From Kribbella pratensis (GTDB lineage Bacteria; Actinomycetota; Actinomycetes; Propionibacteriales; Kribbellaceae): a stretch of 64,000 nt of DNA. The stretch covers positions 2,873,134-2,937,133 of the forward strand of contig NZ_SODU01000001.1 of NCBI RefSeq assembly GCF_004366075.1, in the 5' to 3' direction. Numbering within the stretch: position 1 is the first letter of the stretch; every line of letters starts with the position of its first letter. Of the stretch, positions 1 to 64,000 are shown piece after piece. Under the pieces are notes generated by a model. The model saw nothing but the letters and a program-made list of their open reading frames with translations, searched no databases and was not told where the DNA came from. The translations under genes were made by a program, and so were the position numbers.

Positions 1-1835
1 ATGGTGTACGTGCCGGTCGCGGTGTACTTGTGCGTCGCGGTGGCGGCCGGCTGCGGACCGACGACCGTGCCGTCGCCGAAGTCGAAGGTGTACGACGTGA
101 TGCCGTTCAGATCGGCGTCGCTCGAACCACTCGCGTCGACGGTCACCGGGGGCGACGGCGGCATGTTCACCGCCGCCGGGTCGACCACTGCCGTGGCGTG
201 TGGCGGGTAGTTGGTGACACCGGCTACCGGCTGGAATTCCAGCGCACCTCGGTCGGTGTACGCCGGGCTGCCGCTGCCCGAGTCAGGCACGATCGGGTCG
301 TCGGCGAGCGGGTTGCCGGCCTGGTCGGCCGACGCGAACCCGGTGACCCCGGCGTTGGCCGAGTCGACGGCCGCCGAGCCACCGGTCAGCCGGAAGTCGG
401 CGGATCCCGCGCCGGCGAAGTCCGGATCCACCGATTGCCCGTGGCTCTCCTGGCCGGTCGCGGTCGCGAACGCGGCCAGCGTCTTGTAGATCGTGCCGTT
501 GACCTTGGTCGACGACGCGGTGGCGTGGTTGTGCGCCGTGTCGTAGTCGCCGGTGAAGCCGGAGTACGACCCGGCGTCGACGTACAGGTCGTACTCGGTC
601 GCCGTCGTCCCGTTGTCGACCAGCAGGTTGTTGGCGATGGTCGCTCCGGTCGAGTTGCCCTCGATCGAGAGGCCGTCGCGCCGGTTCCCGTACGACGTGT
701 TGTTCAGGTACCGCACACCGGTCGAAGCCAGCGTGTCGAGGCCGTGGTCGCCGTTGCCGTAGGAGATGTTGCGGGCCACCAGTGCGCGGTGGCTGGAGCT
801 GTAGACCTGGATCCCACTGTCCTGGTTCTGGTAGGTGACGTTGCGGGTGATCGTGTTGTCCGGCGAGCTGGTGTTCACGTCGATACCGACCGAGGTGGCG
901 TTCGGGTTGACAGAGGTGTTCGCGTACGTCGTGTTGCCGGTGATCAGGTTGTTCGTCGAAGTGGACAGACCGATCCCGTGCAGACCGTTGTGGTGACTGG
1001 CGGATGCCGTGACAATGACACCGCTGGACGCGGACAGCCGGATGCCGGTGGACAGCGAGTCGTCGACAGCCGCCGCCCGGATCGTGATCGAGCTGTTCGG
1101 GCAGGTATCGACGAGGATGCCGTTGCTCGCGGACTGCGACGCCGTCACGTGGTCCACGGTGATCGCGGACGACGACAGCAGGCGGACACCGGCGAAGTTC
1201 TGTCCGCCGAACTGAAGGTTGCTGATGACAATGTTTTGACGGCTCGTGGTGGTGACGCCGAACGACTGCGCGCCGGCCTCGATCTGGTGACCGTCGCCCG
1301 GGTTGGTCCCGCCTGCGTCGACGTACAAGACCTTGGCGGTGGCGTCGTAGTACCAGCTGTTCGCTGTGGTCGTGGCGGCAGACGCGGCCGCGGCCAGACG
1401 CCGGCCGTCGAGGAACACCTGGCGCGGAGGCGACGGCGGCGCGTACGGCGAGCTCCAGGCGGTCGTACTCGTCGCGGTCCAGAGGGCCGCACCGCCGAGA
1501 GCTCGGGTCCCGAGGACGACCACACCCGGACCGTCACCCGTCACGGTGATCGGATCCGTCGACGTGCCCGAGGCACCGACGGTGATCTGCTCGCGATACG
1601 TGCCGGGAGAGATGTGCACGGTGTCACCGGGCAGGACGGCCTTCTTGGTGCCCTGGGCAATCGTGCAGAACGGTGCGGCTTGCGTCCCAGCGCCCACATC
1701 ACTGCAGGCGACTGTGTTGTTGACCCAGTAGCCGGTGCCGGCCGCCATCGCGGGACCGCCGGTGGCCACCAGGGCCAGGGACGCGGTCACGGTCATCACC
1801 GTTCCGGCTGCCAGGTTCCGTAGCCGCTGCCTCAT
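1..1835 (-). CDS. Secreted right-handed beta-helix protein with PKD-like C-terminus (partial)
   Basis: Reads on the minus strand from the ATG at 1835 and is open to the window edge (about 611 codons), so the C-terminus is missing. The N-terminus MRQRLRNLAAGTVMTV... is a typical export signal ending near AMAAG. The body is rich in short turns such as NLITGNTTYAN, NTITRNVTYQNQDSG and YLNNTSYGNRRDG, the N-x-I/V-x-x-N ladder of right-handed parallel beta-helix (Pbh1-type) proteins, often carbohydrate lyases or surface binding proteins. Close to the window edge a PKD-like signature (FDFGDGTVVGPQ, then THKYTATGTYT) is visible. It is last in a minus-strand series and resembles the protein at 8397-9722, which lacks a PKD region. 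Export and fold are well supported; the ligand or activity is unknown. Confidence 0.85.
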   Translation of the reverse strand, partial: MRQRLRNLAAGTVMTVTASLALVATGGPAMAAGTGYWVNNTVACSDVGAGTQAAPFCTIAQGTKKAVLPGDTVHISPGTYREQITVGASGTSTDPITVTGDGPGVVVLGTRALGGAALWTATSTTAWSSPYAPPSPPRQVFLDGRRLAAAASAATTTANSWYYDATAKVLYVDAGGTNPGDGHQIEAGAQSFGVTTTSRQNIVISNLQFGGQNFAGVRLLSSSAITVDHVTASQSASNGILVDTCPNSSITIRAAAVDDSLSTGIRLSASSGVIVTASASHHNGLHGIGLSTSTNNLITGNTTYANTSVNPNATSVGIDVNTSSPDNTITRNVTYQNQDSGIQVYSSSHRALVARNISYGNGDHGLDTLASTGVRYLNNTSYGNRRDGLSIEGNSTGATIANNLLVDNGTTATEYDLYVDAGSYSGFTGDYDTAHNHATASSTKVNGTIYKTLAAFATATGQESHGQSVDPDFAGAGSADFRLTGGSAAVDSANAGVTGFASADQAGNPLADDPIVPDSGSGSPAYTDRGALEFQPVAGVTNYPPHATAVVDPAAVNMPPSPPVTVDASGSSDADLNGITSYTFDFGDGTVVGPQPAATATHKYTATGTYT

Positions 1836-1857
1836 GAACTCTCCCGTGTTCGGACCA

Positions 1858-3318
1858 TCAGTGCAGAACTGCGATGGGTCGCATCCGCGCGACCGGCTTG
1901 ACCAGGCCATTACGGACCAGGACATCCAGTGCCGCGTTCACACCGCGGTCGTCGAAGTGATGGGCGTCGGTGGGCGCGCCGTCGTCGTAGCGGTACCGGC
2001 GCGTCTTCCGCTTCAGCGGGTCGTCGCCGGAGACGCCGCGAGCCACCAGATCCGACACGACGGTGCCGGCGCCGTGACAGGCGGAGTACAGGCTGGTGGC
2101 CGCATCGTCGCCGGCCACCGCGAGGTAGCTGGACGTGCGATGCGTACCGGGCAGCAGGACGGCTTGCCCGGTGTCCGCGAAGGTGGTGCCTGCCCGCATC
2201 ATCGAAGCCGGGAAGGCCCTGCACGAGTTGTGCCGGTGGACGACGCCCATCCGGTCGCCGACCGGCTCCTCGTAGATGCTGTTGTGCGGCGAGTCCACGA
2301 CCAGCCGTCCGGTCGCGCCGCCGAACGAGTCGGCCGCGATCCGGCGCAGTGCGGCATACGTCGCCGTACGGAAGGCGAAGCCGTAGTTCATCGCGGCCGC
2401 GGTCGCGAGCATCAGTCGTTGGCCTTCGTCACTGGACAGCGCGAGCGGTGTGCAGCCTGCGGTGAAGTACAGGCCGAGCCGTGCCCTGAGCTGAGCGAAG
2501 GACCGCGCTGTGCGCAGGTGGAACCAGGGCTTCAGGGCGGCGTTCACGGCCTTGATCTGGGCCGGGTAGTCCTTGCGCCGGAAGAACAGGCGGCCGATCT
2601 CACCGGTGAACACACCACCGCCGCCGTGGTACTGGATCGTCAGCTGTCCCTCGGTCACGCCGAGCTTGCCGGCACGCTCGGGATCGAGGATCTCCTCGAC
2701 CCGCTGCAGTTCGACGAAATGGTTGGAGGGCCCAACGGTGCCGAAGCGGTAGCGGGCCAGCTGGAACGCGAGCGCCGGGAGTTCCGACCGGATCCGGTCG
2801 ACACCGCCGTACCGCTCGAGGTCGATCCGGCCGCCCTCCTCGATCCGTTCGAGGTCGTCGGCCGGCGCGTCCCAGCGGTCCACGCTGAACTCGGAACCGT
2901 CCCGGACCGCCTTCACCACTTCCTGGCGGCTCAGCTCGGCCGTGCCGCGGGTGGGATACGGGTAGCGCTCGCGCACCGCACGCATGAACACGTCCACGGC
3001 CTTGTCGTCCGGCATCTCCGAGTCCACGGCGATCAGCGCCATTCCGCAGTTCACCGACGAACTGGTCAGCTCCGGCCGGATCGTGCCATTGGTCGCAACC
3101 GCGACACTCGAAGGCAGCTCCATCTTCGACTTGTGGTGGAAGTCCGGCAGAACGACCGCCGGAGCGGCCAGGTCCGCGCCCTCGACGCGATGACCGAGCG
3201 ACGCGAGCGTCTCCGGGTCGGCCGGCAGCAGGGAGCTGTCGTCGAAGACCGTCGGGGGGTGTTGACGGTTTCCGTCGAGGACGCGGACGTCCAGTGGTGG
3301 CCTGGCCTCAGTGCTCAT
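1858..3318 (-). CDS. Divergent RtcB-family (RNA ligase-like) protein
   Basis: A 486-residue protein whose motif order follows the RtcB 3'-phosphate RNA ligases: VNCGM (residues 89-93, RtcB DIGCGM), GPSNHF (His200, RtcB GNHF), YHGGGG (His231, RtcB HSGSR), DSPHN (His345, RtcB HN) and YSACHGAG (His415, the guanylylated His in RtcB). Cys91 and four His are kept. The metal-ligand Asp three residues before the Cys is Ser88, HSGSR has lost its Ser and Arg, and the usual HRKGATRA is replaced by HRHNSCRAF. It may therefore be a catalytically altered paralogue. The start ATG at 3318 lies 34 nt downstream of the dehydratase gene on the same strand, so co-transcription with sugar genes is likely. No archease or RtcA gene is in the window. 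Confidence 0.8.
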   Translation of the reverse strand: MSTEARPPLDVRVLDGNRQHPPTVFDDSSLLPADPETLASLGHRVEGADLAAPAVVLPDFHHKSKMELPSSVAVATNGTIRPELTSSSVNCGMALIAVDSEMPDDKAVDVFMRAVRERYPYPTRGTAELSRQEVVKAVRDGSEFSVDRWDAPADDLERIEEGGRIDLERYGGVDRIRSELPALAFQLARYRFGTVGPSNHFVELQRVEEILDPERAGKLGVTEGQLTIQYHGGGGVFTGEIGRLFFRRKDYPAQIKAVNAALKPWFHLRTARSFAQLRARLGLYFTAGCTPLALSSDEGQRLMLATAAAMNYGFAFRTATYAALRRIAADSFGGATGRLVVDSPHNSIYEEPVGDRMGVVHRHNSCRAFPASMMRAGTTFADTGQAVLLPGTHRTSSYLAVAGDDAATSLYSACHGAGTVVSDLVARGVSGDDPLKRKTRRYRYDDGAPTDAHHFDDRGVNAALDVLVRNGLVKPVARMRPIAVLH

Positions 3319-3352
3319 GCTCTACTCGCAGTCGTCGTCGTGGAGGTGCGGA

Positions 3353-4828
3353 TCAGTAGTCGTCCGGGTACGGCGATCCCGCACGCACCAGGCCCGGCGC
3401 CGGGCTGTACTCCGGGACGAGGTGGCGCAGATGCCGGAAGACCTCGTCGGACCGGTTGTGCGCCGCAGCGTCGTACAGTTCCCGCAGCCCGGCCCGGAAT
3501 CCGGGCACGGTGCACGGCGGCCGGGTCATCGAGATCCGCGGATGCTCGGTCGGCAGTGCCTCCTCGCCCGCTCCGAACAGCTCCTCGGTGAGCTTCTCCC
3601 CGGGACGCAGCCCGGTGTACTTGAAGTCCACCTCGCGGATGTTCAGCAGCGTCGCGAAGTTGCGCACCAGATCGACGATCCGTACCGGCTCACCCATGTC
3701 CAGCACGTACGTCGCGGAGCCGTCGGACATCCGCACCGCCTCGAGGACCAGCCCGACCGCCTCCTCGATGGTCATGAAGAACCGGCTCACATCCGGATGA
3801 GTGACGGTCACCGGCGAGCCGCTGGCCAGCTGGTCCCGGACCACATGCAGCAGCGAACCGCGGCTGCCCAGCACGTTGCCGAACCGCACCGCGGTCAGCA
3901 CCGTGCGCGTCGGCTGATGCGCGTCCAGCACCAGCTCGGCCAGCCGCTTGGTTGCCCCAAGCACCGATGCCGGGTTGGCGGCCTTGTCGGTCGAGATCAG
4001 CACGAACCGCTCCACGTCGTGGGCCACAGCGGCCTCGACCAGGTTCTCCGTACCACGGACGTTGGACTTCACGCCTTCACACGGATGGCGTTCCAGGACC
4101 GGCAGGTGTTTCAGCGCCGCCGCATGGAAGACGATCTGCGGCCGGTAGTCACGGAACAGCTGGAACAGCCGCTCCGTGTCCCGGATGTCGGCGACCACTG
4201 TGTTCTCGGTGTCCAGCAGGGCCTCACCCCACAGCTCGAGCTGGGTGCGGTGCAGATTGGACTCGTCGTGGTCCAGCATGATCAGCTCGGCCGGCCCGAA
4301 CCCATGGACCTGGCGGCACAGCTCACTGCCGATCGATCCTCCGGCACCGGTGACCAGGACCCGTTTGCCGGCGATGGCGTCCCGCGCGTGCCGGCTGACG
4401 ACGTGCATTTCTGACCGGCCGATCAGCGGCCCGACCTGGAGTGCGCGCATGTCGGTCCCCGCGATCTGGCGCTGCAGCGCCGACAGGAACGGCGGCAGGT
4501 GCAGCACCGTGACGCCCTGGCCGGCGGCTCGCAGACCGAGCTGCTTCACTTCGTGCGACGGCATCGACGGAATGGCGACTACGACGACGTCAACCTGTTT
4601 CCACTCGAGCACCTGCTCGAGATCGGCCAGGGTGCCGAGGACCTGACGTCCGCCGTACCGCCGGCCTTGCTTGGCCGGGTCGTCGTCCAGGAAGCCGACC
4701 GGATCCAGGCCGAACGAGCTGACCCGGTGCAGGTCGCGGGCCAGCGCAAGCCCGGCCTCGCCGGCCCCGACCACGATGGCCCGCAGCAGGGTCCGCTCGC
4801 TCTGACGTAGCAGCACAGGCTGAGTCAT
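3353..4828 (-). CDS. CapD/PglF-like nucleotide-sugar 4,6-dehydratase, soluble form
   Basis: A 491-residue protein. Residues about 15-140 form a CoA-binding-like Rossmann domain (VVGAGEAG); residues 155 onward are an extended SDR domain with GAGGSIGS (161-168), ADIRD and the catalytic STDKA (Thr280-Asp281-Lys282). The following VLGATK has Leu290 where family members mostly have Met, with Lys294 kept. Family members act on UDP-N-acetylglucosamine to give a 4-keto-6-deoxy sugar, the first step to bacillosamine-type sugars. The four N-terminal membrane helices of PglF/WbpM are absent, so this is a cytosolic version. The ATG at 4828 overlaps the aminotransferase stop by 4 nt (ATGA), supporting that start against a longer open frame reaching to 5395, and pairs it with the enzyme that would use its product. 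Confidence 0.9.
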   Translation of the reverse strand: MTQPVLLRQSERTLLRAIVVGAGEAGLALARDLHRVSSFGLDPVGFLDDDPAKQGRRYGGRQVLGTLADLEQVLEWKQVDVVVVAIPSMPSHEVKQLGLRAAGQGVTVLHLPPFLSALQRQIAGTDMRALQVGPLIGRSEMHVVSRHARDAIAGKRVLVTGAGGSIGSELCRQVHGFGPAELIMLDHDESNLHRTQLELWGEALLDTENTVVADIRDTERLFQLFRDYRPQIVFHAAALKHLPVLERHPCEGVKSNVRGTENLVEAAVAHDVERFVLISTDKAANPASVLGATKRLAELVLDAHQPTRTVLTAVRFGNVLGSRGSLLHVVRDQLASGSPVTVTHPDVSRFFMTIEEAVGLVLEAVRMSDGSATYVLDMGEPVRIVDLVRNFATLLNIREVDFKYTGLRPGEKLTEELFGAGEEALPTEHPRISMTRPPCTVPGFRAGLRELYDAAAHNRSDEVFRHLRHLVPEYSPAPGLVRAGSPYPDDY

Positions 4829-6048
4829 TCCGTTCCCTTTCCGGTGAGTCCCTGGTGTGCGAGGTCGGCGATCGCCGTACAGACCGCGTCGATCTGCCGA
4901 TCGGTCAGCCGTGGGTAGATCGGCAGCGACAGCAGCTGTTCGAACAGCACGTCCGCGCCGGGCAGCCCCATCGACGGGATCAGCGCGGCCTGGCTGAAGT
5001 AGGCCAGACGATGGACGGGGATGAAATGGACCGACGTACCGATCGCACGTTCGGACAGGCAGGCGATGACCTCGTCGCGATCGATCCCACCGTTCAGCTG
5101 CACCCGGATCGGGTAGAGGTGCCACGCGTGGGTGCCGGTGCCCGGATCCGGTCGGTGCGGCAGCCGGACGCCGGGGAGGCCGGCGAGCTGGTCGTCGTAG
5201 CGCGCCGCGATCTGCGCGCGCCGGCGCTGCCAGGACGGGAGGTGGGCCAACTGCGCCCGTCCCATTGCCGCCTGGAGGTCGGTCATGTTGGCCTTCAGGC
5301 CTGCCTCCGCGACGTTGTAGCGCCAGCCTCCGCCAGGCAGGTACCTCCGCCACGCGTCGGCCGTCATGCCGTGCAGCCGCGCCTTCCGCAACCACTCCGC
5401 TCGTGCCGGGTCGTCCGTGGTGACCATGCCGCCCTCACCGAGCGGAAGGTTCTTGGTGGCGTAGAAGCTGAAGCAGGTAGCACCGCAGCCCGAGCCGATC
5501 GGCGTACTTCCGGCGTACGTTCCGAGGGCGTGCGCCGCGTCCACCACCACGCGGTCCAGCGGCAGCTCGGCAGCGTCTGCCAGCCCCGGTACGTCGGCGA
5601 CGTCACCGGCCCAGTGCACCAGCGTCATCGCGGCGGGCGGGCCGAAGGACCGGACAGCGTTTCGCACGGTCGATCGCGTAGGCATGCCGGTCACCGGGTC
5701 CACGTCGACCAGAACGGGCTGGAGGCCGGCGTGGACGATCGCCTGGACAGCGCCGCAGAAAGTCATCGTCGAGCTCAGCACCAGCGATCCCGGCGGCAGA
5801 CCGAGAGACCGCAGCGCGAGTTCGATGCCCTGGGTGCAGGACGAGACGGCAACCGCGCACTCGGCGCCGACCGAGGTCGCGAACTCGCTCTCGAAGGCGG
5901 CCACCTCGCGGCCGGTGGTCACCCAACCGGACCGCAGAACACGCAGTGCGGCCGTCTGTGCCTCGGTGCTGATGTGGCAGTCCGCGAACGGTACGGCGGC
6001 CTCTTCGGCCGGTACGGCGTGCGGCACCGCATTGATCCGGGTGGTCAT
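4825..6048 (-). CDS. DegT/DnrJ/EryC1-family PLP sugar aminotransferase
   Basis: A 407-residue fold-type I aminotransferase. The PLP-binding lysine is Lys199 in SFYATKNLPLGEGG and the cofactor-binding Asp170 sits in VVVDAAHA. Family members aminate 4-keto or 3-keto nucleotide sugars. Coupling with the downstream CapD/PglF-like dehydratase suggests synthesis of a 4-amino-4,6-dideoxy sugar (PglE-like role); this is inference. I chose the ATG at 6048, preceded by GAGGGGG about 8 nt upstream, over the ATG 15 codons earlier, which would add a non-conserved extension. The acetyltransferase that usually follows in bacillosamine pathways is not in the window. Confidence 0.9.
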   Translation of the reverse strand: MTTRINAVPHAVPAEEAAVPFADCHISTEAQTAALRVLRSGWVTTGREVAAFESEFATSVGAECAVAVSSCTQGIELALRSLGLPPGSLVLSSTMTFCGAVQAIVHAGLQPVLVDVDPVTGMPTRSTVRNAVRSFGPPAAMTLVHWAGDVADVPGLADAAELPLDRVVVDAAHALGTYAGSTPIGSGCGATCFSFYATKNLPLGEGGMVTTDDPARAEWLRKARLHGMTADAWRRYLPGGGWRYNVAEAGLKANMTDLQAAMGRAQLAHLPSWQRRRAQIAARYDDQLAGLPGVRLPHRPDPGTGTHAWHLYPIRVQLNGGIDRDEVIACLSERAIGTSVHFIPVHRLAYFSQAALIPSMGLPGADVLFEQLLSLPIYPRLTDRQIDAVCTAIADLAHQGLTGKGTE

Positions 6049-6150
6049 CCCGATTGCCCCCTCAGTGCGCCCGACTGGGCCGCTGATTTCCACCGACGTT
6101 ACGGGCCGTTACCGCTGCCCGCGCCCGACGACGAGACGAGAACGGCTACG

Positions 6151-6864
6151 TCAAGAGGGTGATCCGGGCGGGCGAAGAATTTCGGACTCTTCCGTCTCGT
6201 CGATACCAGCCACTCCCAGTGAGCGGGCAAAGGCGACGAGTGCGAGCGCCGAGTGCTGCCCCGAACGGCGCAGCAGACTCTGGATGTGGGTCCGCACGGT
6301 GTTGGTGGAGACGAAGAGGTGCTGGGCGACCTCGCCCCGCGTCATGCCGGACACCAGGCAGCGCAGCACATCGAGCTCGCGGGGCGTCAATTGGTCCAGG
6401 AAATCGGCTGCGGCGCGCTGCCGATGCAGGTCCGTCAGGAGATGCGTGAGCACGGGTTCCAACGTCGAAGGCGTCAGGTACATGTGTCCTTCGACGACCT
6501 GCCAGATCGCCGCGACCAGAGCACTCCATGGGGTGGTCTTCGTCAGCCAGCCGCGCGCGCCGGCCTCCAGCGCGCGGACGATCAACCGTGCTTCGGTGCT
6601 GCCCGACAGCACCATCACAGGCGGCGAATCCGGTCTGTCACCGAGCTCGCCGAGCAGCTCGTACCCGGACTCCTCCGCCAAGGCCAGATCGAGCAACACG
6701 AGGTCGGGCCGATCCGTGCCGAGCAAGGCCCTGGCACCGTCGAGCGTCGCGGCCCGACTGACCCGGCTGATGCCCGGCTCGGTCTCGAGCAGACTCGCGA
6801 GCGCCTCGGTGAAGACACGGTGGTCGTCGACCAGCACGACAGCGACACCACCTTCGCCGGTCAC
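6151..6864 (-). CDS. LuxR/NarL-family response regulator (first of tandem pair)
   Basis: A 237-residue two-domain regulator. The receiver domain spans residues 1-125 with the acidic pair in LVDDH, the phospho-acceptor Asp in LVLLDLALA and the conserved Lys in WLTKTT. A C-terminal LuxR helix-turn-helix (LTPRELDVLRCLVSGMT...VSTNTVRTHIQSLLRR) binds DNA. It starts with GTG at 6864, overlapping the stop of the upstream regulator gene by 4 nt (GTGA). With the kinase at 7496-8134 it forms a three-gene overlapping unit directly upstream of the sugar aminotransferase gene, which suggests that locus as a target (inference). Confidence 0.92.
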   Translation of the reverse strand: MTGEGGVAVVLVDDHRVFTEALASLLETEPGISRVSRAATLDGARALLGTDRPDLVLLDLALAEESGYELLGELGDRPDSPPVMVLSGSTEARLIVRALEAGARGWLTKTTPWSALVAAIWQVVEGHMYLTPSTLEPVLTHLLTDLHRQRAAADFLDQLTPRELDVLRCLVSGMTRGEVAQHLFVSTNTVRTHIQSLLRRSGQHSALALVAFARSLGVAGIDETEESEILRPPGSPS

Positions 6865-7499
6865 CGGTGGTCACCCGTGGCCAGCTCTCCGACGTCGACC
6901 AGTCCAGCGGCGACAGCAGCCCGGGCGAGTTTTCCGCGTCCATGGACGTCGAGTTTGCGCAGGACCTGCTGAACGTGCGTCCGGATGGTGTGCCGGCTGA
7001 CACCGAGCCGCTCCGCGATCTGCTGGGTCGACAGCCCCCGCACCACCAGGTGCAAGACCTCCAGTTCTCTGGTCGTCAGCGTCTCGACGAGGGTGTGCTG
7101 CCTGCGCTGACCTCCGACCAGCCAGCCTTCGGAGACCCTCGACCCGCGGCCCACGGCTCCGATCGCAGCGGTGAGCGTGTGCAGCCCGCAGGCCTTGTTG
7201 ACCAGTCCGTCCGCGCGACCACTGTCGTAGGTGTCCCAGGCCTCGTCATCACGCGAGTCCACCAGCAGAACGACACGAGGTGCGGGCTGCAATCCCTTCA
7301 GGCGCCGGCAGACCTGTGCGGTCGTCAACGGCCCTCCGAGGAAGTCGATCACGGCCAGCTCCACCCGGGACCGAGCGACGGAGTCGAGCAACTCGGCCGC
7401 ATCGTCGGTCACGAGTACGACGTCGTGACCACGACCGCCGAGTGCCGCCGCGAGGACCGAGGCGAACAGCCATTGCTCGTCACAGATCGCCAGCCTCAT
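6861..7499 (-). CDS. LuxR/NarL-family response regulator (second of tandem pair)
   Basis: A 212-residue response regulator. The receiver part begins MRLAICDEQ, with the likely phospho-Asp in LAVIDFLGG and the conserved Lys in LVNKACG. The LuxR-type helix-turn-helix is at the C-terminus (LTTRELEVLHLVVRGLST, VSRHTIRTHVQQVLRKL). Only one acidic residue pair (Asp-Glu) precedes the phospho-site, so phosphorylation is plausible but the domain is drifting from canonical. The ATG at 7499 overlaps the kinase stop by 4 nt, which I prefer over an in-frame start at 7592 that would overlap the kinase by about 100 nt. Confidence 0.9.
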   Translation of the reverse strand: MRLAICDEQWLFASVLAAALGGRGHDVVLVTDDAAELLDSVARSRVELAVIDFLGGPLTTAQVCRRLKGLQPAPRVVLLVDSRDDEAWDTYDSGRADGLVNKACGLHTLTAAIGAVGRGSRVSEGWLVGGQRRQHTLVETLTTRELEVLHLVVRGLSTQQIAERLGVSRHTIRTHVQQVLRKLDVHGRGKLARAAVAAGLVDVGELATGDHR

Positions 7500-8134
7500 G
7501 CCGACCTCACCGGGCGGTGGCCGGCAGGCAGGCAGATCCGGACCGTCGTCCCGGCGCCAGGTGTACTGCGGATCTCCATCCGGCCCGCGCACGCACGCAC
7601 GGCCTCGGCGACCACCCGCAGACCGAGACCGGTGCCCGAGGCAACATCACCGAACCCGGGACCGTCGTCGGAGACCTCGACCCAGGCCTCGCCGTCGACG
7701 ATGTCCACGTGAACCTGAACCGTGCCCGCGCCACCTGCCGCGCGGCAGGCGTTGTCGAGCAGATTCCCGATCGCCCGGCGCAGCAGGGCCTGGTCACCGA
7801 CCACTGTCACGCGCGCGGGGCGCTCGAAGATCACCGCCGCCCGGTGGGTCACGCGGACGACGTCCGCGCACTCGCCCGCGAGCCGGCTCAGGTTCACCCC
7901 GCCGATCCGGCGAGCGTCCTGCTCGACCTCCAGCAGCTCGGCGATCGCGGCGAACTGCTGGCGGATCAGACTCATCCTGCCCAGCACCGCGGCCTCGTCG
8001 ATCGTCGCGGACGACTGTTCGGACAGCAGCAGACCTGCCGCGACGTACTGCCGCAGGTCGTGGCAGAGCCGCACCAGCGGCGCGTCGTCGGCCGACAGCC
8101 CGTTCTTGTCCCATGGCGCATTGATGACGCCCAT
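7496..8134 (-). CDS. Short soluble histidine kinase
   Basis: A 212-residue kinase with no membrane segment and no recognisable sensor domain. The H-box is LVRLCHDLRQY (His25) near the N-terminus; the ATPase half has an N-box (LLDNACRAAG), G1 (SDDGPGFGD) and G2 (GTGLGLRVV). It overlaps the following LuxR-type regulator by 4 nt, so kinase and two regulators are made together. With no input domain it may sense through a partner or act as a phosphate relay. About 185 nt upstream lie three 11-bp direct repeats (8319-8351) that could control this operon. Confidence 0.88.
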   Translation of the reverse strand: MGVINAPWDKNGLSADDAPLVRLCHDLRQYVAAGLLLSEQSSATIDEAAVLGRMSLIRQQFAAIAELLEVEQDARRIGGVNLSRLAGECADVVRVTHRAAVIFERPARVTVVGDQALLRRAIGNLLDNACRAAGGAGTVQVHVDIVDGEAWVEVSDDGPGFGDVASGTGLGLRVVAEAVRACAGRMEIRSTPGAGTTVRICLPAGHRPVRSA

Positions 8135-8318
8135 TGGTGACCCCCCTCAGGTCCCGTCCGAGCCGGCGCCCATCGCAGTCCCCGTGCCAAGCATCTGTAT
8201 GACCACGGACTGTTACGTTCGCCCGCACTCTCCTGGTCAAGCCTCCGGGCACTCACGTCTCGGTCCAGGACACCAGTAGAGGCCTGACCAGCGTGATTGT
8301 GGGGGTTTTCGCCCATCC

Positions 8319-8351
8319 GTCATGATTCGGTCATTTTCACGTCATCTTGTG
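8319..8351. promoter_or_regulatory. Three 11-bp direct repeats (response-regulator-type box)
   Basis: GTCATGATTCG, GTCATTTTCAC and GTCATCTTGTG follow each other exactly, with GTCAT beginning at 8319, 8330 and 8341. An 11-bp period is the hallmark of tandem binding by OmpR/PhoP-family regulators. The site lies in the 262-nt gap upstream of the short histidine kinase operon. An OmpR-type regulator is encoded at 11070-11735, but pairing it with this site is inference. Confidence 0.5.
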
Positions 8352-8368
8352 TCCACCGGTCTCGGACG

Positions 8369-8389
8369 GTGATCGATCACGGATCGTGA
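8369..8389. promoter_or_regulatory. Overlapping inverted repeats downstream of beta-helix gene
   Basis: GTGATCGATCAC (8369-8380) is a perfect 12-bp palindrome and overlaps TCACG-GAT-CGTGA (8377-8389). It starts 8 nt past the stop of the gene at 8397-9722, so it could be a weak terminator, or an operator for the kinase operon. No T-run follows. Confidence 0.3.
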
Positions 8390-8396
8390 CTCGATG

Positions 8397-9722
8397 TCAA
8401 GGCTGATATTCGTACGCGCCCAGGTCGTCGTACTGTCGCGGCCCTTCGGCGAACGCGTTGCTGGTCGCCGGGTCGTCAGCGCGTGGCAGCCCCTCGAAGT
8501 CGGCGGTCTGCGCACCGGAGACACCGGAATCGCCGCGGTCGATCGCGGCCGAACCGGCCAGCAGTCGCAGGTCCCACGAGGCCGGGGCGACGAACCGGGG
8601 ATCGGCCTGCACGCCATGGGCCTCCTGTTGGGTCGCCGCCTGCATGGCGGCCAAGGACGTGTACGTCGAGCCGAACGCGTACATCTTGCCGCTCGTGGTC
8701 AACCAGACCAGGTTGTGGTCCACCACCGTACTCGACGGGGCCGAGTCCCAGATGCCGATGTTGCCGGCACGCCGGGCGCAGGCGATGCCGTCGTAGGCCG
8801 GATAGACAGCGTTGTCCACCGCGACGTTGTCGATGACCTGGTAGCCGCCGGACGTACCCTCGACGTTGATCCCCGACGTGCAGTTGCGGTAGACCGTGTT
8901 GCCGATCAGCCGGCCACCGGTGACGTTGAGGTTGTCGATGCCGTGGTCGCCGTTGTTGTACGTGACGTTCAGCGCGGCCAGGTTGTCGTTGCCGCCGGTG
9001 TAGAACTGGATGCCGGAGTCCTCGTTGTCGTGGGTGACGTTGCGGAGCACGGTGTTGCCGGGACTGACCACGTTGATTCCGTTGGCGTTGCGCCGGTACC
9101 CCTCGGCGTTGAAGCCGGCGGAGTTGCCGGCGATCAGGATCCCGGTGGAGCCGGAGGTGACCAGGATGCCGGTGCCGTTGTTGTGGTGCACGTCGTTGCT
9201 GCTGACAACGGACTGGCTGGATCCGCGAACGCTGATCCCCGGCGCGGTCTGGCCCGACACCTGGTGCCCCGCACCCGTCACCGAGTTGCCGGTGACGGTG
9301 ATGTTGTTGCTGTTGGAGACGTAGACGCCGTCGTACCTGGTGCCGCTGAAGGTGAGGCCCGAGACGGTGATGTACCCGCGGGACGAGATGTTCGCGCCGT
9401 AACTGGTGGGGTTCAGGACCGGATGGCGGCCGGGCCACGAGGTGATCGTGATCGGGGCGGCCGCAGTGCCGGAGACGATCGGCTTGATCGTCTCGGCGTA
9501 GGTCCCGTCCCCGATATAGAGCGTGTCGCCGGCCGCGAGCTTGCTGACACCCTTGACGACCGTGCAGTACGGCGCCGACGCCGTGCCCGGGCCGGTGTCC
9601 GAGCACGCGGACACGGACCCGTCGACGTACAGCGTCGTCGTGGCACCGCGCGCGACGAGCGGACTCGCGAGCAGGACGCCGCTCACCACGAGGGCTGCCG
9701 AAACTCTCCCGATGCGCCTCAT
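8397..9722 (-). CDS. Secreted right-handed parallel beta-helix protein
   Basis: About 441 residues from the ATG at 9722 (an ATG 13 codons upstream is also open). MRRIGRVSAALVVSGVLLASPLVARG is a clear signal peptide. The mature part starts with a YVDGS...CSDTGPGTASAPYCTV segment like the one in the protein at the left window edge, then carries repeated turns (GVYVSNSNNITVTGNSVTG, GILVTSGSTGILIAGNS, GNTVLRNVTHDNEDSGIQFY) of a Pbh1-type beta-helix. No PKD region is present. Such proteins are typically polysaccharide lyases, epimerases or adhesins; no catalytic signature lets me choose. It lies between two regulatory gene pairs on the same strand. Confidence 0.88.
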   Translation of the reverse strand: MRRIGRVSAALVVSGVLLASPLVARGATTTLYVDGSVSACSDTGPGTASAPYCTVVKGVSKLAAGDTLYIGDGTYAETIKPIVSGTAAAPITITSWPGRHPVLNPTSYGANISSRGYITVSGLTFSGTRYDGVYVSNSNNITVTGNSVTGAGHQVSGQTAPGISVRGSSQSVVSSNDVHHNNGTGILVTSGSTGILIAGNSAGFNAEGYRRNANGINVVSPGNTVLRNVTHDNEDSGIQFYTGGNDNLAALNVTYNNGDHGIDNLNVTGGRLIGNTVYRNCTSGINVEGTSGGYQVIDNVAVDNAVYPAYDGIACARRAGNIGIWDSAPSSTVVDHNLVWLTTSGKMYAFGSTYTSLAAMQAATQQEAHGVQADPRFVAPASWDLRLLAGSAAIDRGDSGVSGAQTADFEGLPRADDPATSNAFAEGPRQYDDLGAYEYQP

Positions 9723-9997
9723 GCCTCTCAGCGTGGACCGGTACGGCCGCGGGCACATCACACAATCGACGTATCCTCCGCCCGTCCGCGGGATGAGAGC
9801 AGACTGCGTACGCCGGTCCGGGCTGGTCGTGAGACGGCCTCGGCGAGGGGGTGCCGACGGCCGGGACCTCCCGGCTCCGGAGCCTGTGGGGGCTGCTTCC
9901 GGATTCGTATCGCGGCGTACGCAGCGTGGCTCCCCCCAGCAGGTTGCGCCGAGCGTCCTGGGAAGGCAAGGAACATGACGCCGATGTCATCGAGCAG

Positions 9998-11077
9998 TCA
10001 GGTTGACAGCGGCCTGCCTGCCGGGAGAGTCAGCTCGAAGATCGCACCGCCATCGGGCCCGTTCCGCACGGACAGGTCACCGCCGTGAGCCGTCGTCACC
10101 GACCTGGCCATGGACAGGCCGAGCCCGGTACCCATCCGGCCGGACGGTGGCAACCGATGCCAGAACCGGTCGAACACATGAGGCAGGTCCTCGGCGGCGA
10201 CGCCCGGTCCCGAGTCGATGACCGCGACCGTGCACCGGCGACTGCCCGTCCACCCACAGCGCACGGTGATCGCGGCTCCGTCGGGGGTGTGGTGTACCGC
10301 GTTCTCGACGAGTGCGTCGACCGCCATCGCGATCCACTCCGGATCCATCATGATCAGGCCTGTGGGTGCGCTGTCGATCCGCCAGTCCCGCTCGGCTGCG
10401 GCCGACCAGTTGACGGCGATCTCACCGACGAGCTCGCCGAGATCGACCGGCTGCTTGGTCAGGGCCTCGCCTGCGTCGAGTCGCGCGCACGCGAGGAGAC
10501 GGTTGGCCAGTGCCGACATCCGCCCGAGCTGTCGCAGGGCGACGTACACGTCCGACCGGGTTTCGCTGTCCAGAGCCTGCCCCACCACCAGCTCCAGATG
10601 ACCGCGCGCGATCGTCACGGGTGTCCGGATCGCGTGCGATGCCTCGCGGAAGAATTCGAGTTCGCGGTCGACCGCCTCGAGTTGACCCGCGGCCATCCTC
10701 TCCAGCTCTTCGACAGCCGCGGCCCGGCGGCGGGCATGCCACACCATGACCAGCACCACGAGGGGTAACAGCGGGACTTCGGCGAGCTCGGCGGGAGCCA
10801 ACACGCCCTCGGACGTACGGGCGATGATCACCCAGCCACTGATCACGGTGATCACGACGGTGACCGCGACCGTGGGCACCACCGGCCAGATCCGGAAGCC
10901 GTAGGCGACCGCGAGTCCGAGGAACAGGACGTGGTACGGCCCGCTCTCATGACCGGGCAGGGCGATCATGAGCCCCACCATCAACACGATGAACACGGCC
11001 ACCGCGACGTCGGTAACCAGCCCGCCCGGCTGTCGGGGCCGGACGCCGAGGGCCCGGGACACCGGTAGGTCAGGCAC
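9998..11077 (-). CDS. Membrane sensor histidine kinase
   Basis: A 359-residue kinase. Four hydrophobic segments fill residues about 20-115 (ending LLPLVVLVMVWHARRR), followed by a dimerisation helix with the H-box FFREASHAIRTPVTIA and a HATPase with ALVENAVHHTPDG, DSGPGV, VFDRFWH and GTGLGLSMA. There is no large extracellular loop, so it probably senses within or at the membrane. It overlaps the upstream OmpR-type regulator gene by 8 nt (11070-11077), which is almost certainly its partner. Confidence 0.92.
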   Translation of the reverse strand: MPDLPVSRALGVRPRQPGGLVTDVAVAVFIVLMVGLMIALPGHESGPYHVLFLGLAVAYGFRIWPVVPTVAVTVVITVISGWVIIARTSEGVLAPAELAEVPLLPLVVLVMVWHARRRAAAVEELERMAAGQLEAVDRELEFFREASHAIRTPVTIARGHLELVVGQALDSETRSDVYVALRQLGRMSALANRLLACARLDAGEALTKQPVDLGELVGEIAVNWSAAAERDWRIDSAPTGLIMMDPEWIAMAVDALVENAVHHTPDGAAITVRCGWTGSRRCTVAVIDSGPGVAAEDLPHVFDRFWHRLPPSGRMGTGLGLSMARSVTTAHGGDLSVRNGPDGGAIFELTLPAGRPLST

Positions 11078-11735
11078 TTTGGAGCTGATAGCCGACGTTG
11101 CGAACCGTCAGGATGAGATCCGGTCCCACCTTCGACCGGAGCCGGCCGACACAGACGTCGACGACGTTCGTCGACGGGTCGAAGTCGTACCCCCAGACCT
11201 CCGACAGCAGTTCCTGCCGCGAGCACACGGCATCTGGGTTGGTCATCAGGTGGCGAAGCAGCAGGAACTCGCGCTTCGCCAGCAGCGTCGGCCGACCGTC
11301 GACCACAAGCTGGCGGGCCTCCAGGTCCAGCACGATGTCTCCGACCCGGAGCCGGTTCTTCCGCCGGTTCGCGGCGTCCTCACCGAGCCTGCCCCGGGCT
11401 CGGGCGATCAGCTCCCGGACCGCGAACGGCTTCGCGACGAAGTCGACCGCTCCCTGCTCCAGGCAGGCGATCCGGAGCTGAACGTCCGCCGTGGCTGACA
11501 GGATCAGGACCCGGTACGACGGATCCTGGGTCACCAAGGCGGAGAGCACGGCCTCACCGTGCATACCGGGCATCGCCAGGTCGAGCACGATCAGCGCCGG
11601 GTGTTGGTCCAGCGCGAGCCGGAGACCCTCCAGGCCGTTGGTCGAGGTCAGGACCTGATAACCCTCGGCCTCGAGCGCGCGCCGCACGAAGCGGACGAGA
11701 TCGGGCTCGTCGTCGATCACAAGAATCTTGGTCAT
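11070..11735 (-). CDS. OmpR-family response regulator
   Basis: A 221-residue regulator. The receiver domain has ILVIDDEPD, phospho-Asp in LIVLDLAMPGMHG, and Lys in FVAKPFAV; the C-terminal winged helix contains LLAKREFLLLRHLMTNPDAV and a recognition region with VVDVCVGRLRSKV. It is the first gene of a pair with the kinase at 9998-11077 (8-nt overlap). Winged-helix regulators of this class bind tandem 11-bp repeats, such as those at 8319-8351; the link is not proven. Confidence 0.93.
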   Translation of the reverse strand: MTKILVIDDEPDLVRFVRRALEAEGYQVLTSTNGLEGLRLALDQHPALIVLDLAMPGMHGEAVLSALVTQDPSYRVLILSATADVQLRIACLEQGAVDFVAKPFAVRELIARARGRLGEDAANRRKNRLRVGDIVLDLEARQLVVDGRPTLLAKREFLLLRHLMTNPDAVCSRQELLSEVWGYDFDPSTNVVDVCVGRLRSKVGPDLILTVRNVGYQLQSA

Positions 11736-12138
11736 CTCGCCCCCTCAGGATGATGACCAGGTGCAACTGTCCGCCAGTCTGGAACGGTTGGGCCCACAAT
11801 GGAAGCCTGCTGCCGGACAGACCGGGCGCTCGGGCTGAATACCGGACGTCAGCGTGCATTCGGTGACCGTGGGAAACGAACTGAACGTGCTCAGTTGTGG
11901 CGCTTCGACAGGAGAAGGGGCGGAATCCTGCCGTACGACGTGATCGCGGTCGCCCTACCGTTCGCGTGGCTCATTGCGAACTGGTGGGCGGACTGCTTGT
12001 CGTGGTCGGCGGCGACGAGCAGCGTGCCGCCGCGCGGGCCGAGCCAACGACCGTTTGACGACAAACTTGCAGCGAGCTGCAACCATGCCAGGTCCGCGAC
12101 CCGTGCTCGACTCGCGGACCTCGGACGGGACGGCGGAG
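11736..12138. other. Intergenic region, no convincing gene
   Basis: About 400 nt between the regulator start and the CoA-transferase stop. Short open frames exist on both strands (for example 11891-12082 minus and 11799-12149 plus), but they have poor codon bias and no recognisable motifs. The only structure I see is the tandem inverted repeats at 12053-12082. The promoter of the two-component pair should lie in the left part; I could not identify clear -35/-10 boxes. Confidence 0.6.
12053..12082 (-). terminator. Two abutting inverted repeats, likely terminator of the CoA-transferase operon
   Basis: GTTTG-ACGA-CAAAC (12053-12066) is immediately followed by TTGCAGC-GA-GCTGCAA (12067-12082). 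Read on the minus strand they give two tandem hairpins starting 57 nt after the stop at 12139. There is no U-run, as is common for actinobacterial terminators. The second dyad could equally be a protein-binding operator. Confidence 0.45.
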
Positions 12139-12777
12139 TTACCAGGTGATGGGGGCTGCGGTGGCGGATCGGAGGTCGGGGAGGGTTACGGCGGGGGCCA
12201 GTTCTACGAGGTTGAAGGTGCCGTTGGCAACGTCCAGGACGGCCAGGTCGGTGATGACTCGTTGGACCACCCCGCGGCCGGTCAGCGGAAGAGTGCAGGA
12301 CGTGAGCAGTTTGGGGGCGCCCTGGCGGGTGCGGTATTCCATCAGGACGATCACGCGGCGGGCGCCGCTGACGAGGTCCATGGCGCCGCCCATGCCCTTC
12401 ACCATGGCGCCGGGGACGAGCCAGTTCGCGAGGTCGCCGTACGCCGAGACCTGCATCCCGCCGAGGATCGCGACGTCGATGTGGCCGCCGCGGATCATCG
12501 CGAAGCTGGTCGCCGAGTCGAAGTACGACGCCCCAGGGACGACGGTGACGGTCTGTTTGCCGGCGTCGATCAGGTCCGGGTCGACCTCGTCGTCGTACGG
12601 AAACGGGCCGACGCCGAGAATCCCGTTCTCTGCATGCAACGTGACGGACGATGCGAGCGGCAGGTGGTTGGGGACGAGGGTCGGCAGTCCGATACCGAGG
12701 TTCGCGTACTCGCCGTCAGTCAGCTCGGCGGCCGCTCGCGCGGCCATCTCGTCACGGCTCCAGGGCATCTCATGCAC
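12139..12777 (-). CDS. 3-oxoacid/3-oxoadipate CoA-transferase, subunit B
   Basis: A 212-residue family I CoA-transferase beta subunit. The catalytic Glu50 lies in LHAENGILG, with GIGLPTLV before it and [12 protein letters not shown] later. It transfers CoA between an acyl-CoA (usually succinyl-CoA) and a 3-oxoacid, forming a heteromer with the subunit encoded just upstream (8-nt overlap, 12770-12777). With the thiolase gene it would complete conversion of a 3-oxoacid or 3-oxoadipate to acetyl-CoA plus acyl-CoA. ScoB and PcaJ cannot be told apart from sequence alone. Confidence 0.92.
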
Positions 12778-13534
12778 CCCGGGTCGTGCGTTTCTCGATC
12801 CGCTTCTGCGCGGCCTGCTCCGGCGTCAGCGGTACGACGCGGCGTACGAAGACGCCTGGGAGGTGGATCGCGTCCGGGGCGAGGTCGCCGACGTCCACGA
12901 CGCGCTCGGCCTCGACGATCGTCAGCCGGCCGGCCATCGCGGCGACAGGGTTGAAGTTTCGGGCGGCCGCATGGAACACGCAGTTGCCGGACCGGTCGGC
13001 GACCGCGGCGCGGATCAGCGCGACATCGGTGACGATCGCCTCCTCCAGCACCATGTCCCGGCCCTGGATCGTCCGCACCTCCTTCGCGGGTGAGGCGACC
13101 GCGACCGTACCGTCCGGCGCGTACCGCCACGGCAACCCGCCCTCCGAGACCAAAGTGCCGACACCGGTCGGGGTGAAGAACGCCCCGATCCCGGACCCGC
13201 CCGCGCGCAAGCGCTCGGCGAGCGTGCCCTGCGGCGTCAGCTCGAGCGTCAACTCCCCCGCGAGGTACTGACGCGCGAACTCCTTGTTCTCCCCGACGTA
13301 CGACGCGATCACCCGGCTGATCCGCCCGCGTTCGAGCAGCAGACCCAGGCCCGCACCGTCGACGCCGCAGTTGTTCGACACCACGGTCAGATCGCTCGCG
13401 CCCTGCTCGAGCAACGCCTCGATCAGGAACCACGGGATCCCGGCCAGCCCGAACCCGCCGACCGCCAGACTCGAACCGTCCGCGATGTCCGCGACTGCCG
13501 CAGCCGGCGTGGCGACGACCTTGTCGAGACTCAT
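12770..13534 (-). CDS. 3-oxoacid/3-oxoadipate CoA-transferase, subunit A
   Basis: A 254-residue alpha subunit of a family I CoA-transferase. It shows the family-typical [22 protein letters not shown] near residue 20, [26 protein letters not shown], and [19 protein letters not shown] (glycine-rich CoA site region). It partners with the overlapping downstream subunit B. The operon order thiolase, A, B and the divergent LysR regulator fit beta-ketoadipate or ketone-body catabolism; which substrate is used is unresolved. Confidence 0.92.
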
Positions 13535-13565
13535 GAGCCTCCCTCCAGAAGGTGGTCCGGTGCGG

Positions 13566-14762
13566 TCATAGGACTGCTTCGAAGACGGCCGCGATGCCCT
13601 GGCCGCCGCCGATGCACAGCGTCTCCAGGGCGTAGCGGCCTGTGCGGCGGTGGAGTTCGTGGGACAGCGTGGCGAGGATGCGGGCGCCGGTCGCGCCGAG
13701 CGGGTGACCCAGGGAGATGCCGGAGCCGTTCGGGTTCAGGCGATCGTCGAGCGGGTCGATCTTCCATTCGCGCAGGCAGGCGAGCACCTGGGCGGCGAAC
13801 GCTTCGTTGAGCTCGATCAGGTCGAGGTCGTCGAGGGTCAGCTCGGCGCGGGCGAGCGCGGCGGCGACCGCCGGGACCGGGCCGATCCCCATCACCTCGG
13901 GTCCGACACCGGCGACAGCCCAGGACTTCAGCCTCACCAGCGGACGCAGACCACGCCGTTCGGCTTCGTCGCGAGTGGTGACGACGCAGACCGCGGCGCC
14001 GTCGTTCTGCCCGCTCGCGTTGCCGGCGGTCACGGTCGCTTCCGGGTCGTCCTCGAGCATGACGGGCCGAAGAGCGGCGAGGCCCTCGAGTGAGGTGTCA
14101 GGCCGGGGATGCTCGTCCGCGGTGATCAGGCCGCGCTTGGGGACGGCCACCGGAATCAGTTCGTCGGCGAAGCGGCCATCGGTTTGCGCGGCGACGGCCC
14201 GCTGGTGCGAGCGGAGCGCGAACTCGTCCTGCTCCTGCCGCGAGATGCCGTACTCCCGCCGTACGTTCTCGGCTGTCTCGAGCATGCCGCCCGGCACCGG
14301 GTGATACTTCCCGCCCGCGGTCGCGCGAGCGCGGATCAGGCGGTCGTTCAGCTCCACGTTGCCGCGGATGCCGGTGCGCAGGCCGAGGGCGTAGTGCTCG
14401 ACCTGCGACATCGATTCGGTGCCTCCGGCAACCACCACACGGGCCGCGCCGGTCGCGACCATGCCCGCGGCGAACAGCACGGCCTGCAATCCAGAGCCGC
14501 ACCGGCGGTCCACCTGGACACCCGGTACGCCGACGCCGAGGCCCGCGTCGAGGGCAGCGATCCGGCCGATGGCGGGCGCCTCGCCGTTCGGGTAGCACTG
14601 GCCGAGAACGACGTCGTCGACATCACCTTCGCCCAGACCGGTTCGCCGTACCAGCTCGGTGAGAGCGACGGTGGCGAGGTCGGCCGCGGACAGCGCGGAC
14701 AGGACGCCGCCGAAACGGCCCACCGGCGTACGGATCGGTTCGCAGATCACCACGTCGTTCAT
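13566..14762 (-). CDS. Acetyl-CoA acyltransferase (thiolase, PcaF/AtoB-like)
   Basis: A 398-residue thiolase. The nucleophile is Cys88 in [11 protein letters not shown]; the C-terminal half carries [19 protein letters not shown] (general-base His) and [10 protein letters not shown] (second Cys). It cleaves 3-oxoacyl-CoA (or 3-oxoadipyl-CoA) to acetyl-CoA, acting after the CoA-transferase encoded 31 nt downstream. The start ATG at 14762 ([15 protein letters not shown]) matches the usual thiolase N-terminus; an ATG 15 codons upstream would run into the presumed LysR binding site. Transcribed divergently from the LysR gene, which probably controls it. Confidence 0.93.
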
Positions 14763-14799
14763 GCTCTCGACGGTAGGCCGGTCGAACCGATATGGAGAA

Positions 14800-14835
14800 A
14801 TACTCATTTACGCTGGATAAAGACTCTGCGAGTAT
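14800..14835. promoter_or_regulatory. LysR-type binding site between thiolase and LysR genes
   Basis: TTTA-CGCTGGA-TAAA (14807-14821) fits the T-N11-A LysR box with matching arms. It is enclosed by a wider dyad, ATACTC (14800-14805) and GAGTAT (14830-14835). The region is AT-rich against a GC-rich background and lies between divergent starts, as expected for autoregulation plus activation of the catabolic operon. Confidence 0.5.
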
Positions 14836-15724
14836 GAATGGCATGGAGCTCCGGCACCTGCGGTACTTCGTCGCCGTCGCCGAGGAACGGCACTTCGGTC
14901 GCGCCGCGGCCCGCCTGCACATGGCGCAGCCGCCGCTGTCGCAGCAGATCCGCCAGTTGGAGAGCGAGCTGGGCCTGCAGCTGCTCCGCCGTACGACGCG
15001 ACGCGTGGAGCTCACGCCCGCGGGCGAGTCCTACCTGGTGCGGGCGCGGCAGATCCTCGCGGCGGTCTCGTCCGCGGCGGGTGAGGCGCAGCGGGTCGCG
15101 GCCGGGCTGCAGGGGCGGTTGGTGATCGGGTGCGTCGGCTCGGCAACGTACAGCCTGCTGCCGCAACTGGTCCGGACGTTGCGCGAGGAGCTTCCCGACC
15201 TCGAGGTCGCCGTACAGGGCGAGATGCTCGCACCCGATCAGGCGCAGGCCCTCGCGGACGGGCGGATCGACCTAGGGCTGCTGCGGCCGCCGGTCGAGGA
15301 CGAATCACTGCGGGTCGAAGTACTGCGGGCCGATCCGCTGATCGTCGCCGTACCCGACGGGCATCGGCTGGCCGGCCGACGGCGGGTGCGGCTCGAGGAG
15401 CTGGCAGACGAAGACTTCGTGATCCATGCCGGTGGCGGGCGGTCGGTGATGCACGACACCGTCCTCGCCCGCTGCCGAGAGGCCGGATTCGAACCGCGAG
15501 TCCGGCACGAGGTCGCGGAAACGTCAACGTTGGTGACGTTCGTCGCCGCCGGACTCGGCATCGCGATCGTGCCCGCGCCCGTAGCCGAACTCCTGGTCCC
15601 AGGCGTCACCTATCGCCCACTCACCGGCTCACCAACCATCGACCTGGCAGCCGCCACCCGAGCCGACGACGAAGCCCCGCACCTAGAGCGCGCACTGTCT
15701 GTCCTCAAAGGTTTGGTTCAGTAG
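14834..15724 (+). CDS. LysR-family transcriptional regulator
   Basis: About 296 residues. The N-terminal winged helix is classical ([36 protein letters not shown]), followed by a LysR substrate-binding domain from about residue 95. The N-terminus resembles BenM/CatM/Pca-type regulators. I favour ATG 14834 or 14843 over the one at 14792, because the upstream choice would include the binding-site region. It is divergent from the thiolase/CoA-transferase operon. Its 3' end overlaps the convergent histidine kinase gene by 20 nt. Confidence 0.92.
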
Positions 15725-17021
15725 CAGCTCTGAGAGTCAGGACGACTTCGTTGCGGTGGAGGGTCAGGGTCCCGCCGGCGGCTTCGGCGCAGCGGCGGGC
15801 TATGTCGAGGCCCAGGCCGGTGGAGCCGCGGTCGCTGCGGCCGCGTTCGCCGGCGCCCAGGGGGATGCCGGGACCGTTGTCGGCGACAACTATCCGTACG
15901 ACGTCGTCCTTGCGGGTCAGGGTGATCCGCGCGGGTGTCCCGTCGGGGGTGTGCGCTACAACGTTCTCCACGAGTGCGTCGAGTGCCGCGCCGAGGTCCT
16001 CGCCGGAGGAGCGCACCGACGCGGGCACGTTCGGCAGGTCCAGCGCGAGCTCGCGGCCCTGGTCCTCGAACAGCGGCTCCCAGAACGCGGCCCGCTGACG
16101 CGTCACCTCGACCGCGTCCGAGTGCGGAACGCGGCCCTCACGCTGGGGTCGCCGAGCAGCACTGATCACCGCGGTCAGTGTCCGTTCGAGGCTGTTGACC
16201 TGGGTGTTCAGCTCCTCGGCGCTCTCCCGGTCCGGCAGCGCCTCGACCTGCAGACGCAGCGCGGTCAACGGCGTACGCAGGCGGTGCGACAGGTCCGCGA
16301 CCGCCTCGCGTTCGACCGCGATCACCTCGTCGATCCGGTCCGCGAGACCGTTCAGCGCGGAGCCGACCTTCGCGACCTCGGCCGGTCCGGTCGTCGGGGC
16401 GCGGGCGTCCATGTCGCCGCGGGCCAGACGTTCCGCCGTACTCGCCGTCTCCTCCAACGGGCGCGCGAGCCGACGCGACACCAGTTCGGCGCCGGCGATG
16501 CTGAGCAGCAGCACGACCAGACTCCCGCCGACGAGGATCAGGATCCTCGGCACCACACCGTCGTACAGCTCATCGCCGGTGAGGTAGAGGCAGACGGAGG
16601 CCGCGCCGTGCGGCGTACCGACGCTGACGTCCACCGCGAGACCGCCGCCGATGTCGCGGTAGTCGGCGTCGCCGATCTTCGGCGGGCCCTTGTCGTCACG
16701 GTCACCGTCGCCGTACCCGGCGGGCATGTTCTTGGGGGTCGGCACCCCACCGGGCGGCGGATCGCCCAGTGTCGTACCGTCCGGCATCCGCACCGAGATC
16801 CGGCCCGGATGGTCCGTCAGGCCGTCGAGGTACGCCGTGATGTCGTCGTTCGTGTGGTTCTTGTCGCCGACGTAGTACGCGACGCTCTCCGCCAGGTACC
16901 GCGCCTTGTCCTTGGACTCGTTGGCCGTAGTACTGCGCAGCAGAATCACCAACGGTACGGCGAATGCGAGCACGACCAACGTGGTCATGCCCACCGACAG
17001 CAGCAGGATCCGACGGCGCAT
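15705..17021 (-). CDS. Membrane sensor histidine kinase with HAMP domain
   Basis: A 438-residue kinase. TM1 is near residues 4-28 (ILLLSVGMTTLVVLAFAVPL), an external sensor loop of about 140 residues follows, and TM2 is near 165-190 (ILILVGGSLVVLLLSIAGA), then HAMP, an H-box (VADLSHRLRTPLTALRL) and a HATPase (ALVENVVAHTPDG, DNGPGIP, GSTGLGLDIA). The external loop is rich in Gly, Pro and Asp. The ATG at 17021 is 2 nt after the stop of the OmpR-type regulator gene, which I take over a longer frame to 17117 that would overlap that gene. Tail-to-tail 20-nt overlap with the LysR gene. Confidence 0.92.
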   Translation of the reverse strand: MRRRILLLSVGMTTLVVLAFAVPLVILLRSTTANESKDKARYLAESVAYYVGDKNHTNDDITAYLDGLTDHPGRISVRMPDGTTLGDPPPGGVPTPKNMPAGYGDGDRDDKGPPKIGDADYRDIGGGLAVDVSVGTPHGAASVCLYLTGDELYDGVVPRILILVGGSLVVLLLSIAGAELVSRRLARPLEETASTAERLARGDMDARAPTTGPAEVAKVGSALNGLADRIDEVIAVEREAVADLSHRLRTPLTALRLQVEALPDRESAEELNTQVNSLERTLTAVISAARRPQREGRVPHSDAVEVTRQRAAFWEPLFEDQGRELALDLPNVPASVRSSGEDLGAALDALVENVVAHTPDGTPARITLTRKDDVVRIVVADNGPGIPLGAGERGRSDRGSTGLGLDIARRCAEAAGGTLTLHRNEVVLTLRAATEPNL

Positions 17022-17023
17022 GC

Positions 17024-17707
17024 TCAGCCGTCCACCGCGAGCTTGATCCCGACGCCGCGAACACTGTGCAGGAACCGCGGCGCGGCCGCCGTCTCGCCGA
17101 GCTTCCGGCGCAACCACGACAGATGGACGTCGACAGTCCGGTCACCGCCGCCCCACGGCAGCCCCCATACCTCCGCGAGCAGTTCCCGCTTCGTCACCAC
17201 GGCTCCGGGCCGACGCGACAACGCCAGCAGCAGGTCGAACTCCTTCCGGGTCAGGTCGACCGGCGAGCCGTCCACCGTCACCTCCCGGCTGCGCGGATCG
17301 ATCCGCAGCCCGCCGACCTCGACCGTCGACTCCTCTTGCGAGTCGTGCCCGAGCCGCCGCAGTACGGCGCGAATCCGCGCATCCATCTGCGCCGCGCTGA
17401 ACGGCTTGATCACGTAGTCGTCCGCGCCCGCGTCGAGCAGCCGTACGACGCTGGCGTCGTCGTCCCGCGCCGTCGCCACGATCACCGGCACATCGCTGAC
17501 CGCCCGAACCATCGCGAGCACGTCCCGGCCGTCGAGGTCGGGCAGTCCGAGATCGAGCAGCAGAACCTCCGGCCGCTCCCGCGCGACCGCTGCGACCCCG
17601 TCGGCGCCGGCCGCGACCGCCGAGACCACATGCCCGGCCGCCGTCAGGGACTTCCCCAACGACAACCGAATCGCGTCATCGTCCTCGACCAGCAGCACCC
17701 GCGCCAT
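17024..17707 (-). CDS. OmpR-family response regulator
   Basis: A 227-residue regulator with receiver domain (VLLVEDDDAIRLSLG, phospho-Asp in LLLDLGLPDLDG, Lys in YVIKPFSAAQ) and C-terminal winged helix (LTRKEFDLLLALSRRPGAVV, RTVDVHLSWLRRKLGE). It forms a two-component system with the kinase directly downstream. No target site is obvious in the 132-nt gap upstream. Confidence 0.93.
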   Translation of the reverse strand: MARVLLVEDDDAIRLSLGKSLTAAGHVVSAVAAGADGVAAVARERPEVLLLDLGLPDLDGRDVLAMVRAVSDVPVIVATARDDDASVVRLLDAGADDYVIKPFSAAQMDARIRAVLRRLGHDSQEESTVEVGGLRIDPRSREVTVDGSPVDLTRKEFDLLLALSRRPGAVVTKRELLAEVWGLPWGGGDRTVDVHLSWLRRKLGETAAAPRFLHSVRGVGIKLAVDG

Positions 17708-17840
17708 GCTGTTGAGCGTAACCGCCGCCCCTGCCCGCGAGCCTCAAGCCGGGGTTAAGCGAACGTCAGCCACTCATCAACCTCGCGCCTGCTCCCTCGG
17801 CCACGCTCGGCGGGCCGGGTTCACCGGGTGTCGGGGAAGG

Positions 17841-18461
17841 TTACTGAGTGCTGGAGGTCCGGGGCGGCTTCAGGCCGGTGGCGCGGAGTTCGAGGGTGGC
17901 CAGGGCGGTGACGACCTCGCGGTCGCCGTCGCGCCAGGCGGCGACCGGGTCGTCGGAGATCTTCGCGAGTTTGTGCATCGGCTGGTTCGCCATCGCCCGG
18001 AGCGCGAACAGGTCCAGGTCCGCCGCGTTGTCGATGAACCGCTGCGCCGCGCCCGCCCGGCGCGCGAAGCGGATCCGCCGCGGCACCCAGATCAGTACGG
18101 CGAACAGCACCGGCAACCCGATCGTGACGGCCGCGAGCACGTACGCCAGCTGTTCCACCGCATGCGCCTGGTCCCGCCCCGCCTGCGCCAGCTTCCCCGC
18201 GGCACCGGCCGCCCCGTCGATCGGCGACCGCAACTGGTCACCCACCGCCGGCACCTTCCCGATCGGCTCGGACAACCGCCGCAGATCCCCCGCAAGCCCG
18301 TCCCCCGCCTCAGCCGCCTTCCGCCCCGGCGCCCCGAGCGCGTCGGTCACCCGGTAGACAAGCAAGCCCAACTCGACACAGGCCCAAACCCACGCCGCCA
18401 GCATCAGATCACCAACAACCTGCCGGAACCGCTGACCCCGTAGATCGGAATAGAGCTTCAC
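17841..18461 (-). CDS. Hypothetical two-TM membrane protein
   Basis: About 206 residues if it starts at the GTG at 18461, which has GGGAG 7 nt upstream; a longer frame to 18665 would overlap the tryptophan dioxygenase gene and is unlikely. Two membrane segments are clear, VVGDLMLAAWVWACVELGLL near the N-terminus and LAYVLAAVTIGLPVLFAVLI near residue 110, separated by an Ala/Gly/Pro-rich stretch that is probably extracellular. The cytoplasmic tail is helical and charged (RRAGAAQRFIDNAADLDLFALRAM). I do not recognise the family. It lies 59 nt downstream of the tryptophan dioxygenase gene on the same strand. Confidence 0.75.
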   Translation of the reverse strand: MKLYSDLRGQRFRQVVGDLMLAAWVWACVELGLLVYRVTDALGAPGRKAAEAGDGLAGDLRRLSEPIGKVPAVGDQLRSPIDGAAGAAGKLAQAGRDQAHAVEQLAYVLAAVTIGLPVLFAVLIWVPRRIRFARRAGAAQRFIDNAADLDLFALRAMANQPMHKLAKISDDPVAAWRDGDREVVTALATLELRATGLKPPRTSSTQ

Positions 18462-18520
18462 CACTTGGCTCCCATCTGCCAGGGCGGTCCGGAACCACAG
18501 GCGATCTGTTCCGGAGAGGG

Positions 18521-19342
18521 TCAGAGGTTGCTGCGGAGGTTCCAGAGGAGGGGGTAGTAGCGGAGGTCGAGGCGGCTGCGCAGGTAGGTGGCGCCGGAGG
18601 AGCCTCCGGTGCCCGGTTTGGTGCCGATCATGCGCTCGACCATGACCACGTGTCGCGCGCGCCACGCCGCGGCCAGTTCGTCGTGCTGGACCAGCGCCTC
18701 GGCGAGTTCCCAGATGGCGGCGTAGTGCGAGCGGTCGCCGGCGATCTTGCGCAGGGCGTCGCGGATGGCGTCCTCGGAGTCGGTGTCGAAGCCGCCCTTC
18801 CGCAGTACGTCGAGGTACGCGTCCCAGAGCGTCGGCTCCTCCAGCCGGCGCCGCAACCGGTCCTGCTCAACCGCAGTCAGCCCGCGGAATCGGCGTACGA
18901 AGGACGGATCCTTCGCGCCGGAGAGGAACTCGATCTCCCGGAACTGCACGGACTGGAACCCGGACGCCGGCGACAACCGGTGCCGGAACTCACCGAAGTC
19001 CTGCGGCGTCATCGTCTCGAGAATGTCGACCTGCTGCGTCAGCACGCGCTCGATCGTGTGCACCCGCCGCAGCAGGTGCTCGGCCAGCCAGTGCTCGCCG
19101 GCGAGCATCGCGTCCCGGGACGCGGTCAGCTCGTGCAGGATCTGCTTGAACCACAGCTCGTACACCTGGTGGATCGTGATGAACAGCAGCTCGTCGTGCG
19201 CCGGCGGGTCCGACTCCAGCCGCTGCTGGTCGAGCAGCTCGGTCAGACGCAGGTAGCTCCCGTACGTGAGCCGTCCGCCCTCCTCACCGAAGTGCACGTC
19301 GACTCCGCCCCACTGTCCAGCAACCCCGTCATCAGTGCTCAT
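18521..19342 (-). CDS. kynA: Tryptophan 2,3-dioxygenase
   Basis: A 273-residue heme dioxygenase catalysing the first step of the kynurenine pathway, L-tryptophan to N-formylkynurenine. Diagnostic blocks are all present: FITIHQVYELWFKQILHEL (substrate and heme-edge His, about residues 54-72), SGFQSVQFREIE, and IGTKPGTGGSSGATYLRS near the C-terminus. Length matches bacterial TDO. Kynurenine formamidase and kynureninase genes are not next to it. The start is ATG at 19342; a perfect TGACCGGTCA palindrome lies 27 nt upstream. Confidence 0.97.
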   Translation of the reverse strand: MSTDDGVAGQWGGVDVHFGEEGGRLTYGSYLRLTELLDQQRLESDPPAHDELLFITIHQVYELWFKQILHELTASRDAMLAGEHWLAEHLLRRVHTIERVLTQQVDILETMTPQDFGEFRHRLSPASGFQSVQFREIEFLSGAKDPSFVRRFRGLTAVEQDRLRRRLEEPTLWDAYLDVLRKGGFDTDSEDAIRDALRKIAGDRSHYAAIWELAEALVQHDELAAAWRARHVVMVERMIGTKPGTGGSSGATYLRSRLDLRYYPLLWNLRSNL

Positions 19343-19368
19343 GTGACGGAGACTAGCCGACCGTTCCG

Positions 19369-19378
19369 TGACCGGTCA
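19369..19378. promoter_or_regulatory. TGACCGGTCA palindrome between kynA and the divergent gene
   Basis: A perfect 10-bp palindrome in the 83-nt gap between two divergent genes. It could be a repressor operator controlling kynA; no regulator gene adjoins it. Confidence 0.3.
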
Positions 19379-19425
19379 GTGATTCGTTCGTTGGTTCTCA
19401 GGTACGCCGAGTTTCTAGGAGTTGC

Positions 19426-19941
19426 ATGTCCGCCACGGTCGAGAGCCCGATCGTCCCGGGACCGGTTCAGGGTCCCACCCGGGAAGAGCCGCTGATCGAG
19501 GCGTTGCTGCTCGACGACTACCGGTCGCTCGTCCACCTCGCCTACCTGATCCTCCCGCCTGCGATCAGCCGGGCGAGGCGGGTAGCGGCCGCGCATGCCG
19601 TCGTCCAGCGGGCGCTCCCGCCGGGGCTCGTGCCGCCGAGGGATCTGGTGCTCCCGTCGAGCCTGATCGTGGCGCCGGATGTCAGGGTCCCGGCGACCAG
19701 GCTCCGGGAGTTCATGCGCCGCCGGGTCGTCGAGGAAGCAACCCGGCAGGCGGAGCGCCGGTCGTTCCTCGCCCGCCTCGGCAGCGCACTCGCACCGTCC
19801 GACGAACTCGGCTTCGAGCCGTGCACGACCCGCCCCGACCGGTCCGCCCTCGCCCGCCGCCGCGCCCGCGGCCGCCGCTTCGCGATCACCACCGTCCTGG
19901 TCCTCACCGCAGGGATCCTCGCAGCACTGCTGATGTCTTGA
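19426..19941 (+). CDS. Small membrane-anchored protein with sigma-region-2-like N-terminus
   Basis: A 171-residue protein with strong GC3 coding bias. Residues about 27-62 ([33 protein letters not shown]) resemble the first helices of ECF sigma factor region 2 (DxYxxLxRLAYLL...A..LVQ), but the core helix with its conserved acidic and aromatic residues is not recognisable. The C-terminus is a basic stretch ([12 protein letters not shown]) followed by one membrane helix ([17 protein letters not shown]) running to the end. It could be a sigma-derived membrane protein or simply uncharacterised. It lies upstream of the GH76 gene. Confidence 0.65.
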
Positions 19942-20005
19942 CGTAGAGTCGCCACCCACTTACCTTCGGTGGCACCGCCTTCTTCCTACCGCCCCAGGGA
20001 GATCT

Positions 20006-21466
20006 GTGATGTACGTTGGAATCGTTTCCAGCCTGTCCCTGCTGATCGCTCCCCTCGGCGCGCCACCACCGCCGCCGGCCGAGACCCCACAGGTGAACAT
20101 GTCCACCCAGGCAACGATCTGCAACAAGTACTGCGACGCCCGCGACCCTGCCCTCGCGCCCAACGACCGGGCTCCCGTCTCCACCACGATCTTCGGCCGC
20201 ACGATCACCCTGCACTTCGACGACGACGACGCGATGGGGTGGGCCTCGATCGAGAACGGCAACCCCGGCGACGAGGTCTGGCTGGACCGTTCGATGGACG
20301 GCGGCCGCACCTGGTCCGGCGGCAGCCGCCTCGGCAACACCGCGATCCCGAGCGGTCAACGCGGCTGGCGCACGCAGATGTACAACGTCGACGACTGGAA
20401 CAACCTCGGCGTCGGAGCGCTCCGGGCGTGCGGTAAGGCCGGCGACCGCGCCGACATCGCCTGCACGCCGTGGGCCCGAACGACGTGGAACGCCTGGGAC
20501 CGTCGTACGGCGGCCGCGACCGCGCTGATGCAGAACTACAACCTGGCCAGTGGGCTGTTCGACACCACGGGCTGGTGGAACTCGGCCAACGCGCTGAACG
20601 CGTTGATCGACAACGCCCGGGTCAGCGGGATGCAGAGCTACAAGTACGCGATCGGCAAGACGTACGACCTGAACCTGAACAAGTTCGAGGGCCAGTTCCG
20701 CAACGACTACATCGACGACACCGGGTGGTGGGGGCTCGCGTGGGTTGCGGCGTACGACCTCACCGGCGAGGACCGCTACCTGCAGACGGCGCGTGCGGAC
20801 GCCGATCACATGGCGGCGTACTGGGACAACACCTGCGGCGGCGGTGTCTGGTGGAGCGAGGCGAAGACGTACAAGAACGCGATCTCGAACTCGCTCTACA
20901 TCCAGCTGAACGCGCAGTTGCACAGCCGGATCGGCGGCGACACGACGTACCTGCAACGCGCGCAGGCCGGCTGGACGTGGTTCCAGCAGACCGGGATGAT
21001 CAACGGCTCGAACCTGGTGAACGACGGGATCGACCTGTCCACGTGCAGGAACAACGGCGACACCGCGTGGACGTACAACCAGGGCGTGCTGATCGGCGCG
21101 CTCACCGAGTTGTCCAAGGCAACGAACAACTCGGCGTACCTGACGTCCGCCCGCCGGCTCGCCGACGCGTCGACCACCGCGTCGTCGCTGCACACCGCCG
21201 ACGGCATCCTGCGCGAGCCGTGCGAGAACGGCGACTGCGGCGGCGACGGCCCGTCGTTCAAGGGCGCGCACGTCCGCGGCCTCGGCAAGCTGAACGCGGC
21301 GCTGTCCGACCACCCGTACACGTCCTACCTGCAACGCCAGGCCGACCGCGCCTTCGCCGCCGACCGGACGCCGATGGATCAGTACGGTCTGCGCTGGTAC
21401 GGCCCGGTCGACACACTCGACGCCGCCCGCCAGCAATCCGCCCTCGATCTACTGAACGCCGTCTGA
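20006..21466 (+). CDS. Secreted GH76-family alpha-1,6-mannanase
   Basis: About 485 residues. A short hydrophobic leader ([18 protein letters not shown]) is followed by a Pro-rich linker and a Cys-containing N-terminal beta region. From about residue 155 it has the (alpha/alpha)6 toroid of GH76, with the catalytic pair in [12 protein letters not shown] (about Asp235-Asp236), [20 protein letters not shown] and [14 protein letters not shown]76 enzymes cut alpha-1,6-mannan of fungal walls or actinobacterial lipomannan-like glycans. Adjacent GTG (20006) and ATG (20009) starts both follow AGGGAGA. The leader lacks N-terminal basic residues, so it may be an atypical signal. Confidence 0.92.
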
Positions 21467-21485
21467 AAATGCAGGTTCGATACAA

Positions 21486-21586
21486 GGTCTGTCCGCAGGG
21501 GATCCAGGGGAGGTCCAGACCGGTCTGAATGCGTCTCGAACGGTCTGTTTCCGGTGCCAAGGTGAAGTGACGGGTCCACAGGACCC
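21486..21586 (+). promoter_or_regulatory. Leader of the Hsp70 operon with palindrome and repeated GGTCTG sites
   Basis: CAGACCGGTCTG (21516-21527) is a perfect 12-bp palindrome; its half-site GGTCTG recurs at 21486-21491 and 21542-21547. Further down, GGGTCC-ACA-GGACCC (21572-21586) can form a hairpin ending 21 nt before the GTG start of the first operon gene. The cluster suggests a dedicated regulator. It does not match CIRCE (TTAGCACTC-N9-GAGTGCTAA) or HAIR (CTTGAGT-N7-ACTCAAG), the usual heat-shock operators. Confidence 0.45.
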
Positions 21587-21607
21587 CACAACCCTGGGGG
21601 TGAGCCG

Positions 21608-23668
21608 GTGGCGGATCCGATCGTCGACGAGTTGCGCAGTCTTGCCGGGCCGGACCTGTACCGGCGGAACGCCTTCCGGATCAGCGGGCTGCTCGCGGAC
21701 GCCAACGCGCGCACCACCCGTCAGGTCGCGCAGCGGTTGCGTGCGGCGCTCGAGGGCGGAGCCGACATCGATCTCGGTACGGCGACCTCTCGCGACCCGC
21801 ACGAGATCCAGGCCGCCTGCGACCTGATCCTCGGCGACCCGCGCCGCCGGCTGGTCCACGAGGTGTTCGCTCCCTGGGGCGACGACGTCTCCGGCTGCGG
21901 CTGCCACCCCAAGGTGCACGAGGACCACGATGCCGCGGTCGCAGCCCACAACGACTCGATCGATCGCGAGCAGAGCCGCGGTACGCCGGACGCCGAGTGG
22001 AGCCGCGCCTCGCAGTCCTGGTCGAGGGTTGTCGGCGCGCTGACGAACCACCTGGAGTATCGGGTCCGCGAGCTCGACGACCGGCAGCTCGACGACTCGG
22101 CCGTTGCCGGGATCGAGCGGGAACTGCCGCGGACCCTCGTGCAGCCGGCCGTCGATCTCGCAGTGGCCGGTCCGCTCGGCCGGGCGGGCATGCTCGTCAA
22201 GACGGCGCGGAGGTTCCCGAAGGCGGAGACCGTGCACCATAGGCTGATCGAGGCCGCGGCAACCCCGTTGTACGAGGACCTGGAGGAACGCCGTACGCAG
22301 GTCGCCCGGCGGATCGGCGAGGAGCCGGTCGATCCGATCGTCGCCGAGATCGAACGCGACCTGCTGCCGCAACTGCAACGGCTGGACGCCCTGCTGCCGC
22401 CGAAGCAGAACCACCGGACCTCCGCGCTCCACGACCAGCTCGCGATCCTGCTCAACAACTGCGCCGTCGACCTGATGAACCGCGGCAAGGCCGCCGACGG
22501 CCGCGCCGAACGCTGGCTGGACCGCGCGACGAAGCTCGTGATCGACCAGCGCGACCGCGACCTGATCGACGAGAACCGGGAGGCGCTGCTCGAGAACCAG
22601 CGCGCGATGCGGGAGTTCCGCGAGCAGGTCGACTACCTGTTCCGGATGCGCGGGAAGTACGCCGCGCAACGCCTGCTCCGGCAGGCGCGGACGCAGACCA
22701 GCTCGCCGTCGGTCCGTGCCGAGATCGACCAAATGCTCGCCGAGCTCGCGGCCGGCACGTTCAACTCGGTCCACTCCCCTCCGCCACAGGTGAAGCGGCC
22801 GCCGGTCTCCCCGAAGCGCCGGCGTCGTCGCCGGCTGGTGGCCTGGCTGCTCGTCCTCGCGCTGATCGGTCTCGGCGTATGGCACTGGTGGCCACGGAAG
22901 CTCAACATCTCCAGCGACAAGATCTCCGACAACGCACCCGCCGGGACCTGCCTGGACCAGACGGACAGTTCGCCGACCGATCTCCGCGGCGCAGACTGCG
23001 ACTCGCCGCACTGGGGCGAAATCATCGGGTACGTCGCGATCACCAAGGTGCCCGCGACGTATCCGGGTGACGACCAGGCGAACGCGCTCGGCCAGTTCCT
23101 GTGCGGCGAGAAGATGGTCCAGCAGCGTCTGAACGCCGACGTGTACGACGTGACCACGCTCCATGCACCCGCACAACGCTGGAACAACGGCAAGAACTCC
23201 AGCAAGTACGAGAACTACGCGGCCTGTGTGGTTCATCGGCACGACGGTCTCGACCTCGAGAGCGGTGTGACACCGATCGCCGAGCTGAAGGATCCGAAGC
23301 CGGTCGCGATGGACCTGCAGGCCGCGAAGGTCGCCGACAACGCGCCCGTCGGTAGCTGTGTCCAGGGCCGAGTCGACGGCGAAGCGCTCGCCGGCAAAGT
23401 CAAGATCGTCCGCTGCAGTGAGTGGCACTGGGGGCAGATCTTCGGCTACCCGACGCTCTACGAGGCCGGCCAGTCCTTCCCTGGCGACAGCGAGGTCAAT
23501 GCCGTGTCCCGGAACGCCTGCGCAGCCAGGATTCCCAGCCTGCCGGGTTTCGCGACCTGGGTAGGACCGCCGTCGTATCCGTCCTGGGAAGACCCGAACC
23601 AGGTCAAGTACGCCGTCTGCTTGGTGCACCGGGCAGACAACAAGCCGTTCAAGGGAGCACCTGAATGA
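21608..23668 (+). CDS. Single-pass membrane protein with two external septum-formation-like domains (Hsp70 operon gene 1)
   Basis: A 686-residue protein starting at GTG with GGGGGTGA 5 nt upstream. Residues 1-400 are cytoplasmic and mostly helical; the first part (DLYRRNAFRISGLLADANAR, then GDPRRRLVHEVFAPWG) resembles N-terminal regions of DnaJ/TPR-type chaperone partners, although no HPD motif of a J-domain is present. A basic stretch (PKRRRRRRL) precedes one membrane helix near residues 408-428. Outside are two tandem domains of about 115 residues sharing DNAPxGxC, a CxxxHWGxIxGY block, YPGD/FPGD and a late C-V-V/L-H-R, like the septum-formation (PF13845-type) fold with paired cysteines. 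It overlaps the next gene by 4 nt. Probably a membrane anchor or regulator for the Hsp70 downstream. Confidence 0.85.
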   Translation: MADPIVDELRSLAGPDLYRRNAFRISGLLADANARTTRQVAQRLRAALEGGADIDLGTATSRDPHEIQAACDLILGDPRRRLVHEVFAPWGDDVSGCGCHPKVHEDHDAAVAAHNDSIDREQSRGTPDAEWSRASQSWSRVVGALTNHLEYRVRELDDRQLDDSAVAGIERELPRTLVQPAVDLAVAGPLGRAGMLVKTARRFPKAETVHHRLIEAAATPLYEDLEERRTQVARRIGEEPVDPIVAEIERDLLPQLQRLDALLPPKQNHRTSALHDQLAILLNNCAVDLMNRGKAADGRAERWLDRATKLVIDQRDRDLIDENREALLENQRAMREFREQVDYLFRMRGKYAAQRLLRQARTQTSSPSVRAEIDQMLAELAAGTFNSVHSPPPQVKRPPVSPKRRRRRRLVAWLLVLALIGLGVWHWWPRKLNISSDKISDNAPAGTCLDQTDSSPTDLRGADCDSPHWGEIIGYVAITKVPATYPGDDQANALGQFLCGEKMVQQRLNADVYDVTTLHAPAQRWNNGKNSSKYENYAACVVHRHDGLDLESGVTPIAELKDPKPVAMDLQAAKVADNAPVGSCVQGRVDGEALAGKVKIVRCSEWHWGQIFGYPTLYEAGQSFPGDSEVNAVSRNACAARIPSLPGFATWVGPPSYPSWEDPNQVKYAVCLVHRADNKPFKGAPE

Positions 23669-24168
23669 CGTGGGCCTGGTTCCGCCAATGGCGGCAGCAC
23701 AAGGCGTTCCGGATCGCGGCACCGAGCTGGTCAGGTACGGCGTACGACGACCTGGACCGCTACCTCGCCGAGCTCGGGGAGACCGCTGCTCAACCGGGCG
23801 AGGACGCGGACGACCACGCGCTCGCCGAGGCCGCGACCAATCTGTGGCGGGCCCGCCGCAAACTTGCCCAGGGCAACGATGGGCAGGGGAAGCAGGCTGC
23901 ACGGTATCTGCGGACCTGCGCCAATGCGCTCGCGTCCGCCGGGTTGACCGTTCAGGACCATGACGGCGAGCCGTTCCATGCCGGGCGTTCGGTCGACGTG
24001 CTGCTCTACTCCGACGATTCCGAGGTGACGGTGGAGACCGTTGTCGAGACGGTTCGGCCGGCCGTGTACCACCACGATCGGCGGATCCAGACAGCTCAGG
24101 TGATCGTCGCCGTACCCACCGGCTCCAAGAACTCGACCAGCTCCGACAGCGAGGACAGCCATGCGTGA
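23665..24168 (+). CDS. GrpE-like protein (Hsp70 operon gene 2)
   Basis: A 167-residue protein. The last 70 residues follow the GrpE beta-domain pattern: VQDHDGEPFHAGRSVDVL, then ETVVETVRPAVYHHDRRIQTAQVIVAVP, comparable with the GrpE sequence around GEPFDP...GTVVEVLRPGY...LRPAMVVVA. The long paired helix of canonical GrpE is replaced by a shorter helical region (about residues 20-95). GrpE exchanges nucleotide on Hsp70, so the likely partner is the Hsp70 encoded immediately downstream (8-nt overlap). It overlaps gene 1 by 4 nt. The assignment rests on this motif similarity and context. Confidence 0.75.
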   Translation: MTWAWFRQWRQHKAFRIAAPSWSGTAYDDLDRYLAELGETAAQPGEDADDHALAEAATNLWRARRKLAQGNDGQGKQAARYLRTCANALASAGLTVQDHDGEPFHAGRSVDVLLYSDDSEVTVETVVETVRPAVYHHDRRIQTAQVIVAVPTGSKNSTSSDSEDSHA

Positions 24169-26635
24169 CACCATCGATATCGGGATCGATCTCGGCACCA
24201 CCAACAGCGCGATCGCCCTGGCCGAGGGCGACACGGTCACGGTGATCAAGAACAACGAGAGCCAGGACACCACACCGTCGGCGGTCTGGATGCCGCGCGC
24301 GGGTGAGGTCAGGGTCGGCGCGAAGGCCCGTACCCGGGTCGAATCGGATCCGGAGAACACCGCGTCCGAGTTCAAGCTGGAGATGGGTCTGGCGGATGTG
24401 GCTCGCCGGTTTGCGAGGGCCGGCGTCCAGCTCACGCCGCCGCAACTGTCGGCCGAAGTCCTGAAGTCGTTGCGCAATGACGCGACCCGGTTCCTGAACG
24501 ACGCTCCGACCGCGGCCGTCATCACGGTCCCGGCGGCGTTCGCGCTGAACCAGAACAAGGCGACCGTCGAGGCGGCCACGTTGGCCGGTTTCGTTCCCGG
24601 CTCGCCGTTGCTCCAGGAGCCGACCGCGGCCGCGTTCGCGTACGGGCTGCAGGACACCAGCGACCGGGCGTACTGGATGGTGTTCGACTTCGGCGGCGGG
24701 ACCTTCGACGCCGCGGTGGTGAACAAGCGCGACGGCGAGCTGCGCGTGCTGCACCACGCCGGCGACCCGTACCTGGGCGGCAAGCTGATCGACTGGGCGC
24801 TCGTCGAGCGAGTGCTCGCACCGGCCGCCGCGTCGGAGTTCGGGCTGTCCGACTTCCACCGCGACAACCCGCGCCACGCGCGGAACTTCGCCCGGTTGAA
24901 GGCGGCCGCCGAGGAAGCGAAGATCGCGCTCTCCGGCATCGAGTCGACGTCCGTCCTGGTCGAGTTGGACACGCCGGGCGGCGACAGCGAGACGTTCGAC
25001 TTCACCCTCAGCCGCGGCGCCCTCGACCGCGTCGCCGAGCCGTACTACGTGCGCGCGATCAACCTCTGCCGCGAGGCGATGCGCGAGAACGGCCTGTCGG
25101 CGGACGCGATCGACAAGCTGCTCCTGGTCGGCGGCGTCACGCTCTCCCCCGGCCTGCGCGAACGGCTCGCGGACCCGGCCGACGGGATCGGGATCTCGTT
25201 GGAGACCCGGTTGGACCCGTCGACCGTGGTCGCCCGCGGCGCGGCGTTGTTCGCGAGCACCATTCGGCATCCCGCGCGGCTGGCCGCGGCCCCCGCAGCG
25301 GGCGAGTTCGCCGTCGAACTCTCGTACGAACCGGCCGTCACCACCACCACGACGACCGTGGCAGGCCGGCTGCGCGCCGGGCGCGACCTGGATTGGACCG
25401 GGTATTCCGTGGTCCTCGCGAACCCCGAGGGCCGGCCGCCGTTCCGGACCGCGAACATCGCGCTGAACCGGGTCGGCGCGTTCGCGACCGAGGTCGACGT
25501 GGACGAGCGCCGTACGTCGCGATTCACCGTCGAGCTGATCGACCCGGCCGGCGCGCCGCAGAAGGTGGTCCCGAACACGTTGTCGATCACGCACCGGACC
25601 GAGACGTTCGGCGGCGCGCGGCTCGCGCACTCGCTCGGCATCCAGCTGGCCGACAAGACGTTCTCGCCGCTGCTCCGCAAGGGCGCCGGGGTTCCGACGA
25701 CGGCCCACGGGAAGTTCCGTACGTCGTACACGCTGCTCCGGCGCGACGACGAGGCGATGATCCGGATCCCTGTCGTGCAAGGGGAACGGGTGCGCGCGAA
25801 CCGGAACCGGCCGGTCGGGCTGCTGACGATCAAGCCGGTCGACCTGCGGATGGATCTGCCGGTCGGGACCGAGGTCGAGGTCACGTTCGAGGTGGACGCG
25901 TCGAACCTGGTGACGGTGGTCGCCGACGTACCGCTGATCGGGGCGCAGTTCGAAGCAGAGATCGACCTCGGGTCGGTGCGGACGCCGTCGGCCGACGTAC
26001 TGACCCGGCAACTCGCGGAAGCCGAGGATCGGTACGACAGGTTGCAGCGGTCGGCTGATCTGCGGGATGTGGACGAGCGGTTGCGGCGGCTGGAGGCCGA
26101 GGGCACGTTGCCGACCGTTCGGGAGCAGGTACGGGCGTCTGCGACCGACGCTGGTGCGGCGGCGACGGCCGAGGACCGGCTGCGGGACTTCCAGGCGGAA
26201 CTGGACGACATTGACGATCTGGCGGCGTTGCCGGGTCGTACACGGGGGTTGCTCGATCTCCTCGCGGAGGCGGGCGAGTTGGTTCAGCAGGCAGGAGCGG
26301 TACGGGACGAGCAGGAGCTGACCGCGTTGCGAGAGGCGGCGCAGCAGGCGATCGACGACCGCGATCTCAAGGCGATCGACGCGGCGACGGAGCGGACCGA
26401 GATCTTCATGGCGCGGCTCTATCGGAGGCAGCCGGGGTGGTACGAGGCCGTGTACTGGGAGGTTGTCCGGTCGCCCGGGATGTTGCCGCCGACCGCTGAG
26501 GCGGATCGGCTGGTGGCCGAGGGGCGGGACGCGATCAACCGGCGCGACGAGCGTTCGCTGGAACACGTCGTACAGCAGATGATCCGGCTCCTTCCGCGCG
26601 ATGAGCGGGAGATCATCATCGGACTCACGCAATGA
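24161..26635 (+). CDS. Hsp70/DnaK-family chaperone with extra domain between NBD and SBD (Hsp70 operon gene 3)
   Basis: An 824-residue Hsp70. The ATPase domain (1-365) is well preserved: GIDLGTTNSAIAL, VITVPAAFALNQNKAT, LLQEPTAAAFAYG, VFDFGGGTFDAAVV, and LLLVGGVTLSPGLRE. After RGAALFAS (about 358) canonical DnaK has a short linker; here about 100 residues of beta-rich sequence intervene (about 385-485, starting ELSYEPAVTTTTTT). The substrate-domain beta region then resumes at HSLGIQLADKTFSPLLRKG (about 489) through VVQGERVRANRN and EVEVTFEVDASNL. A helical lid-like C-terminus of about 220 residues follows. Longer than DnaK (about 620-640). It is clearly a specialised paralogue and not the housekeeping chaperone. 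Overlaps genes 2 (8 nt) and 4 (4 nt). Confidence 0.93.
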   Translation: MRDTIDIGIDLGTTNSAIALAEGDTVTVIKNNESQDTTPSAVWMPRAGEVRVGAKARTRVESDPENTASEFKLEMGLADVARRFARAGVQLTPPQLSAEVLKSLRNDATRFLNDAPTAAVITVPAAFALNQNKATVEAATLAGFVPGSPLLQEPTAAAFAYGLQDTSDRAYWMVFDFGGGTFDAAVVNKRDGELRVLHHAGDPYLGGKLIDWALVERVLAPAAASEFGLSDFHRDNPRHARNFARLKAAAEEAKIALSGIESTSVLVELDTPGGDSETFDFTLSRGALDRVAEPYYVRAINLCREAMRENGLSADAIDKLLLVGGVTLSPGLRERLADPADGIGISLETRLDPSTVVARGAALFASTIRHPARLAAAPAAGEFAVELSYEPAVTTTTTTVAGRLRAGRDLDWTGYSVVLANPEGRPPFRTANIALNRVGAFATEVDVDERRTSRFTVELIDPAGAPQKVVPNTLSITHRTETFGGARLAHSLGIQLADKTFSPLLRKGAGVPTTAHGKFRTSYTLLRRDDEAMIRIPVVQGERVRANRNRPVGLLTIKPVDLRMDLPVGTEVEVTFEVDASNLVTVVADVPLIGAQFEAEIDLGSVRTPSADVLTRQLAEAEDRYDRLQRSADLRDVDERLRRLEAEGTLPTVREQVRASATDAGAAATAEDRLRDFQAELDDIDDLAALPGRTRGLLDLLAEAGELVQQAGAVRDEQELTALREAAQQAIDDRDLKAIDAATERTEIFMARLYRRQPGWYEAVYWEVVRSPGMLPPTAEADRLVAEGRDAINRRDERSLEHVVQQMIRLLPRDEREIIIGLTQ

Positions 26636-27546
26636 CCGCCTTTCGCCAGCAGGTGGCCCTGGGCCGAGCCGCCGAGCTGGCCCGTCAGGGGGACCTGTCT
26701 GGTGCGGCCACCTTGCTCACCGACCTCGAAGACCCGTCGGTCGAGGTCCTCGACCTACTAGCCCGAATCCGAGCCCAGCAGAGGAGGTGGGACGAGGCCG
26801 ATGCGCTGTGGGCGGAGGTGGTGAAGACCGCTGGAGGCACAGGTACTGCGGCGGGGGCGGTGGCGGGGCGGCGGATGGTTGCGGCGATTCGTGGGCATCG
26901 GCGGGCGGCGCGGCCTGTGCTGCCGGTTGTTGTGGCAGTGGTGCTGGTGGGTGCGGTGGTTGGTGGGGGCGCGGTCGCGTTGGGTGGTCGTGCCGACGAG
27001 CCTGTGGCGCAGCCGGCTCAGGTACAGCCGACCGTCACACCAAGTGTTGACACCGGCGCGGAGGAGCGGGCGGCTGAGTTGGCCCGGCGGTTGGCGGCGT
27101 TGGAGGCGCAGCGTCGCGCCGAAGCCGCCGCAACCGCGGCCAAGTTGGTTGTGATCGCACGACGCGTTGCTGGCGCAGGTGTGCTGGTGCAGCGCGAGAA
27201 GAGTGCGGTGCGCGTCGTTTTCACGGAAGGGGTGTTCGAAGCCGGCACCGACCTCAGTACATCCGGCGAGCGCGCACTCGACGTACTCGGAAAGCGGCTC
27301 CCCGGGCTGAAGGCAAGGATCACCGTGACCGGCTACTCGGTCGTCGTACCAGGCGGAACCAACTCCGGCGGCTCACGCACCGCACTCCTACGAGCCCGCG
27401 TCGCGACCCAGCAGCTCAGCACCGCGTCGGGTCTCCCGTTGACCGCGTTCACGATGCAGTCCGGCGACCAGGCACACCCGCCGTACCGCACCGACGCCCG
27501 GAACCGCACCGTCACGGTCACGTTGACGCCGGGTGCCACGCCCTAG
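26632..27546 (+). CDS. TPR-TM-OmpA-like membrane protein (Hsp70 operon gene 4)
   Basis: A 304-residue protein. Residues 1-65 look like paired TPR-type helices (ALGRAAELARQGDLSGAATL, RRWDEADALWAEVV), facing the cytoplasm. A basic segment (RGHRRAARP) is followed by a membrane helix near 95-118. Outside come a predicted coiled coil (EERAAELARRLAALEAQRRAEA, about 140-170) and an OmpA/MotB-like domain (about 185-304: FTEGVFEAGTDLSTSGERAL, ITVTGYS, LLRARVATQQLS), a fold that often binds peptidoglycan. It overlaps the Hsp70 gene by 4 nt (ATGA). Its layout suggests it links the cytoplasmic chaperone to the cell wall; this is inference. Confidence 0.85.
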   Translation: MTAFRQQVALGRAAELARQGDLSGAATLLTDLEDPSVEVLDLLARIRAQQRRWDEADALWAEVVKTAGGTGTAAGAVAGRRMVAAIRGHRRAARPVLPVVVAVVLVGAVVGGGAVALGGRADEPVAQPAQVQPTVTPSVDTGAEERAAELARRLAALEAQRRAEAAATAAKLVVIARRVAGAGVLVQREKSAVRVVFTEGVFEAGTDLSTSGERALDVLGKRLPGLKARITVTGYSVVVPGGTNSGGSRTALLRARVATQQLSTASGLPLTAFTMQSGDQAHPPYRTDARNRTVTVTLTPGATP

Positions 27547-27563
27547 ATGCCATGATGACGGGC

Positions 27564-28055
27564 ATGGAGCTGAAGATGTCGGCGTCGTACGACGCCACCC
27601 CCGAGGAAGTGTTCGCGATCGTGACGGACACCGCCTTCCGCGAGCAGGCCTGCGAGAAGACCAAGGCGCTGTCGTACGACGTCACGGTCAGCGCGTCAGG
27701 TACCGACACCGTCGTCCGGGTCTCCCGGAAGATGGAGGCCACCGACATCCCCGACATGGCCCGGAAGTTCGTCGGTGACACGTTGACCGTCGTCCAGACC
27801 GAGACCTGGCACGCCGCCGCGGCCGACGGCTCGCGGACCGCGGACGTGTCCGGCGAGATCGCCAACACCCCGGTCACCCTGAAGGGCACCGCCCGGATCG
27901 CCCAGGACGGCGGTCAGACGGTCCAGGCCATCGACCTCGACGTCAAGGTCGCCGTACCGCTGATCGGCAAGAAGATGGAACCGTTCGTGGTGGACGCGAT
28001 CCGCTCCGGCCTCCAGAAGGAACACGACCTCGGCCACGACTGGGCCGGCAAGTAA
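27564..28055 (+). CDS. DUF2505-family protein
   Basis: About 163 residues from the ATG at 27564 (MELKMSASYDATPEEVFAIV); ATGs at 27552 and 27555 are also open. The pattern of an N-terminal strand, YDATPEEVFAIVTD, and a C-terminal KVAVPLIGKKMEPFVVDAI helix matches DUF2505, a START/SRPBCC-like hydrophobic-ligand fold common in actinobacteria. No catalytic residues are known for the family. It follows the Hsp70 operon by 17 nt and may be co-transcribed. A perfect 16-bp hairpin 6 nt after the stop would end that transcript. Confidence 0.8.
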   Translation: MELKMSASYDATPEEVFAIVTDTAFREQACEKTKALSYDVTVSASGTDTVVRVSRKMEATDIPDMARKFVGDTLTVVQTETWHAAAADGSRTADVSGEIANTPVTLKGTARIAQDGGQTVQAIDLDVKVAVPLIGKKMEPFVVDAIRSGLQKEHDLGHDWAGK

Positions 28056-28061
28056 TCCGCC

Positions 28062-28096
28062 TAGGTCCTGTCTGGTGGATCACCAGACAGGACCTA
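28062..28096 (+). terminator. Perfect 16-bp hairpin after the Hsp70/DUF2505 unit
   Basis: TAGGTCCTGTCTGGTG (28062-28077), loop GAT, then its exact reverse complement (28081-28096). It begins 6 nt past the DUF2505 stop. No T-run follows, which is usual in this group. The perfection and length would also fit a small repetitive palindromic element. Confidence 0.6.
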
Positions 28097-28133
28097 ACCA
28101 CGACCGGGCCGTGTCGTTGCGCTGACTGCGTCG

Positions 28134-28172
28134 CCTCCGGTGGCAACCTGAGAAGAAGTGTTGCACCGGAGG
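28134..28172 (+). promoter_or_regulatory. Hairpin sequestering a perfect Shine-Dalgarno
   Basis: CCTCCGGTGGCAAC (28134-28147) pairs with GTTGCACCGGAGG (28160-28172), 13 pairs with one bulged G and a 12-nt loop. The 3' arm contains the GGAGG of GGAGGTGA (28168-28175), a full anti-16S match 8 nt before the ATG at 28184. The stem would block ribosome access, so it may be a translational switch for the zinc-ribbon gene. Confidence 0.5.
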
Positions 28173-28183
28173 TGACCCGTTTG

Positions 28184-28405
28184 ATGCCCCGTTTGATGCA
28201 TAGTTCCCTGCGAAAGAAGCACGATCGCACCCCCTCGACAACCGACGCGGACCAGTACTGCGCGTTCTGCGCCGCCGTGATGCCCTTCGAACGCATCGAG
28301 CCCTCGGACTACCTGGTCGACGAGCCCGACGAGTGGATCTGCGTCAAGTGCGGCTCCGCCCTCCTGGTAGACCCACCCACCCAACAACTCCACCAATCCG
28401 CCTAA
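28184..28405 (+). CDS. Zinc-ribbon-like microprotein
   Basis: About 73 residues from the ATG at 28184 (a GTG at 28172 overlaps the ribosome binding site). It contains two CxxC pairs, QYCAFC and WICVKCGSALLVD, about 30 residues apart and separated by an acidic stretch (FERIEPSDYLVDEPDEW). Four cysteines in this spacing suggest one zinc or iron site. I do not recognise a named family. Its Shine-Dalgarno is buried in the hairpin at 28134-28172. It ends 4 nt from the convergent kinase-like gene. Confidence 0.6.
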   Translation: MPRLMHSSLRKKHDRTPSTTDADQYCAFCAAVMPFERIEPSDYLVDEPDEWICVKCGSALLVDPPTQQLHQSA

Positions 28406-28409
28406 CTCC

Positions 28410-29087
28410 CTACGGCTGGTTTGTGGTGTCGGCTGTGGTGAGGGCTTTGCGCATGGCTTCGCGTACGTCAGGAGGCCAGGGGCCGGTGTTGGTGAGGGGG
28501 ATCTCGGTCATGAAGCGGCGTTCTGGCTCGGGGATGGTTGTTGCCACGAGATTCGGATCGTCGACGACCGCCGCGTAGAGCCTCGGGCCGTCGGCGCCGA
28601 AGAGGTCCGCGGCGACCAGGCGGCCGTCCGCGTTGCGCATGATGTTGTCCGGGTTGTCGTCCAGCTTCGGCGCGAACCAGTGCAGCTCGCGGCGCCCCCG
28701 CTCGTGCACGCGCCAGACGACCTCCGCGAGCTCGGCAACCGCTGGCTCCCGCGCCGCCAGCGCCCGGTGGAACTCCGCCGCCTCGTCCGCATCGACGGGC
28801 TCGAGCCACTCCATGATCTGCAGGTCCCCGCCGCCCACCAGTCGGCGATGCGCGAACAGCCGCGGGACCTGACGGGTGTGCGCGGCCTCCCGATACAACG
28901 CCACCGTGTACGGCGCTGTCGGATCGAACGGACTGATCCGCGCTGCCGCACGACCGTCCGGAGCCCGCAACGCAATCGCCCAATCACCCGCCCCACAAGG
29001 AGTCCACCCAGCCTCTCGCAGTACCCGTTCCGTGTCCCGGTGGTCGGCTGCACGCCCCAGCAACCTGAGCGTCTCGTCGGGTGTCAC
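28410..29087 (-). CDS. Degenerate kinase-fold (phosphotransferase-like) protein
   Basis: About 225 residues from the GTG at 29087; an in-frame start at 29159 would overlap the lipase stop by 25 nt. The C-terminal half contains LDDNPDNIMRNADGRLVAADLFGADG, which follows the kinase HxDxxxxN...D(F/L)G catalytic pattern but lacks the usual His-Gly-Asp opening. The N-lobe is short (AIALRAPDGRAAARISPF). Probably an APH-like or ABC1-like phosphotransferase fold; activity is uncertain because of the altered catalytic loop. No clear ribosome binding site is seen at either start. Confidence 0.7.
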   Translation of the reverse strand: MTPDETLRLLGRAADHRDTERVLREAGWTPCGAGDWAIALRAPDGRAAARISPFDPTAPYTVALYREAAHTRQVPRLFAHRRLVGGGDLQIMEWLEPVDADEAAEFHRALAAREPAVAELAEVVWRVHERGRRELHWFAPKLDDNPDNIMRNADGRLVAADLFGADGPRLYAAVVDDPNLVATTIPEPERRFMTEIPLTNTGPWPPDVREAMRKALTTADTTNQP

Positions 29088-29134
29088 TTTGGAGAGAATA
29101 GGCAACCGCGTGTGTCGCCGCCTCCGAGTAAGAG

Positions 29135-30010
29135 CTACAGCGGAGGGCCGAAGGCGCAAGTCACCCGCGTCGCACGGGTGGGGTCGAGAGCGTTGGCTAC
29201 CAGTTGGGCAACAGTCGGGTCGAAGGCCAGGCCGACGTGGCCGACCGTGTCCAGCGGGCAGGTGTCCTGCACGAACTCGTTGGTCACGCCGGGCTCGCGG
29301 ATGAACGACGTCTCGTGCGGTGTCACCAGCGCGTCGAAGCGGGACGCAATCACGGTGTACTTCACGCCTGGCTGCGCGATCGGGCCCGCGGTCAGCTGTG
29401 CGACGGCTGAGCCGCCGACGATGAGTTCGTCGCAGGCCGGGCAGCCGAATTGCCGTAGGACCTGGTCGACGAGCGGGCCCAGGCCGAGGTAGTCACCCAC
29501 GCTGACCAGCCCGCCGAACGTCGTACCGTGCGTCGGCGGCGCCAGTGCGATCACCTTGCCGACCTGATCGGCGTACCCGAGGACCTTCGGTCCGTAGATG
29601 GACTGGAAGCCGCCCTCGGAGTGGCCCACGATGTCGACCTTCGCGGCACCGGTCGTCCGGCGGACTCGCTGGACGAAGGACGCGATCTCCGCGGACGACT
29701 GCGCGATCGAAAGCGTGCCACCGACCGGGATCGCCGGGGTTGCCTGGCCGTAGGTGAGGGTGAAGGCGCAGTAGCCCTTCGCGGCGAGGAACGGGCCGAG
29801 GTACGAGTAGTTTCCGGGGCCGTTGCCACCGAGGCCGTGCAGCAGGACGAGCGGGTTCGGGTGCGCGGCCGACGGTTTGCACGTCCAGTCGTCGAACCCT
29901 GACGCCATCGCACCAGCTGTGCTCGCGGTTGCGGGGCTGGAGGTGATCGCTGCGGTGAGGAGGAAGGCGGCGAGCAGGGCCGCGGCGGTTCGGCGGAGGC
30001 GGTGGCGCAT
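29135..30010 (-). CDS. Secreted lipase/esterase (alpha/beta hydrolase)
   Basis: A 291-residue protein. MRHRLRRTAAALLAAFLLTAAITSSPATA is a clean Sec signal. The hydrolase part shows the oxyanion-loop motif LVLLHGLGGNGPGNYSYL, the nucleophile elbow GHSEGGFQS (Ser in GxSxG), an Asp region (ASRFDALVTPHE) and a His near TVGHVGLAFD, giving a plausible Ser-Asp-His triad. It matches secreted actinobacterial triacylglycerol lipases. Several cysteines (CKPSAAH, FGCPACDE, DTCPLD, VTCAFG) suggest disulfides. Divergent from the TetR gene, which may regulate it. Confidence 0.9.
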   Translation of the reverse strand: MRHRLRRTAAALLAAFLLTAAITSSPATASTAGAMASGFDDWTCKPSAAHPNPLVLLHGLGGNGPGNYSYLGPFLAAKGYCAFTLTYGQATPAIPVGGTLSIAQSSAEIASFVQRVRRTTGAAKVDIVGHSEGGFQSIYGPKVLGYADQVGKVIALAPPTHGTTFGGLVSVGDYLGLGPLVDQVLRQFGCPACDELIVGGSAVAQLTAGPIAQPGVKYTVIASRFDALVTPHETSFIREPGVTNEFVQDTCPLDTVGHVGLAFDPTVAQLVANALDPTRATRVTCAFGPPL

Positions 30011-30082
30011 GACAAACTCCCCGTGAATGTGTCGACGAGTGATCAGTAGATCACGGGTAGTGGAGCATGTCGGCCGGTTATA

Positions 30083-30098
30083 AACAAGATGTCGTGTT
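30083..30098. promoter_or_regulatory. Candidate TetR operator
   Basis: AACAAGATGTCGTGTT is an imperfect palindrome with perfect AACA/TGTT ends, in the 140-nt gap between the divergent lipase and TetR genes. A second AACAAGATC copy of the left half begins at 30102. Typical placement for a TetR repressor controlling both genes. Confidence 0.4.
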
Positions 30099-30150
30099 CA
30101 TAACAAGATCTCTCGGTTACGGATCGGCCACTCGGGGTAGTGTCCTGCGC

Positions 30151-30783
30151 ATGGGTCGCACGATACGGGGACTGGACGCCGGCCAACGCCGGGCCGAACG
30201 ACGCGAGCAGTTGCTGGACGCGGCGCTCAAGCTGTTCGCCGACAACGGGTATCTGGGGACGTCGATCGAGCAGATCTGCAGTACGGCGTACATCGGGACG
30301 AAGAGTTTCTACGAGCTGTTCACCAGCCGCGAGGAGTGCTACCTGGCGCTGCTCCGGCGGACCTCCGAACGCCTCGAGGAGCGGATGGAAGAGGCCGCCG
30401 CGCAGGCGACCGGGAACGAGCGGCAGGAGGCGCCGCGGCTGCTCGCGATCTTCGTGCACGCACTGGTCGACGATCCACGGATCACCAAGGTCACGTTCGG
30501 GATGGCGTCCGGCATCTCGGAAGCGGTCGAACGGCAGCGCCGCGCCAACCGGCGGTGGGCGGCCGGCTACCTCGTCCAGCTCTGGGACCGGTACGACGGA
30601 CCGCAACCCGAGGAGCAGCGCGCGGCACGGCACAGCGTGGCGATCGGGCTGATCGGCGGCATGTTCGACCTGGTCTCCGACTGGCTGCTGGACGCGGACC
30701 TCACCGCTCCACCCCAGGTCGAGGCACTGATCGACGACCTGACCACCTTCTACATCACGGTACGCCGGGGCCTCGCGACCTGA
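30151..30783 (+). CDS. TetR-family transcriptional regulator
   Basis: A 210-residue regulator from the ATG at 30151. The N-terminal helix-turn-helix is typical (RREQLLDAALKLFADNGYLGTSIEQICSTAYIGTKSFYELF), with TSREECYLALLRR after it. The C-terminal ligand domain is helical and contains an ARHSVAIGLIGGMFDLV segment. An open frame begins 28 codons upstream, but that part overlaps the presumed operator. It is divergent from the secreted lipase gene and tail-to-tail (2 nt apart) with the gene at 30786. Confidence 0.93.
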   Translation: MGRTIRGLDAGQRRAERREQLLDAALKLFADNGYLGTSIEQICSTAYIGTKSFYELFTSREECYLALLRRTSERLEERMEEAAAQATGNERQEAPRLLAIFVHALVDDPRITKVTFGMASGISEAVERQRRANRRWAAGYLVQLWDRYDGPQPEEQRAARHSVAIGLIGGMFDLVSDWLLDADLTAPPQVEALIDDLTTFYITVRRGLAT

Positions 30784-30785
30784 CC

Positions 30786-31838
30786 TCAGTCGAAGACGAG
30801 CGTGCGGAGCGCGACATGTCCTTCCTCGTCGATGACGTAATGCGCGTGGCCCTCGTCGTCGACCGCGACGCCCTCGACCCGGCGTACATCGCCGAAGTGA
30901 TGCACCACCTTGCTCCCGACAACCCGGCCGCTCTCCGGCGGTAGCTCGAAGCGGATGTGCTCGGAGTCCGCGGCAGCACCTTCCGGGTGGTCCGCGAGTA
31001 CCGTGGCTGACTTGCCCGACGCATCGAGGTCGCCCACAACAGCGTCGAACACATCGCCGCCGCGCGTATCGAGCGCCCGGAGTCCCGCCGGTGCCTCCAC
31101 GCTGCCGGCGTCGCCAAGGATCCAGACGTTGCCACAACGCGGTACGGCGCCGGGATCGTCGAACAGCTCGCCGACGTTCTCGAGCTCCACCAGCACCGGA
31201 TGCCCGTCGGCGGTCACCGGGTACCGCAGCCCCAGCAGAAGGTTGCCGTTGGCCCGGAACTCGGCCGCCTCGACGTTGATCGGGTGATCGGTCGCGCGAA
31301 CCGTCCCGTCCCAGCTCTTCGCCTTCAACTGTCCACGAGCGATCGTCGCCTCGACGTACGCCTGCCGCCCGAGCGGCCCGAGAGGCAGCAGATCGAGGTC
31401 CGCGAGCGCATCGTTGACCGCCCGATGCAGACCGAACCGGAACCGTACGATCTCCATCGGGACGGGGCCGTCACCGGCGATCGACTGCTCCGCGACCCGT
31501 GCGATCCAGGATCGCTTGGCCGACAGCGGGCCTGCCTTCTTCCCGAACTGTGAACCGAGTAGATAGATGTAACCGTCGCGCGCGGCGCACGCCTCGGCGT
31601 CCTCTGTCTTGTCTGCGCTCAGGCCGGCGGCGGCGTGGATCCGCCGGGCCGACCAACCCCCGTCGAGCGCCGCTCCAGCTGAGTGCACGAGCAACGCGAG
31701 CGCGTCCTCCGCGGTCGTCTCGTCCAGCACGGTGACGAACGCTCGGTCCCAACCGTGCCGCGCCAACTCGTCAGGCGTGAAGACGCGGCACAGGTCGGAT
31801 GCTTCGTTCGGTTCCAGCTGCAGATCAGTCGCATGCAT
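30786..31838 (-). CDS. Uncharacterised protein, DUF3616-like
   Basis: A 350-residue cytosolic protein without signal or membrane segments. The middle reads AEFRANGNLLLGLRYPVTAD...PVLVELENVGELF, and the C-terminal part has repeated strand pairs ending in VEGVAVDDEGHAHYVIDEEGH, consistent with a small beta-propeller such as DUF3616 family members; the match is from motif memory only. A conserved-looking YIYLLGSQFGKKAGPLSAKR lies near residue 95. No catalytic motif is visible and neighbours give no clue. Confidence 0.7.
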   Translation of the reverse strand: MHATDLQLEPNEASDLCRVFTPDELARHGWDRAFVTVLDETTAEDALALLVHSAGAALDGGWSARRIHAAAGLSADKTEDAEACAARDGYIYLLGSQFGKKAGPLSAKRSWIARVAEQSIAGDGPVPMEIVRFRFGLHRAVNDALADLDLLPLGPLGRQAYVEATIARGQLKAKSWDGTVRATDHPINVEAAEFRANGNLLLGLRYPVTADGHPVLVELENVGELFDDPGAVPRCGNVWILGDAGSVEAPAGLRALDTRGGDVFDAVVGDLDASGKSATVLADHPEGAAADSEHIRFELPPESGRVVGSKVVHHFGDVRRVEGVAVDDEGHAHYVIDEEGHVALRTLVFD

Positions 31839-31917
31839 ACCCGAGGAACGACGGACCCGGCAGGAGTTCTCCCACAGCCCGCCGATTCCCGGGTAATCCC
31901 CGATCTACCCTGATTTC

Positions 31918-33546
31918 TCAGCCCTGGTGGGGGTAGCGGTAGTCGGTGGGCGGGGTGAAGGTTTCTTTCATCGACCGGGGCGAGGCCCAGCGGATCAGGT
32001 TCCACATCGAGCCGGCCTTGTCGTTGGTGCCGGACGCCCGCGCACCGCCGAACGGCTGCTGCCCGACGACCGCGCCAGTCGGCTTGTCGTTGACGTAGAA
32101 GTTCCCCGCCGCGAACCGCAGGTACTCCGCCGCCTCCGCCACCGCGTGCCGGTCCTGTGCGATGACCGCACCGGTCAGCCCGTACGGCGCCGAGTGCTCC
32201 ATGCCCCGCATCACCGAGTCGTAGTCCGCGTCGTCGTACACGTGCACGCCGAGGATCGGGCCGAAGTACTCGGTCGTGAAGATCTCGTCGGCCGGGTCGT
32301 CGGAGACCAGCAGGGTCGGGCGGACGAAGTACCCCTCGCTGTCGTCATAGGTGCCACCGGCAACAACCTCGATCGAGTCCGTCGCCCGGGCCCGGTCCAG
32401 CGCCGCCTTGTGCTTGGCGAACGCACGGTCGTCGATCACGGCGCCGATGAAGTTCGACAGGTCGGTGACATCGCCCATCGTGATCGCCTCGGTCTCGGCG
32501 ACGATGTCGTCCCGGATCCGGTCCCACACCGAGCGCGCGACGTACGCCCGGGACGCCGCCGAGCACTTCTGCCCCTGGTACTCGAACGCGCCGCGCACCA
32601 TCGCGGTCTTCAGCACCGCCGGGTCCGCCGACGGGTGCGCCAGGATGAAGTCCTTGCCGCCGGTCTCCCCGACCAGCCGCGGATAGGTCTTGTACGACGC
32701 GATGTTCGCCCCGACCGTGCTCCACAGCGACTGGAACGTCTTCGTCGAGCCGGTGAAGTGGATGCCGGCCAGATCCGGATGGGTCAGCGCCGCCTTGCTG
32801 ACGTCGATGCCGTCGCCGGTGACCAGGTTGATCACGCCGGCCGGAAGCCCCGCGGCCTCGAACAGCCGCATCGTCCAGTGCGCCGCGAACTGCTGCGTCG
32901 GCGACGGCTTCCACACCACGGTGTTGCCCATCAGCGCCGGCGCGGTCGGCAGGTTGCCGGCGATCGCGGTGAAGTTGAACGGCGTGATCGCGTAGACGAA
33001 GCCCTCGAGCGGCCGGTAGTCGACCCGGTTCCACACGCCCGGGGACGAGATCGGCTGATCGCTGACGATCTGCCGCGCGAACGCCACGTTGAACCGCAGG
33101 AAGTCGATCAGTTCACACGCCGCGTCGATCTCGGCCTGCTGGATCGTCTTCGACTGACCGAGCATGGTCGCCGCATTCAGCGTGTCGCGCCACGGGCCGG
33201 CCAGCAGGTCGGCTGCCTTCAGGAAGATCGCGGCGCGGTCGTCGAAGGACAGGGAGCGCCAGGCCCGAGCCGCTGCCAGCGCCGCGTCGACCGCAGCCTT
33301 GCCGTCCGCCTCGGTCGCGTTACCGAGCGTGCCCAGCACGTGCGCGTGCTTGTGCGGCTGCACCACCTGGATCGGCGTACCGCCACCCAGCTTCTGCTCG
33401 CCGCCGATCGTGCAGGTCAGGTCGATCGCACCCGCCGCAGTGAACTCCTTGAGCTTCGCCTCCAGACTCGCGCGCTCGACCGCCCCGGGCGCATAGCCCT
33501 TGACCGGTTCGTTCGCGGGGGTCGGGACAGCGGTGACAGCATCCAT
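31918..33546 (-). CDS. pruA: 1-pyrroline-5-carboxylate (L-glutamate-semialdehyde) dehydrogenase
   Basis: A 542-residue NAD-dependent aldehyde dehydrogenase, the second step of proline breakdown (P5C/glutamate semialdehyde to glutamate). The N-terminus NEPVKGYAPGA is typical of the monofunctional P5CDH family. The Glu base lies in YPRLVGETGGKDF (about 293) and the catalytic Cys in EYQGQKCSAASRAYV (about 327); EYFGPILGVHVY and QQPFGGARASGTNDKAG are P5CDH blocks. Start ATG at 33546; the open frame continues upstream to 33966 but that part runs through the VOC gene. No proline dehydrogenase gene is adjacent, which is unusual. A 9-bp inverted repeat upstream may control it. Confidence 0.95.
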   Translation of the reverse strand: MDAVTAVPTPANEPVKGYAPGAVERASLEAKLKEFTAAGAIDLTCTIGGEQKLGGGTPIQVVQPHKHAHVLGTLGNATEADGKAAVDAALAAARAWRSLSFDDRAAIFLKAADLLAGPWRDTLNAATMLGQSKTIQQAEIDAACELIDFLRFNVAFARQIVSDQPISSPGVWNRVDYRPLEGFVYAITPFNFTAIAGNLPTAPALMGNTVVWKPSPTQQFAAHWTMRLFEAAGLPAGVINLVTGDGIDVSKAALTHPDLAGIHFTGSTKTFQSLWSTVGANIASYKTYPRLVGETGGKDFILAHPSADPAVLKTAMVRGAFEYQGQKCSAASRAYVARSVWDRIRDDIVAETEAITMGDVTDLSNFIGAVIDDRAFAKHKAALDRARATDSIEVVAGGTYDDSEGYFVRPTLLVSDDPADEIFTTEYFGPILGVHVYDDADYDSVMRGMEHSAPYGLTGAVIAQDRHAVAEAAEYLRFAAGNFYVNDKPTGAVVGQQPFGGARASGTNDKAGSMWNLIRWASPRSMKETFTPPTDYRYPHQG

Positions 33547-33607
33547 GGGTGCGGTGCTCCTCGATCGACTTGACTGGTTCTCAGCAACTTCATGGTGCCA
33601 TGTCCAA

Positions 33608-33637
33608 CAGCGGACCACGAACCTGACAGGTCCGCTG
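33608..33637. promoter_or_regulatory. Inverted repeat upstream of pruA
   Basis: CAGCGGACC (33608-33616), a 12-nt spacer, then GGTCCGCTG (33629-33637): perfect 9-bp arms about 60-90 nt upstream of the pruA start. A third copy, AGCGGACC, is at 33654-33661. A candidate operator for a proline-responsive regulator. Confidence 0.4.
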
Positions 33638-33662
33638 CGAGGACGGTCACAGAAGCGGACCG

Positions 33663-34136
33663 TCAGCGGCGCCACGGCATGTGCTGGAGAGCCCAGGTGT
33701 TGCCGTCCGGATCCTCGAACCAGGCGTAGTAGACACCGCCGAGGTCCTCGGTCTCGCCGACCTCGACGCCGCGGCCGATGAGCTGCTGCCGGGCGGCCTC
33801 GATGTCCTTCACGACCAGATGCAGAGCGCGCATGGATCCTGGCTCCATGTCCGCCATCGGCAGACCCTGGAGCAGGCTGATCGAGCAGTACGAGCCGGGC
33901 GGCGTCAACTGCACGACGCGGACGCCGTCCGCCGGCGAGACGTCCACATCGACGTGGAACCCGCACTGCTCGGAGTAGAACCGCTTCGCCCGGTCGATGT
34001 CGGACACCGGCACCGGGATCAGCTCGAGCAGGAACGCCCCGGGCTGGACCAGCGGCGCACCGGGGTCGTCGGGGATCTCCGAGGCGTCCTTCGGGATGTC
34101 GGTCGTGGTCGGTGGCGGAGTCGGCAGATCATTCAT
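33663..34136 (-). CDS. VOC/glyoxalase-fold protein
   Basis: A 157-residue protein with a Pro/Thr-rich N-terminus followed by one VOC (vicinal oxygen chelate) unit: LELIPVPVSDIDRAKRFYSEQCGF at the start of the fold, ALHLVVKDIEAARQQLIGRGV in the middle and YAWFEDPDGNTWALQ at the end. Metal-ligand positions look partly kept (His in ALHLVV; Gln near the C-terminus). Likely dimeric; substrate unknown. The ATG at 34136 follows GGGGAG and lies 19 nt after the Ku stop, so it is probably co-transcribed with ku. Confidence 0.87.
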   Translation of the reverse strand: MNDLPTPPPTTTDIPKDASEIPDDPGAPLVQPGAFLLELIPVPVSDIDRAKRFYSEQCGFHVDVDVSPADGVRVVQLTPPGSYCSISLLQGLPMADMEPGSMRALHLVVKDIEAARQQLIGRGVEVGETEDLGGVYYAWFEDPDGNTWALQHMPWRR

Positions 34137-34155
34137 CGGAGCTCCCCCCGCTTGC

Positions 34156-35085
34156 TCATGCGGACTTCTTCGTGGCTTTCTTGGCGGCCTTCTTCGCCGT
34201 GGTCTTCTTCGCGGCGGTCTTCTTGGCCGGCTCCGCCTTCTTGGCAGCGGCCGCCTTCTTCGCCGGTGCCTTCTTCGCCGGTGCCTCACCACCGCCTGCG
34301 CGACGCGCCTTGGCGGCCTCGACGGAGGCGCGCAGCGCGGCGACCAGGTCGACGACCTCGGCGCCCTCGGTCTCCTCCTCCTCGGACTCCGGCAGCGGGA
34401 TGCCCGCCGCCTTCGCCTCGACCACCTTCTCCAGTGCCTGGCGGTACTCGTCGTGGTACTGGTCCGGGTCGAACTCACCGCGCAGCGTGTCGATGTACGA
34501 CGACGCCATCGCCTTCTCCTGGGACCGGATCTCCACGTCCTCCGGCGGCGCCGCGAACGACTTGTCCCGGACCTCGTCCGGCCACAGCATCACCTGCAGC
34601 ACCAGGACGTCGTCGACCGTCCGCAGCAGCCCCAGGCTCTCCCGGGACCGCAGCGCGACCTTGACCAGCGCATACAGCTCGGAGCCGTCGAGTGCGTCCC
34701 GGAGCAGCACGTACGGCTTGGCGCCAGGTCCGCCGTCGGCCGCCAGGTAGTACGACTTCCCCAGGTACAGCGGGTCGACCTGGTCGGCCGGCACGAACTC
34801 CAGCACGTCGATGACCTTCTTGCTGGACAGCGGCAGGTCGGCGAAGTCCTCCGAGTCCAGCACCACCATCCGGCCGTCCGGCATCTCGTACCCCTTGCCG
34901 ATGTCGGAGTACGGCACCTCTTCGCCGTCGATCGAGCAGATCCGCTTGTACTTGATCCGGCCCCCGTCGGCGACGTGCACCTGACGGAACGAGATGTCCT
35001 TCTCCTCGGTCGCGGAGAACACCTTGATCGGGATCGTCACCATCCCGAACGAGATGGCCCCCTTCCAGATCGCCTGCATCGCCAT
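34156..35085 (-). CDS. ku: Ku DNA end-binding protein (NHEJ)
   Basis: A 309-residue bacterial Ku. The N-terminus MAMQAIWKGAISFGMVTIPIKVFSATEEKDISF is diagnostic, followed by YKRICSIDGEEVPY and SKSYYLAA-type Ku core blocks. The core ends about residue 255; the tail to 309 is a Lys/Ala/Thr-rich run of KKA and AKK repeats, resembling the extended basic tails of many actinobacterial Ku proteins that help bind DNA. It forms a ring dimer at double-strand ends and recruits LigD, whose gene is not in this window. Confidence 0.97.
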   Translation of the reverse strand: MAMQAIWKGAISFGMVTIPIKVFSATEEKDISFRQVHVADGGRIKYKRICSIDGEEVPYSDIGKGYEMPDGRMVVLDSEDFADLPLSSKKVIDVLEFVPADQVDPLYLGKSYYLAADGGPGAKPYVLLRDALDGSELYALVKVALRSRESLGLLRTVDDVLVLQVMLWPDEVRDKSFAAPPEDVEIRSQEKAMASSYIDTLRGEFDPDQYHDEYRQALEKVVEAKAAGIPLPESEEEETEGAEVVDLVAALRASVEAAKARRAGGGEAPAKKAPAKKAAAAKKAEPAKKTAAKKTTAKKAAKKATKKSA

Positions 35086-35113
35086 CAGCTCCCTAAGTGC
35101 CCTTATGTGCCGC

Positions 35114-35638
35114 TTATGTGCGCTGTCCGCCGCGCGGCCCCTCCGCCGCGAGCAGATCGGGGATCTCCTGTGTCGCGTACCACATCAGGTCTTCACCCTC
35201 GCACGAATCGAGGGCGAACACAGCGTTGTCATCACCGCTCAGGGCGGCTTCCCAGAGGTCCGCGGCCTTACCGATCACCGTGGTCGCCTGCGCCGCGTCC
35301 AGATGCACGGACGCCACCGACCGCCACGGAATCACCACGTGCAGCTCCAGCCGGGCGTCACCGAGCTCCATGGACCCGTCGGCGGGCGGTACGGCGCTGA
35401 CCTCGGCCGCGATCACCACCCGTCTCCGAGAGGTACCCGGATCGGCGGCCAGCAGTCCTACCGAGGCGCGGGCCGCCTGCGCCATCGCGGCGTACTCCAG
35501 CTCCTCGTCGTCACCTTCGACGTACCACTCGCGCAGCGCCGGTGTCACGGCGTACGCCGTCAGCGGCGCCGGGCCGATCTCGCCGGCATTGCACGCCGCG
35601 CCCAGCAACCGGAGCGTGGACGGTACGTAGACCCTCAT
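35114..35638 (-). CDS. DUF6912-family protein
   Basis: A 174-residue protein beginning MRVYVPSTLRLLGAACNAGE, the characteristic opening of this actinobacterial family. Other features are EWYVEGDDEELEYAAMAQAA and a C-terminal DDNAVFALDSCEGEDLMWYATQEI. No catalytic motif is known. The ATG at 35638 overlaps the stop of the acyltransferase gene by 4 nt, so the two are translationally coupled. No function can be assigned from the sequence. Confidence 0.85.
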   Translation of the reverse strand: MRVYVPSTLRLLGAACNAGEIGPAPLTAYAVTPALREWYVEGDDEELEYAAMAQAARASVGLLAADPGTSRRRVVIAAEVSAVPPADGSMELGDARLELHVVIPWRSVASVHLDAAQATTVIGKAADLWEAALSGDDNAVFALDSCEGEDLMWYATQEIPDLLAAEGPRGGQRT

Positions 35639-37101
35639 GAGCCCGCCTTCTTGGTCTGTTTCTTCCGGCCCCGGGAAGCCCGGTTCCGGCTGCCCTTGGT
35701 GGTGTCCAGCAACTCGTCCAGGGCATCTGTCACACATTGGGCGAAAACGGCGAGGTCCGGCATGGCGGTGCGGTCCGCGTTCAGACCGTAGTACACCTTC
35801 CCGTCGTACGACGTGACGCCGACCGACAGGCCCTGACCGGGCATCAACGGAACCACCGGGTACGACGCGAGCATCGGGGCACCCTGCGCGTACAGCGGGA
35901 ACTGCGGACCCGGCACGTTGGTGATCACGACGTCGTCGATCGGCCGGACCGTGGCGGTCGCGACCCGGGCGGCGAGCGCGTGCAGCGTGGTCGGCGCGAA
36001 CCCGGCGATCCCGACCAGCGAGCGGGCGCTGACCGCGCGGCCGGTGTCCTTGTGCACCTTGGTCTGGTACGAGATCTGGTGCAGCCGCATGACCGGTGAG
36101 TTCTCGCCGACCGGCAGGTTCACGCTCGAGGCGATCACCCGGGAGCCGAGCGACGTGGGCTCGTCGTCCTCGTCGTCGCGGATGCTGACCGGGACCACGG
36201 CCCGCACGCTGCGCGTCGGCCCGACGCCCTCGCCACGGGTCATCATCCAGGCCCGGAACGCGCCCGCGACCACCGCGAGGATCACGTCGTTGACCGTCCC
36301 GCCGTGGGCCGCGCGGATCGTCCGGTAGTCCTCCAGGTCGGTCTGCACGGTGGTGAACCGTCGCTGACCCGATGTCTTCACATGCAGTGAGCTCTCCTGC
36401 GCATGCCGCTGCGCGACGAGGGAGCCGACCACGTCGCCGAGCACCTCGCGAACCGAGGTCGAGCCGGTCAGGCTGGCCATCTCCGCGCGGGCCAGCTCCA
36501 GGACCGCGGTCGGGTGCTTGGTGGCGTCGGCGAACACCCCGGCGAGCAGCTCCAGCGCGGACGGCGGGTGCTCCGGCTGCCAGGTGTCGGTCGGCGTGTC
36601 CTTGGGCTGCGCCGTCGAGTCCAGCACGACCTGGCCGATGTCGACGGTGCTGTTGCCGTCGACAAGCGCCTGATGGGACTTCGCGATGATCGCGAACCGG
36701 TCGCCCTGCAGGCCCTCGACCAGGTACATCTCCCACAGCGGGCGGGCCCGGTCGAGCCGCCGGGACATGATCCGGGCGACCAGCTCGAGCAGCTGCGCGT
36801 GCGTGCCGGGGCGCGGCAGGGCCGAGCGCCGGACATGGAAGGTGATGTCGAACTCTTCGTCGTCCACCCACACCGGCCCGGCGAACCGGCCGGGCACCTG
36901 CTGGACCCGCTGCCGGTACCTCGGCACGAACGTGATCCGGTCCCGGATCAGCGCCACCAGGCTCTCGTAGTCGAACCCCTCGTCACCGTGCACCGGCGGC
37001 TCGAAGATGTCTACCGTCCCGACGTGCATCGGGGTGGCCGGCGACTCGGCCTTGAGAAAGGTGAGGTCGAGCGACGTCAACCGGTCGGGCACGGCGGTCA
37101 C
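35635..37101 (-). CDS. Wax ester synthase/diacylglycerol acyltransferase (WS/DGAT) family protein
   Basis: A 488-residue protein with the WS/DGAT layout: LTSLDLTFLKAESPATPMHVG at the N-terminus, RPLWEMYLVEGL, and the NDVILAVVAGAFRAW block in the second half. Family members join acyl-CoA to an alcohol or diacylglycerol for storage lipid. The acceptor motif HHxxxDG is SHQALVDG here (His143-Gln144...Asp148-Gly149), so the second, catalytic His of the consensus is Gln. Activity is therefore uncertain unless this subfamily uses the remaining His. Coupled to the DUF6912 gene. The start ATG at 37101 fits the family. Confidence 0.9.
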   Translation of the reverse strand: MTAVPDRLTSLDLTFLKAESPATPMHVGTVDIFEPPVHGDEGFDYESLVALIRDRITFVPRYRQRVQQVPGRFAGPVWVDDEEFDITFHVRRSALPRPGTHAQLLELVARIMSRRLDRARPLWEMYLVEGLQGDRFAIIAKSHQALVDGNSTVDIGQVVLDSTAQPKDTPTDTWQPEHPPSALELLAGVFADATKHPTAVLELARAEMASLTGSTSVREVLGDVVGSLVAQRHAQESSLHVKTSGQRRFTTVQTDLEDYRTIRAAHGGTVNDVILAVVAGAFRAWMMTRGEGVGPTRSVRAVVPVSIRDDEDDEPTSLGSRVIASSVNLPVGENSPVMRLHQISYQTKVHKDTGRAVSARSLVGIAGFAPTTLHALAARVATATVRPIDDVVITNVPGPQFPLYAQGAPMLASYPVVPLMPGQGLSVGVTSYDGKVYYGLNADRTAMPDLAVFAQCVTDALDELLDTTKGSRNRASRGRKKQTKKAGS

Positions 37102-37171
37102 CTTCCTCTCGTTCGACGGATTCTCACCCTAGCGGGCCGCACGGACAGTGGGCTGCGACACTGCTCGTACG

Positions 37172-37197
37172 GGAACACTGAGCTATCCGTGTTCGTC
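37172..37197 (+). promoter_or_regulatory. Candidate ECF-sigma-type promoter
   Basis: GGAAC (37172-37176) and CGTC (37194-37197) are separated by 17 nt, fitting the GGAAC...CGTC architecture of SigE/SigH-like ECF promoters. It points toward the lipoprotein gene 63 nt downstream. GAACAC and GTGTTC (37173-37178, 37189-37194) also form a dyad. Confidence 0.5.
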
Positions 37198-37260
37198 AGG
37201 CAAGAGGGTGTGTCCCGCACCCTGAGAACTTCGTTGACCCTTTGAAAGGCTCCTGGACCG

Positions 37261-37746
37261 ATGCGTTCGACGCTCACTCGCGGTGCCGCCACCGCACTCC
37301 TGCCCGCCCTCGGCATGCTGGTCCTGGCCGGCTGCGGCGGCGACAGCACCGGCGGCACAACCACCCCCTCGCCGAGCGCCCCGGCCAGTACGCCGACGTC
37401 GACCCTCCCGACCAGCACCCCGACCCCGGGCAAGCCGAACACGAGCTCGCCGTCGAACACCGCCGACCCGTCCGGTGAGCAGGCGGACGTCACCGTCGAC
37501 GTCACCGTTGCCAACGGCAAGGTCAACCCGAGCGGCGCGACGATCAAGGTGAAGGCCGGCCAGACCGTGCTGGTCAAGGCGGTCAGCGACGCCGCCGAGG
37601 AGCTGCACATCCACGGGTACGACAAGGAGCTGGAGCTCAGTCCGGGCAAGCCGGCCTCGGTCAAGTTCACCGCGAACATGAAGGGCACGTTCGAGGTCGA
37701 GACCCACAAGAGCGGCAAACTCGTCGCCAAACTCGTTGTCTCGTGA
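37261..37746 (+). CDS. Cupredoxin-like lipoprotein
   Basis: A 161-residue lipoprotein. The signal ends in a lipobox, LVLAGC (Cys25). A Ser/Thr/Pro-rich linker (about 28-75) precedes a beta-sandwich domain (about 78-161) with AEELHIHGYDKELELSPGKPASVKF and TFEVETHKSGKLVAKLVV, like cupredoxin/EfeO-type domains. Usual blue-copper ligands are not complete (His-x-His is present but no clear Cys-His-Met set), so copper binding is uncertain. Coupled to the membrane protein downstream (1-nt overlap); together they may form a metal or redox envelope module. Confidence 0.88.
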   Translation: MRSTLTRGAATALLPALGMLVLAGCGGDSTGGTTTPSPSAPASTPTSTLPTSTPTPGKPNTSSPSNTADPSGEQADVTVDVTVANGKVNPSGATIKVKAGQTVLVKAVSDAAEELHIHGYDKELELSPGKPASVKFTANMKGTFEVETHKSGKLVAKLVVS

Positions 37747-39062
37747 TGCTTCCCCTTCACGGGATCGGTGGGCGTCAGGACCTGCCGGTTCCGTTCGGGC
37801 TGGCGGTCGGTGGGGCCGCGGTCGCGGTCGCGCTGTCGTTCGTCGTCCTCGGGCTGGCCTGGCGTAGTCCGAAGTACCGCGGCGACGCGTCCGGCGTACC
37901 GTTGCCGACCGCAATCACCCGGATCGTCGACGCCGGCTGGTTCCGGTGGATCGTGCGGCTGTTCGGGCTGGCGACCTTCCTGTACGCGATGGTGTCGCTG
38001 GTCTTCGGCGTCGACCGGCTGACGAACCCGATCTTCGGCTTCATCTACATCCTCGTCTGGGTCGGGCTGGTACCGATCTCATTGGTCTTCGGCCCGGTCT
38101 GGCGGACGCTGAACCCGCTGCGCACCGTCCACCTGCTGCTGTCGAAGCTGCTCCGCCAGCCGCCGTCCAAGGGTCTGCTCGAGCTCCCGGCCTGGGTCGG
38201 TCTGTGGCCGGCCGCGCTGGGCATCTTCGCGTTCACCTGGCTGGAACTGGTCGCGCCCGACCGCGCCACGATCCCGGTACTGCAGGCGTGGATCGCGTTG
38301 TACGTCGTGATCACGATGTTCGGAGCTGTCCTGTTCGGGGACCGCTGGTTCGCGCAGGGCGATCCGTTCGAGGTGTACGCGACCCTGATGTCGCGCCTGT
38401 CGCCGTGGGGTCGCCGTACCGACGGGCAACTGGTCCTCCGCCGGCCGTTGGAGAACCTCGACGGCCTTCGCGCGCAGCCCGGACTGGTGGGGATGGTGGC
38501 GGCGCTGCTCGGCTCGACGGCGTACGACGGGTTCTCGAACTCGTCCGCGTGGATCGGCTGGGCGCAGAACCAGGACGTCTCGATGACCTGGCTCGGCACC
38601 GGCGCGCTGATCGTCTTCATCCTGTTCGTGCTGATCACGTACTCCGGTGCCACGGTCCTGGCCGGCCGGCTCTCCGACAGCTCGCGGACTTCGCTACCGG
38701 GCCTGTTCGCGCACTCCGTCGTACCGATCGCCTTCGGATACGTCGTCGCGCACTACCTGACCCTGTTGATCCTGGAGGGTCAGCGGACGCTCATCTACCT
38801 GAGCGACCCGCTGAGCAACGGCGCCAACGTCTTCGGCACCGGTCTCCTCGCGGTGAACACCGGCATCACCAACCACAGCACGGCGATCTCGGTCATCCAG
38901 GTCCTCGCGGTGGTCTGCGGACACCTGCTCGGCGTCATCTCGGCCCACGACCGCGCGGTCGCCCTGTTCCCCCGCGCAAAGGCCCTGGCCGGCCAGCTGC
39001 CCCTACTGATCGTCATGGTCGGCTACACCTGCGGGGGCCTACTCCTGCTCTTCTCGTCCTGA
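37746..39062 (+). CDS. Polytopic membrane protein (about 10-12 TM)
   Basis: A 438-residue integral membrane protein. Hydrophobic segments recur throughout, from FGLAVGGAAVAVALSFVVLGL near residue 18 to LLIVMVGYTCGGLLLLFS at the very C-terminus. Loops contain AWRSPKYRG, FGPVWRTLNPLRTVHLLLSKL and a histidine-containing APDR/HSVVPIAFGYVVAHYLTLL segment. I do not recognise a named family; similar proteins occur beside cupredoxin-like lipoproteins in actinobacteria. It starts at ATG 37746, sharing the A of the lipoprotein TGA; a GTG at 37743 is the alternative. It shares one nucleotide with the next start (TGATG). Confidence 0.85.
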   Translation: MLPLHGIGGRQDLPVPFGLAVGGAAVAVALSFVVLGLAWRSPKYRGDASGVPLPTAITRIVDAGWFRWIVRLFGLATFLYAMVSLVFGVDRLTNPIFGFIYILVWVGLVPISLVFGPVWRTLNPLRTVHLLLSKLLRQPPSKGLLELPAWVGLWPAALGIFAFTWLELVAPDRATIPVLQAWIALYVVITMFGAVLFGDRWFAQGDPFEVYATLMSRLSPWGRRTDGQLVLRRPLENLDGLRAQPGLVGMVAALLGSTAYDGFSNSSAWIGWAQNQDVSMTWLGTGALIVFILFVLITYSGATVLAGRLSDSSRTSLPGLFAHSVVPIAFGYVVAHYLTLLILEGQRTLIYLSDPLSNGANVFGTGLLAVNTGITNHSTAISVIQVLAVVCGHLLGVISAHDRAVALFPRAKALAGQLPLLIVMVGYTCGGLLLLFSS

Positions 39063-39820
39063 TGTACACCCCAGCCGAACGCTCGAGCCTCCGCGACGCC
39101 CTGGTTGCGGCAGCTCGAGCGGACGCGCGTGTTGCGGGCGCTGCGCTCACTGGCTCGGCTGCAGCGGGTGCAGAAGACAGGTGGTCGGACATCGACCTGG
39201 CACTCGGTCTCGCACCAGACGCGGACCAGTCCGGCGTCCTGACGGACTGGACGGACCGCATGTACCGCGAGCACACCGCTGTCCATCACACCGACGTCTG
39301 GTCCCGCAGCACCGTCTACCGCGTGTTCTTGCTGCAGTCCACGCTGCAGGTGGACATCGCGTTCGCCCCGGCCGAGGAGTTCGGCGCACTCGGCCCCACG
39401 TTCCAACTGCTCTTCGGCGAGACCGCAGAACAGCCGCAGTGGAGTGCACCGGCAGCCGTCGACGTCGTCGGTATGGCGTGGCTGTACGCGCTGCATGCGC
39501 GATCGAGCATTGGGCGCGGCAGGGTGTGGCAGGCGGAGTACATGATCAGTGGAGTGCGGGATCACGTGCTGACGCTGATGTGCCTGCGCTACGGCGTACC
39601 GCACTCTCAGGGGCGTGGGCTGCATCTGTTGCCGTCGGACGGCGCGTCTGCTGTGGAGGCGACTCTGGTGCGTTCGCCGGATGTGGAGGAGCTGCGGCGC
39701 GCGTTTCGTGCGAGCGTCGACGTACTGCTTCTTGAGGTCGAGTACGTCGACGCGGAGCTGGCGGTCAGGTTGGCGGGGCCGCTTCGGGGGTTGACGGCTT
39801 CGGCAGACTCCGGCTCGTGA
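39062..39820 (+). CDS. Nucleotidyltransferase-domain protein
   Basis: A 252-residue protein with a pol-beta-type nucleotidyltransferase signature: LTGSAAAG (Gly31-Ser32) and WSDIDLAL (Asp43-x-Asp45), then a third acidic candidate in LQVDIAFAPAEEF. The C-terminal half is helical (YALHARSSIGRGRVWQAEYMI, MCLRYGVPHSQGRG), as in aminoglycoside/kanamycin nucleotidyltransferase-like proteins. The start ATG at 39062 overlaps the upstream stop by 1 nt, which settles the start within a much longer shadow frame. Substrate unknown. Its 3' end overlaps the convergent mannosyltransferase gene by 56 nt. Confidence 0.88.
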   Translation: MYTPAERSSLRDALVAAARADARVAGAALTGSAAAGAEDRWSDIDLALGLAPDADQSGVLTDWTDRMYREHTAVHHTDVWSRSTVYRVFLLQSTLQVDIAFAPAEEFGALGPTFQLLFGETAEQPQWSAPAAVDVVGMAWLYALHARSSIGRGRVWQAEYMISGVRDHVLTLMCLRYGVPHSQGRGLHLLPSDGASAVEATLVRSPDVEELRRAFRASVDVLLLEVEYVDAELAVRLAGPLRGLTASADSGS

Positions 39821-41000
39821 TCACCAGCAGGATGAAGGCGATCATTCCGACGATCAGGTGTGAGTTGCCGGGGATCGACTGCCAGAAGCTCCAGCTGAGC
39901 TCGCGGTCGTCGCGGAACGGGACCCACCAGATCGAGCGCAGCACGAACAGGCCGTAGAACAGTACGCCGGTGACGACCGCGGGGTTGAGGCCCCAGACGC
40001 GGTTGACGCCGCGGATCAGGCTGACGCCGAGCGGGATGATCCACACCCAGTGGTGGCTCCATGAGATCGGCGACGCGTACAGGACCGCGAGGGCCATCAC
40101 GGAGATCGCGGTGACACGCTCGTCGGCGAGCCAGTACTTCCGGGCCAGCCACAGCACCGCCAGCCCGAACGCGGCCGACAGCACGAACCAGGTCGGCTGC
40201 ACCCAGCTCGCTTCGTCTCCGATCCGGTGCAGGAACCCGTTGAACGACTGGTTGCCGGTGTAGGCGATCCCGCCGACCCGGTTGGCGTCCAGGATCACGT
40301 CGGTCCAGTACCGCCACGACTGGTGCGGCACGATCGCGAACCCGATCGCCATCGTCGCCAGCAACCCGAGTACGGCGTTGCGCAGCGCACGCCACTGCTT
40401 CGTGACCACCAGCAGTGCGAGGAACGGCAACGGGGTGAGCTTGACGCCGATCGTCACACCGAGCCAGAACCCGCGCAGGCGCGCGTCGTTCGGCCGGATC
40501 AGGTCCAGCAGGATCATTGCGGTCAGCAACAGGTTGATCTGGCCGAACTGGATCGTCTGCCAGACCGGCTCGAGCAGCAGCGACAGCACGGTCAGCGCGA
40601 TCAGCACCGCCGTACGCTTCCGCTGGGTGACGAACGACCAGAACGTCCTGGTCAGGCTGGCCCGCCACAACGCGGTGATGCACAGCACCGAGATCGTCGT
40701 CCAGACCACGAGCGCGACACCCCACGGTACGGCGCCCAGCGGGACCATCGCGATCGCGGCGAACGGCGGGTACGTGAACGGGAGGTTCGAGCCGCCGGGG
40801 AGCTTCGCGTCGTACAGCGAGTCGCCGTGCAGCAGGACCGAGCCGCCCATCCGGTAGACGCGCAGGTCGATCATGCCGCCGTACAGGTGGAGGATCCAGG
40901 CGCCGAGCGCCACGAGGACCGCGCATCCGGCGATCGCGATGATCACGCGACGACGACCGGCCGGACGAGTTGGGGAGGAAGGAGGGGTGGTCACGGTCAC
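39765..41000 (-). CDS. GT87-family polyprenyl-phosphate-dependent mannosyltransferase-like protein
   Basis: A 411-residue membrane glycosyltransferase. About ten membrane helices; the first external loop has GGMIDLRVYRMGGSVLLHGDSLYD, matching the DUF2029/GT87 pattern (acidic Asp-Leu-x-Val-Tyr). Other family blocks are LPFTYPPFAAIAMVPLG and YASPISWSHHWVWIIPL. GT87 enzymes (PimE and relatives) add alpha-1,2-mannose from polyprenyl-phosphate-mannose to lipid-anchored glycans on the outer membrane face. The GTG start at 41000 overlaps the HAD stop by 4 nt (GTGA). The 3' end overlaps the convergent nucleotidyltransferase gene. Confidence 0.9.
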   Translation of the reverse strand: MTVTTPPSSPTRPAGRRRVIIAIAGCAVLVALGAWILHLYGGMIDLRVYRMGGSVLLHGDSLYDAKLPGGSNLPFTYPPFAAIAMVPLGAVPWGVALVVWTTISVLCITALWRASLTRTFWSFVTQRKRTAVLIALTVLSLLLEPVWQTIQFGQINLLLTAMILLDLIRPNDARLRGFWLGVTIGVKLTPLPFLALLVVTKQWRALRNAVLGLLATMAIGFAIVPHQSWRYWTDVILDANRVGGIAYTGNQSFNGFLHRIGDEASWVQPTWFVLSAAFGLAVLWLARKYWLADERVTAISVMALAVLYASPISWSHHWVWIIPLGVSLIRGVNRVWGLNPAVVTGVLFYGLFVLRSIWWVPFRDDRELSWSFWQSIPGNSHLIVGMIAFILLVITSRSLPKPSTPEAAPPT

Positions 41001-41653
41001 GTCAGGTCGGCTCCGAACAGGGTTTCCAGCGCTCGCCGGGTCTCGTCGTACTCGGTGTGAAGAATCGCGGTCATCCCGACCGCGCGGGCGCCGTCGACGT
41101 TGAGCTGCAGGTCGTCGACGAACACGCACTCGGCCGGCTCGAGGCCGAGCCGCTGGGCGGCGAGCTCGAAGATCTCCGGCTCGGGTTTGCGCAGGCCCAC
41201 CTCGCCGGAGATGACGATGTCGTCGAACATCCCGTCCCAGGTGTCCCGCGGGTAGGTGTTGCCCCAGGAGTTCGAGAGCAGCGCGGTCCGGATCCCGCGC
41301 TCGTTGGCGCGGCGGACCAGCGCGGACATCGCGGGCTGGTGCTCGAAGTGCGCGAACATCCGCTCGATCAGTCCCTCCGCGGGGACCGGCGTACCGTCGC
41401 GGCGGACCAGGATCGAGGCGAGCTTGCGCTCGAAGTCGGGGACGGCGATCTGACCGCGTTCGAGGGCGTGCACCGGGTTGAGCTCGGCGGTGACGCTCTC
41501 CGAAGGGAGCCATTTCATGACTGCTTCGAGGTAGGAATCGAAGTCGAAATCGTCGAGTTCGGCCCAGCGCCGCAGCGCCGGCTCGAGGCCGGAGGTGAGC
41601 ACGCCGCCCCAGTCCACCAGCAGACCACGCGGCACCGCCCGCTCCTCGACCAT
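40997..41653 (-). CDS. HAD-family hydrolase
   Basis: A 218-residue haloacid-dehalogenase-like hydrolase. Motif I is LLVDWGGVLTSG (nucleophile Asp; the usual second Asp is Gly, as in several DFGGV/DWGGV HAD subfamilies), motif II is TALLSNSWG, motif III the Lys in LRKPEPEIFELAA, and motif IV AECVFVDDLQLNVDGA. An insertion cap of helices lies between I and II. Possibly a phosphatase; without the second Asp of motif I the chemistry may differ. Translationally coupled to the GT87 gene. ATG at 41653 chosen, as it places the motif about 13 residues in. Confidence 0.9.
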   Translation of the reverse strand: MVEERAVPRGLLVDWGGVLTSGLEPALRRWAELDDFDFDSYLEAVMKWLPSESVTAELNPVHALERGQIAVPDFERKLASILVRRDGTPVPAEGLIERMFAHFEHQPAMSALVRRANERGIRTALLSNSWGNTYPRDTWDGMFDDIVISGEVGLRKPEPEIFELAAQRLGLEPAECVFVDDLQLNVDGARAVGMTAILHTEYDETRRALETLFGADLT

Positions 41654-41790
41654 GCGCGCAAGCCTACTCAGACGACAGTCGCCCTCACCCTCCCGACCCT
41701 CACCCTCACAGGCTGTGCACACTCGGCCAGAGTCCGTCATACCCCCGGCGTCGGTTCGTCCGCCCCGACCCCGAGCGGAGTGAGGGTTGG

Positions 41791-42585
41791 TCAGTGGTTG
41801 TATTCGATGCTGACGTCACCCGAAGACGTCTTCGCGGTGATCGTGCGGCTGGCGTTCGGATCGATCTTCACATTCGCCGACTCGTCGCCCGACGACGTGT
41901 CGGTGTCCACCTTGTACGCCTCGGTGCCGGACGGGAGCCGGATCGAGACGTCGCCGGAACTGGTCTTCGCCTCGACAGTCTGCGGCGCCTCGGTGAAGTC
42001 CAGCGACGTACTGCCGGAGCTGCTGTGCGCCGTCACCGACGTCGCGCTGAGCCCGTCCGCCTCGAGCTCACCCGAGTTCGACTTGAGGTCCAGCGGGCCG
42101 CCGACGTCGTGCACCTCGATGTCACCCGAGCTGGTCTTCAGCTCCGTCGCGCCCTCGATCCCGCTCACCGTCATGTCGCCGCTGCTGCTCTCGACCGTGA
42201 GCTTCATGTCCCGCGGCACCGTCAGGACGTACGTCGTCTTGCACCCGAACGACAGGAATCCGCAGCCGCCGCTGTCCAGCTCGAGCTTGCCTTCACTCTC
42301 GTCGTACTTCTCCTTCGGGTCCGAACCGAACACGTTCCGCTCGGACTGCCGGTCGATCTTGACCTCGGTCCCGTCGCCGGGCCGTACCTCGACCGTCGCG
42401 GAGCCGCCTTTCACGAGCAGCGCACCGCCCTGCACCGGGTAGCTGGTCTGGCTGTTCTTGGTGCCCTCGGTCAGCCCGGTGAGCGCCCAGTACGCCCCGC
42501 CGAGGATGAGAGCGACGGAGATCGCGATCCCGTACCGCCGCTCGACACTCATCGAGCTCCGCGGCCGGCCTTGGACATCGGACAT
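41791..42585 (-). CDS. Membrane-anchored DUF4097 beta-solenoid protein
   Basis: A 264-residue protein with an N-terminal signal/anchor helix (YGIAISVALILGGAYWALTGL, about 18-38) and an external region of short repeats built on SSGD: VESSSGDMTV, LKTSSGDIEV, LKSNSGELEA, AKTSSGDVSI, DTSSGDESA, AKTSSGDVSIEY. This is the DUF4097/adhesin-like beta-strand ladder. A CGFLSFGC pair may form a disulfide. The function of the family is unknown; often next to PspC or two-component genes, not seen here. Start at ATG 42585 with GGGAG 4 nt upstream. Confidence 0.88.
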   Translation of the reverse strand: MSDVQGRPRSSMSVERRYGIAISVALILGGAYWALTGLTEGTKNSQTSYPVQGGALLVKGGSATVEVRPGDGTEVKIDRQSERNVFGSDPKEKYDESEGKLELDSGGCGFLSFGCKTTYVLTVPRDMKLTVESSSGDMTVSGIEGATELKTSSGDIEVHDVGGPLDLKSNSGELEADGLSATSVTAHSSSGSTSLDFTEAPQTVEAKTSSGDVSIRLPSGTEAYKVDTDTSSGDESANVKIDPNASRTITAKTSSGDVSIEYNH

Positions 42586-42695
42586 GACGCTCCCTCAAGT
42601 GCAGGTCGAAGTGCTTCCAACACTGGCACATCGCGGCCCTGCTGTCGGTGGGGATATCCCCCAGATCCCCACCGACTCGACCCTGAGTGCCGGGC

Positions 42696-43973
42696 TCAGA
42701 CGGGGACGGAATGGAGGTCGTTGGCGACCGCCGTGGCGAGCTGCTGGAACGCCTTGCGGAGCTTGCTCGACTTCGCCGCCTCGGCCAGACTGCGCCCGTG
42801 CGCGACCGCGGTGTCCGCCGCGCTCAGGTCATAGGGCAGCAGAGCGGCGTTGTCGATCCCGGCGTACTGCCGCAGCGCGTCCAGCGCCGCGTCACCCGGC
42901 GAGCCGCCGAGCGACCCGGAGCGCAGCCGGTTCACCACCACACGGGTGTTGACCGACGGTACGACGGCGCGCAGGTCGTGGACCGCCCGGATCAGGCGGG
43001 TCAGACCGACCGGGTCCGCCGTACCGACGACAACGACCTCGTCGGCCTCCTCGAGCGTCACCACGGTCGCCCCGTTGCGCCGCGGCGCCAGCGAGTCGAA
43101 CGAGATCTCCTCGTCGGTCTCGATGCAGAACCCGGCGTCCACCACCGTGATCGGGGCCAGCGTCCGCGCGGTCGACCAGATCGCCTCGACTGCCGCGGGC
43201 CGTAGCTCGGTCCAGCGGTCGGCCCGGCTGAGTCCGGTCAGCACCAGCAGATGCGGATTCACCTCGCGGGCGTGCCGGGCGAGCATCACCATGTCGAGCG
43301 AGCCGTTCGACGCCGATCGGGCCGCGGCGGCGAGGCCGGAGGTCTCGTCGAGCATCCCGAGCATCTGCGCCACGGTCCCGCCGTACACGTCGACGTCCGC
43401 GAGCAACGTCGGGACCCGCTTCGCCGCGAGTTCAGAGGCGAGGTTGACCGCGACCGTCGTCCGCCCGGGCGCGCCGGTCGGTCCCCAGACCGCGACCAGC
43501 CGACCGGTGCCCTGCGGGAAGGCGGCCGGCTGCGGGTTGCCGGCATTCTCCGGCGAGAGCGGGACGAAACCGCCCGCGAAGTGCGAGCTGGTGATCGGCG
43601 GACCGGCGTCGACCGCATCGGAGATCGCCCGGCCGAGGTCCGCCGGACTCACGTCGGCGGGCAGGATCCGCTCGATTCCCATCCGGCTCAGCCGGTCCTC
43701 GGCGCCGAACGGCGCCCCGGTCTCCATCGGGTCGACCAGGGCGAGCACGGCGATACCGCGGGCGTGCAGCGCCGCGACCGCATCGGACGACAGCCGCGGC
43801 AGCGCGTCGGCCAGCAGCACAGCACGAGCCTGACCGCTCGCAGCCGCCGCCATCACGTCGGCGACGTCGACACAGCGCCGTACGATCCGGATCCCGGGTG
43901 CGCCCTCGGTCCGCCGTACGACGTCTGCTTCCCAGGGCGCCCCGGTGACGGCCAGTAGTACTGGGACCGACAT
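42696..43973 (-). CDS. CpaE/MinD-like P-loop ATPase
   Basis: A 425-residue protein. Residues 1-125 look like a degenerate receiver domain, as in CpaE. The ATPase part starts at VAVWGPTGAPGRTTVAVNLA (163-182): the deviant Walker A has Arg171 in place of the catalytic Lys. TLLADVDVYGGTVAQML (switch I/A') and TVVDAGFCIETD follow. CpaE-like proteins localise Tad/Flp pili or septum-site factors. Its ATG overlaps the stop of the SAF-domain gene by 1 nt, matching the CpaB-CpaE pairing of pilus loci, though no pilin or CpaF gene is in the window. Confidence 0.87.
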   Translation of the reverse strand: MSVPVLLAVTGAPWEADVVRRTEGAPGIRIVRRCVDVADVMAAAASGQARAVLLADALPRLSSDAVAALHARGIAVLALVDPMETGAPFGAEDRLSRMGIERILPADVSPADLGRAISDAVDAGPPITSSHFAGGFVPLSPENAGNPQPAAFPQGTGRLVAVWGPTGAPGRTTVAVNLASELAAKRVPTLLADVDVYGGTVAQMLGMLDETSGLAAAARSASNGSLDMVMLARHAREVNPHLLVLTGLSRADRWTELRPAAVEAIWSTARTLAPITVVDAGFCIETDEEISFDSLAPRRNGATVVTLEEADEVVVVGTADPVGLTRLIRAVHDLRAVVPSVNTRVVVNRLRSGSLGGSPGDAALDALRQYAGIDNAALLPYDLSAADTAVAHGRSLAEAAKSSKLRKAFQQLATAVANDLHSVPV

Positions 43974-44668
43974 CAGCTGTCCTTCCGGACCAGGGTCGGC
44001 TCGCCGGTGCTGATCGCGGTGAGGGCGGCCGGGATACGAGGTAGATCGTCCGAGGCGAGGGCGATCGTCACCTGCCTGCGCGCCGAACCGCCGGCGACAC
44101 CCTTGACGGAGTCGATCTGCAGCACGCGAACACTGCTCCACAGGGCCCGAGCGGGCTGGCCCTCCTCCTTCGGTACCACCCACACGTCCACGACATCGCC
44201 CGGCGCGGTGTCGGACGGCAGGCGACCGGACGCCACCGACAGCGGGAACTCGGTGCGGTCCTGGTCGGACTTGGGTACGGCGGCGTCCCTCGGCACGAAC
44301 TCTCCCTGGCCCACCGTCCGGCCGACGACCAGCCCCTTCAGATCGGCGTCGGCCGACAGGTACCGCCCCGAGTCGTCGCCGCTGGTGAAGCGGACCCGGA
44401 CCGTGGTCAGGTCGTCGTCGGTCAACGGGGTCCCGGCCTTGAGCTCGTGCTTGGCCGCCCAGATCGTGGTGGTGTCGTCCGCGGAGGACAGCAGCTTGGC
44501 TCCGGCCAGCGCGGTGACGGCGACCAGCAGCACGCCGAGCACCAGGCGACCGTCCTTCCAGCGCGCCTTCCGGTTGCGCTGGGCCGGTGCGGCCGGCGCC
44601 CCGAAGCCACTTCGCACTGCTGTCTCGACCACGTCGTCTCCCCAGTCGGTCTGCTGATCCCGGGACAT
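43973..44668 (-). CDS. SAF-domain (CpaB/RcpC-like) membrane protein
   Basis: A 231-residue protein with one membrane helix near residues 35-57 (LVLGVLLVAVTALAGAKLL) and an external SAF domain (IWAAKHELKAGTPLTDDDLTTVRVRF, then GLVVGRTVGQGEFVPRDA). This is the CpaB/flagellar P-ring-chaperone-like fold that handles pilus or wall assembly. ATG at 44668 chosen over one 13 codons upstream. Paired with the CpaE-like gene (1-nt overlap). Confidence 0.87.
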   Translation of the reverse strand: MSRDQQTDWGDDVVETAVRSGFGAPAAPAQRNRKARWKDGRLVLGVLLVAVTALAGAKLLSSADDTTTIWAAKHELKAGTPLTDDDLTTVRVRFTSGDDSGRYLSADADLKGLVVGRTVGQGEFVPRDAAVPKSDQDRTEFPLSVASGRLPSDTAPGDVVDVWVVPKEEGQPARALWSSVRVLQIDSVKGVAGGSARRQVTIALASDDLPRIPAALTAISTGEPTLVRKDS

Positions 44669-44797
44669 TCTGCCTGGTGGCCGCTCGCAGGGTGAACGGT
44701 CATCCACAGGCTGTCATGGCCTGGGGACAAACTCGGTCGTCCACCCGCCAACCGTGGCAAACTGAAGGAACCAGCCACTATCCGAAGGAGCACGACG

Positions 44798-45046
44798 ATG
44801 CCGGGTCCCCGCTTCCTCCAGTTGGCCGACGTCGCCGAGGTCCTCAACATCTCCGCCAACCAGGTGTACGCACTGGTCCGCCGCGGCGACATCCCCGCCG
44901 TGAAGATCGGCGGCCGCGGCCAATGGCGGGTCGAGTCGACCGAGCTGGAGAAGTACATCGAACGCCTCTACACCGAGACCAAACAGTTCATCGACACCCA
45001 CCCGTTCGGCGAAGAAGTCGACGCCAACGAAGACGCCAACCTCTAA
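44798..45046 (+). CDS. BldC/excisionase-family DNA-binding protein
   Basis: An 82-residue MerR-like winged helix-turn-helix: FLQLADVAEVLNISANQVYALVRRGDIPAVKIGGRGQWRVES, then an acidic tail. This is the BldC/AlpA/Xis class, which binds tandem AT-rich direct repeats cooperatively. AAGGAG lies 8 nt upstream of the ATG. No integrase is nearby, so it is more likely a chromosomal regulator than an excisionase. Perfect tandem repeats upstream of the LysM gene (45872-45891) are a possible target (inference). Confidence 0.92.
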   Translation: MPGPRFLQLADVAEVLNISANQVYALVRRGDIPAVKIGGRGQWRVESTELEKYIERLYTETKQFIDTHPFGEEVDANEDANL

Positions 45047-45195
45047 CCCCGCCTCCCTCGGCGAGCTGGCGCCAGAGGGCTAGGCACAGGCAGTGGAGTC
45101 TGGACACAGGAAAGTGCACTTGGGCACGGGCTGGTGTGTCTGGGCATAGGCAATAGCCTGTTTCCTCACCCCAGCAGGGGTGCACGCCCCCGGGG

Positions 45196-45744
45196 CTAGC
45201 GGCGGCGTAGGGCGCGGAGGGCCTGGGTGGGGACCAGGCGGACGTTGTAGACCTCGCTGCGGCGCCGGGGCGCGTCCAGGGGGTGCTCCGCGAGTTCCAG
45301 GAAGTCGGCGCCGACGCGGTCGATCGTGCCGGTGACCGGACCTCCACCGCTGCAGAACAGGGTGACCGGTGAACGATCCCGGGCGATCCCGCGCAGCAGA
45401 TGCGCGAGTCCGAGTTTCCCCTCGACGGCTCCGACCGCCGGCTCCGCCCACGGCCCGAGCCGGTGTACGGCGACCAGGGCGTCGACCGGGATCAGCCATT
45501 CCTCGTAGCGCTCGGTCTCGAGCAGCAGGCAGTCCTTCCCGACCCGGCTGAGCAGCCCGCGGACCGGCTCCGCGTCGATCAGTTCAACGCGTACGACGGT
45601 GTTCACCGCCCCGCGCAGACGGTCCAGGACCGTGATCTTGCCGACCTCGGCGCGGATCCGATCGGCCACCTCGCCGTACAGATCACTCTCCTGGAGCGCC
45701 TCGAACTGCGACTCCAGGTCCGCGAACAACGCATCCCACCGCAT
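45196..45744 (-). CDS. Conserved hypothetical cytosolic protein
   Basis: A 182-residue protein starting MRWDALFADLESQFEALQES. An N-terminal helical pair is followed by beta-rich sequence (VNTVVRVELIDAEPVRGLLSRVG, CLLLETERYEEWLIPVDALVAV), reminiscent of two Sm-like or SH3-like barrels (the second around PVTLFCSGGGPVTGTIDRVGADFLELAEH). No catalytic motif. Proteins of this shape sit beside BldC-like and LysM/Rv3235-like genes in related actinobacteria, and here it is convergent with the BldC-like gene. I do not assign a function. Confidence 0.75.
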   Translation of the reverse strand: MRWDALFADLESQFEALQESDLYGEVADRIRAEVGKITVLDRLRGAVNTVVRVELIDAEPVRGLLSRVGKDCLLLETERYEEWLIPVDALVAVHRLGPWAEPAVGAVEGKLGLAHLLRGIARDRSPVTLFCSGGGPVTGTIDRVGADFLELAEHPLDAPRRRSEVYNVRLVPTQALRALRRR

Positions 45745-45831
45745 GACCGTGAACCTACCGGTCCCGGGCGCCACCGCGCCCTGCGACGGTCACCGTCCGC
45801 AGCGGAAACCGACGCAGCGTGCGTTAAGGAC

Positions 45832-45862
45832 TTGCAAACCTGCCGCAGAACCGGTCTATAGT
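45832..45862 (+). promoter_or_regulatory. Candidate promoter of the LysM operon
   Basis: TTGCAA (45832-45837) and TATAGT (45857-45862) give a recognisable -35/-10 pair with a 19-nt spacer (18 nt if -35 is read as TGCAAA). It points at the LysM gene 50 nt downstream and lies just upstream of the tandem repeat at 45872-45891. Confidence 0.4.
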
Positions 45863-45871
45863 GGTCAAGTC

Positions 45872-45891
45872 AAAGCAAACTAAAGCAAACT
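45872..45891 (+). repeat. Perfect tandem 10-bp repeat AAAGCAAACT x2
   Basis: AAAGCAAACT occurs twice without a gap, between the candidate promoter and the LysM gene start. AT-rich tandem repeats with a 10-bp period suit cooperative binding by BldC/Xis-like proteins, one of which is encoded about 0.8 kb away. Its position just downstream of the -10 would block or pace transcription. Confidence 0.6.
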
Positions 45892-45913
45892 CATAGGTCG
45901 GGGGTGAAGCGGG

Positions 45914-47179
45914 ATGAATGCGATGATCCGAGCGGTCAAAGGCACACTCGCGCTGGCCGGACTGGCCGGGCTCTACCTGCTGTTGCGGTGGATCACCGCG
46001 GGCTCGATCAGCGGCCTGCGGACGTACGACCTGGATTCGCTGACCGTTCTCGCCGTCGGGACGGTCGCGTGGATCGCATACGGGTGGCTGGTGCTGGCCG
46101 TCGTACTCACAGCGCTCGAGCAGATCCCCGGTGCGGTCGGTGCACTCGCCGGAGCCGTCGCCGGCCGGATCACCACCAAGACCGCCCGCGCACTGCTCCG
46201 CTCCGGTCTCGGCGTCGCCGCCGTCACTCCCCTGACCGTCGGCGCCGCCCACGCAAGTCCTGGCGACACCGCCCACGTCAGCCAGTGGACCCAGCCGTCC
46301 TCGACCACCCTGTCCACCGACTACCGCGCCACCGACTACCGCGCCACCGAGCCCCGCTCCACGGTCCAGCTCGGCGGCACCGACACGTCGTTCCGCGCCA
46401 CCGAGCCCGCGTCCACTGTGGAGATCGGTGGCACGGAGACCGCGCTGCACCGCACGAGTGCCGACAGCACGGCTCCCCGTCAGCGCAGCAACGACTACCG
46501 TGCGACCGAGCCCCGCTCGGCCGTAGAGCTCGGCGGCTCCAAGAGCGCGCCGCAAACGCCGCAGACGCAGAGCGACTACCGCGCCACCGAGCCGCCCTCC
46601 CAGGTCCGCCTGACCAACCTCACGCCAGGCACACCGGCCCGTCCCACCACCCCCACCACGCCCAGCACGCCGACGCCGACCACCAGCACCCCGACGCCGA
46701 CACCGACACCGACGAAGCCCATCACCAGCACCCCGAACCATCCGGCCGGCCACGGCAACCCGACCACCGGCCGCCCCTCCGCCGAGCGGAAGGCCACCGA
46801 CCGGCCCGCCGCTTCCAGCGGCCCCGTGGACACAGGCGCAGGACAGAAGGGTGGGAACGACCTGCCCGCGGGTGGGCGTGCGCGGGTGGGTGTGCCGGAT
46901 CGGCCGACCGCCGGTGCGCCGACCCGGTACACGAACCTGCGGCCATCCGTGCCGGTGCGGGTCGTCGTACGGAAAGGCGACTCGCTCTGGAGCATCGCCG
47001 CCCGCGAACTCGGCCCCCGCGCGACCGCCGATGCGATCGCCGCCCGCTGGCCGGACTGGTACGCCACGAACCGCCAAGTGATCGGGAACGACCCCGACCT
47101 CATCCTCCCCGGGCAGGTACTCCGCATCCCGCCCGCACCCACCGGCGACCACCTCACGCCCCACCCCGAGGAGCAGTGA
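45914..47179 (+). CDS. LysM-domain membrane protein with RATEP repeats
   Basis: A 421-residue protein. Two or three membrane helices at residues 5-110 (LALAGLAGLYLLLRW; LTVLAVGTVAWIAYGWLVLAV; GLGVAAVTPLTVGAA). Next are four copies of a (D/S)(Y/F)RATEPxSxVxLGG motif (about 135-235), then a Pro/Thr-rich spacer with PTPTP runs and a C-terminal LysM domain (VRVVVRKGDSLWSIAARELG ... DPDLILPGQVLRIPP) that binds peptidoglycan. GGGGGTGA precedes the ATG. A single nucleotide separates it from the Rv3235-like gene, so they form an operon, probably acting at the wall. Confidence 0.9.
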   Translation: MNAMIRAVKGTLALAGLAGLYLLLRWITAGSISGLRTYDLDSLTVLAVGTVAWIAYGWLVLAVVLTALEQIPGAVGALAGAVAGRITTKTARALLRSGLGVAAVTPLTVGAAHASPGDTAHVSQWTQPSSTTLSTDYRATDYRATEPRSTVQLGGTDTSFRATEPASTVEIGGTETALHRTSADSTAPRQRSNDYRATEPRSAVELGGSKSAPQTPQTQSDYRATEPPSQVRLTNLTPGTPARPTTPTTPSTPTPTTSTPTPTPTPTKPITSTPNHPAGHGNPTTGRPSAERKATDRPAASSGPVDTGAGQKGGNDLPAGGRARVGVPDRPTAGAPTRYTNLRPSVPVRVVVRKGDSLWSIAARELGPRATADAIAARWPDWYATNRQVIGNDPDLILPGQVLRIPPAPTGDHLTPHPEEQ

Positions 47180-47180
47180 C

Positions 47181-49181
47181 ATGAGCCAGCCCCCCAACCT
47201 CCGGCCGGAAGACCTCCCGCTGGAACACCTCCAGCCCGCTGCTCCTCTCACCGCCGTCCCCACCCGTACGACGGCCCGCACCGGAGCCCGCGCCGCTCAA
47301 GAAGACCCCGCCCCCACCCACCCGGACGCAACGGAGGCTCCCATGGCCGCCCCAACCCCGACCTCACCATCACCCAAGCCGACTCCTCAGCCCGAGCCGA
47401 GCACCACGCCGTCAACTCCCACGGGCACGGCGGTCCCAACTACCGCAGATGCAGCTACTTCGTCAGCGCCCGCCGAAACCCCCGGCACACCCGCAGCTAC
47501 AGCAGCCGAGACCGCACTCGCTAGCACCGCGGTCGCCGGAGCACCGGTTGCCGACTCCACCGCTGGTGGAACTGCGGCTGCTGGGGCTGCGATAGCTGGG
47601 GCTGCGGTAGCTGGCTCCGCGGTAGCTGGAGCTGCGGTAGGTGGAGCTGCGGCTGGTGGATCCACGGTTGGTGAAGCAGCGGTTGCTGGCTCCGCGGTTG
47701 GTGAAGCAGCGGTTGCTGGCTCCGCGGTTGCTGGCTCCGCGGTTGCTGGCTCCGCGGTTGCTGGCTCCGCGGTTGCTGGCTCCGCGGTAGCTGGCTCCGC
47801 GGTAGCTGGTTCCGCGGTGGCTGGAGCTGCCGCTGGTGGAGCTGCGGCTGCTGGCTCCACGGTTGCCGGAGCTGCGGCCGCTGGCTCCACGGTTGCCGGA
47901 GCTGCGGCCGCTGGCTCCACGGTTGCTGGAGCAGCGGTTGGTGGCTCTGCGGTTGGTGGGGTGGATGTCGCGGGGATGTTGGCTGCGGTGGCTCGGCCTC
48001 GGTTGGCGTCGGTTGGCGGTGGGTCGGGTGAGCACACTGTGCCGGCCACCGCGCGGTACGCCGGGGAGCTGACGGACGGGGCGTTGGCGCTGCGGCTGCA
48101 GGCGATCACGCGGCTGGGCGTCGTGTCAGCGCCGCGGCACCTGTCGAGCATCGACGCCGCTGCCACCCCCCAGCCCCACACCGCGCCTCCCGCGGACGGT
48201 GGAGTGACGAAGGAGAGCCGGAAGCTCAGCGTGGTGCCGCCAGTTGTAGGTGCCACACACACGGTCGCGGCGCCTGGGCAACCTGACGGGGCCCGGGCGT
48301 CGCTCAAGGCAGCCAACACCAACCCGACCGACACCACCCCCACCACCACCCCGACCGACACCGCAAGCAGCACCCCGCTGGCCGCAACCCCGTCCAGCAG
48401 CACGCCGGCCAACGTCCGCTCCACCAGTACGCCAGCCACCACCGGTGCCGGCACCACGTTGACTGCAGCCGCGTCCAGCAGCACGCCGGCCAAGGTCCGC
48501 TCCACCACCACGCCAGCCACCACCGGTGCCGGCACCACGTTGGCCGCAGCCGCGTCCAGCAGCACACCGGCCAAGGTCCGCTCCACCACCACGCCAGCCA
48601 CCACCCGTGCCAGCACCCCGCTGGCCGCGGCCCCTTCCAGCAGCACACCGGCCAACGTCCGCTCCACCACCACGCCAGCCACCACCGCCGGCAGCACCAC
48701 GTTGGGTGCAGCCACGTCCAGCAGCACGCCGGCCACCGCGGGTGGCGCGGCGGCTGTTGGGAGGCGGGTGGGTGGGCGTGGCGGGGACGGGCGGGTGCAG
48801 GGTGGGGTTGGTGGGCCGGAGGGGCGGCCGGGGGCGGCTCCGGTGTTGCCGGAGGTTCGGGTCTGGGGGGCTCGGTTGGCGCAGGCGGTTTCGGAGGTGC
48901 TGGCGGGGGATCGACCGATCTCGCAGCTGGTGCGGTTCACCGACGACGTGGTGTTCACGGAGCTGAATCGGCGGGTGCGGATGCTCGGGATGAACTCGAC
49001 CGCGGGTACGCGTGGGTCGAAAGAGAAGAGCACCGTGCGTTCGGTGCGGGTGTTCATGCCCCAGCCGTGCATCGCCGAGGTCGCCGCGCACGTGCGACAC
49101 GGGGAGCGGTCGCGCGCGGTCGCGTTTCGCCTGGAGGTCCGCCGCAACCGCTGGGTCTGCACCGCGCTCGAACTCGGTTAG
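47181..49181 (+). CDS. Rv3235-family protein with huge low-complexity repeats
   Basis: A 666-residue protein. The C-terminal 110 residues (from about VRVWGARLAQAVSEVLAGDRP to the end) match the Rv3235/DUF6459 domain (SVRVFMPQPCIAEVAAHVRHG, VAFRLEVRRNRWVCTALEL), normally the whole of a small protein. Everything before is low complexity: a Pro/Thr-rich start, an AVAGS/AAGAA pentapeptide array (about residues 117-260) and four 27-residue STPA/TTTPATT units (about 411-518). All frames of the repeats stay open, so expansion was in frame. No membrane segment. ATG at 47181 is one nucleotide after the LysM stop. The Rv3235-family function is unknown, though such genes are commonly near secA. Confidence 0.88.
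   Translation: MSQPPNLRPEDLPLEHLQPAAPLTAVPTRTTARTGARAAQEDPAPTHPDATEAPMAAPTPTSPSPKPTPQPEPSTTPSTPTGTAVPTTADAATSSAPAETPGTPAATAAETALASTAVAGAPVADSTAGGTAAAGAAIAGAAVAGSAVAGAAVGGAAAGGSTVGEAAVAGSAVGEAAVAGSAVAGSAVAGSAVAGSAVAGSAVAGSAVAGSAVAGAAAGGAAAAGSTVAGAAAAGSTVAGAAAAGSTVAGAAVGGSAVGGVDVAGMLAAVARPRLASVGGGSGEHTVPATARYAGELTDGALALRLQAITRLGVVSAPRHLSSIDAAATPQPHTAPPADGGVTKESRKLSVVPPVVGATHTVAAPGQPDGARASLKAANTNPTDTTPTTTPTDTASSTPLAATPSSSTPANVRSTSTPATTGAGTTLTAAASSSTPAKVRSTTTPATTGAGTTLAAAASSSTPAKVRSTTTPATTRASTPLAAAPSSSTPANVRSTTTPATTAGSTTLGAATSSSTPATAGGAAAVGRRVGGRGGDGRVQGGVGGPEGRPGAAPVLPEVRVWGARLAQAVSEVLAGDRPISQLVRFTDDVVFTELNRRVRMLGMNSTAGTRGSKEKSTVRSVRVFMPQPCIAEVAAHVRHGERSRAVAFRLEVRRNRWVCTALELG
47529..47964 (+). 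repeat. GC-rich minisatellite encoding AVAGS repeats
   Basis: The core is five perfect tandem copies of the 15-mer GCGGTTGCTGGCTCC (47709-47783) followed by two near-perfect copies. A separate block holds three 30-bp units (47841-47870, 47871-47900, 47901-47930), with degenerate pentapeptide codons on both sides. It is in frame within the Rv3235-like gene. Confidence 0.92.
48411..48734 (+). repeat. 81-bp tandem repeat x4 within the Rv3235-like gene
   Basis: Four 81-bp units (48411-48491, 48492-48572, 48573-48653, 48654-48734) each encode 27 residues of the pattern (N/K)VRST(S/T)TPATT...SSSTPA, preceded by a partial unit. Unit length is a multiple of three, so copy changes keep the frame. Confidence 0.92.
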
Positions 49182-49312
49182 AGCGAGACGCGGCGAACTC
49201 TCGGCCGAGGTTCGGCGTCTCAACAGGCGCAATTCGATTGTGCTGCGTCTGTCACGTGGTTGGAGGCGGGGCGGCGTACGTTGGCCGAGGTCTTCTTGTT
49301 CGGGGGAATGGG

Positions 49313-50230
49313 ATGTTGGAGAGTGCAGCCGCCGAGGCGGCGTGGCAGGTCGATGTTCGAGAGTTGACCGCGGCCGAGCGGGCGCGGGTTCTTCCGGCGG
49401 TACGTCGGCGACGGTGGAGCGAACGCATCCGCCTGCTGTATCCGTTGGCAGTGCGCTACCACCGTGCCGCCAAGCGGCTGGAGTGGATGAGGTCCAGCAC
49501 GCCGTACGCCGGGACGCGCGACGTCAACGACCTACCGGTGCGCATCAAGCGGCACAAGTCGTTGCTGTTGCGGCAGCTCGGTGAGACCGAGATGTGGATG
49601 CAGCACAACAAGGTGACGAACCTGAAGCTCGCCTGCGCACAGGTCGACGGGCTGGTGATCCGGCCGGGTGAGACGTTCTCCTTCAACAAGGTGGTCGGCA
49701 ACGCGACCCGCCGCAAGGGGTACGTGAAGGGCATGCGGCTGTCGAACGGGCAGGCCAAACCGGGCATCGGCGGCGGCATCTGCCAGCTGGCGAATCTGCT
49801 GCACTGGATGGTCCTGCACTCGCCGTTGACCGTGACGCAGCGATCCACGCACAGCTTCGACCCGTTCCCCGACAACGGGCGGGTGCTGCCGTGGGGTGTG
49901 GGCTGCAGCATCGTCTACAACTACGTGGACCTGCAGTTCCGCAACGACACCGACCAGACGTTCCAGCTGCACGTGGGCGTCGGCGATCGCTATCTCGAGG
50001 GCGAGATCCTGGCCGACGTCCCAGCGGAGTCGTCGTACCGGGTGTTCGCGAAGGAGGAGCGGTTCCTCCGGGTCGGCGCGGACTACTTCCGGCGGAACGA
50101 GATCTGGCGGACCGTGATCGATCGCCGCACGGGTACGGCGGTCCGCGACGAGTTGATCCGCGAGAACGTTGCCCTGGTCAAGTACCTGCCGGTCGACGTA
50201 CCGGTGCTGGACGTCGTACTCCCGGACTGA
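49313..50230 (+). CDS. VanW-family protein
   Basis: A 305-residue cytosolic protein whose core is the VanW domain: NLKLACAQVDGLVIRPGETFSF, then GNATRRKGYVKGMRLSNGQAKPGIGGGICQLANLLHWMVL, and CSIVYNYVDLQF. VanW proteins occur in VanB-type vancomycin gene sets, but most, like this one, are in unrelated actinobacterial contexts; no vanH/A/X genes are here, so resistance should not be inferred. ATG at 49313 follows GGGGGAATGG. Tail-to-tail with the cupin gene with no gap. Confidence 0.9.
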   Translation: MLESAAAEAAWQVDVRELTAAERARVLPAVRRRRWSERIRLLYPLAVRYHRAAKRLEWMRSSTPYAGTRDVNDLPVRIKRHKSLLLRQLGETEMWMQHNKVTNLKLACAQVDGLVIRPGETFSFNKVVGNATRRKGYVKGMRLSNGQAKPGIGGGICQLANLLHWMVLHSPLTVTQRSTHSFDPFPDNGRVLPWGVGCSIVYNYVDLQFRNDTDQTFQLHVGVGDRYLEGEILADVPAESSYRVFAKEERFLRVGADYFRRNEIWRTVIDRRTGTAVRDELIRENVALVKYLPVDVPVLDVVLPD

Positions 50231-50638
50231 TCACCCGAGCAGCGAGCACCCGTACTTCTCGAACAGCGCCGCCACGTCCCCCGAGAACCCGCCGTGCAAC
50301 TCGCGCAGCATCGCGTGGGTAGTGGACGACATCACCAGCACATACCGCGCCGGTTCCTCGCTCGGGTTGCCGAAGGTGTGCGGCACGCCGCGCGGCCCGA
50401 CGATCCCGGACCCGGCCGGTACGTCGTAGTCCTCGCCGTCGATCCGCATCCGCATCGTCCCGGACAGCACGTACCACGCCTCGTCGTCGGTGTGATGCAC
50501 ATGCAGGGGTGCCTGCCACGCCACCTCGTCCGACGTACGTCCCGCCGCCTCCCACTCGGCGAGGACGAGGCCGGATCCCTCCGGCGCCACCGTCCGCCCG
50601 AGCAGCGGAACCCCTGACAGGTCGTCGCGACGTGCCAC
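50231..50638 (-). CDS. Cupin-domain protein
   Basis: A 135-residue single-domain cupin. The first cupin motif is APLHVHHTDDEAWYVLSGTMRMRI (two His and the Glu) and the second GIVGPRGVPHTFGN (His), giving a standard 3-His/1-Glu metal site. It starts with GTG at 50638, with AAGGAG 6 nt upstream. Function is not deducible (isomerase, dioxygenase or small-molecule binder). It is divergent from the AraC-family gene, with repeated TGCAAC sites between them. Confidence 0.87.
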   Translation of the reverse strand: MARRDDLSGVPLLGRTVAPEGSGLVLAEWEAAGRTSDEVAWQAPLHVHHTDDEAWYVLSGTMRMRIDGEDYDVPAGSGIVGPRGVPHTFGNPSEEPARYVLVMSSTTHAMLRELHGGFSGDVAALFEKYGCSLLG

Positions 50639-50692
50639 CAGAATCTCCTTCTCACCGGCGAATTCCCCATCCTGGCCGCGCGAATCCAACGA

Positions 50693-50734
50693 TGCAACAG
50701 GAAGCGACGCCACCGAGAAGCAGTGCAACTGGAA
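50693..50734. promoter_or_regulatory. Direct repeats in the cupin/AraC intergenic region
   Basis: TGCAACAGGAA (50693-50703) and TGCAACTGGAA (50724-50734) are identical at 10 of 11 positions and 31 bp apart, about three helical turns. Direct repeats suit AraC-family binding, and the site lies between the divergent AraC-type and cupin genes. Confidence 0.45.
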
Positions 50735-50763
50735 CTGTCGGCGGGACGTAGCAGACTGGAGGT

Positions 50764-51474
50764 GTGACTGTGGTCCTCGTCGAGCCGTACCGGGAGCGCC
50801 CCGCGCGCATCGCCGGCGCCGACCTCTGGACGCGGACGGCAGCGGGCGGTGAGTACCGGATCCTGCCCGACGGCTGCATGGATCTGCTGCTGATGGACGA
50901 CGACCTGATCGTCGCTGGTCCGGACAGCCGCGCCTGGACGGGCAGCGCGCCGCGGGGCACGCGGTACGCCGGGATCCGCTTCGCGCCAGGCGCCGCGCCG
51001 GGCTTCCTCGGCGTACCGGCCCGCGAATTGCTGAACCAGCGGGTCCGCCTCGCCGATCTGTGGTCGCCGAACCGGAGCAGGCGCCTGCTGGATCGGATCC
51101 GGTCAGCGCCCGACCGCGCGACAGCACTCGACCTCGAGGTCGCCAAACTGGTCGAGGAACCGACCGACCGCCTGACCGCGCATGTACTGCGCAGCGTCCG
51201 CGGCGGCCTGCTCCGCGGCACGGCCGGCGTCTCCCGCCTCGCGGCGACGATCGGTCTCAGCGAGCGGCAGCTGCACCGGCGCTGCCTGGACGCGTTCGGC
51301 TACGGCCCGAAGACGCTCGATCGGGTCCTGTGGATGAACGTTGCCCTCGACCACGCGCGCACCGGCGTCCCGCTCGCCGACGTCGCCGTGCTCACCGGGT
51401 ACGCCGACCAGGCCCACTTCACCCGCGATGTGAAAGCTCTCACCGGTCTGCCACCGAAGATCCTCTTGGGCTGA
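50764..51474 (+). CDS. AraC-family transcriptional regulator
   Basis: A 236-residue regulator from a GTG start at 50764. The N-terminal part (YRILPDGCMDLLLMDDDLIVAG, GTRYAGIRFAPGAAPGFLGVPA) is a DUF6597-like domain; the C-terminal pair of helix-turn-helix motifs is typical (SRLAATIGLSERQLHRRCLDAFGYGPKTLDRVLWM, DVAVLTGYADQAHFTRDVKALTGLPP). It likely controls itself and the divergent cupin gene through the direct repeats upstream. Confidence 0.92.
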   Translation: MTVVLVEPYRERPARIAGADLWTRTAAGGEYRILPDGCMDLLLMDDDLIVAGPDSRAWTGSAPRGTRYAGIRFAPGAAPGFLGVPARELLNQRVRLADLWSPNRSRRLLDRIRSAPDRATALDLEVAKLVEEPTDRLTAHVLRSVRGGLLRGTAGVSRLAATIGLSERQLHRRCLDAFGYGPKTLDRVLWMNVALDHARTGVPLADVAVLTGYADQAHFTRDVKALTGLPPKILLG

Positions 51475-51487
51475 CAAACTGCTCCTC

Positions 51488-52513
51488 ATGACCGAGGTCG
51501 GTACGACGGCGTTGCGGCACAATCCGCTCAACGCGGTGACGGCGAGCGTCGAGCGGGTGACGTACGCCGACGGCCGGACCGCCGTACGCAAGGAACTGCG
51601 GCGGCCGAGCGACACCTCCGGGCCGTGGGCGGCTACGACCGACCCGCGGCACTGGAACTACTGGCGCCGCGAACTCGAGGTCTATCGCGACGACGAGCTC
51701 CGCGAACAACTCGCCGACGCCGGACTGGTCCTGCCCACCGCGCAGGTCGACGAGAAGCCCGATGGCGCCGTACTGCTGATGGACGACATCGGCGGTACGC
51801 CCGGCACACATTTCAGCCTCGCGGAACATGCAGCCCTCGCACGCGCCTGCGGCCGCTGGCAGGCCCGTCCCGCACCGGAACGACCCTGGACGTCGACGGG
51901 CTTCCTGCGCGACTACTCGACGACTCGTGACGTGCCCTGGCAGCTGATGACCGACGACGCAGCCTGGCAGCAACCGCTGATCCGCGAGACCTGGCCGGCC
52001 GAACTGCGCGAGGCCTGGACCGGCCTGCTGATCCATCGCGACGCGCTGCTCGACCTCGTCGCGTCCCTCCCGCGCGCCCGCTGTCATCTCGACTTCTGGG
52101 TGTCGAACGTGATCCAGCGCCCGACCGGCGAGCTCGCGCTGTTCGACTGGTCGTTCCTCGGTGACGGCGCGCTCGGCGAGGACATCGGCAACTACATCCC
52201 GGACGCGGTGTTCGACCTGTTCTGGCCGGCCGAGCGCCTTCCTGAGCTGGCGGAGACCTGCATCGCCAACTACCTCGACGGCCTGCAGGAGGCGGGCTGG
52301 CGCGGTGACCCGGACCAGGTGCGCCTGGCGGTGATGGCGTCCGGTGTGAAGTACGCCTGGCTCCTGCCCGGCCTGCTGGGCCGGGCCTCGGACACGACGC
52401 ACAACGCCTACCACCGCCAGGTCGACAGCAGGTACCTGTTCCACCAGCGCGGCCAGGCTCTGCTGTTCGTTGCCCGCTGGTGCGCCGAGGCGTTCAGCCG
52501 AGCACGACGGTGA
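51488..52513 (+). CDS. Aminoglycoside-phosphotransferase-family protein
   Basis: A 341-residue protein with an APH/choline-kinase fold: an N-lobe (ADGRTAVRKELRRPS; VLLMDDIGG hinge), the Brenner-type catalytic loop RCHLDFWVSNVIQ (Asp about 201, Asn about 206) and ELALFDWSFLG (metal Asp about 219). Antibiotic resistance is only one of many roles in this family; the C-terminal half resembles uncharacterised actinobacterial members. It ends in a 20-nt overlap with the convergent Tat-secreted protein gene. Confidence 0.88.
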   Translation: MTEVGTTALRHNPLNAVTASVERVTYADGRTAVRKELRRPSDTSGPWAATTDPRHWNYWRRELEVYRDDELREQLADAGLVLPTAQVDEKPDGAVLLMDDIGGTPGTHFSLAEHAALARACGRWQARPAPERPWTSTGFLRDYSTTRDVPWQLMTDDAAWQQPLIRETWPAELREAWTGLLIHRDALLDLVASLPRARCHLDFWVSNVIQRPTGELALFDWSFLGDGALGEDIGNYIPDAVFDLFWPAERLPELAETCIANYLDGLQEAGWRGDPDQVRLAVMASGVKYAWLLPGLLGRASDTTHNAYHRQVDSRYLFHQRGQALLFVARWCAEAFSRARR

Positions 52514-54386
52514 AACCTCCAGGTACGACGAGTGGCTTGCCGCGGGCAACCAACTGCCCAGTGGAGTCGTACGTGTAGGCGTGCCCGCTGGCAGTGACCA
52601 CGCGCGGACGGGTATCGACGCTGACCAGCAACGTGGCTGCTCCGATCCGCAGGCTGCTGATGGTCGGGAGCAGCAGTACGGCGTCCAGCTGAGCCGTGCC
52701 CGTTGTCTGCGCGTTGAGCGCGGTCGCATTGGCAGGGAGCGGGTTGGCGAGTGTCAGCGGTTGAAGCGCGCCGGGTGCAGCCGAGATGCCTTGCGGACCG
52801 CAGGCATGGACCAGCGTGCCGAGAGTGCGGCCACCGCTCGTCCAGGTACTCCGGGCCGGCGTGGGTGTGTCGACGAGGTTGACGACCGGGAGCACCAGCC
52901 GCGGCTGTGGTGACGGTGGCACGGTCCATGTTGCCGTACCGTCGACGGAGAGGTAGGAGCCGTTGCTCCATTGGGATTCTCCGGTCCACGCGGATGGCGG
53001 TGTGACGACCGCACCGCCGGTGGCCGTCTCCGCCTCGACGATCTGGAGCCCGTCGTACGCCGATGCGCCTGACAGGCGGGCGATGTCCGGGTGGGCGTCG
53101 AGGGCGAGCATCGAGAGTTGCCCGTGGATCGTGGACTCGGCACCGGAGTTGCGGTTGATCACACCGTCGCCGGAGATGCCGTCGTACGTGCGGCCGGTGA
53201 TGGCGTCGTACATGGGTTGACCGGCGCGGTTGGCGCCGAAGTACCAGGCGGCGACGAAGGCTGCGAGATGTTTCTGGCCAGGGCGATCGATCGCGAGGAG
53301 TGCCTCCAGGCGGGCGTCGACGCCGTACGCGATCTGGGAGCGGTCGATCGGCGTCGGGAGCCAGCCGTTGTCGGGGCCTCCGGCGGTCAGCAGGAGAGGG
53401 GTGAAGCCGGCGGTGTCACCGATCGCCGCGGTCAGGAAAACGGTTTCGTTGAGGGCGGCCGAGGCGGCGGCGAGGGCCGAGGGCATCTGGGCGCCCCAGG
53501 CGTGCCAGTCGGAGATCGACTCGCCCCAAGGCATGAGCGCACGGAAAGGCCACTCACGGGTCGAACCCGCGGGCATCTGGGCGATGCCTTCGGCGAACCG
53601 CGTGAGGGCTCGACGGGCTCGGGGCGATCCGCCGGCGTCGACGTACGCCGAGAGCCCGAGGACTGCTTCCGACGTCGCGTCCGCGCCGTTCACGATCAGC
53701 CACGCGGGGAGACGGCGGCCGTCGACGACGTTGTACTGGCCGTAGCGGATCAGGACCTGGCGCTCGAGCGCATCGATCGCCAACTCGAGGCGGTCGCGGA
53801 GGAACGCGGCGAAGGCGCGGTCCGTGCAGCGGAAAACGCTGTACCCCTCCCCTAGCGCCCAGACGGTGCGGGCCAACCAGTACGACGGCCCGGAGTCGGA
53901 GGGGTCAGGGAGCTCGACCGGCTCGGCGCTCGGGTTGAGCGTTCCGTCGGGCTGCATCCAGAGCACGACGTTTCCGTTGGGCGACTGCAGGAACGTGAGC
54001 GCTCGCAGCAGGTCGCGGGCGGTCTGCAGGGAGGTCGCCTGGTGGAAGAGTTTCCAGTGCCGCAGGTAGACGACGGCCGCCCGCGCGATGTCGTCGGCGT
54101 TGTAGGCGCCTTGCCCGTAGGTGTTCGTTGCCGGGTCGTAGGACCCACCACCGATTCTCCGGTACGAGCCGTCCGCCTGATGGTCGGCGTACGTCCACAG
54201 AACGCCCAACGGGCCGGACCCGAAGGTGGTGTGGCCCGCGGCGGCAGGAGGTGAGACCGAAGCTCGGAGGAAGTCGAGGTGGGCGAGATTGGACAGGCGG
54301 CTGGAGGCTGCAGCGGGAAGGGCGACCGTGGATGCGGCGGCCACCGCGAGTGCTCCGCCGAGGACGGTGCGGCGGGTCGGGTTCAT
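52494..54386 (-). CDS. Tat-exported (alpha/alpha)-toroid glycosidase-like protein
   Basis: A 630-residue secreted protein. The N-terminus MNPTRRTVLGGALAVAAAST is a twin-arginine signal ending near LPAAAS. The following 400 residues are rich in helical pairs with aromatic/acidic motifs (GQGAYNADDIARAAVVYLRHW, DSGPSYWLARTVWALGEGY, WGESISDWHAWGAQMPSAL) consistent with an (alpha/alpha) toroid; the C-terminal 200 residues are beta-rich and could bind carbohydrate. No GH family can be named from motifs. Its ATG overlaps the GH130 stop by 4 nt and it ends the LacI-ABC-GH130 operon, so it probably acts on the glycan that the importer handles. Confidence 0.85.
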   Translation of the reverse strand: MNPTRRTVLGGALAVAAASTVALPAAASSRLSNLAHLDFLRASVSPPAAAGHTTFGSGPLGVLWTYADHQADGSYRRIGGGSYDPATNTYGQGAYNADDIARAAVVYLRHWKLFHQATSLQTARDLLRALTFLQSPNGNVVLWMQPDGTLNPSAEPVELPDPSDSGPSYWLARTVWALGEGYSVFRCTDRAFAAFLRDRLELAIDALERQVLIRYGQYNVVDGRRLPAWLIVNGADATSEAVLGLSAYVDAGGSPRARRALTRFAEGIAQMPAGSTREWPFRALMPWGESISDWHAWGAQMPSALAAASAALNETVFLTAAIGDTAGFTPLLLTAGGPDNGWLPTPIDRSQIAYGVDARLEALLAIDRPGQKHLAAFVAAWYFGANRAGQPMYDAITGRTYDGISGDGVINRNSGAESTIHGQLSMLALDAHPDIARLSGASAYDGLQIVEAETATGGAVVTPPSAWTGESQWSNGSYLSVDGTATWTVPPSPQPRLVLPVVNLVDTPTPARSTWTSGGRTLGTLVHACGPQGISAAPGALQPLTLANPLPANATALNAQTTGTAQLDAVLLLPTISSLRIGAATLLVSVDTRPRVVTASGHAYTYDSTGQLVARGKPLVVPGGFTVVLG

Positions 54387-55441
54387 GGCAGGCGGTCCAA
54401 TCTGGCCACGCCGATCGCGGCGTCGGCCATGCCGTAGAAGACGTAGTGCACGCCTTCGACCTCTTCGATGGCGGTCGGGAAAACGACGTTTCCTACCGTT
54501 CCGACTTTTTCCTCCTCGGTTTCCGGGACCATCAGAGGTTCGGTGGTCCGGGCGACGACCCGGGTGACGTCGTCGGGGTCGAGGATCAGCGCGCCGGCCG
54601 CGTAGCAGACCTTCTGGGTGGTGGGGTCGAAGCCTTCCGGCTGCTCGCCGGTGACGCCGTGGTGGATGACGAGCCAGCCTTCGGGGACCCGCAGCGGCGC
54701 CGGACCGGCGCCGATCTTCAACTCCTCGAAGGGGTACTCCGACATCGCGACCAGCCGGTGCTGACGCAGGTGGACGAGGTTCCGCAGATCGTCCTCGACG
54801 GCGGCCACCGGGACGAACGACACCCAGATCCCCGGCCGGTCGTCGGTGACACCCGCCGGCAGATGCACGCCCTCGCCCTCGCGGAACCATCCGAGATCCC
54901 ACATCGGCCGGTGCAGCATCGCGTACGACAGTTCGCCGTCCGGACCCGGCACCGGCTCGGGGAAGAAAACGGTGTCCTTGTTCGGGAACAGGTTCAGGTC
55001 GGTGTCCAGGTCCGGCTGGTACTCGAAGTGCAGCGGCCCCAGCCGGCGCCACTCCCGAAGATCCGACGACACGGCGAGTGCCGGCTTCGGACCGAGCGGA
55101 CCGTAGGCGACGTACGTCATCACGTGCAGCCCGAGCGACGGGACGAACGTGACCCGTGGATCCTCCACGCCCGCGTTGTTCTTGCCCCGCTCCCAGCCCT
55201 CGTCAGGCGCGAGCACGACACCTTCCCGCCGGACGCCGACCGGTACGCCGTCCGCCAGCTCGACGGCGGCCAGGCCGACCCGCGACACGTTGCCGTCAGC
55301 AACCAGCCGCGGCAGCAGGTACAACTGCCCGTCGGGCGTGTGTCCGGTCGCGGGGTTCAGCACCCCCTCCGCCTCGAGTTCGTTGCCCGGCTCGGCCGTC
55401 ATCAGGACGCCGACGCGAGTAAGGGTGTAAGGAACAGTCAC
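54383..55441 (-). CDS. GH130-family mannoside phosphorylase/hydrolase-like enzyme
   Basis: A 352-residue five-bladed beta-propeller enzyme. Family blocks visible: NPATGHTPDGQLYLLPRLV, NNAGVEDPRVTFVPSL (the general-acid Asp region), NKDTVFFPE, and WLVIHHGVTG. GH130 members phosphorolyse or hydrolyse beta-mannosides (beta-1,4-mannosyl-GlcNAc, beta-1,2-mannan and others); phosphorylase and hydrolase groups cannot be told apart here. No signal peptide, so it is cytosolic and would act on imported oligosaccharide. It lies 18 nt downstream of the permease gene. Confidence 0.92.
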   Translation of the reverse strand: MTVPYTLTRVGVLMTAEPGNELEAEGVLNPATGHTPDGQLYLLPRLVADGNVSRVGLAAVELADGVPVGVRREGVVLAPDEGWERGKNNAGVEDPRVTFVPSLGLHVMTYVAYGPLGPKPALAVSSDLREWRRLGPLHFEYQPDLDTDLNLFPNKDTVFFPEPVPGPDGELSYAMLHRPMWDLGWFREGEGVHLPAGVTDDRPGIWVSFVPVAAVEDDLRNLVHLRQHRLVAMSEYPFEELKIGAGPAPLRVPEGWLVIHHGVTGEQPEGFDPTTQKVCYAAGALILDPDDVTRVVARTTEPLMVPETEEEKVGTVGNVVFPTAIEEVEGVHYVFYGMADAAIGVARLDRLP

Positions 55442-55459
55442 GGAAAAGCCCTTCAGAGA

Positions 55460-56278
55460 TTAGCCTTTGACGCCCGACGACAGGTTCGTCGAGATGAAGC
55501 GGCGTTGGAAGACGATGAACAAGGTCACCGCAGGCGCGGCCAGCACGCACGCGCCGGCGAGCACGGCACCGAACGGGTTCGCGGCCCGTGCCGAGACGGT
55601 GGTGAGGTAGTTGGACAGCGAGACCGCGAGCGGCTGCAGGTCCTGCTGCTTGGTGATCAGGAAAGGCCACAGAAACTCGTTCCACGGCCCGATGAACGTG
55701 AGCAGAACGCCGGTCAGCAGAGCCGGCCGCACCAGCGGTACGGCGATCCGCCACAGGATGCTCAGCTCCGACGCCCCGTCGATCCGCGCCGCGTCGAACA
55801 ACTCGGCCGGCAACTGCAGGAAATACTGCCGGAAAACGAAGACCGCGGTCGAGTTGATCAGGAACGGCAGGATCATTCCGAGGTAGCTGTCGGCGAGCCC
55901 GTAGCTGCGCACGATCAGCACGTACAGCGGGATCGTCAGCAACTGGAAGGGCACGACCTGGATCAATAGCATCAGGTTGAACACCAGCCCGCGCCCGCGG
56001 AACTGCAACCGTGCCAGCGCGTACCCGGCGAGCACCCCGAACACGAGCGTCCCGAGGATCACGCCGCCGGTGAAGATCCCGGAGTTGAGCAGCGACCGGC
56101 CGAGATGGATCGACTGGTTGATCTCGGCGTAGTTGTGGCCGGTGAGGTTCCCCGGCGACGGAAACGCGCCGCCGACCGACGGGTCCGGCTCGGCCTGCAG
56201 CGAGCCGATCAGCATGTAGTAGAAGGGAAACAGGAAAACGAAGGCCCCGATCAGCAGGCCGACGAACTTGAGCTTCAC
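55460..56278 (-). CDS. Sugar ABC transporter permease (MalG-type)
   Basis: A 272-residue inner-membrane permease of the carbohydrate uptake-1 family. Six membrane helices, and the EAA-type loop AELFDAARIDGASELSILWRIAVPLVRP, which contacts the ATPase. GTG start at 56278 overlaps the stop of the partner permease by 4 nt (GTGA), with GGAGGA just upstream. No ATP-binding subunit gene lies in the operon; these importers commonly share an MsmK/MsiK-type ATPase encoded elsewhere. Confidence 0.93.
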   Translation of the reverse strand: MKLKFVGLLIGAFVFLFPFYYMLIGSLQAEPDPSVGGAFPSPGNLTGHNYAEINQSIHLGRSLLNSGIFTGGVILGTLVFGVLAGYALARLQFRGRGLVFNLMLLIQVVPFQLLTIPLYVLIVRSYGLADSYLGMILPFLINSTAVFVFRQYFLQLPAELFDAARIDGASELSILWRIAVPLVRPALLTGVLLTFIGPWNEFLWPFLITKQQDLQPLAVSLSNYLTTVSARAANPFGAVLAGACVLAAPAVTLFIVFQRRFISTNLSSGVKG

Positions 56279-57174
56279 GACTCCTCCCTCCCCACGAAAC
56301 GCCTTTCGATCAACGCGAGCGCCAGCACTCCGATCACGAGCAGGACGCCGATCGCCGAACCCACATCGGGATTCCCCTGCTCGATCCCGCGCTGGTACAT
56401 GATCAGAACCGGAGACGCAGAGGCTCCGTCCGGCCCGCCGCCACCGGTCAGCAGGTAGGGCTCGGTGAAGAGATTCGCGCCGGTCACCGTGGCGACCAGG
56501 ACGACGAGCGTCGTCGCCGGCCGCACACCGGGAACTGTCACGTTCAGAAACGACTTCCATCGCCCGGCACCGTCCATCGAGGCGGCCTCGTACAGATCCT
56601 TGGAGACGTTCTGCAGCGCGGCCAGGTAGAGCAGGATGAAGAAGCCGAGCTGCTTCCAAGTGACGTAGATGGCAACTGTCGGCATGGCCAGCGACGAGTT
56701 CACCAACCAGGACGGATCAGGCGCGAGCGGGCCGAGGACGGAGTTGACCAGGCCGTTGGAGTTGAACAGGAACAGCCAGACCCCGACGACCGCGACCGAC
56801 GCCGTGACATACGGGACGTAGTACGAGACCCGGAAGAACGTCCGCCACCGGATCGCCGCGTTCAGCGCGTTCGCGAGCAGCAGCGACAGGACGACCGTCA
56901 ACGGAACATTGATGACCAGAAACACCAGAACGTTTCCGAACGCCCGCCGTACGGCCGGATCCGACAACACCGTCACGTAGTTGTCGAACCCGACGAACGG
57001 CCGCTCCACGATCGCACCCGGCGCCGCGAAGAAGTAGTCGTGGAACGACATGTACACCGCGAACCCGAGCGGATACGCGAACACCGCGGCCAGGAAAACG
57101 ACGTACGGCGTGACGAACGCGGTCCCGACCGGATGCTCACCGAGAATCCGGCCGAGCGGACCACGCGACCTCAT
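56275..57174 (-). CDS. Sugar ABC transporter permease (MalF-type)
   Basis: A 299-residue permease with six membrane helices from TAFVTPYVVFLAAVFAYPLGF onward, and the coupling loop KDLYEAASMDGAGRWKSFLNVTVPGVRP. It pairs with the MalG-type permease downstream (4-nt overlap) and overlaps the binding-protein gene by 4 nt (ATGA). Confidence 0.94.
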   Translation of the reverse strand: MRSRGPLGRILGEHPVGTAFVTPYVVFLAAVFAYPLGFAVYMSFHDYFFAAPGAIVERPFVGFDNYVTVLSDPAVRRAFGNVLVFLVINVPLTVVLSLLLANALNAAIRWRTFFRVSYYVPYVTASVAVVGVWLFLFNSNGLVNSVLGPLAPDPSWLVNSSLAMPTVAIYVTWKQLGFFILLYLAALQNVSKDLYEAASMDGAGRWKSFLNVTVPGVRPATTLVVLVATVTGANLFTEPYLLTGGGGPDGASASPVLIMYQRGIEQGNPDVGSAIGVLLVIGVLALALIERRFVGREES

Positions 57175-58439
57175 GTCTGCTTGGCGAGTTGGTCGACCTT
57201 CTGGGCGGCGCCGTCGAGGGCTGTGCCGATGTCTTCCTGGCCGAAGATCACCGACTTGGAGTAGGCGTCGCGGAACGTCTGCCAGATCGTGATCGAGTTC
57301 GGCACGTTCGGAACCTCGACGGTCCGCGACGCCTGGTCCGCGAACGTCTTGTACTCGGGGTTCTTCGCGAAGTAGTCGGCGTACGTCGACGCGACGTCCT
57401 TGCGCAGCGGCATCTGCCCGGTCGCGGCCAGGAACTTTCCGTCCTGTTCCTTACTGGTCGCGAACTTCAGCACGTCCGACGCGGTGCCGCGATTCTTGCA
57501 GGCGGAGTACATCGCGACGTTCTTCGCGTCGCTGAACGTGTGGATCTCCTCGGGAGCCTTACCCGACGACGTCGGCACCGGTACGACGCCCCAGTCGACC
57601 TTGCCCTTGTACGTCGCGATCGCCCACGGACCGACCACGGCCATCGCCGCCGTACCGTCCACGAACGCGTCCCCGGTGTACTTCTCCGGCGAGGCGAGCT
57701 TGTCGGCGTACATCGTCCGCCAGAACTGCGCGACCTTCTTGCCCTCGTCGGAGGCGAACGTCGCCTTGCCATCGGCAACCAGCTGCTTGCCGCCGGTCTC
57801 GGCCGCGTACAACGGGTAGAAGTCGAACCAGGACTGGTAGAACTCGTTGCTCGGCGCCGGGTAGATCGCGAACTTCGCCGCCTTCGACGCCACCACCTTG
57901 CGCGATGCGGCGAGGAACTCGTCGTACGTCTTCAGCGAGGGATCGGTGATACCGGCCTTTGCGAAGATCTTCTTGTTGTAGAAGATCATCACCGGGTTCG
58001 ACTTCCACGGCAGCTGGTAGTACTTGCCGTCCGGCGACTTGTACTGCTGCGCGACGTCGCCGGACCGCTCCTCGATGTAGGACGCGTCCAGCGGCACCAG
58101 ACCGCCCTGCTTCTGGAACTGCGAGACCGACGCCGGCGAGGTGTTGAAGATCAGGCAGGGTGCGTTGCCCGCGGTGATCGCCGCGCCGATGACCTCCTCC
58201 GACGACTTCCCGGTCGGGATCTCCTGGGCGGTGACCTTCTGGTCGGCGTGCTCGGCGTTCCAGGCCGCGACCATCTGCTTGCCCCAGGCCACTTCCTCGG
58301 CGTTGTTCGAGTACCAGATCTTGATCGGTCCGCGGGCCTGCGCCGCGGCGTCGGCGTCACCAGAGCCGCCACCGCCGCTCCCGCACGCGGCGAGCGAGCC
58401 GGCCAGAACCACGGCCAGCAGTCCAGCTTGCAACTTCAT
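57171..58439 (-). CDS. Sugar-binding lipoprotein of ABC importer
   Basis: A 422-residue extracytoplasmic solute-binding protein (family 1). Signal MKLQAGLLAVVLAGSLAAC with lipobox LAAC (Cys19), then a Gly/Ser linker and the typical IKIWYSNNAEEVAWGKQMVAAWN opening, YYQLPWKSNPVMIFYNKKIFAKAG, and AAMAVVGPWAIATYKGK. It captures an oligosaccharide for the two permeases downstream. The specificity is unknown; GH130 in the operon hints at mannosides. It starts 11 nt after the LacI gene. Confidence 0.94.
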   Translation of the reverse strand: MKLQAGLLAVVLAGSLAACGSGGGGSGDADAAAQARGPIKIWYSNNAEEVAWGKQMVAAWNAEHADQKVTAQEIPTGKSSEEVIGAAITAGNAPCLIFNTSPASVSQFQKQGGLVPLDASYIEERSGDVAQQYKSPDGKYYQLPWKSNPVMIFYNKKIFAKAGITDPSLKTYDEFLAASRKVVASKAAKFAIYPAPSNEFYQSWFDFYPLYAAETGGKQLVADGKATFASDEGKKVAQFWRTMYADKLASPEKYTGDAFVDGTAAMAVVGPWAIATYKGKVDWGVVPVPTSSGKAPEEIHTFSDAKNVAMYSACKNRGTASDVLKFATSKEQDGKFLAATGQMPLRKDVASTYADYFAKNPEYKTFADQASRTVEVPNVPNSITIWQTFRDAYSKSVIFGQEDIGTALDGAAQKVDQLAKQT

Positions 58440-58450
58440 CAGAGTTCCTC

Positions 58451-59473
58451 CTACAAAGGGGGTGCGGCGGTGGAGCGCCGTACGACGAGTTCGGCGGGCG
58501 GCAGCTCGACGTCGGGTACGTCGGTGTCGCCGTCGACGACCCTGTTGAGGGTCCGGGCCGCCGCCTCGCCGAAGCGGAACGGGTCGGCGCGGACCGTGGT
58601 CAGACCGGGATGCACGTACTCGGCGAGCTCGCTGTCGTCGAAGCCGGCGATGCTCAGGTCGTCCGGCACGTTCAGGCCCGCGGCCTGGGCGGCGCCGAGA
58701 CCCGCGATCGCCATCCGGTCGTTCGCGTAGAAGATCGCGGTCGGCGGCTCGGGCAGCGCGAGCAGCCGCCGGGTGGCCTCGATCCCGCCGGCCGCCGTGA
58801 AGTCGCCGGTCTCGACCGCGACCGGTTCCAGGCCCGCGGCGGCCAGCGTGTCGGTGAAGGCTGTGGACCGCGCTGTGGCGTGCACGAACGCGGGCGGACC
58901 GGCGACCTGCGCGATCCGGGTGTGTCCGAGTCCGACGAGGTGCTCGACGACCGCCACCGTGCCCGGCCGGTCGTCGAGGGTTACAGCCGGGAACGGCGAG
59001 TCGCCGTCCGGACGGTTCAGGGTGACCGCGGGCAGGCCGAGCTCGACCAGCAGGCCGATCCGCGGATCGTCGTGCCGGAGGTCGGACAGGAACACCCCGT
59101 CGACCCGGGCGTCCTGCGCGAGCCGCCGGTACCCGTCCTCCTCCGACTCCCCTGCCGTCACCACCTGCAGGACCAGAGCCTGCCCCCGCGTCGACAACAC
59201 GCTCTCGACCCCGGCGATGAACGCCGGGAAGAACGGGTCCGACGACAGCACGGCCGGGTCACGGGTGATCACCAGGCCGAGCGCGAACGCCTTCGATACC
59301 GACAGCGACCGCGCGCGGTTGCTCGGTCGCCAGCCGAGCTCGTCGGCGGCCGCGAGGATCTTGTCCACGGTCGACTGCGCCAGCCCGGGGCGCCCGTTGA
59401 GCGCGAACGACACCGAGCCCTTGGACACGCCGGCCCGGCGCGCCACATCCGCGATCGTCGGCCGTTTGGTCAC
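58451..59473 (-). CDS. LacI-family repressor of the carbohydrate locus
   Basis: A 340-residue regulator. The N-terminal helix-turn-helix TIADVARRAGVSKGSVSFALN is followed by the hinge helix (LAAADELGWRPSNRARSLSV) and a periplasmic-binding-protein-like effector domain (ITRDPAVLSSDPFFPAFIAG, AIFYANDRMAIAGLGAAQAAG, IAGFDDSELAEYVHPGLTTV). It starts with GTG at 59473, preceded by AGGAG. One of the two AAACCGGTTT palindromes lies 13 nt upstream of its start, so autorepression and control of both divergent ABC operons is likely. Confidence 0.95.
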   Translation of the reverse strand: MTKRPTIADVARRAGVSKGSVSFALNGRPGLAQSTVDKILAAADELGWRPSNRARSLSVSKAFALGLVITRDPAVLSSDPFFPAFIAGVESVLSTRGQALVLQVVTAGESEEDGYRRLAQDARVDGVFLSDLRHDDPRIGLLVELGLPAVTLNRPDGDSPFPAVTLDDRPGTVAVVEHLVGLGHTRIAQVAGPPAFVHATARSTAFTDTLAAAGLEPVAVETGDFTAAGGIEATRRLLALPEPPTAIFYANDRMAIAGLGAAQAAGLNVPDDLSIAGFDDSELAEYVHPGLTTVRADPFRFGEAAARTLNRVVDGDTDVPDVELPPAELVVRRSTAAPPL

Positions 59474-59485
59474 TCGAACTCCTCA

Positions 59486-59520
59486 TTAAACCGGTTTAAA
59501 GAGGAGTTAAACCGGTTTAA
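59486..59520. promoter_or_regulatory. Twin 14-bp LacI-type operators TTAAACCGGTTTAA
   Basis: TTAAACCGGTTTAA is repeated perfectly at 59486-59499 and 59507-59520. Their centres are 21 bp apart, two helical turns, so two repressor dimers could bind the same DNA face. CG-centred palindromes are the standard LacI-family operator. The AT-rich arms stand out in this genome. The site lies between the divergent importer operons. Confidence 0.85.
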
Positions 59521-59748
59521 ACCGCGCCTGTCAAGATCTCGCGGTGTGCGCAGTACCGCAATCTGCGGCGAGTTCCGCGCACTCGTTTGCAGCCGATCGC
59601 TTGACGGGCCCGGTCGGCGGTGGCTTAACTGGTCGGCAGTGACGCACCCAGCCGGTACCAGGCCGACGGCCTGAAGTCCGGTTTCCCGGCGCCAGGGCGG
59701 TGAGAAGCCCGAGGCGGGGTCGCGTCCCCGGGACCGATGGAGCCAATC

Positions 59749-60561
59749 GTGTCCAGACTCGCCCACCGCCTGCTGGTAGCAGCCGCGGCCATTCTCACGC
59801 CAGCCCTCGCAGTCACCACCTCCACCCTCACCCGAAACCCCGCCGACGCGGCCGTCATGCTCCCGCCGGCGCACGCGAAGTTCGACTACCAGATCGGCGG
59901 CGCGTACACCCCGCCCGCCGGTGTCCAGGTGGTCACCCGCGACCGGACCGCCGCTCCGGCGTCCGGGCTCTACAACATCTGCTACGTCAACGCCTTCCAG
60001 GTCCAGCCCGGCGAACAGGGCCAGTGGGACTCCGACCTGCTGCTCCGCGATGCCAAGGGCAACCTTGTGATCGACGAGGACTGGGGCGAACCGCTGCTCG
60101 ACCTCCGGACGGCGGACAAACGGAACCGGATCGCCGCCAAGGTCAACAGCTGGATCGACGGCTGCGCGACCAAGGGCTACAAGGCGATCGAGCCCGACAA
60201 CTACGACAGCTACACCCGCTCGAAGAACCTCCTCACCGCGGGCCAGGCGAAGGCGTACCTGACCCTGCTGGCCACGCACGCACACAGCAAGAGCCTCGCC
60301 ATCGGCCAGAAGAACACGGTCGAACTGGCCGGCCAACGCACCTCGGTCGGCCTGGACTTCGCGGTCGCCGAGGAGTGCGGCCAGTACGACGAGTGCGGTG
60401 ACTATGTGGATGCCTTCGGCAACAACGTGATCGTGATCGAGTACACCGACAAGGGCCGGCGTACGGCGTGTTCGCAGTACGGCGGAAGGCTCTCGATCGT
60501 GCAGCGCGATGTGGACGTCTCCGTCCCGGGCGACCCCGGGTACGTCCGCAAGACCTGCTGA
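59749..60561 (+). CDS. Secreted GH114-family (endo-polygalactosaminidase-like) protein
   Basis: About 270 residues from the GTG at 59749 (GGAG 6 nt upstream); an ATG at 59737 is the alternative. The leader RLAHRLLVAAAAILTPALAV is a Sec signal. Then MLPPAHAKFDYQIGGAYTPP, GLYNICYVNAFQVQPGE, KGYKAIEPDNYDSY (probable catalytic Asp), GQKNTVEL, FAVAEECGQYDECGDY and VIVIEYTD (probable catalytic Glu) follow the GH114 TIM-barrel pattern. Characterised GH114 enzymes cleave alpha-1,4-galactosamine polymers. First gene of the right-hand importer operon, 32 nt before the binding protein. Confidence 0.9.
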   Translation: MSRLAHRLLVAAAAILTPALAVTTSTLTRNPADAAVMLPPAHAKFDYQIGGAYTPPAGVQVVTRDRTAAPASGLYNICYVNAFQVQPGEQGQWDSDLLLRDAKGNLVIDEDWGEPLLDLRTADKRNRIAAKVNSWIDGCATKGYKAIEPDNYDSYTRSKNLLTAGQAKAYLTLLATHAHSKSLAIGQKNTVELAGQRTSVGLDFAVAEECGQYDECGDYVDAFGNNVIVIEYTDKGRRTACSQYGGRLSIVQRDVDVSVPGDPGYVRKTC

Positions 60562-60593
60562 AACTCCTTCCTCCAACCTCTCCGGAGACCGCC

Positions 60594-61892
60594 ATGTCTC
60601 AGCATGCTCGAAACCTGTCCCGTCGTGACATCCTCCGCGCGGCCGCCGCCGTCGCGGCCGTAGGCACCCTGGGCGCCTGCGGGAAGAACGACGACGAAGG
60701 GGCAGATCCGAACGGCGTCGTGACGCTGGATCTGTGGCACGGCCAGGTGGATACCGGCAAGGCCGCGATCGACTCCCTGATCACCGCGTTCAACCAGTCG
60801 CACCCGAAGATCAAGGTGGTCGGCGGCGGTGGCGGTGTGACCGCGGACAGCATGCTGCAGAAGGTCACCGCGGGTCTGGCGGCGGGGTCCTACCCGGACA
60901 TCGCGTACATCTTCGGGTCGGATCTCGCCAGCCTGACCAAGTCTCCCAAGGTCGCCGATCTCACCGGCCAGCTGAAGATCGACGACTACTGGCCGGCGGC
61001 GAAGGACGCGGTCAGCGTGAAGGGCAAGGTCCGGGCCGCTCCGGCGCTGCTCGACTCGCTGTGCGTCGTCTACAACAAGAAGCTGTTCGCCGCCGCCGGT
61101 GTGGCCCCGCCGAAGGCCGGCTGGACCTGGGACGATTTCGTGGCCACGTCCAAGCAACTGACCAACCCGGCCAAGGGCATCTTCGGCACCGGCTGGCCGG
61201 GCGTCGGCGACGAGGACACGGTCTGGCGGATCTGGCCGATGATCTGGGACCTCGGCGGCGACGTGGTCAGCGGCGACGGTAAGAAGGCCGGGTTCGACTC
61301 GGTCGGCACGAAAGCCCTGGAAACGCTGGACCGGCTGCGCACTGACAAGTCGCTGTACGTCGACCCGAAGCCGGGCAGCGAGCAGCTGTACCAGGTGTTC
61401 CTCGGCGGCCGGATGGGAATGGTTGCCACCGGCCCCTGGCAGCTCCCTGAGCTGCAGGACAACGGCATCGAGTACGGCGTGGTGCCGCTGCCGTCGTACT
61501 CCGGGAAGCCGCTGACGATCTCGGGGCCGGACACCTGGACGATCTTCGACAACGGCAAGGCCAAGGTGAAGGCGGCCACCGAGTTCGTCACCTGGCTGGC
61601 GGACCCGGCGCAGGACATCCAGTGGGACATCAAGGGCGGCAGCCTCCCGATCACCAAGGCGACGGCCGAGTTGCCGCAGTGGAAGAAGCACTCGACGCAG
61701 ACCAACGGGCTCGAGGTGTTCGTGACGGCCCTCGACACCGCGAAGGTGCGACCGACGATCTCGACGTACCCGAAGATCTCGGAGCACATGGGTGCGGCGA
61801 TCGCCGCCGTACTGCTCGGGAAGCAGAGTCCCGCGGACGCGTTGAAGCAGGCCGTCGACCAGTGCAACCAGGTGCTGGCGGTGCCGAACTGA
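60594..61892 (+). CDS. Sugar-binding lipoprotein of second ABC importer
   Basis: A 432-residue solute-binding protein. Its signal combines a twin-arginine-like SRRDILRAAAAVAAVG with a lipobox GTLGAC (Cys29), suggesting Tat export of a lipoprotein. The mature part has VTLDLWHGQVDTGKAAIDSL, ALLDSLCVVYNKKLFAAAG and GRMGMVATGPWQLPEL, all typical of family 1 sugar-binding proteins. It differs in sequence from the protein at 57171-58439, so the two importers probably take different sugars. It shares one nucleotide with the next start (TGATG). Confidence 0.94.
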   Translation: MSQHARNLSRRDILRAAAAVAAVGTLGACGKNDDEGADPNGVVTLDLWHGQVDTGKAAIDSLITAFNQSHPKIKVVGGGGGVTADSMLQKVTAGLAAGSYPDIAYIFGSDLASLTKSPKVADLTGQLKIDDYWPAAKDAVSVKGKVRAAPALLDSLCVVYNKKLFAAAGVAPPKAGWTWDDFVATSKQLTNPAKGIFGTGWPGVGDEDTVWRIWPMIWDLGGDVVSGDGKKAGFDSVGTKALETLDRLRTDKSLYVDPKPGSEQLYQVFLGGRMGMVATGPWQLPELQDNGIEYGVVPLPSYSGKPLTISGPDTWTIFDNGKAKVKAATEFVTWLADPAQDIQWDIKGGSLPITKATAELPQWKKHSTQTNGLEVFVTALDTAKVRPTISTYPKISEHMGAAIAAVLLGKQSPADALKQAVDQCNQVLAVPN

Positions 61893-62815
61893 TGGCCAGC
61901 GTGGTCGGGACGTTCACCGTCGATCCACGCTCCCGGGCCGCCAAGCGGCGGGCTCGCGGTGAGGGTGCGACCGGGTGGGCCTTCGTCAGTCCGTCGGTCG
62001 TGATCATTCTCGGGCTGAGCGTCGTACCGGTGCTGTGGTCGTTGCTGTTGTCGTTCCAGGTGAACGATCTGGTGTCGCCGAGCGAGTGGGTCGGGCTGGC
62101 GAACTACAAGGCGTTGGTGAAAGACCCGGCGTTCGGTTCGGCCGTCTCGCACACGCTGATCTACACGGCGTTGTACGTGCCGTTGAGCGTGGTCGCCGGG
62201 TTGGGGATCGCGATCGCGCTGGACCGGAAGATCGCGCTGATCGGGCTGTACCGGACGTTGGTGTTCGTACCTTTCGTGGTGTCGGCGGCGGCGCAGGGCG
62301 TGCTGTTCTCGTTCGTGCTCGATCCGGAGTTCGGTGTCGCGAACTCCTTGCTGCACAAGCTCGGTCTGCCGGCGCAGGGGTTCTTCAGCGATCCGGGTCA
62401 AGCGCTGTACCTGTTGGTCGCGATCTCTTTGTGGAGCGGCACCGGGTTCTGCGTGATCGTCTATCTCGCCGGTCTGCAAGGGGTTTCGGCCGAGCTGGTC
62501 GAGGCGGCGCGGATCGACGGCGCCGGCCGTTGGGGTGTGCTGCGGCACGTGACACTGCCCGCGCTGGCGCCGGTCACGATCTTCCTGCTGCTGTTCCAGA
62601 CCATCAACGCGTTGCAGGTGTTCGACCTGGTGTTCGTCACCACGAAGGGCGGACCGCTCGGCTCGACGACGGTGATCGTGTACTTCATCTGGGAGAAGGC
62701 CTTCAAGACGTTCACGGCCGGCTACAGCGCGGCAGCGGCGTACACGCTGGCCGTCGCGTTGCTGGTGGTCGGCGCCGCCTTGCAGATCTACCGGCGGAGG
62801 GTGGCTGCTCGATGA
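61892..62815 (+). CDS. Sugar ABC transporter permease (MalF-type), second importer
   Basis: A 307-residue permease. After a basic N-terminus (RSRAAKRRARGEGATG) come six membrane helices; the coupling loop is AELVEAARIDGAGRWGVLRHVTLPALAP. It overlaps the partner permease by 4 nt (ATGA) and the binding-protein stop by 1 nt. Confidence 0.94.
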   Translation: MASVVGTFTVDPRSRAAKRRARGEGATGWAFVSPSVVIILGLSVVPVLWSLLLSFQVNDLVSPSEWVGLANYKALVKDPAFGSAVSHTLIYTALYVPLSVVAGLGIAIALDRKIALIGLYRTLVFVPFVVSAAAQGVLFSFVLDPEFGVANSLLHKLGLPAQGFFSDPGQALYLLVAISLWSGTGFCVIVYLAGLQGVSAELVEAARIDGAGRWGVLRHVTLPALAPVTIFLLLFQTINALQVFDLVFVTTKGGPLGSTTVIVYFIWEKAFKTFTAGYSAAAAYTLAVALLVVGAALQIYRRRVAAR

Positions 62816-63630
62816 AGAGATTGCCTTTCAGCGGTTGGCATCTGGTGCTCGCGCCGCTGGCATTGCTGTTCGCGTTGCCGTTGGTGTGGCTGCTGGTCAG
62901 CTCGGTGATGAGCAACGCGGAAATCAACCGTTTTCCGCCGGCGCTGTGGCCGCACGGGATCAAGCTCGACGGCTACCGGTACGTGCTCGGAAACGCGTTG
63001 TTTCCGCGGTGGTTCCTGAATTCCTTCATCGTTTCCGCGGTGGCGGTGACGGCGAACCTGGTGCTCGGGTCGCTCGGCGGGTACGCGTTCGCGCGGATCC
63101 GGTTCGCCGGGTCGAAGCTCGTCCTCGGGCTGATGCTGGCGACGATGGTGATCCCGTTCCAGCTGACGATGATCCCGACGTTCCTGGTCATGAAGCAGCT
63201 CGGCCTGATCGACACCCTCGGCGCGCTGATCGTGCCGTCGCTGGTGACACCGCTTTCGGTGTTTCTGTTCCGGCAGTTCTTCGTCTCGCTGCCCCGCGAG
63301 CTCGAGGAGGCAGCCTGGATCGACGGCTGCGGGCGACTCCGGATCCTGGTGTCGATCGTGCTGCCGCTCGCGCGGCCGGCGTTGAGCACTGTCGCCGTAC
63401 TGACCTTCCTCGCGACCTGGAACGACCTGACCTGGCCGTTGATCGCGATCAACAGCGACTCCACCTACACCCTCCAGCTGGGACTCACCACGTTCCAGGG
63501 ACAGCACCACACCCAGTGGTCGGCTGTGATGGCGGGCAACGTCATCACCGTGCTGCCCGTCCTGCTGGGGTTCCTCCTGGCCCAGAAGGCGTTCATCCGC
63601 TCTCTGGCCTCCACCGGACTCAAAGGCTGA
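62812..63630 (+). CDS. Sugar ABC transporter permease (MalG-type), second importer
   Basis: A 272-residue permease with six membrane helices and the coupling loop RELEEAAWIDGCGRLRILVSIVLPLARP. The C-terminus (AQKAFIRSLASTGLKG) is the usual end of MalG-type subunits. No ATPase gene follows; the next gene is a PfkB-type kinase 2 nt after its stop, suggesting phosphorylation of the imported sugar. Confidence 0.94.
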   Translation: MKRLPFSGWHLVLAPLALLFALPLVWLLVSSVMSNAEINRFPPALWPHGIKLDGYRYVLGNALFPRWFLNSFIVSAVAVTANLVLGSLGGYAFARIRFAGSKLVLGLMLATMVIPFQLTMIPTFLVMKQLGLIDTLGALIVPSLVTPLSVFLFRQFFVSLPRELEEAAWIDGCGRLRILVSIVLPLARPALSTVAVLTFLATWNDLTWPLIAINSDSTYTLQLGLTTFQGQHHTQWSAVMAGNVITVLPVLLGFLLAQKAFIRSLASTGLKG

Positions 63631-63632
63631 CT

Positions 63633-64000
63633 ATGGACCTGCTTGTCATTGGCGACGCCAACCCTGATGTGGTGATCGGGCCGGTTGACCAACCGATCCT
63701 GTTCGGTCAGCGGGAGCGTCTGGTTCCGGCCGGGTCGCTGGTTCTCGGCGGCTCCGCGTCGATCATGGCGTGCGGCGCGGCCCGGCTCGGGCTCAGCGTC
63801 GCGTTCGCCGGTCGCGTCGGCGACGACCCCGCGGGCGACTTCGTCCGTACGTCGCTTGCCGACCGGGGCGTGAACGTCGACGCGCTGGTGGTCGACTCCT
63901 CGCTGCCGACGCCCCTCACCACGATCCTCACCTCGGGCGACGATCGCGCGATCCTCACGTCTCCGGGATGTCTGCCCAGTATCACCGCGGACGACGTACC
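63633..64000 (+). CDS. PfkB-family sugar kinase (partial, runs off window)
   Basis: The first 122 codons of a ribokinase/PfkB-type kinase. MDLLVIGDANPDVVIGPVDQP is the standard opening; GGSASIMACGAARLGLSVAFAGRVGDDPAGDFV is the family's N-terminal signature (PROSITE-type GG...A...LG...G.VG.D..G). The catalytic DTxGAGD motif would lie beyond 64000. It follows the permease by 2 nt and completes an import-and-phosphorylate set. Confidence 0.92.
   Translation, partial: MDLLVIGDANPDVVIGPVDQPILFGQRERLVPAGSLVLGGSASIMACGAARLGLSVAFAGRVGDDPAGDFVRTSLADRGVNVDALVVDSSLPTPLTTILTSGDDRAILTSPGCLPSITADDV

Follow-up and report, generated by a model that had tools for sequence, protein, structure and literature searches.

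The mitochondrial import motor combines mtHsp70 with the membrane-bound J and J-like proteins Pam18 and Pam16 and with the GrpE homologue Mge1. In the canonical complex of an Hsp70 with its J-protein, the Asp of the HPD motif contacts R167 of DnaK, and the His of the same motif contacts L391 in the interdomain linker (PMC13012618, PMC7289447). The HPD-R167 contact is generally treated as the trigger of Hsp70. With respect to gene content, the closest published systems are the GAP1-N2 GTPase conflict systems (Kaur et al. 2020, PMC7159879). The parts of that account considered here describe actinobacterial neighbourhoods with HSP70, GrpE and a DnaJ-domain or TPR protein and, as a separate theme, neighbourhoods with protein kinases.

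Here we describe a locus of four genes that lies in a stretch of 64,000 nucleotides of the Kribbella pratensis genome (contig NZ_SODU01000001.1, positions 2,873,134 to 2,937,133), referred to below as the window. The evidence leaves us about evenly inclined to accept or to doubt that this locus encodes a dedicated Hsp70 machine that is tethered to the membrane and has an altered trigger.

Gene layout, conservation and distribution

The four genes are located on the forward strand, as are the parts of them for which coordinates are given below. They comprise gene 1 (21608-23668, 686 aa), gene 2 (23665-24168, 167 aa), gene 3 (24161-26635, 824 aa) and gene 4 (26632-27546, 304 aa). An earlier note on this DNA had described four overlapping open reading frames with junctions of 4-8 nt, which is in agreement with the overlaps of 4 nt (genes 1 and 2), 8 nt (genes 2 and 3) and 4 nt (genes 3 and 4) given by the ORF coordinates. 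Likewise, its observation that a J-domain with an HPD motif is lacking was confirmed, as the HPD tripeptide is absent from all four proteins of the window.

The gene content and gene order of 25 loci were examined with family profiles. In 24 of these loci, sampled from four actinomycete families, the genes for the J-like, GrpE-like and Hsp70 proteins follow each other in the same order on one strand, and the remaining locus is cut by a contig end. The recurrence of this arrangement in 24 genomes is far beyond chance, and the ordered co-occurrence in actinobacterial genomes that the earlier note had proposed as a check was thus found. The designation as a four-gene module holds for the conserved order, but not fully for the gene number, because gene 4 follows in 22 of the 25 loci only and because a strongly matching Ser/Thr kinase gene adjoins gene 1, or is located between genes 1 and 2, in 11 of the 25 (Pkinase E-value of 1.5e-43 for one such kinase in Pfam). 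An idea that the surroundings represent a dynamin/ini locus was dropped, since the neighbouring genes encode kinases.

Loci L054-L058, L088 and L090 carry, slightly beyond the module kinase and on the opposite strand, a gene for a second Ser/Thr kinase that is more divergent. In family f20, gene 4 is followed by a gene for a protein of 468-489 aa that has several hydrophobic stretches and whose C-terminal domain is conserved (L058, 11322-12728; L055, 5399-6868); this protein may belong to the module in that family. A diverged version of the module, with an Hsp70 that is 40% identical and without gene 4, is present in L061 (9833-11770).

Of 37 Kribbella genomes, 13 encode the full-length module Hsp70, as does one genome from another family of the same order. 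The module Hsp70 was also found in family f15 (2 of 5 genomes) and in family f20 (9 of 35 genomes), all of these figures being derived from samples of genomes and from searches of limited sensitivity. Phylum-wide searches, in which only 4-12 candidates were scored per genome, returned the module's own locus alone, which is not evidence of absence elsewhere. No relatives of the Hsp70 C-terminus were detected in the plasmid and phage collections searched.

Gain or loss as one block

In eight Kribbella genomes the module has a GH76 gene on one side and a DUF2505 gene on the other, whereas in six Kribbella genomes without the module these two genes are directly adjacent and only a few tens of bases apart. 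The comparison of the eight filled and six empty sites indicates that the four genes were gained or lost together. The module thus comes and goes as a unit, which is compatible both with insertion and with loss. The start codon of the DUF2505 gene behind gene 4 is probably the ATG at 27564 (ATGGAGCTG) and not the one at 27552, as the former matches the genomes without the module. The GH76 gene itself (20006-21466) is broken or shortened in several Kribbella genomes, with one in-frame TGA in G278, a split gene in G273, and partial matches in G257 and G265.

Block-wise gain or loss, a patchy distribution and the association with kinases in relatives would also fit a biological-conflict system (defence or self-recognition) of the kind that Kaur et al. 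2020 predicted; the Hsp70, the GrpE-like protein and the kinase would then constitute a thresholding switch for an effector; indeed, Hsp70-GrpE-DnaJ/TPR and kinase themes appear in the parts of that account that concern actinobacterial conflict systems (PMC7159879). However, no effector, GTPase or vWA protein is encoded by the four genes. Specifically, no GAP1-N2 GTPase was identified among them with Pfam or NCBIfam, the flanking genes having been sampled only. In addition, PADLOC gave no match for the four genes, and its matches on the nearby kinase were rejected as a sign of defence because they are generic. The Kribbella copy is, moreover, flanked by ordinary chromosomal genes, and the absence of relatives from the phage and plasmid collections equally argues against a conflict system. 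We therefore regard this explanation as unlikely.

Gene 1 encodes a membrane protein with a J-like domain

The gene 1 product has a helical arm, predicted to be cytosolic, and, according to its hydropathy profile, a single transmembrane segment (residues 410-428, 22835-22891) directly after the sequence RRRRRR. By the positive-inside rule, its N-terminus would be located inside the cell. The region predicted to be external (22913-23632) contains two Cys domains of the Septum_form type (PF13845; E-value of 8.4e-10 in Pfam over two stretches), where the end of the second copy was judged by eye. The single-pass architecture with two such domains that had been proposed for gene 1 therefore stands for the window protein, but it does not extend to the family, since the outer part is variable among relatives and Septum_form domains are confined to the clade of the window. 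We rejected 'septum formation' as a function, because the Pfam name implies no tested role and because of this restriction to a single clade. The gene 1 product of L061 ends in a zinc-ribbon-like segment with Cys pairs and in transmembrane segments, and has no Septum_form domains; similar Cys pairs occur in family f20.

A profile of the first ~95 residues of gene 1, built from 11 relatives, was compared by hhalign with a profile of the six J-domains encoded by the same genome plus that of Escherichia coli DnaJ. The match, which places a J-like domain at residues 22-86 (21671-21865), was co-linear over the whole domain, with a score of 26.7 and a probability of 51%. By comparison, none of 100 column shuffles scored above 16.3, the reversed profile scored 8.75, and the 66 windows of the module proteins outside the domain reached at most 15.7. 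A 24-row version of the profile scored 27.0. Helix II of the domain is still rich in Arg and helix III still ends in A..L.DP..RL, and the HPD motif is missing from every aligned row, for which reason we refer to gene 1 as encoding a J-like protein and not a J-domain protein. These similarities suggest a degenerate J-domain without HPD at the start of gene 1, a feature that is new here and that lends real support to the earlier view that gene 1 may take the place of the J-protein.

It could be argued that the N-terminus of gene 1 is an unrelated helical domain resembling J-domains by chance or convergence, in which case the locus would encode an Hsp70, a GrpE-like protein and two unrelated membrane proteins. 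The J-domain model PF00226 does not reach gene 1 in Pfam, the hhalign probability is only about 51%, and the AF2 model is uninformative on this part (pLDDT below 50, with a mean of 62.5 for the whole protein and only seven close sequences behind the model). The co-linearity of the match and its clear separation from the shuffled, reversed and real-protein controls nevertheless argue against this reading, which we regard as very unlikely. A search of PDB sequences with the J-like profile gave one weak DnaJ match (1bqz, E-value of 1.4); armadillo matches in the same database were dismissed as repeat-driven artefacts.

Gene 2 encodes a GrpE-like protein

On its own, gene 2 matches GrpE weakly and below the Pfam and NCBIfam cut-offs (PF01025, E-value of 0.0095; PRK14163, E-value of 1.9e-4). 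The profile of the gene 2 family, on the other hand, reached an hhalign score of 36 against GrpE, whereas 100 column shuffles gave no more than 18. Weak Pfam GrpE matches were obtained in three branches of the family. The initial description of gene 2 as GrpE-like is thus upheld at the level of profiles. The alignment covers the C-terminal beta-wing-like part only (residues 81-150, 23905-24114), the long N-terminal dimerisation helices being not recognisable, and a PDB sequence search with the profile gave no GrpE at E-values up to 10. The beta-wing is the part of GrpE that contacts the nucleotide-binding domain (NBD) of Hsp70, and it is this part that gene 2 appears to resemble. Hydropathy indicated no transmembrane segments in the products of genes 2 and 3.

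Gene 3 encodes an Hsp70 without the J-docking Arg and the interdomain linker

The expanded Hsp70 previously recognised in gene 3 was identified by Pfam (PF00012, E-value of 1.6e-78), and it scores far below the DnaK equivalog cut-offs. The equivalents of the catalytic DnaK residues K70, E171, T199 and D201 are conserved in all 13 subfamily members. Conversely, the position of R167 is occupied by Pro in 12 of the 13 members and by Val in one, and that of N170 by Gln in all 13, so that PLLQ (residues 149-152, 24605-24616) takes the place of R167-I-I-N170 when the family is aligned with E. coli DnaK and with both DnaKs of the same genome. The VLLL interdomain linker is replaced by an insert of about 100 residues (25298-25600), as judged from the family alignment and the C-terminal profile, and this insert gave no significant match in Pfam or the PDB. 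Both canonical DnaKs of the genome retain the Arg and the linker. The E. coli DnaK, DnaJ and GrpE sequences served as references beside the DnaK, GrpE and J-domain sequences of the genome itself, which are in accord with them at the residues considered here.

SBD-beta (25601-25981) is retained, since canonical DnaKs align to positions 113 to about 290 of the C-terminal profile. When this profile was applied to 198 genomes of the class, seven had matches of 500-680 bits, whereas the other matches listed did not exceed 54 bits and aligned only from position 113 on, with the exception of a 74-bit fragment in one of the seven. This gap separates the module Hsp70 subfamily sharply from DnaK. A long helical part forms the C-terminus (25982-26632) in the AF2 secondary structure, with pLDDT values of about 75-90 there; the model as a whole had a mean pLDDT of 49.5 and, with only seven close sequences behind it, failed on the NBD itself.

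With HPD missing from gene 1, and R167 and the linker missing from gene 3, the canonical J-Hsp70 contact has been lost on both partners. Since members from four families show this and the ATPase site is intact, the double loss may reflect co-evolution rather than independent decay. A different explanation would be that gene 3 encodes a specialised Hsp70 of ordinary mechanism, devoted to an envelope or secreted client, for which one of the genome's six canonical J-proteins would provide the J function in trans. The conservation of the ATPase site and SBD-beta, as well as the availability of these six J-proteins, is consistent with that explanation. However, precisely the Arg and the linker that are used by the canonical J contact have been lost throughout the subfamily, and a J-like gene always adjoins the gene for the module Hsp70. 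On this basis an ordinary mechanism seems rather improbable.

Gene 4 and the link to peptidoglycan

The gene 4 product of the window has one transmembrane segment (residues 99-117, 26926-26982) by hydropathy. Of the TPR-TM-coiled-coil-OmpA-like architecture proposed for it, the transmembrane segment was found in the window protein and the TPR and OmpA similarities in its relatives (TPR_2, E-value of 8e-8; OmpA PF00691, E-value of 6.5e-7 and above the cut-off in L058, and weak in L055 and L062), but the window protein itself has no significant match in Pfam. The relatives also match NCBIfam models of the TssL/OmpA type. In OmpA domains, the Asp of the GHSD/GHTD motif binds wall peptide. The corresponding motif in the window is GYSV, and the Asp is replaced by Val in all Kribbella-type members. 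Together with the absence of gene 4 from some relatives, this weakens the earlier proposal that the module is linked to peptidoglycan. Such a link appears doubtful for the window protein and plausible for family f20, where the ligand-binding-type Asp is kept.

Proposed function

The genome encodes two canonical DnaK-GrpE-DnaJ sets elsewhere (G000:C1 at about 710-713 kb and G000:C2 at about 85-88 kb) and, therefore, the module is an additional system. From its gene content and order, its gain or loss as a unit, the domain resemblances and the residue losses, we infer complex formation, a topology, a switch and a role for the membrane-tethered Hsp70 machine. Gene 1 would fill the position of the J-protein, with its degenerate J-like domain on a helical arm that is fixed to the membrane; it would recruit the module's own Hsp70, and its variable outer domain would serve in sensing or anchoring. 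The GrpE-like protein would exchange the nucleotide of this Hsp70, and gene 4 would provide a second membrane anchor, with a TPR-like part in the cytosol as a possible holding site for the Hsp70 or a client. Since the module has neither the HPD motif nor the R167 equivalent nor the VLLL linker, the standard HPD-R167 contact is probably not the trigger of hydrolysis. Instead, tethering or the inserted linker domain may control the cycle, as may the adjacent Ser/Thr kinase in many relatives, and the likely role would be to couple the state of the envelope to the remodelling of a client in the cytosol or the membrane.

More tentatively, and with less confidence than in the machine as such, we propose that the Hsp70 and the J-like protein have evolved together away from the HPD-R167-linker trigger. 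In that case a folded insert would stand in for the linker and tethering or phosphorylation for J-stimulated hydrolysis, and the module would be an envelope-linked switch that uses a new allosteric mechanism. Caution is advised above all because of other J-like proteins: the J-like domain of ZipN/ARC6 has been described as probably working without HSP70 (PMC6391411), and CJD1, a J-like protein of plants, could not substitute for DnaJ (PMC3196505). Elsewhere, J-like domains without HPD may thus function without an Hsp70, which speaks against the machine proposed here. A family that lacks HPD, its Arg partner and the linker, while keeping J-like and GrpE-like genes and an intact ATPase site, represents a natural experiment on what the trigger is for, and the module points to a membrane-linked chaperone system of actinomycetes.

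Comparison with known systems

No named system with this gene composition was found in the open-access literature. ARC6 shares the architecture of ZipN/Ftn2. The likeness of gene 1 to ZipN/Ftn2 is one of architecture only, and consists of a cytosolic N-terminal J-like domain, a helical arm, a single transmembrane segment and a C-terminal part outside (PMC6391411). Unlike the module, however, ZipN/Ftn2 and ARC6 tether FtsZ and have no Hsp70 and GrpE of their own encoded beside them. The GAP1-N2 systems are, in the parts of their description considered here, centred on a GTPase and FNIII proteins, neither of which is encoded by the four genes, and a J-like membrane protein without HPD or an Hsp70 with a replaced linker does not feature in those parts (PMC7159879). 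The mitochondrial import motor offers an analogy in the way of working only, as it has an HPD-containing partner and a canonical Hsp70. Lastly, the canonical dnaK-grpE-dnaJ operon likewise encodes an Hsp70, a GrpE-type and a J-type protein together. Compared to this operon, the module lacks HPD, R167 and the linker, keeps of GrpE the beta-wing-like part alone, and has two membrane partners.

Follow-up and report, generated by a model that had tools for sequence, protein, structure and literature searches.

We have examined a gene of Kribbella pratensis that lies in a 64-kb window, by which we mean the whole stretch of 64,000 nucleotides analyzed. A 666-aa open reading frame was confirmed on the forward strand at positions 47181-49181, and it encodes a low-complexity N-terminal linker of ~554 residues followed by a 110-residue C-terminal domain (residues 557-666; forward strand, 48849-49178) that was delimited by Pfam, by alignment and by a structural model. 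The protein is a member of DUF6459 (PF20060), matching positions 1-105 of the 105-position profile with an E value of 2.8e-29 and 102 bits, against a curated cut-off of 27. The domain of ~110 residues described in the original prediction is therefore real, and the "Rv3235 family" to which it was assigned is presumably DUF6459 under another name. An NCBIfam search with the protein returned no match. Forty-one columns are invariant in an alignment of 16 Kribbella copies of the domain, and the closest named loci, from K. soli, K. sindirgiensis and Kribbella sp. VKM Ac-2569, have domains 94-95% identical to that of K. pratensis. A second, weak DUF6459 match with an internal stop occurs in one Kribbella genome (G015:C2:512782-513024) and is perhaps a decayed paralog.

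The gene immediately upstream (forward strand, 45914-47179) encodes a 421-aa LysM protein, delimited by a LysM match near its C-terminus (E 1.2e-5), by hydropathy and by lengths across the genus. It has a hydrophobic N-terminal segment and a variable linker of its own. The ATG of the DUF6459 gene lies one base past the LysM stop codon, and this junction is kept in 36 of the 38 Kribbella orthologs. In a hydropathy scan, the DUF6459 protein had no hydrophobic segment near its N-terminus (maximum 0.08), so surface exposure is not indicated by that scan. A borderline hydrophobic window (1.72 over 19 residues) was found at residue 136, where the first of two repeat arrays begins.

Tandem repeats within the linker

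The DUF6459 gene holds in-gene, coding minisatellites. Array 1 (forward strand, 47520-47959; Tandem Repeats Finder and codon listing) consists of 15-bp units encoding ~29 AVAGS-type pentapeptides, which are partly paired as 30-bp units. Tandem Repeats Finder (TRF) reports it as 14.7 copies of 30 bp (score 320) or, from 47604, as 23.7 copies of 15 bp (score 299). Array 2 (forward strand, 48368-48735) comprises four full copies and part of another of an 81-bp unit (TRF, 4.5 copies, score 554). When the codons of the linker were shuffled (n = 500), scores did not exceed 87, and shuffles of the array 1 stretch alone reached at most 106; the best repeat score in the window outside the DUF6459 gene was 81. 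That in-frame minisatellites of 15, 30 and 81 bp inflate the protein, as had been proposed, is borne out by these scores.

The finer claims about the units held to differing degrees. The five perfect 15-bp copies that had been described are present in tandem (forward strand, 47709-47783, 75 bp; exact search and codon listing) as the sole perfect run, and their sequence, GCGGTTGCTGGCTCC, occurs a sixth time at 47679. The three 30-bp units are present, at 47841-47930, but are not identical, since successive units differ by one base. Likewise, there are four full 81-bp copies plus a part, but they are imperfect, sharing 69-77 of 81 bases, and none is a perfect match to another. The figure of more than 500 low-complexity residues fits the linker as a whole and not the repeats, which cover 54% of it. 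A DNA search of the K. pratensis genome with the whole gene recovered the gene itself and one 46-bp stretch at 83% identity, although low-complexity filtering may conceal others. Third-position GC (GC3) is 0.47 in array 1, where codons GTT, GCT and GGA are used, and 0.87 in the domain; GC3 is lower in the linker than in the domain in 33/38 orthologs. Elsewhere in the window, 15-bp units at 34160-34286 end a reverse-strand open reading frame (34156-35085) and resemble a Lys/Ala-rich tail.

Repeats are prone to mis-assembly, and an antisense reading frame of 591 codons runs through the arrays without a stop, so the features could in principle be an artefact of assembly or of reading the wrong frame while the real gene lies on the opposite strand. 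We consider this highly improbable. The arrays are internal to a contig of 3.1 Mb, their copies differ by scattered substitutions, the perfect run is no longer than 75 bp, and the conserved domain sits in the sense frame. An antisense gene was rejected as a candidate: GC at its three codon positions is 0.74/0.70/0.74, without a coding pattern, and a similar open antisense stretch is found in 33/38 orthologs.

Repeat births and their age across Kribbella

A DUF6459 ortholog was found in all 38 Kribbella genomes searched. Each species is represented by one genome, and the linker variation seen is thus variation between species. Linkers range from 30 to 554 aa, that of K. pratensis being the longest, and their median of 176.5 aa (n = 38) compares with 60.5 aa (range 38-96) in 36 readable genomes of a neighboring family; 42 genomes of that family were inspected and six were dropped for a missing LysM reading or start. 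The 36 relatives have no array with a TRF score of at least 80. With short, array-free linkers in these relatives, linker inflation appears to be confined to Kribbella as far as sampled. The domain itself is near-universal in the class, occurring in 143/147 genomes of the order and 231/246 of the class, mostly as a single copy per genome, and stop-to-stop frames in the order and class are often longer because they continue into the overlapping LysM gene. K. pratensis shares with its DUF6459 relatives a full-profile match to a widespread domain, and differs from them in its 554-residue linker and the arrays added to it.

Strong arrays, defined by a TRF score of at least 90, are present in nine Kribbella genomes (G000, G005, G011, G012, G013, G017, G026, G030 and G031, the start of the last being uncertain). 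Their units differ from one another, and parsimony requires nine changes for the nine carriers. Array DNA matched the linkers of other species in three cases, all of them close relatives (G000 in G025, G012 in G034 and G026 in G018). The arrays thus arose separately in nine lineages. Arrays 1 and 2 are both absent from the four nearest species, whose domains are 94-96% identical to that of K. pratensis, and at the site of the ~29 array 1 units G025 has a few degenerate units, that is, a short seed. Together with the 30-554 aa spread over 38 genomes, this agrees with the predicted expansion, here at roughly the species level. In all 48 TRF rows with a score of at least 50 among the Kribbella orthologs, the period is divisible by three.

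The perfect copies had been taken as a sign of recent or ongoing expansion. That view suits the five identical units, which together span 75 bp, but not the 81-bp array: synonymous divergence (dS) between its copies is 0.13-0.18, against 0.17 between K. pratensis and G025 over the domain and three neighboring genes. The two values being similar, array 2 seems to date from about the time of the species split, provided that substitution is not accelerated within the array. Copies within array 2 compare at a pN/pS of 0.64-0.77 and those within array 1 at 0.44-0.51. For the domain and neighboring genes, compared between K. pratensis and its four closest relatives, pN/pS is 0.07-0.12; the arrays are thus under only weak constraint as to residue identity. 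The divergence of G017 from G014 was left out, as the pair appears misaligned (dN 0.40).

These ages bear on whether the gene is a contingency locus, in which fast within-species changes in copy number would tune or vary the protein in the manner of surface-antigen VNTRs. Five identical tandem copies in the longest linker of the genus would suit such a role. The 81-bp copies, however, are about as diverged as species are, the hydropathy scan gave no sign of export, and with all periods divisible by three there would be no on-off switching by frameshift. We regard a contingency locus as quite improbable.

Prokaryotic in-gene satellites whose unit length is a multiple of three and which encode amino-acid repeats form an established class (PMC6749651), and the K. 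pratensis units conform to that description. The present case differs in that unrelated arrays have grown within one and the same orthologous linker in nine separate lineages. Repeat growth inside disordered linkers is a known kind of change, of which the K. pratensis linker is a striking and well-resolved case: one linker can be traced over 38 species, with nine array births, seeds in close kin, and a motif and domain as fixed landmarks. The literature searched held nothing for "Kribbella" with "tandem repeat".

A proposed tether with fixed landmarks

The landmark within the linker is the conserved motif GALALRLQAITRLG (residues 300-313; forward strand, 48078-48119), identified in the ortholog survey and overlapping a predicted helix at residues 299-311. 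A motif of the form G-A/T-LAL was found in 29 of the 38 Kribbella proteins and a degenerate form in four more; neither was seen in five, which include the four shortest linkers. The spacer from motif to domain is 25-31 aa in 12 of the 29 Kribbella proteins and 72-255 aa in the other 17. In other genera a loose pattern retrieved the motif from 29/42 loci (28/40 genomes, G043 and G175 each occurring twice among the loci), 25-69 aa upstream of the domain. The order in K. pratensis is array 1, motif, array 2 and domain, and repeats interrupt neither the motif nor the domain. G-A/T-LAL is probably a partner-binding helix. A second linker motif, EPPYDD(E), lies upstream of G-A/T-LAL in many class members (L105, L111, L112, L115 and others) and was not seen among the Kribbella proteins inspected for it.

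In a full-length AF2 model, pLDDT is mostly 82-90 in the domain, a helix is marked at the motif (299-311), and the arrays are unstructured. Residues 1-556 are mostly below 50 except near the motif (486/666 residues in all), values that count as weak evidence of disorder because the alignment held 15 sequences. The linker is predicted to be disordered, and its length and sequence vary between Kribbella orthologs. In a model of the domain alone (pLDDT 71), predicted helices lead into a sheet of four strands, an arrangement resembling NTF2-like and VirB8-like folds. In a structural comparison covering the folds ranked higher by Foldseek, VIA scored a TraM fragment (3wz3) best, at Z 8.0, and many NTF2-like chains reached 6-7.6. 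These Z values are within the range of common arrangements, the PDB sequence search gave no notable match, and Foldseek with the domain model returned nothing at E ≤ 0.001 (best E 0.016); the resemblance may thus be chance. The lone match in that PDB search with the domain alignment was a designed enzyme (E 0.68), which was not used.

We favor, with a probability of roughly 70%, the reading that a disordered tether has been lengthened by in-frame duplication that was tolerated, while the folded domain and the motif were kept fixed. On this reading, the gene is the Kribbella ortholog of a protein found in nearly all actinobacteria, in which a disordered N-terminal tether bearing the short conserved G-A/T-LAL motif leads to a small folded domain at the C-terminus; in Kribbella this tether would be free to vary in length. 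Slippage during replication, or unequal exchange, would duplicate short repeats that arise by chance in a tether rich in Ala, Pro, Thr, Gly and Ser. Length changes by multiples of three would survive because they do no more than extend a spacer, and changes striking the motif or domain would be removed. K. pratensis is the longest example, with one array ahead of the motif and another between motif and domain. We infer tolerance rather than adaptation, as sequence seems to be of little importance in the linker. Some points sit uneasily with this account. Frame-keeping is expected of any coding repeat and is no proof of neutrality, and array 1 is fairly hydrophobic, with a 19-residue window reaching 1.72, as a plain disordered linker seldom is.

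The FtsZ C-terminal linker offers a parallel. It is disordered, variable in length and low in similarity, and connects the folded core of the protein with a short peptide that is conserved (PMC9939409). The DUF6459 linker, although not homologous, may work similarly. The FtsZ tails compared in that study are 68-104 residues long, and overlong linkers disturb division, whereas DUF6459 linkers of 30 to 554 residues occur naturally.

The LysM neighbor and gene context

The gene context suggests that the DUF6459 protein works with the LysM protein. In phylogenetic contrasts across Kribbella, the LysM length and the DUF6459 linker length covary on the locus tree (r 0.52-0.59; p 0.0017 and 0.00025; n = 34) and on a tree of RNase E and IF-2 (r 0.46-0.52; p 0.006 and 0.002; n = 34). 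These correlations exclude G007, G031, G035 and G036, for a contig edge, the lack of a junction start or a truncated LysM reading; an earlier, uncorrected correlation used 32 genomes. Such covariation would not follow from simple tolerance, and we regard it as a lead. It could mean that the wall-binding LysM protein and its DUF6459 neighbor belong to a single assembly in which their lengths are matched. Selection would then keep the two disordered tethers in proportion throughout Kribbella, and in-frame repeats would supply raw material and a fast route to new lengths. RNase E length showed no significant link (r 0.07-0.16) and IF-2 length showed none either, in keeping with this idea, but their own lengths scarcely vary (CV 0.05 and 0.02), which makes both weak controls, and LysM length correlated with IF-2 length at r -0.35 (p 0.043). 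Moreover, LysM starts are uncertain, the K. pratensis LysM protein is of middling length at 421 aa, and in the second family (35 genomes, reduced from 36 when G121 was dropped for a contig edge) a raw rho of 0.54 vanished in contrasts (r 0.14 and 0.05, not significant). A shared local mutation rate would yield the same pattern. Array density per kb is 0.65 in the DUF6459 linker and 0.69 in the LysM gene, against 0.08 in the remaining stretches read, and a cause that is local or compositional, shared by both genes, may account for the pattern. On balance, selection for matched lengths seems unlikely, and the tolerated lengthening of a tether is preferred. The LysM gene is itself repeat-prone, with arrays scoring at least 80 in 19/38 Kribbella genomes and lengths of ~172-611 aa.

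If the proteins did form one assembly, DUF6459 would be a core, unstudied component of the actinobacterial envelope, tied to secA by neighborhood. The literature searched held nothing under "DUF6459" and mentioned "Rv3235" in passing only; the protein is thus hardly studied there although near-universal in actinobacteria, and the G-A/T-LAL motif and the LysM neighbor are concrete handles on its function. In the K. pratensis genome secA lies ~19.5 kb downstream of the DUF6459 gene (49182 to beyond 64000, past the end of the window), the order being kept. In other genera, by contrast, it adjoins the DUF6459 gene in 13/13 loci, 12 of them convergent and one, L132, with both genes on the same strand, its identity there resting on Pfam for one cluster member. 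In the 32 of 38 Kribbella genomes that have both genes on one contig, 8.7-26.4 kb separate DUF6459 from the SecA DEAD domain, and the genes are convergent in every case. Genes for LysM, HTH, SAF, CpaE-like and 192-aa proteins are found at 5 to 8 of the 13 loci from other genera. The 192-aa gene, at 45199-45774 in K. pratensis, has no Pfam or NCBIfam match and stands beside DUF6459 in 8 of those 13 loci.
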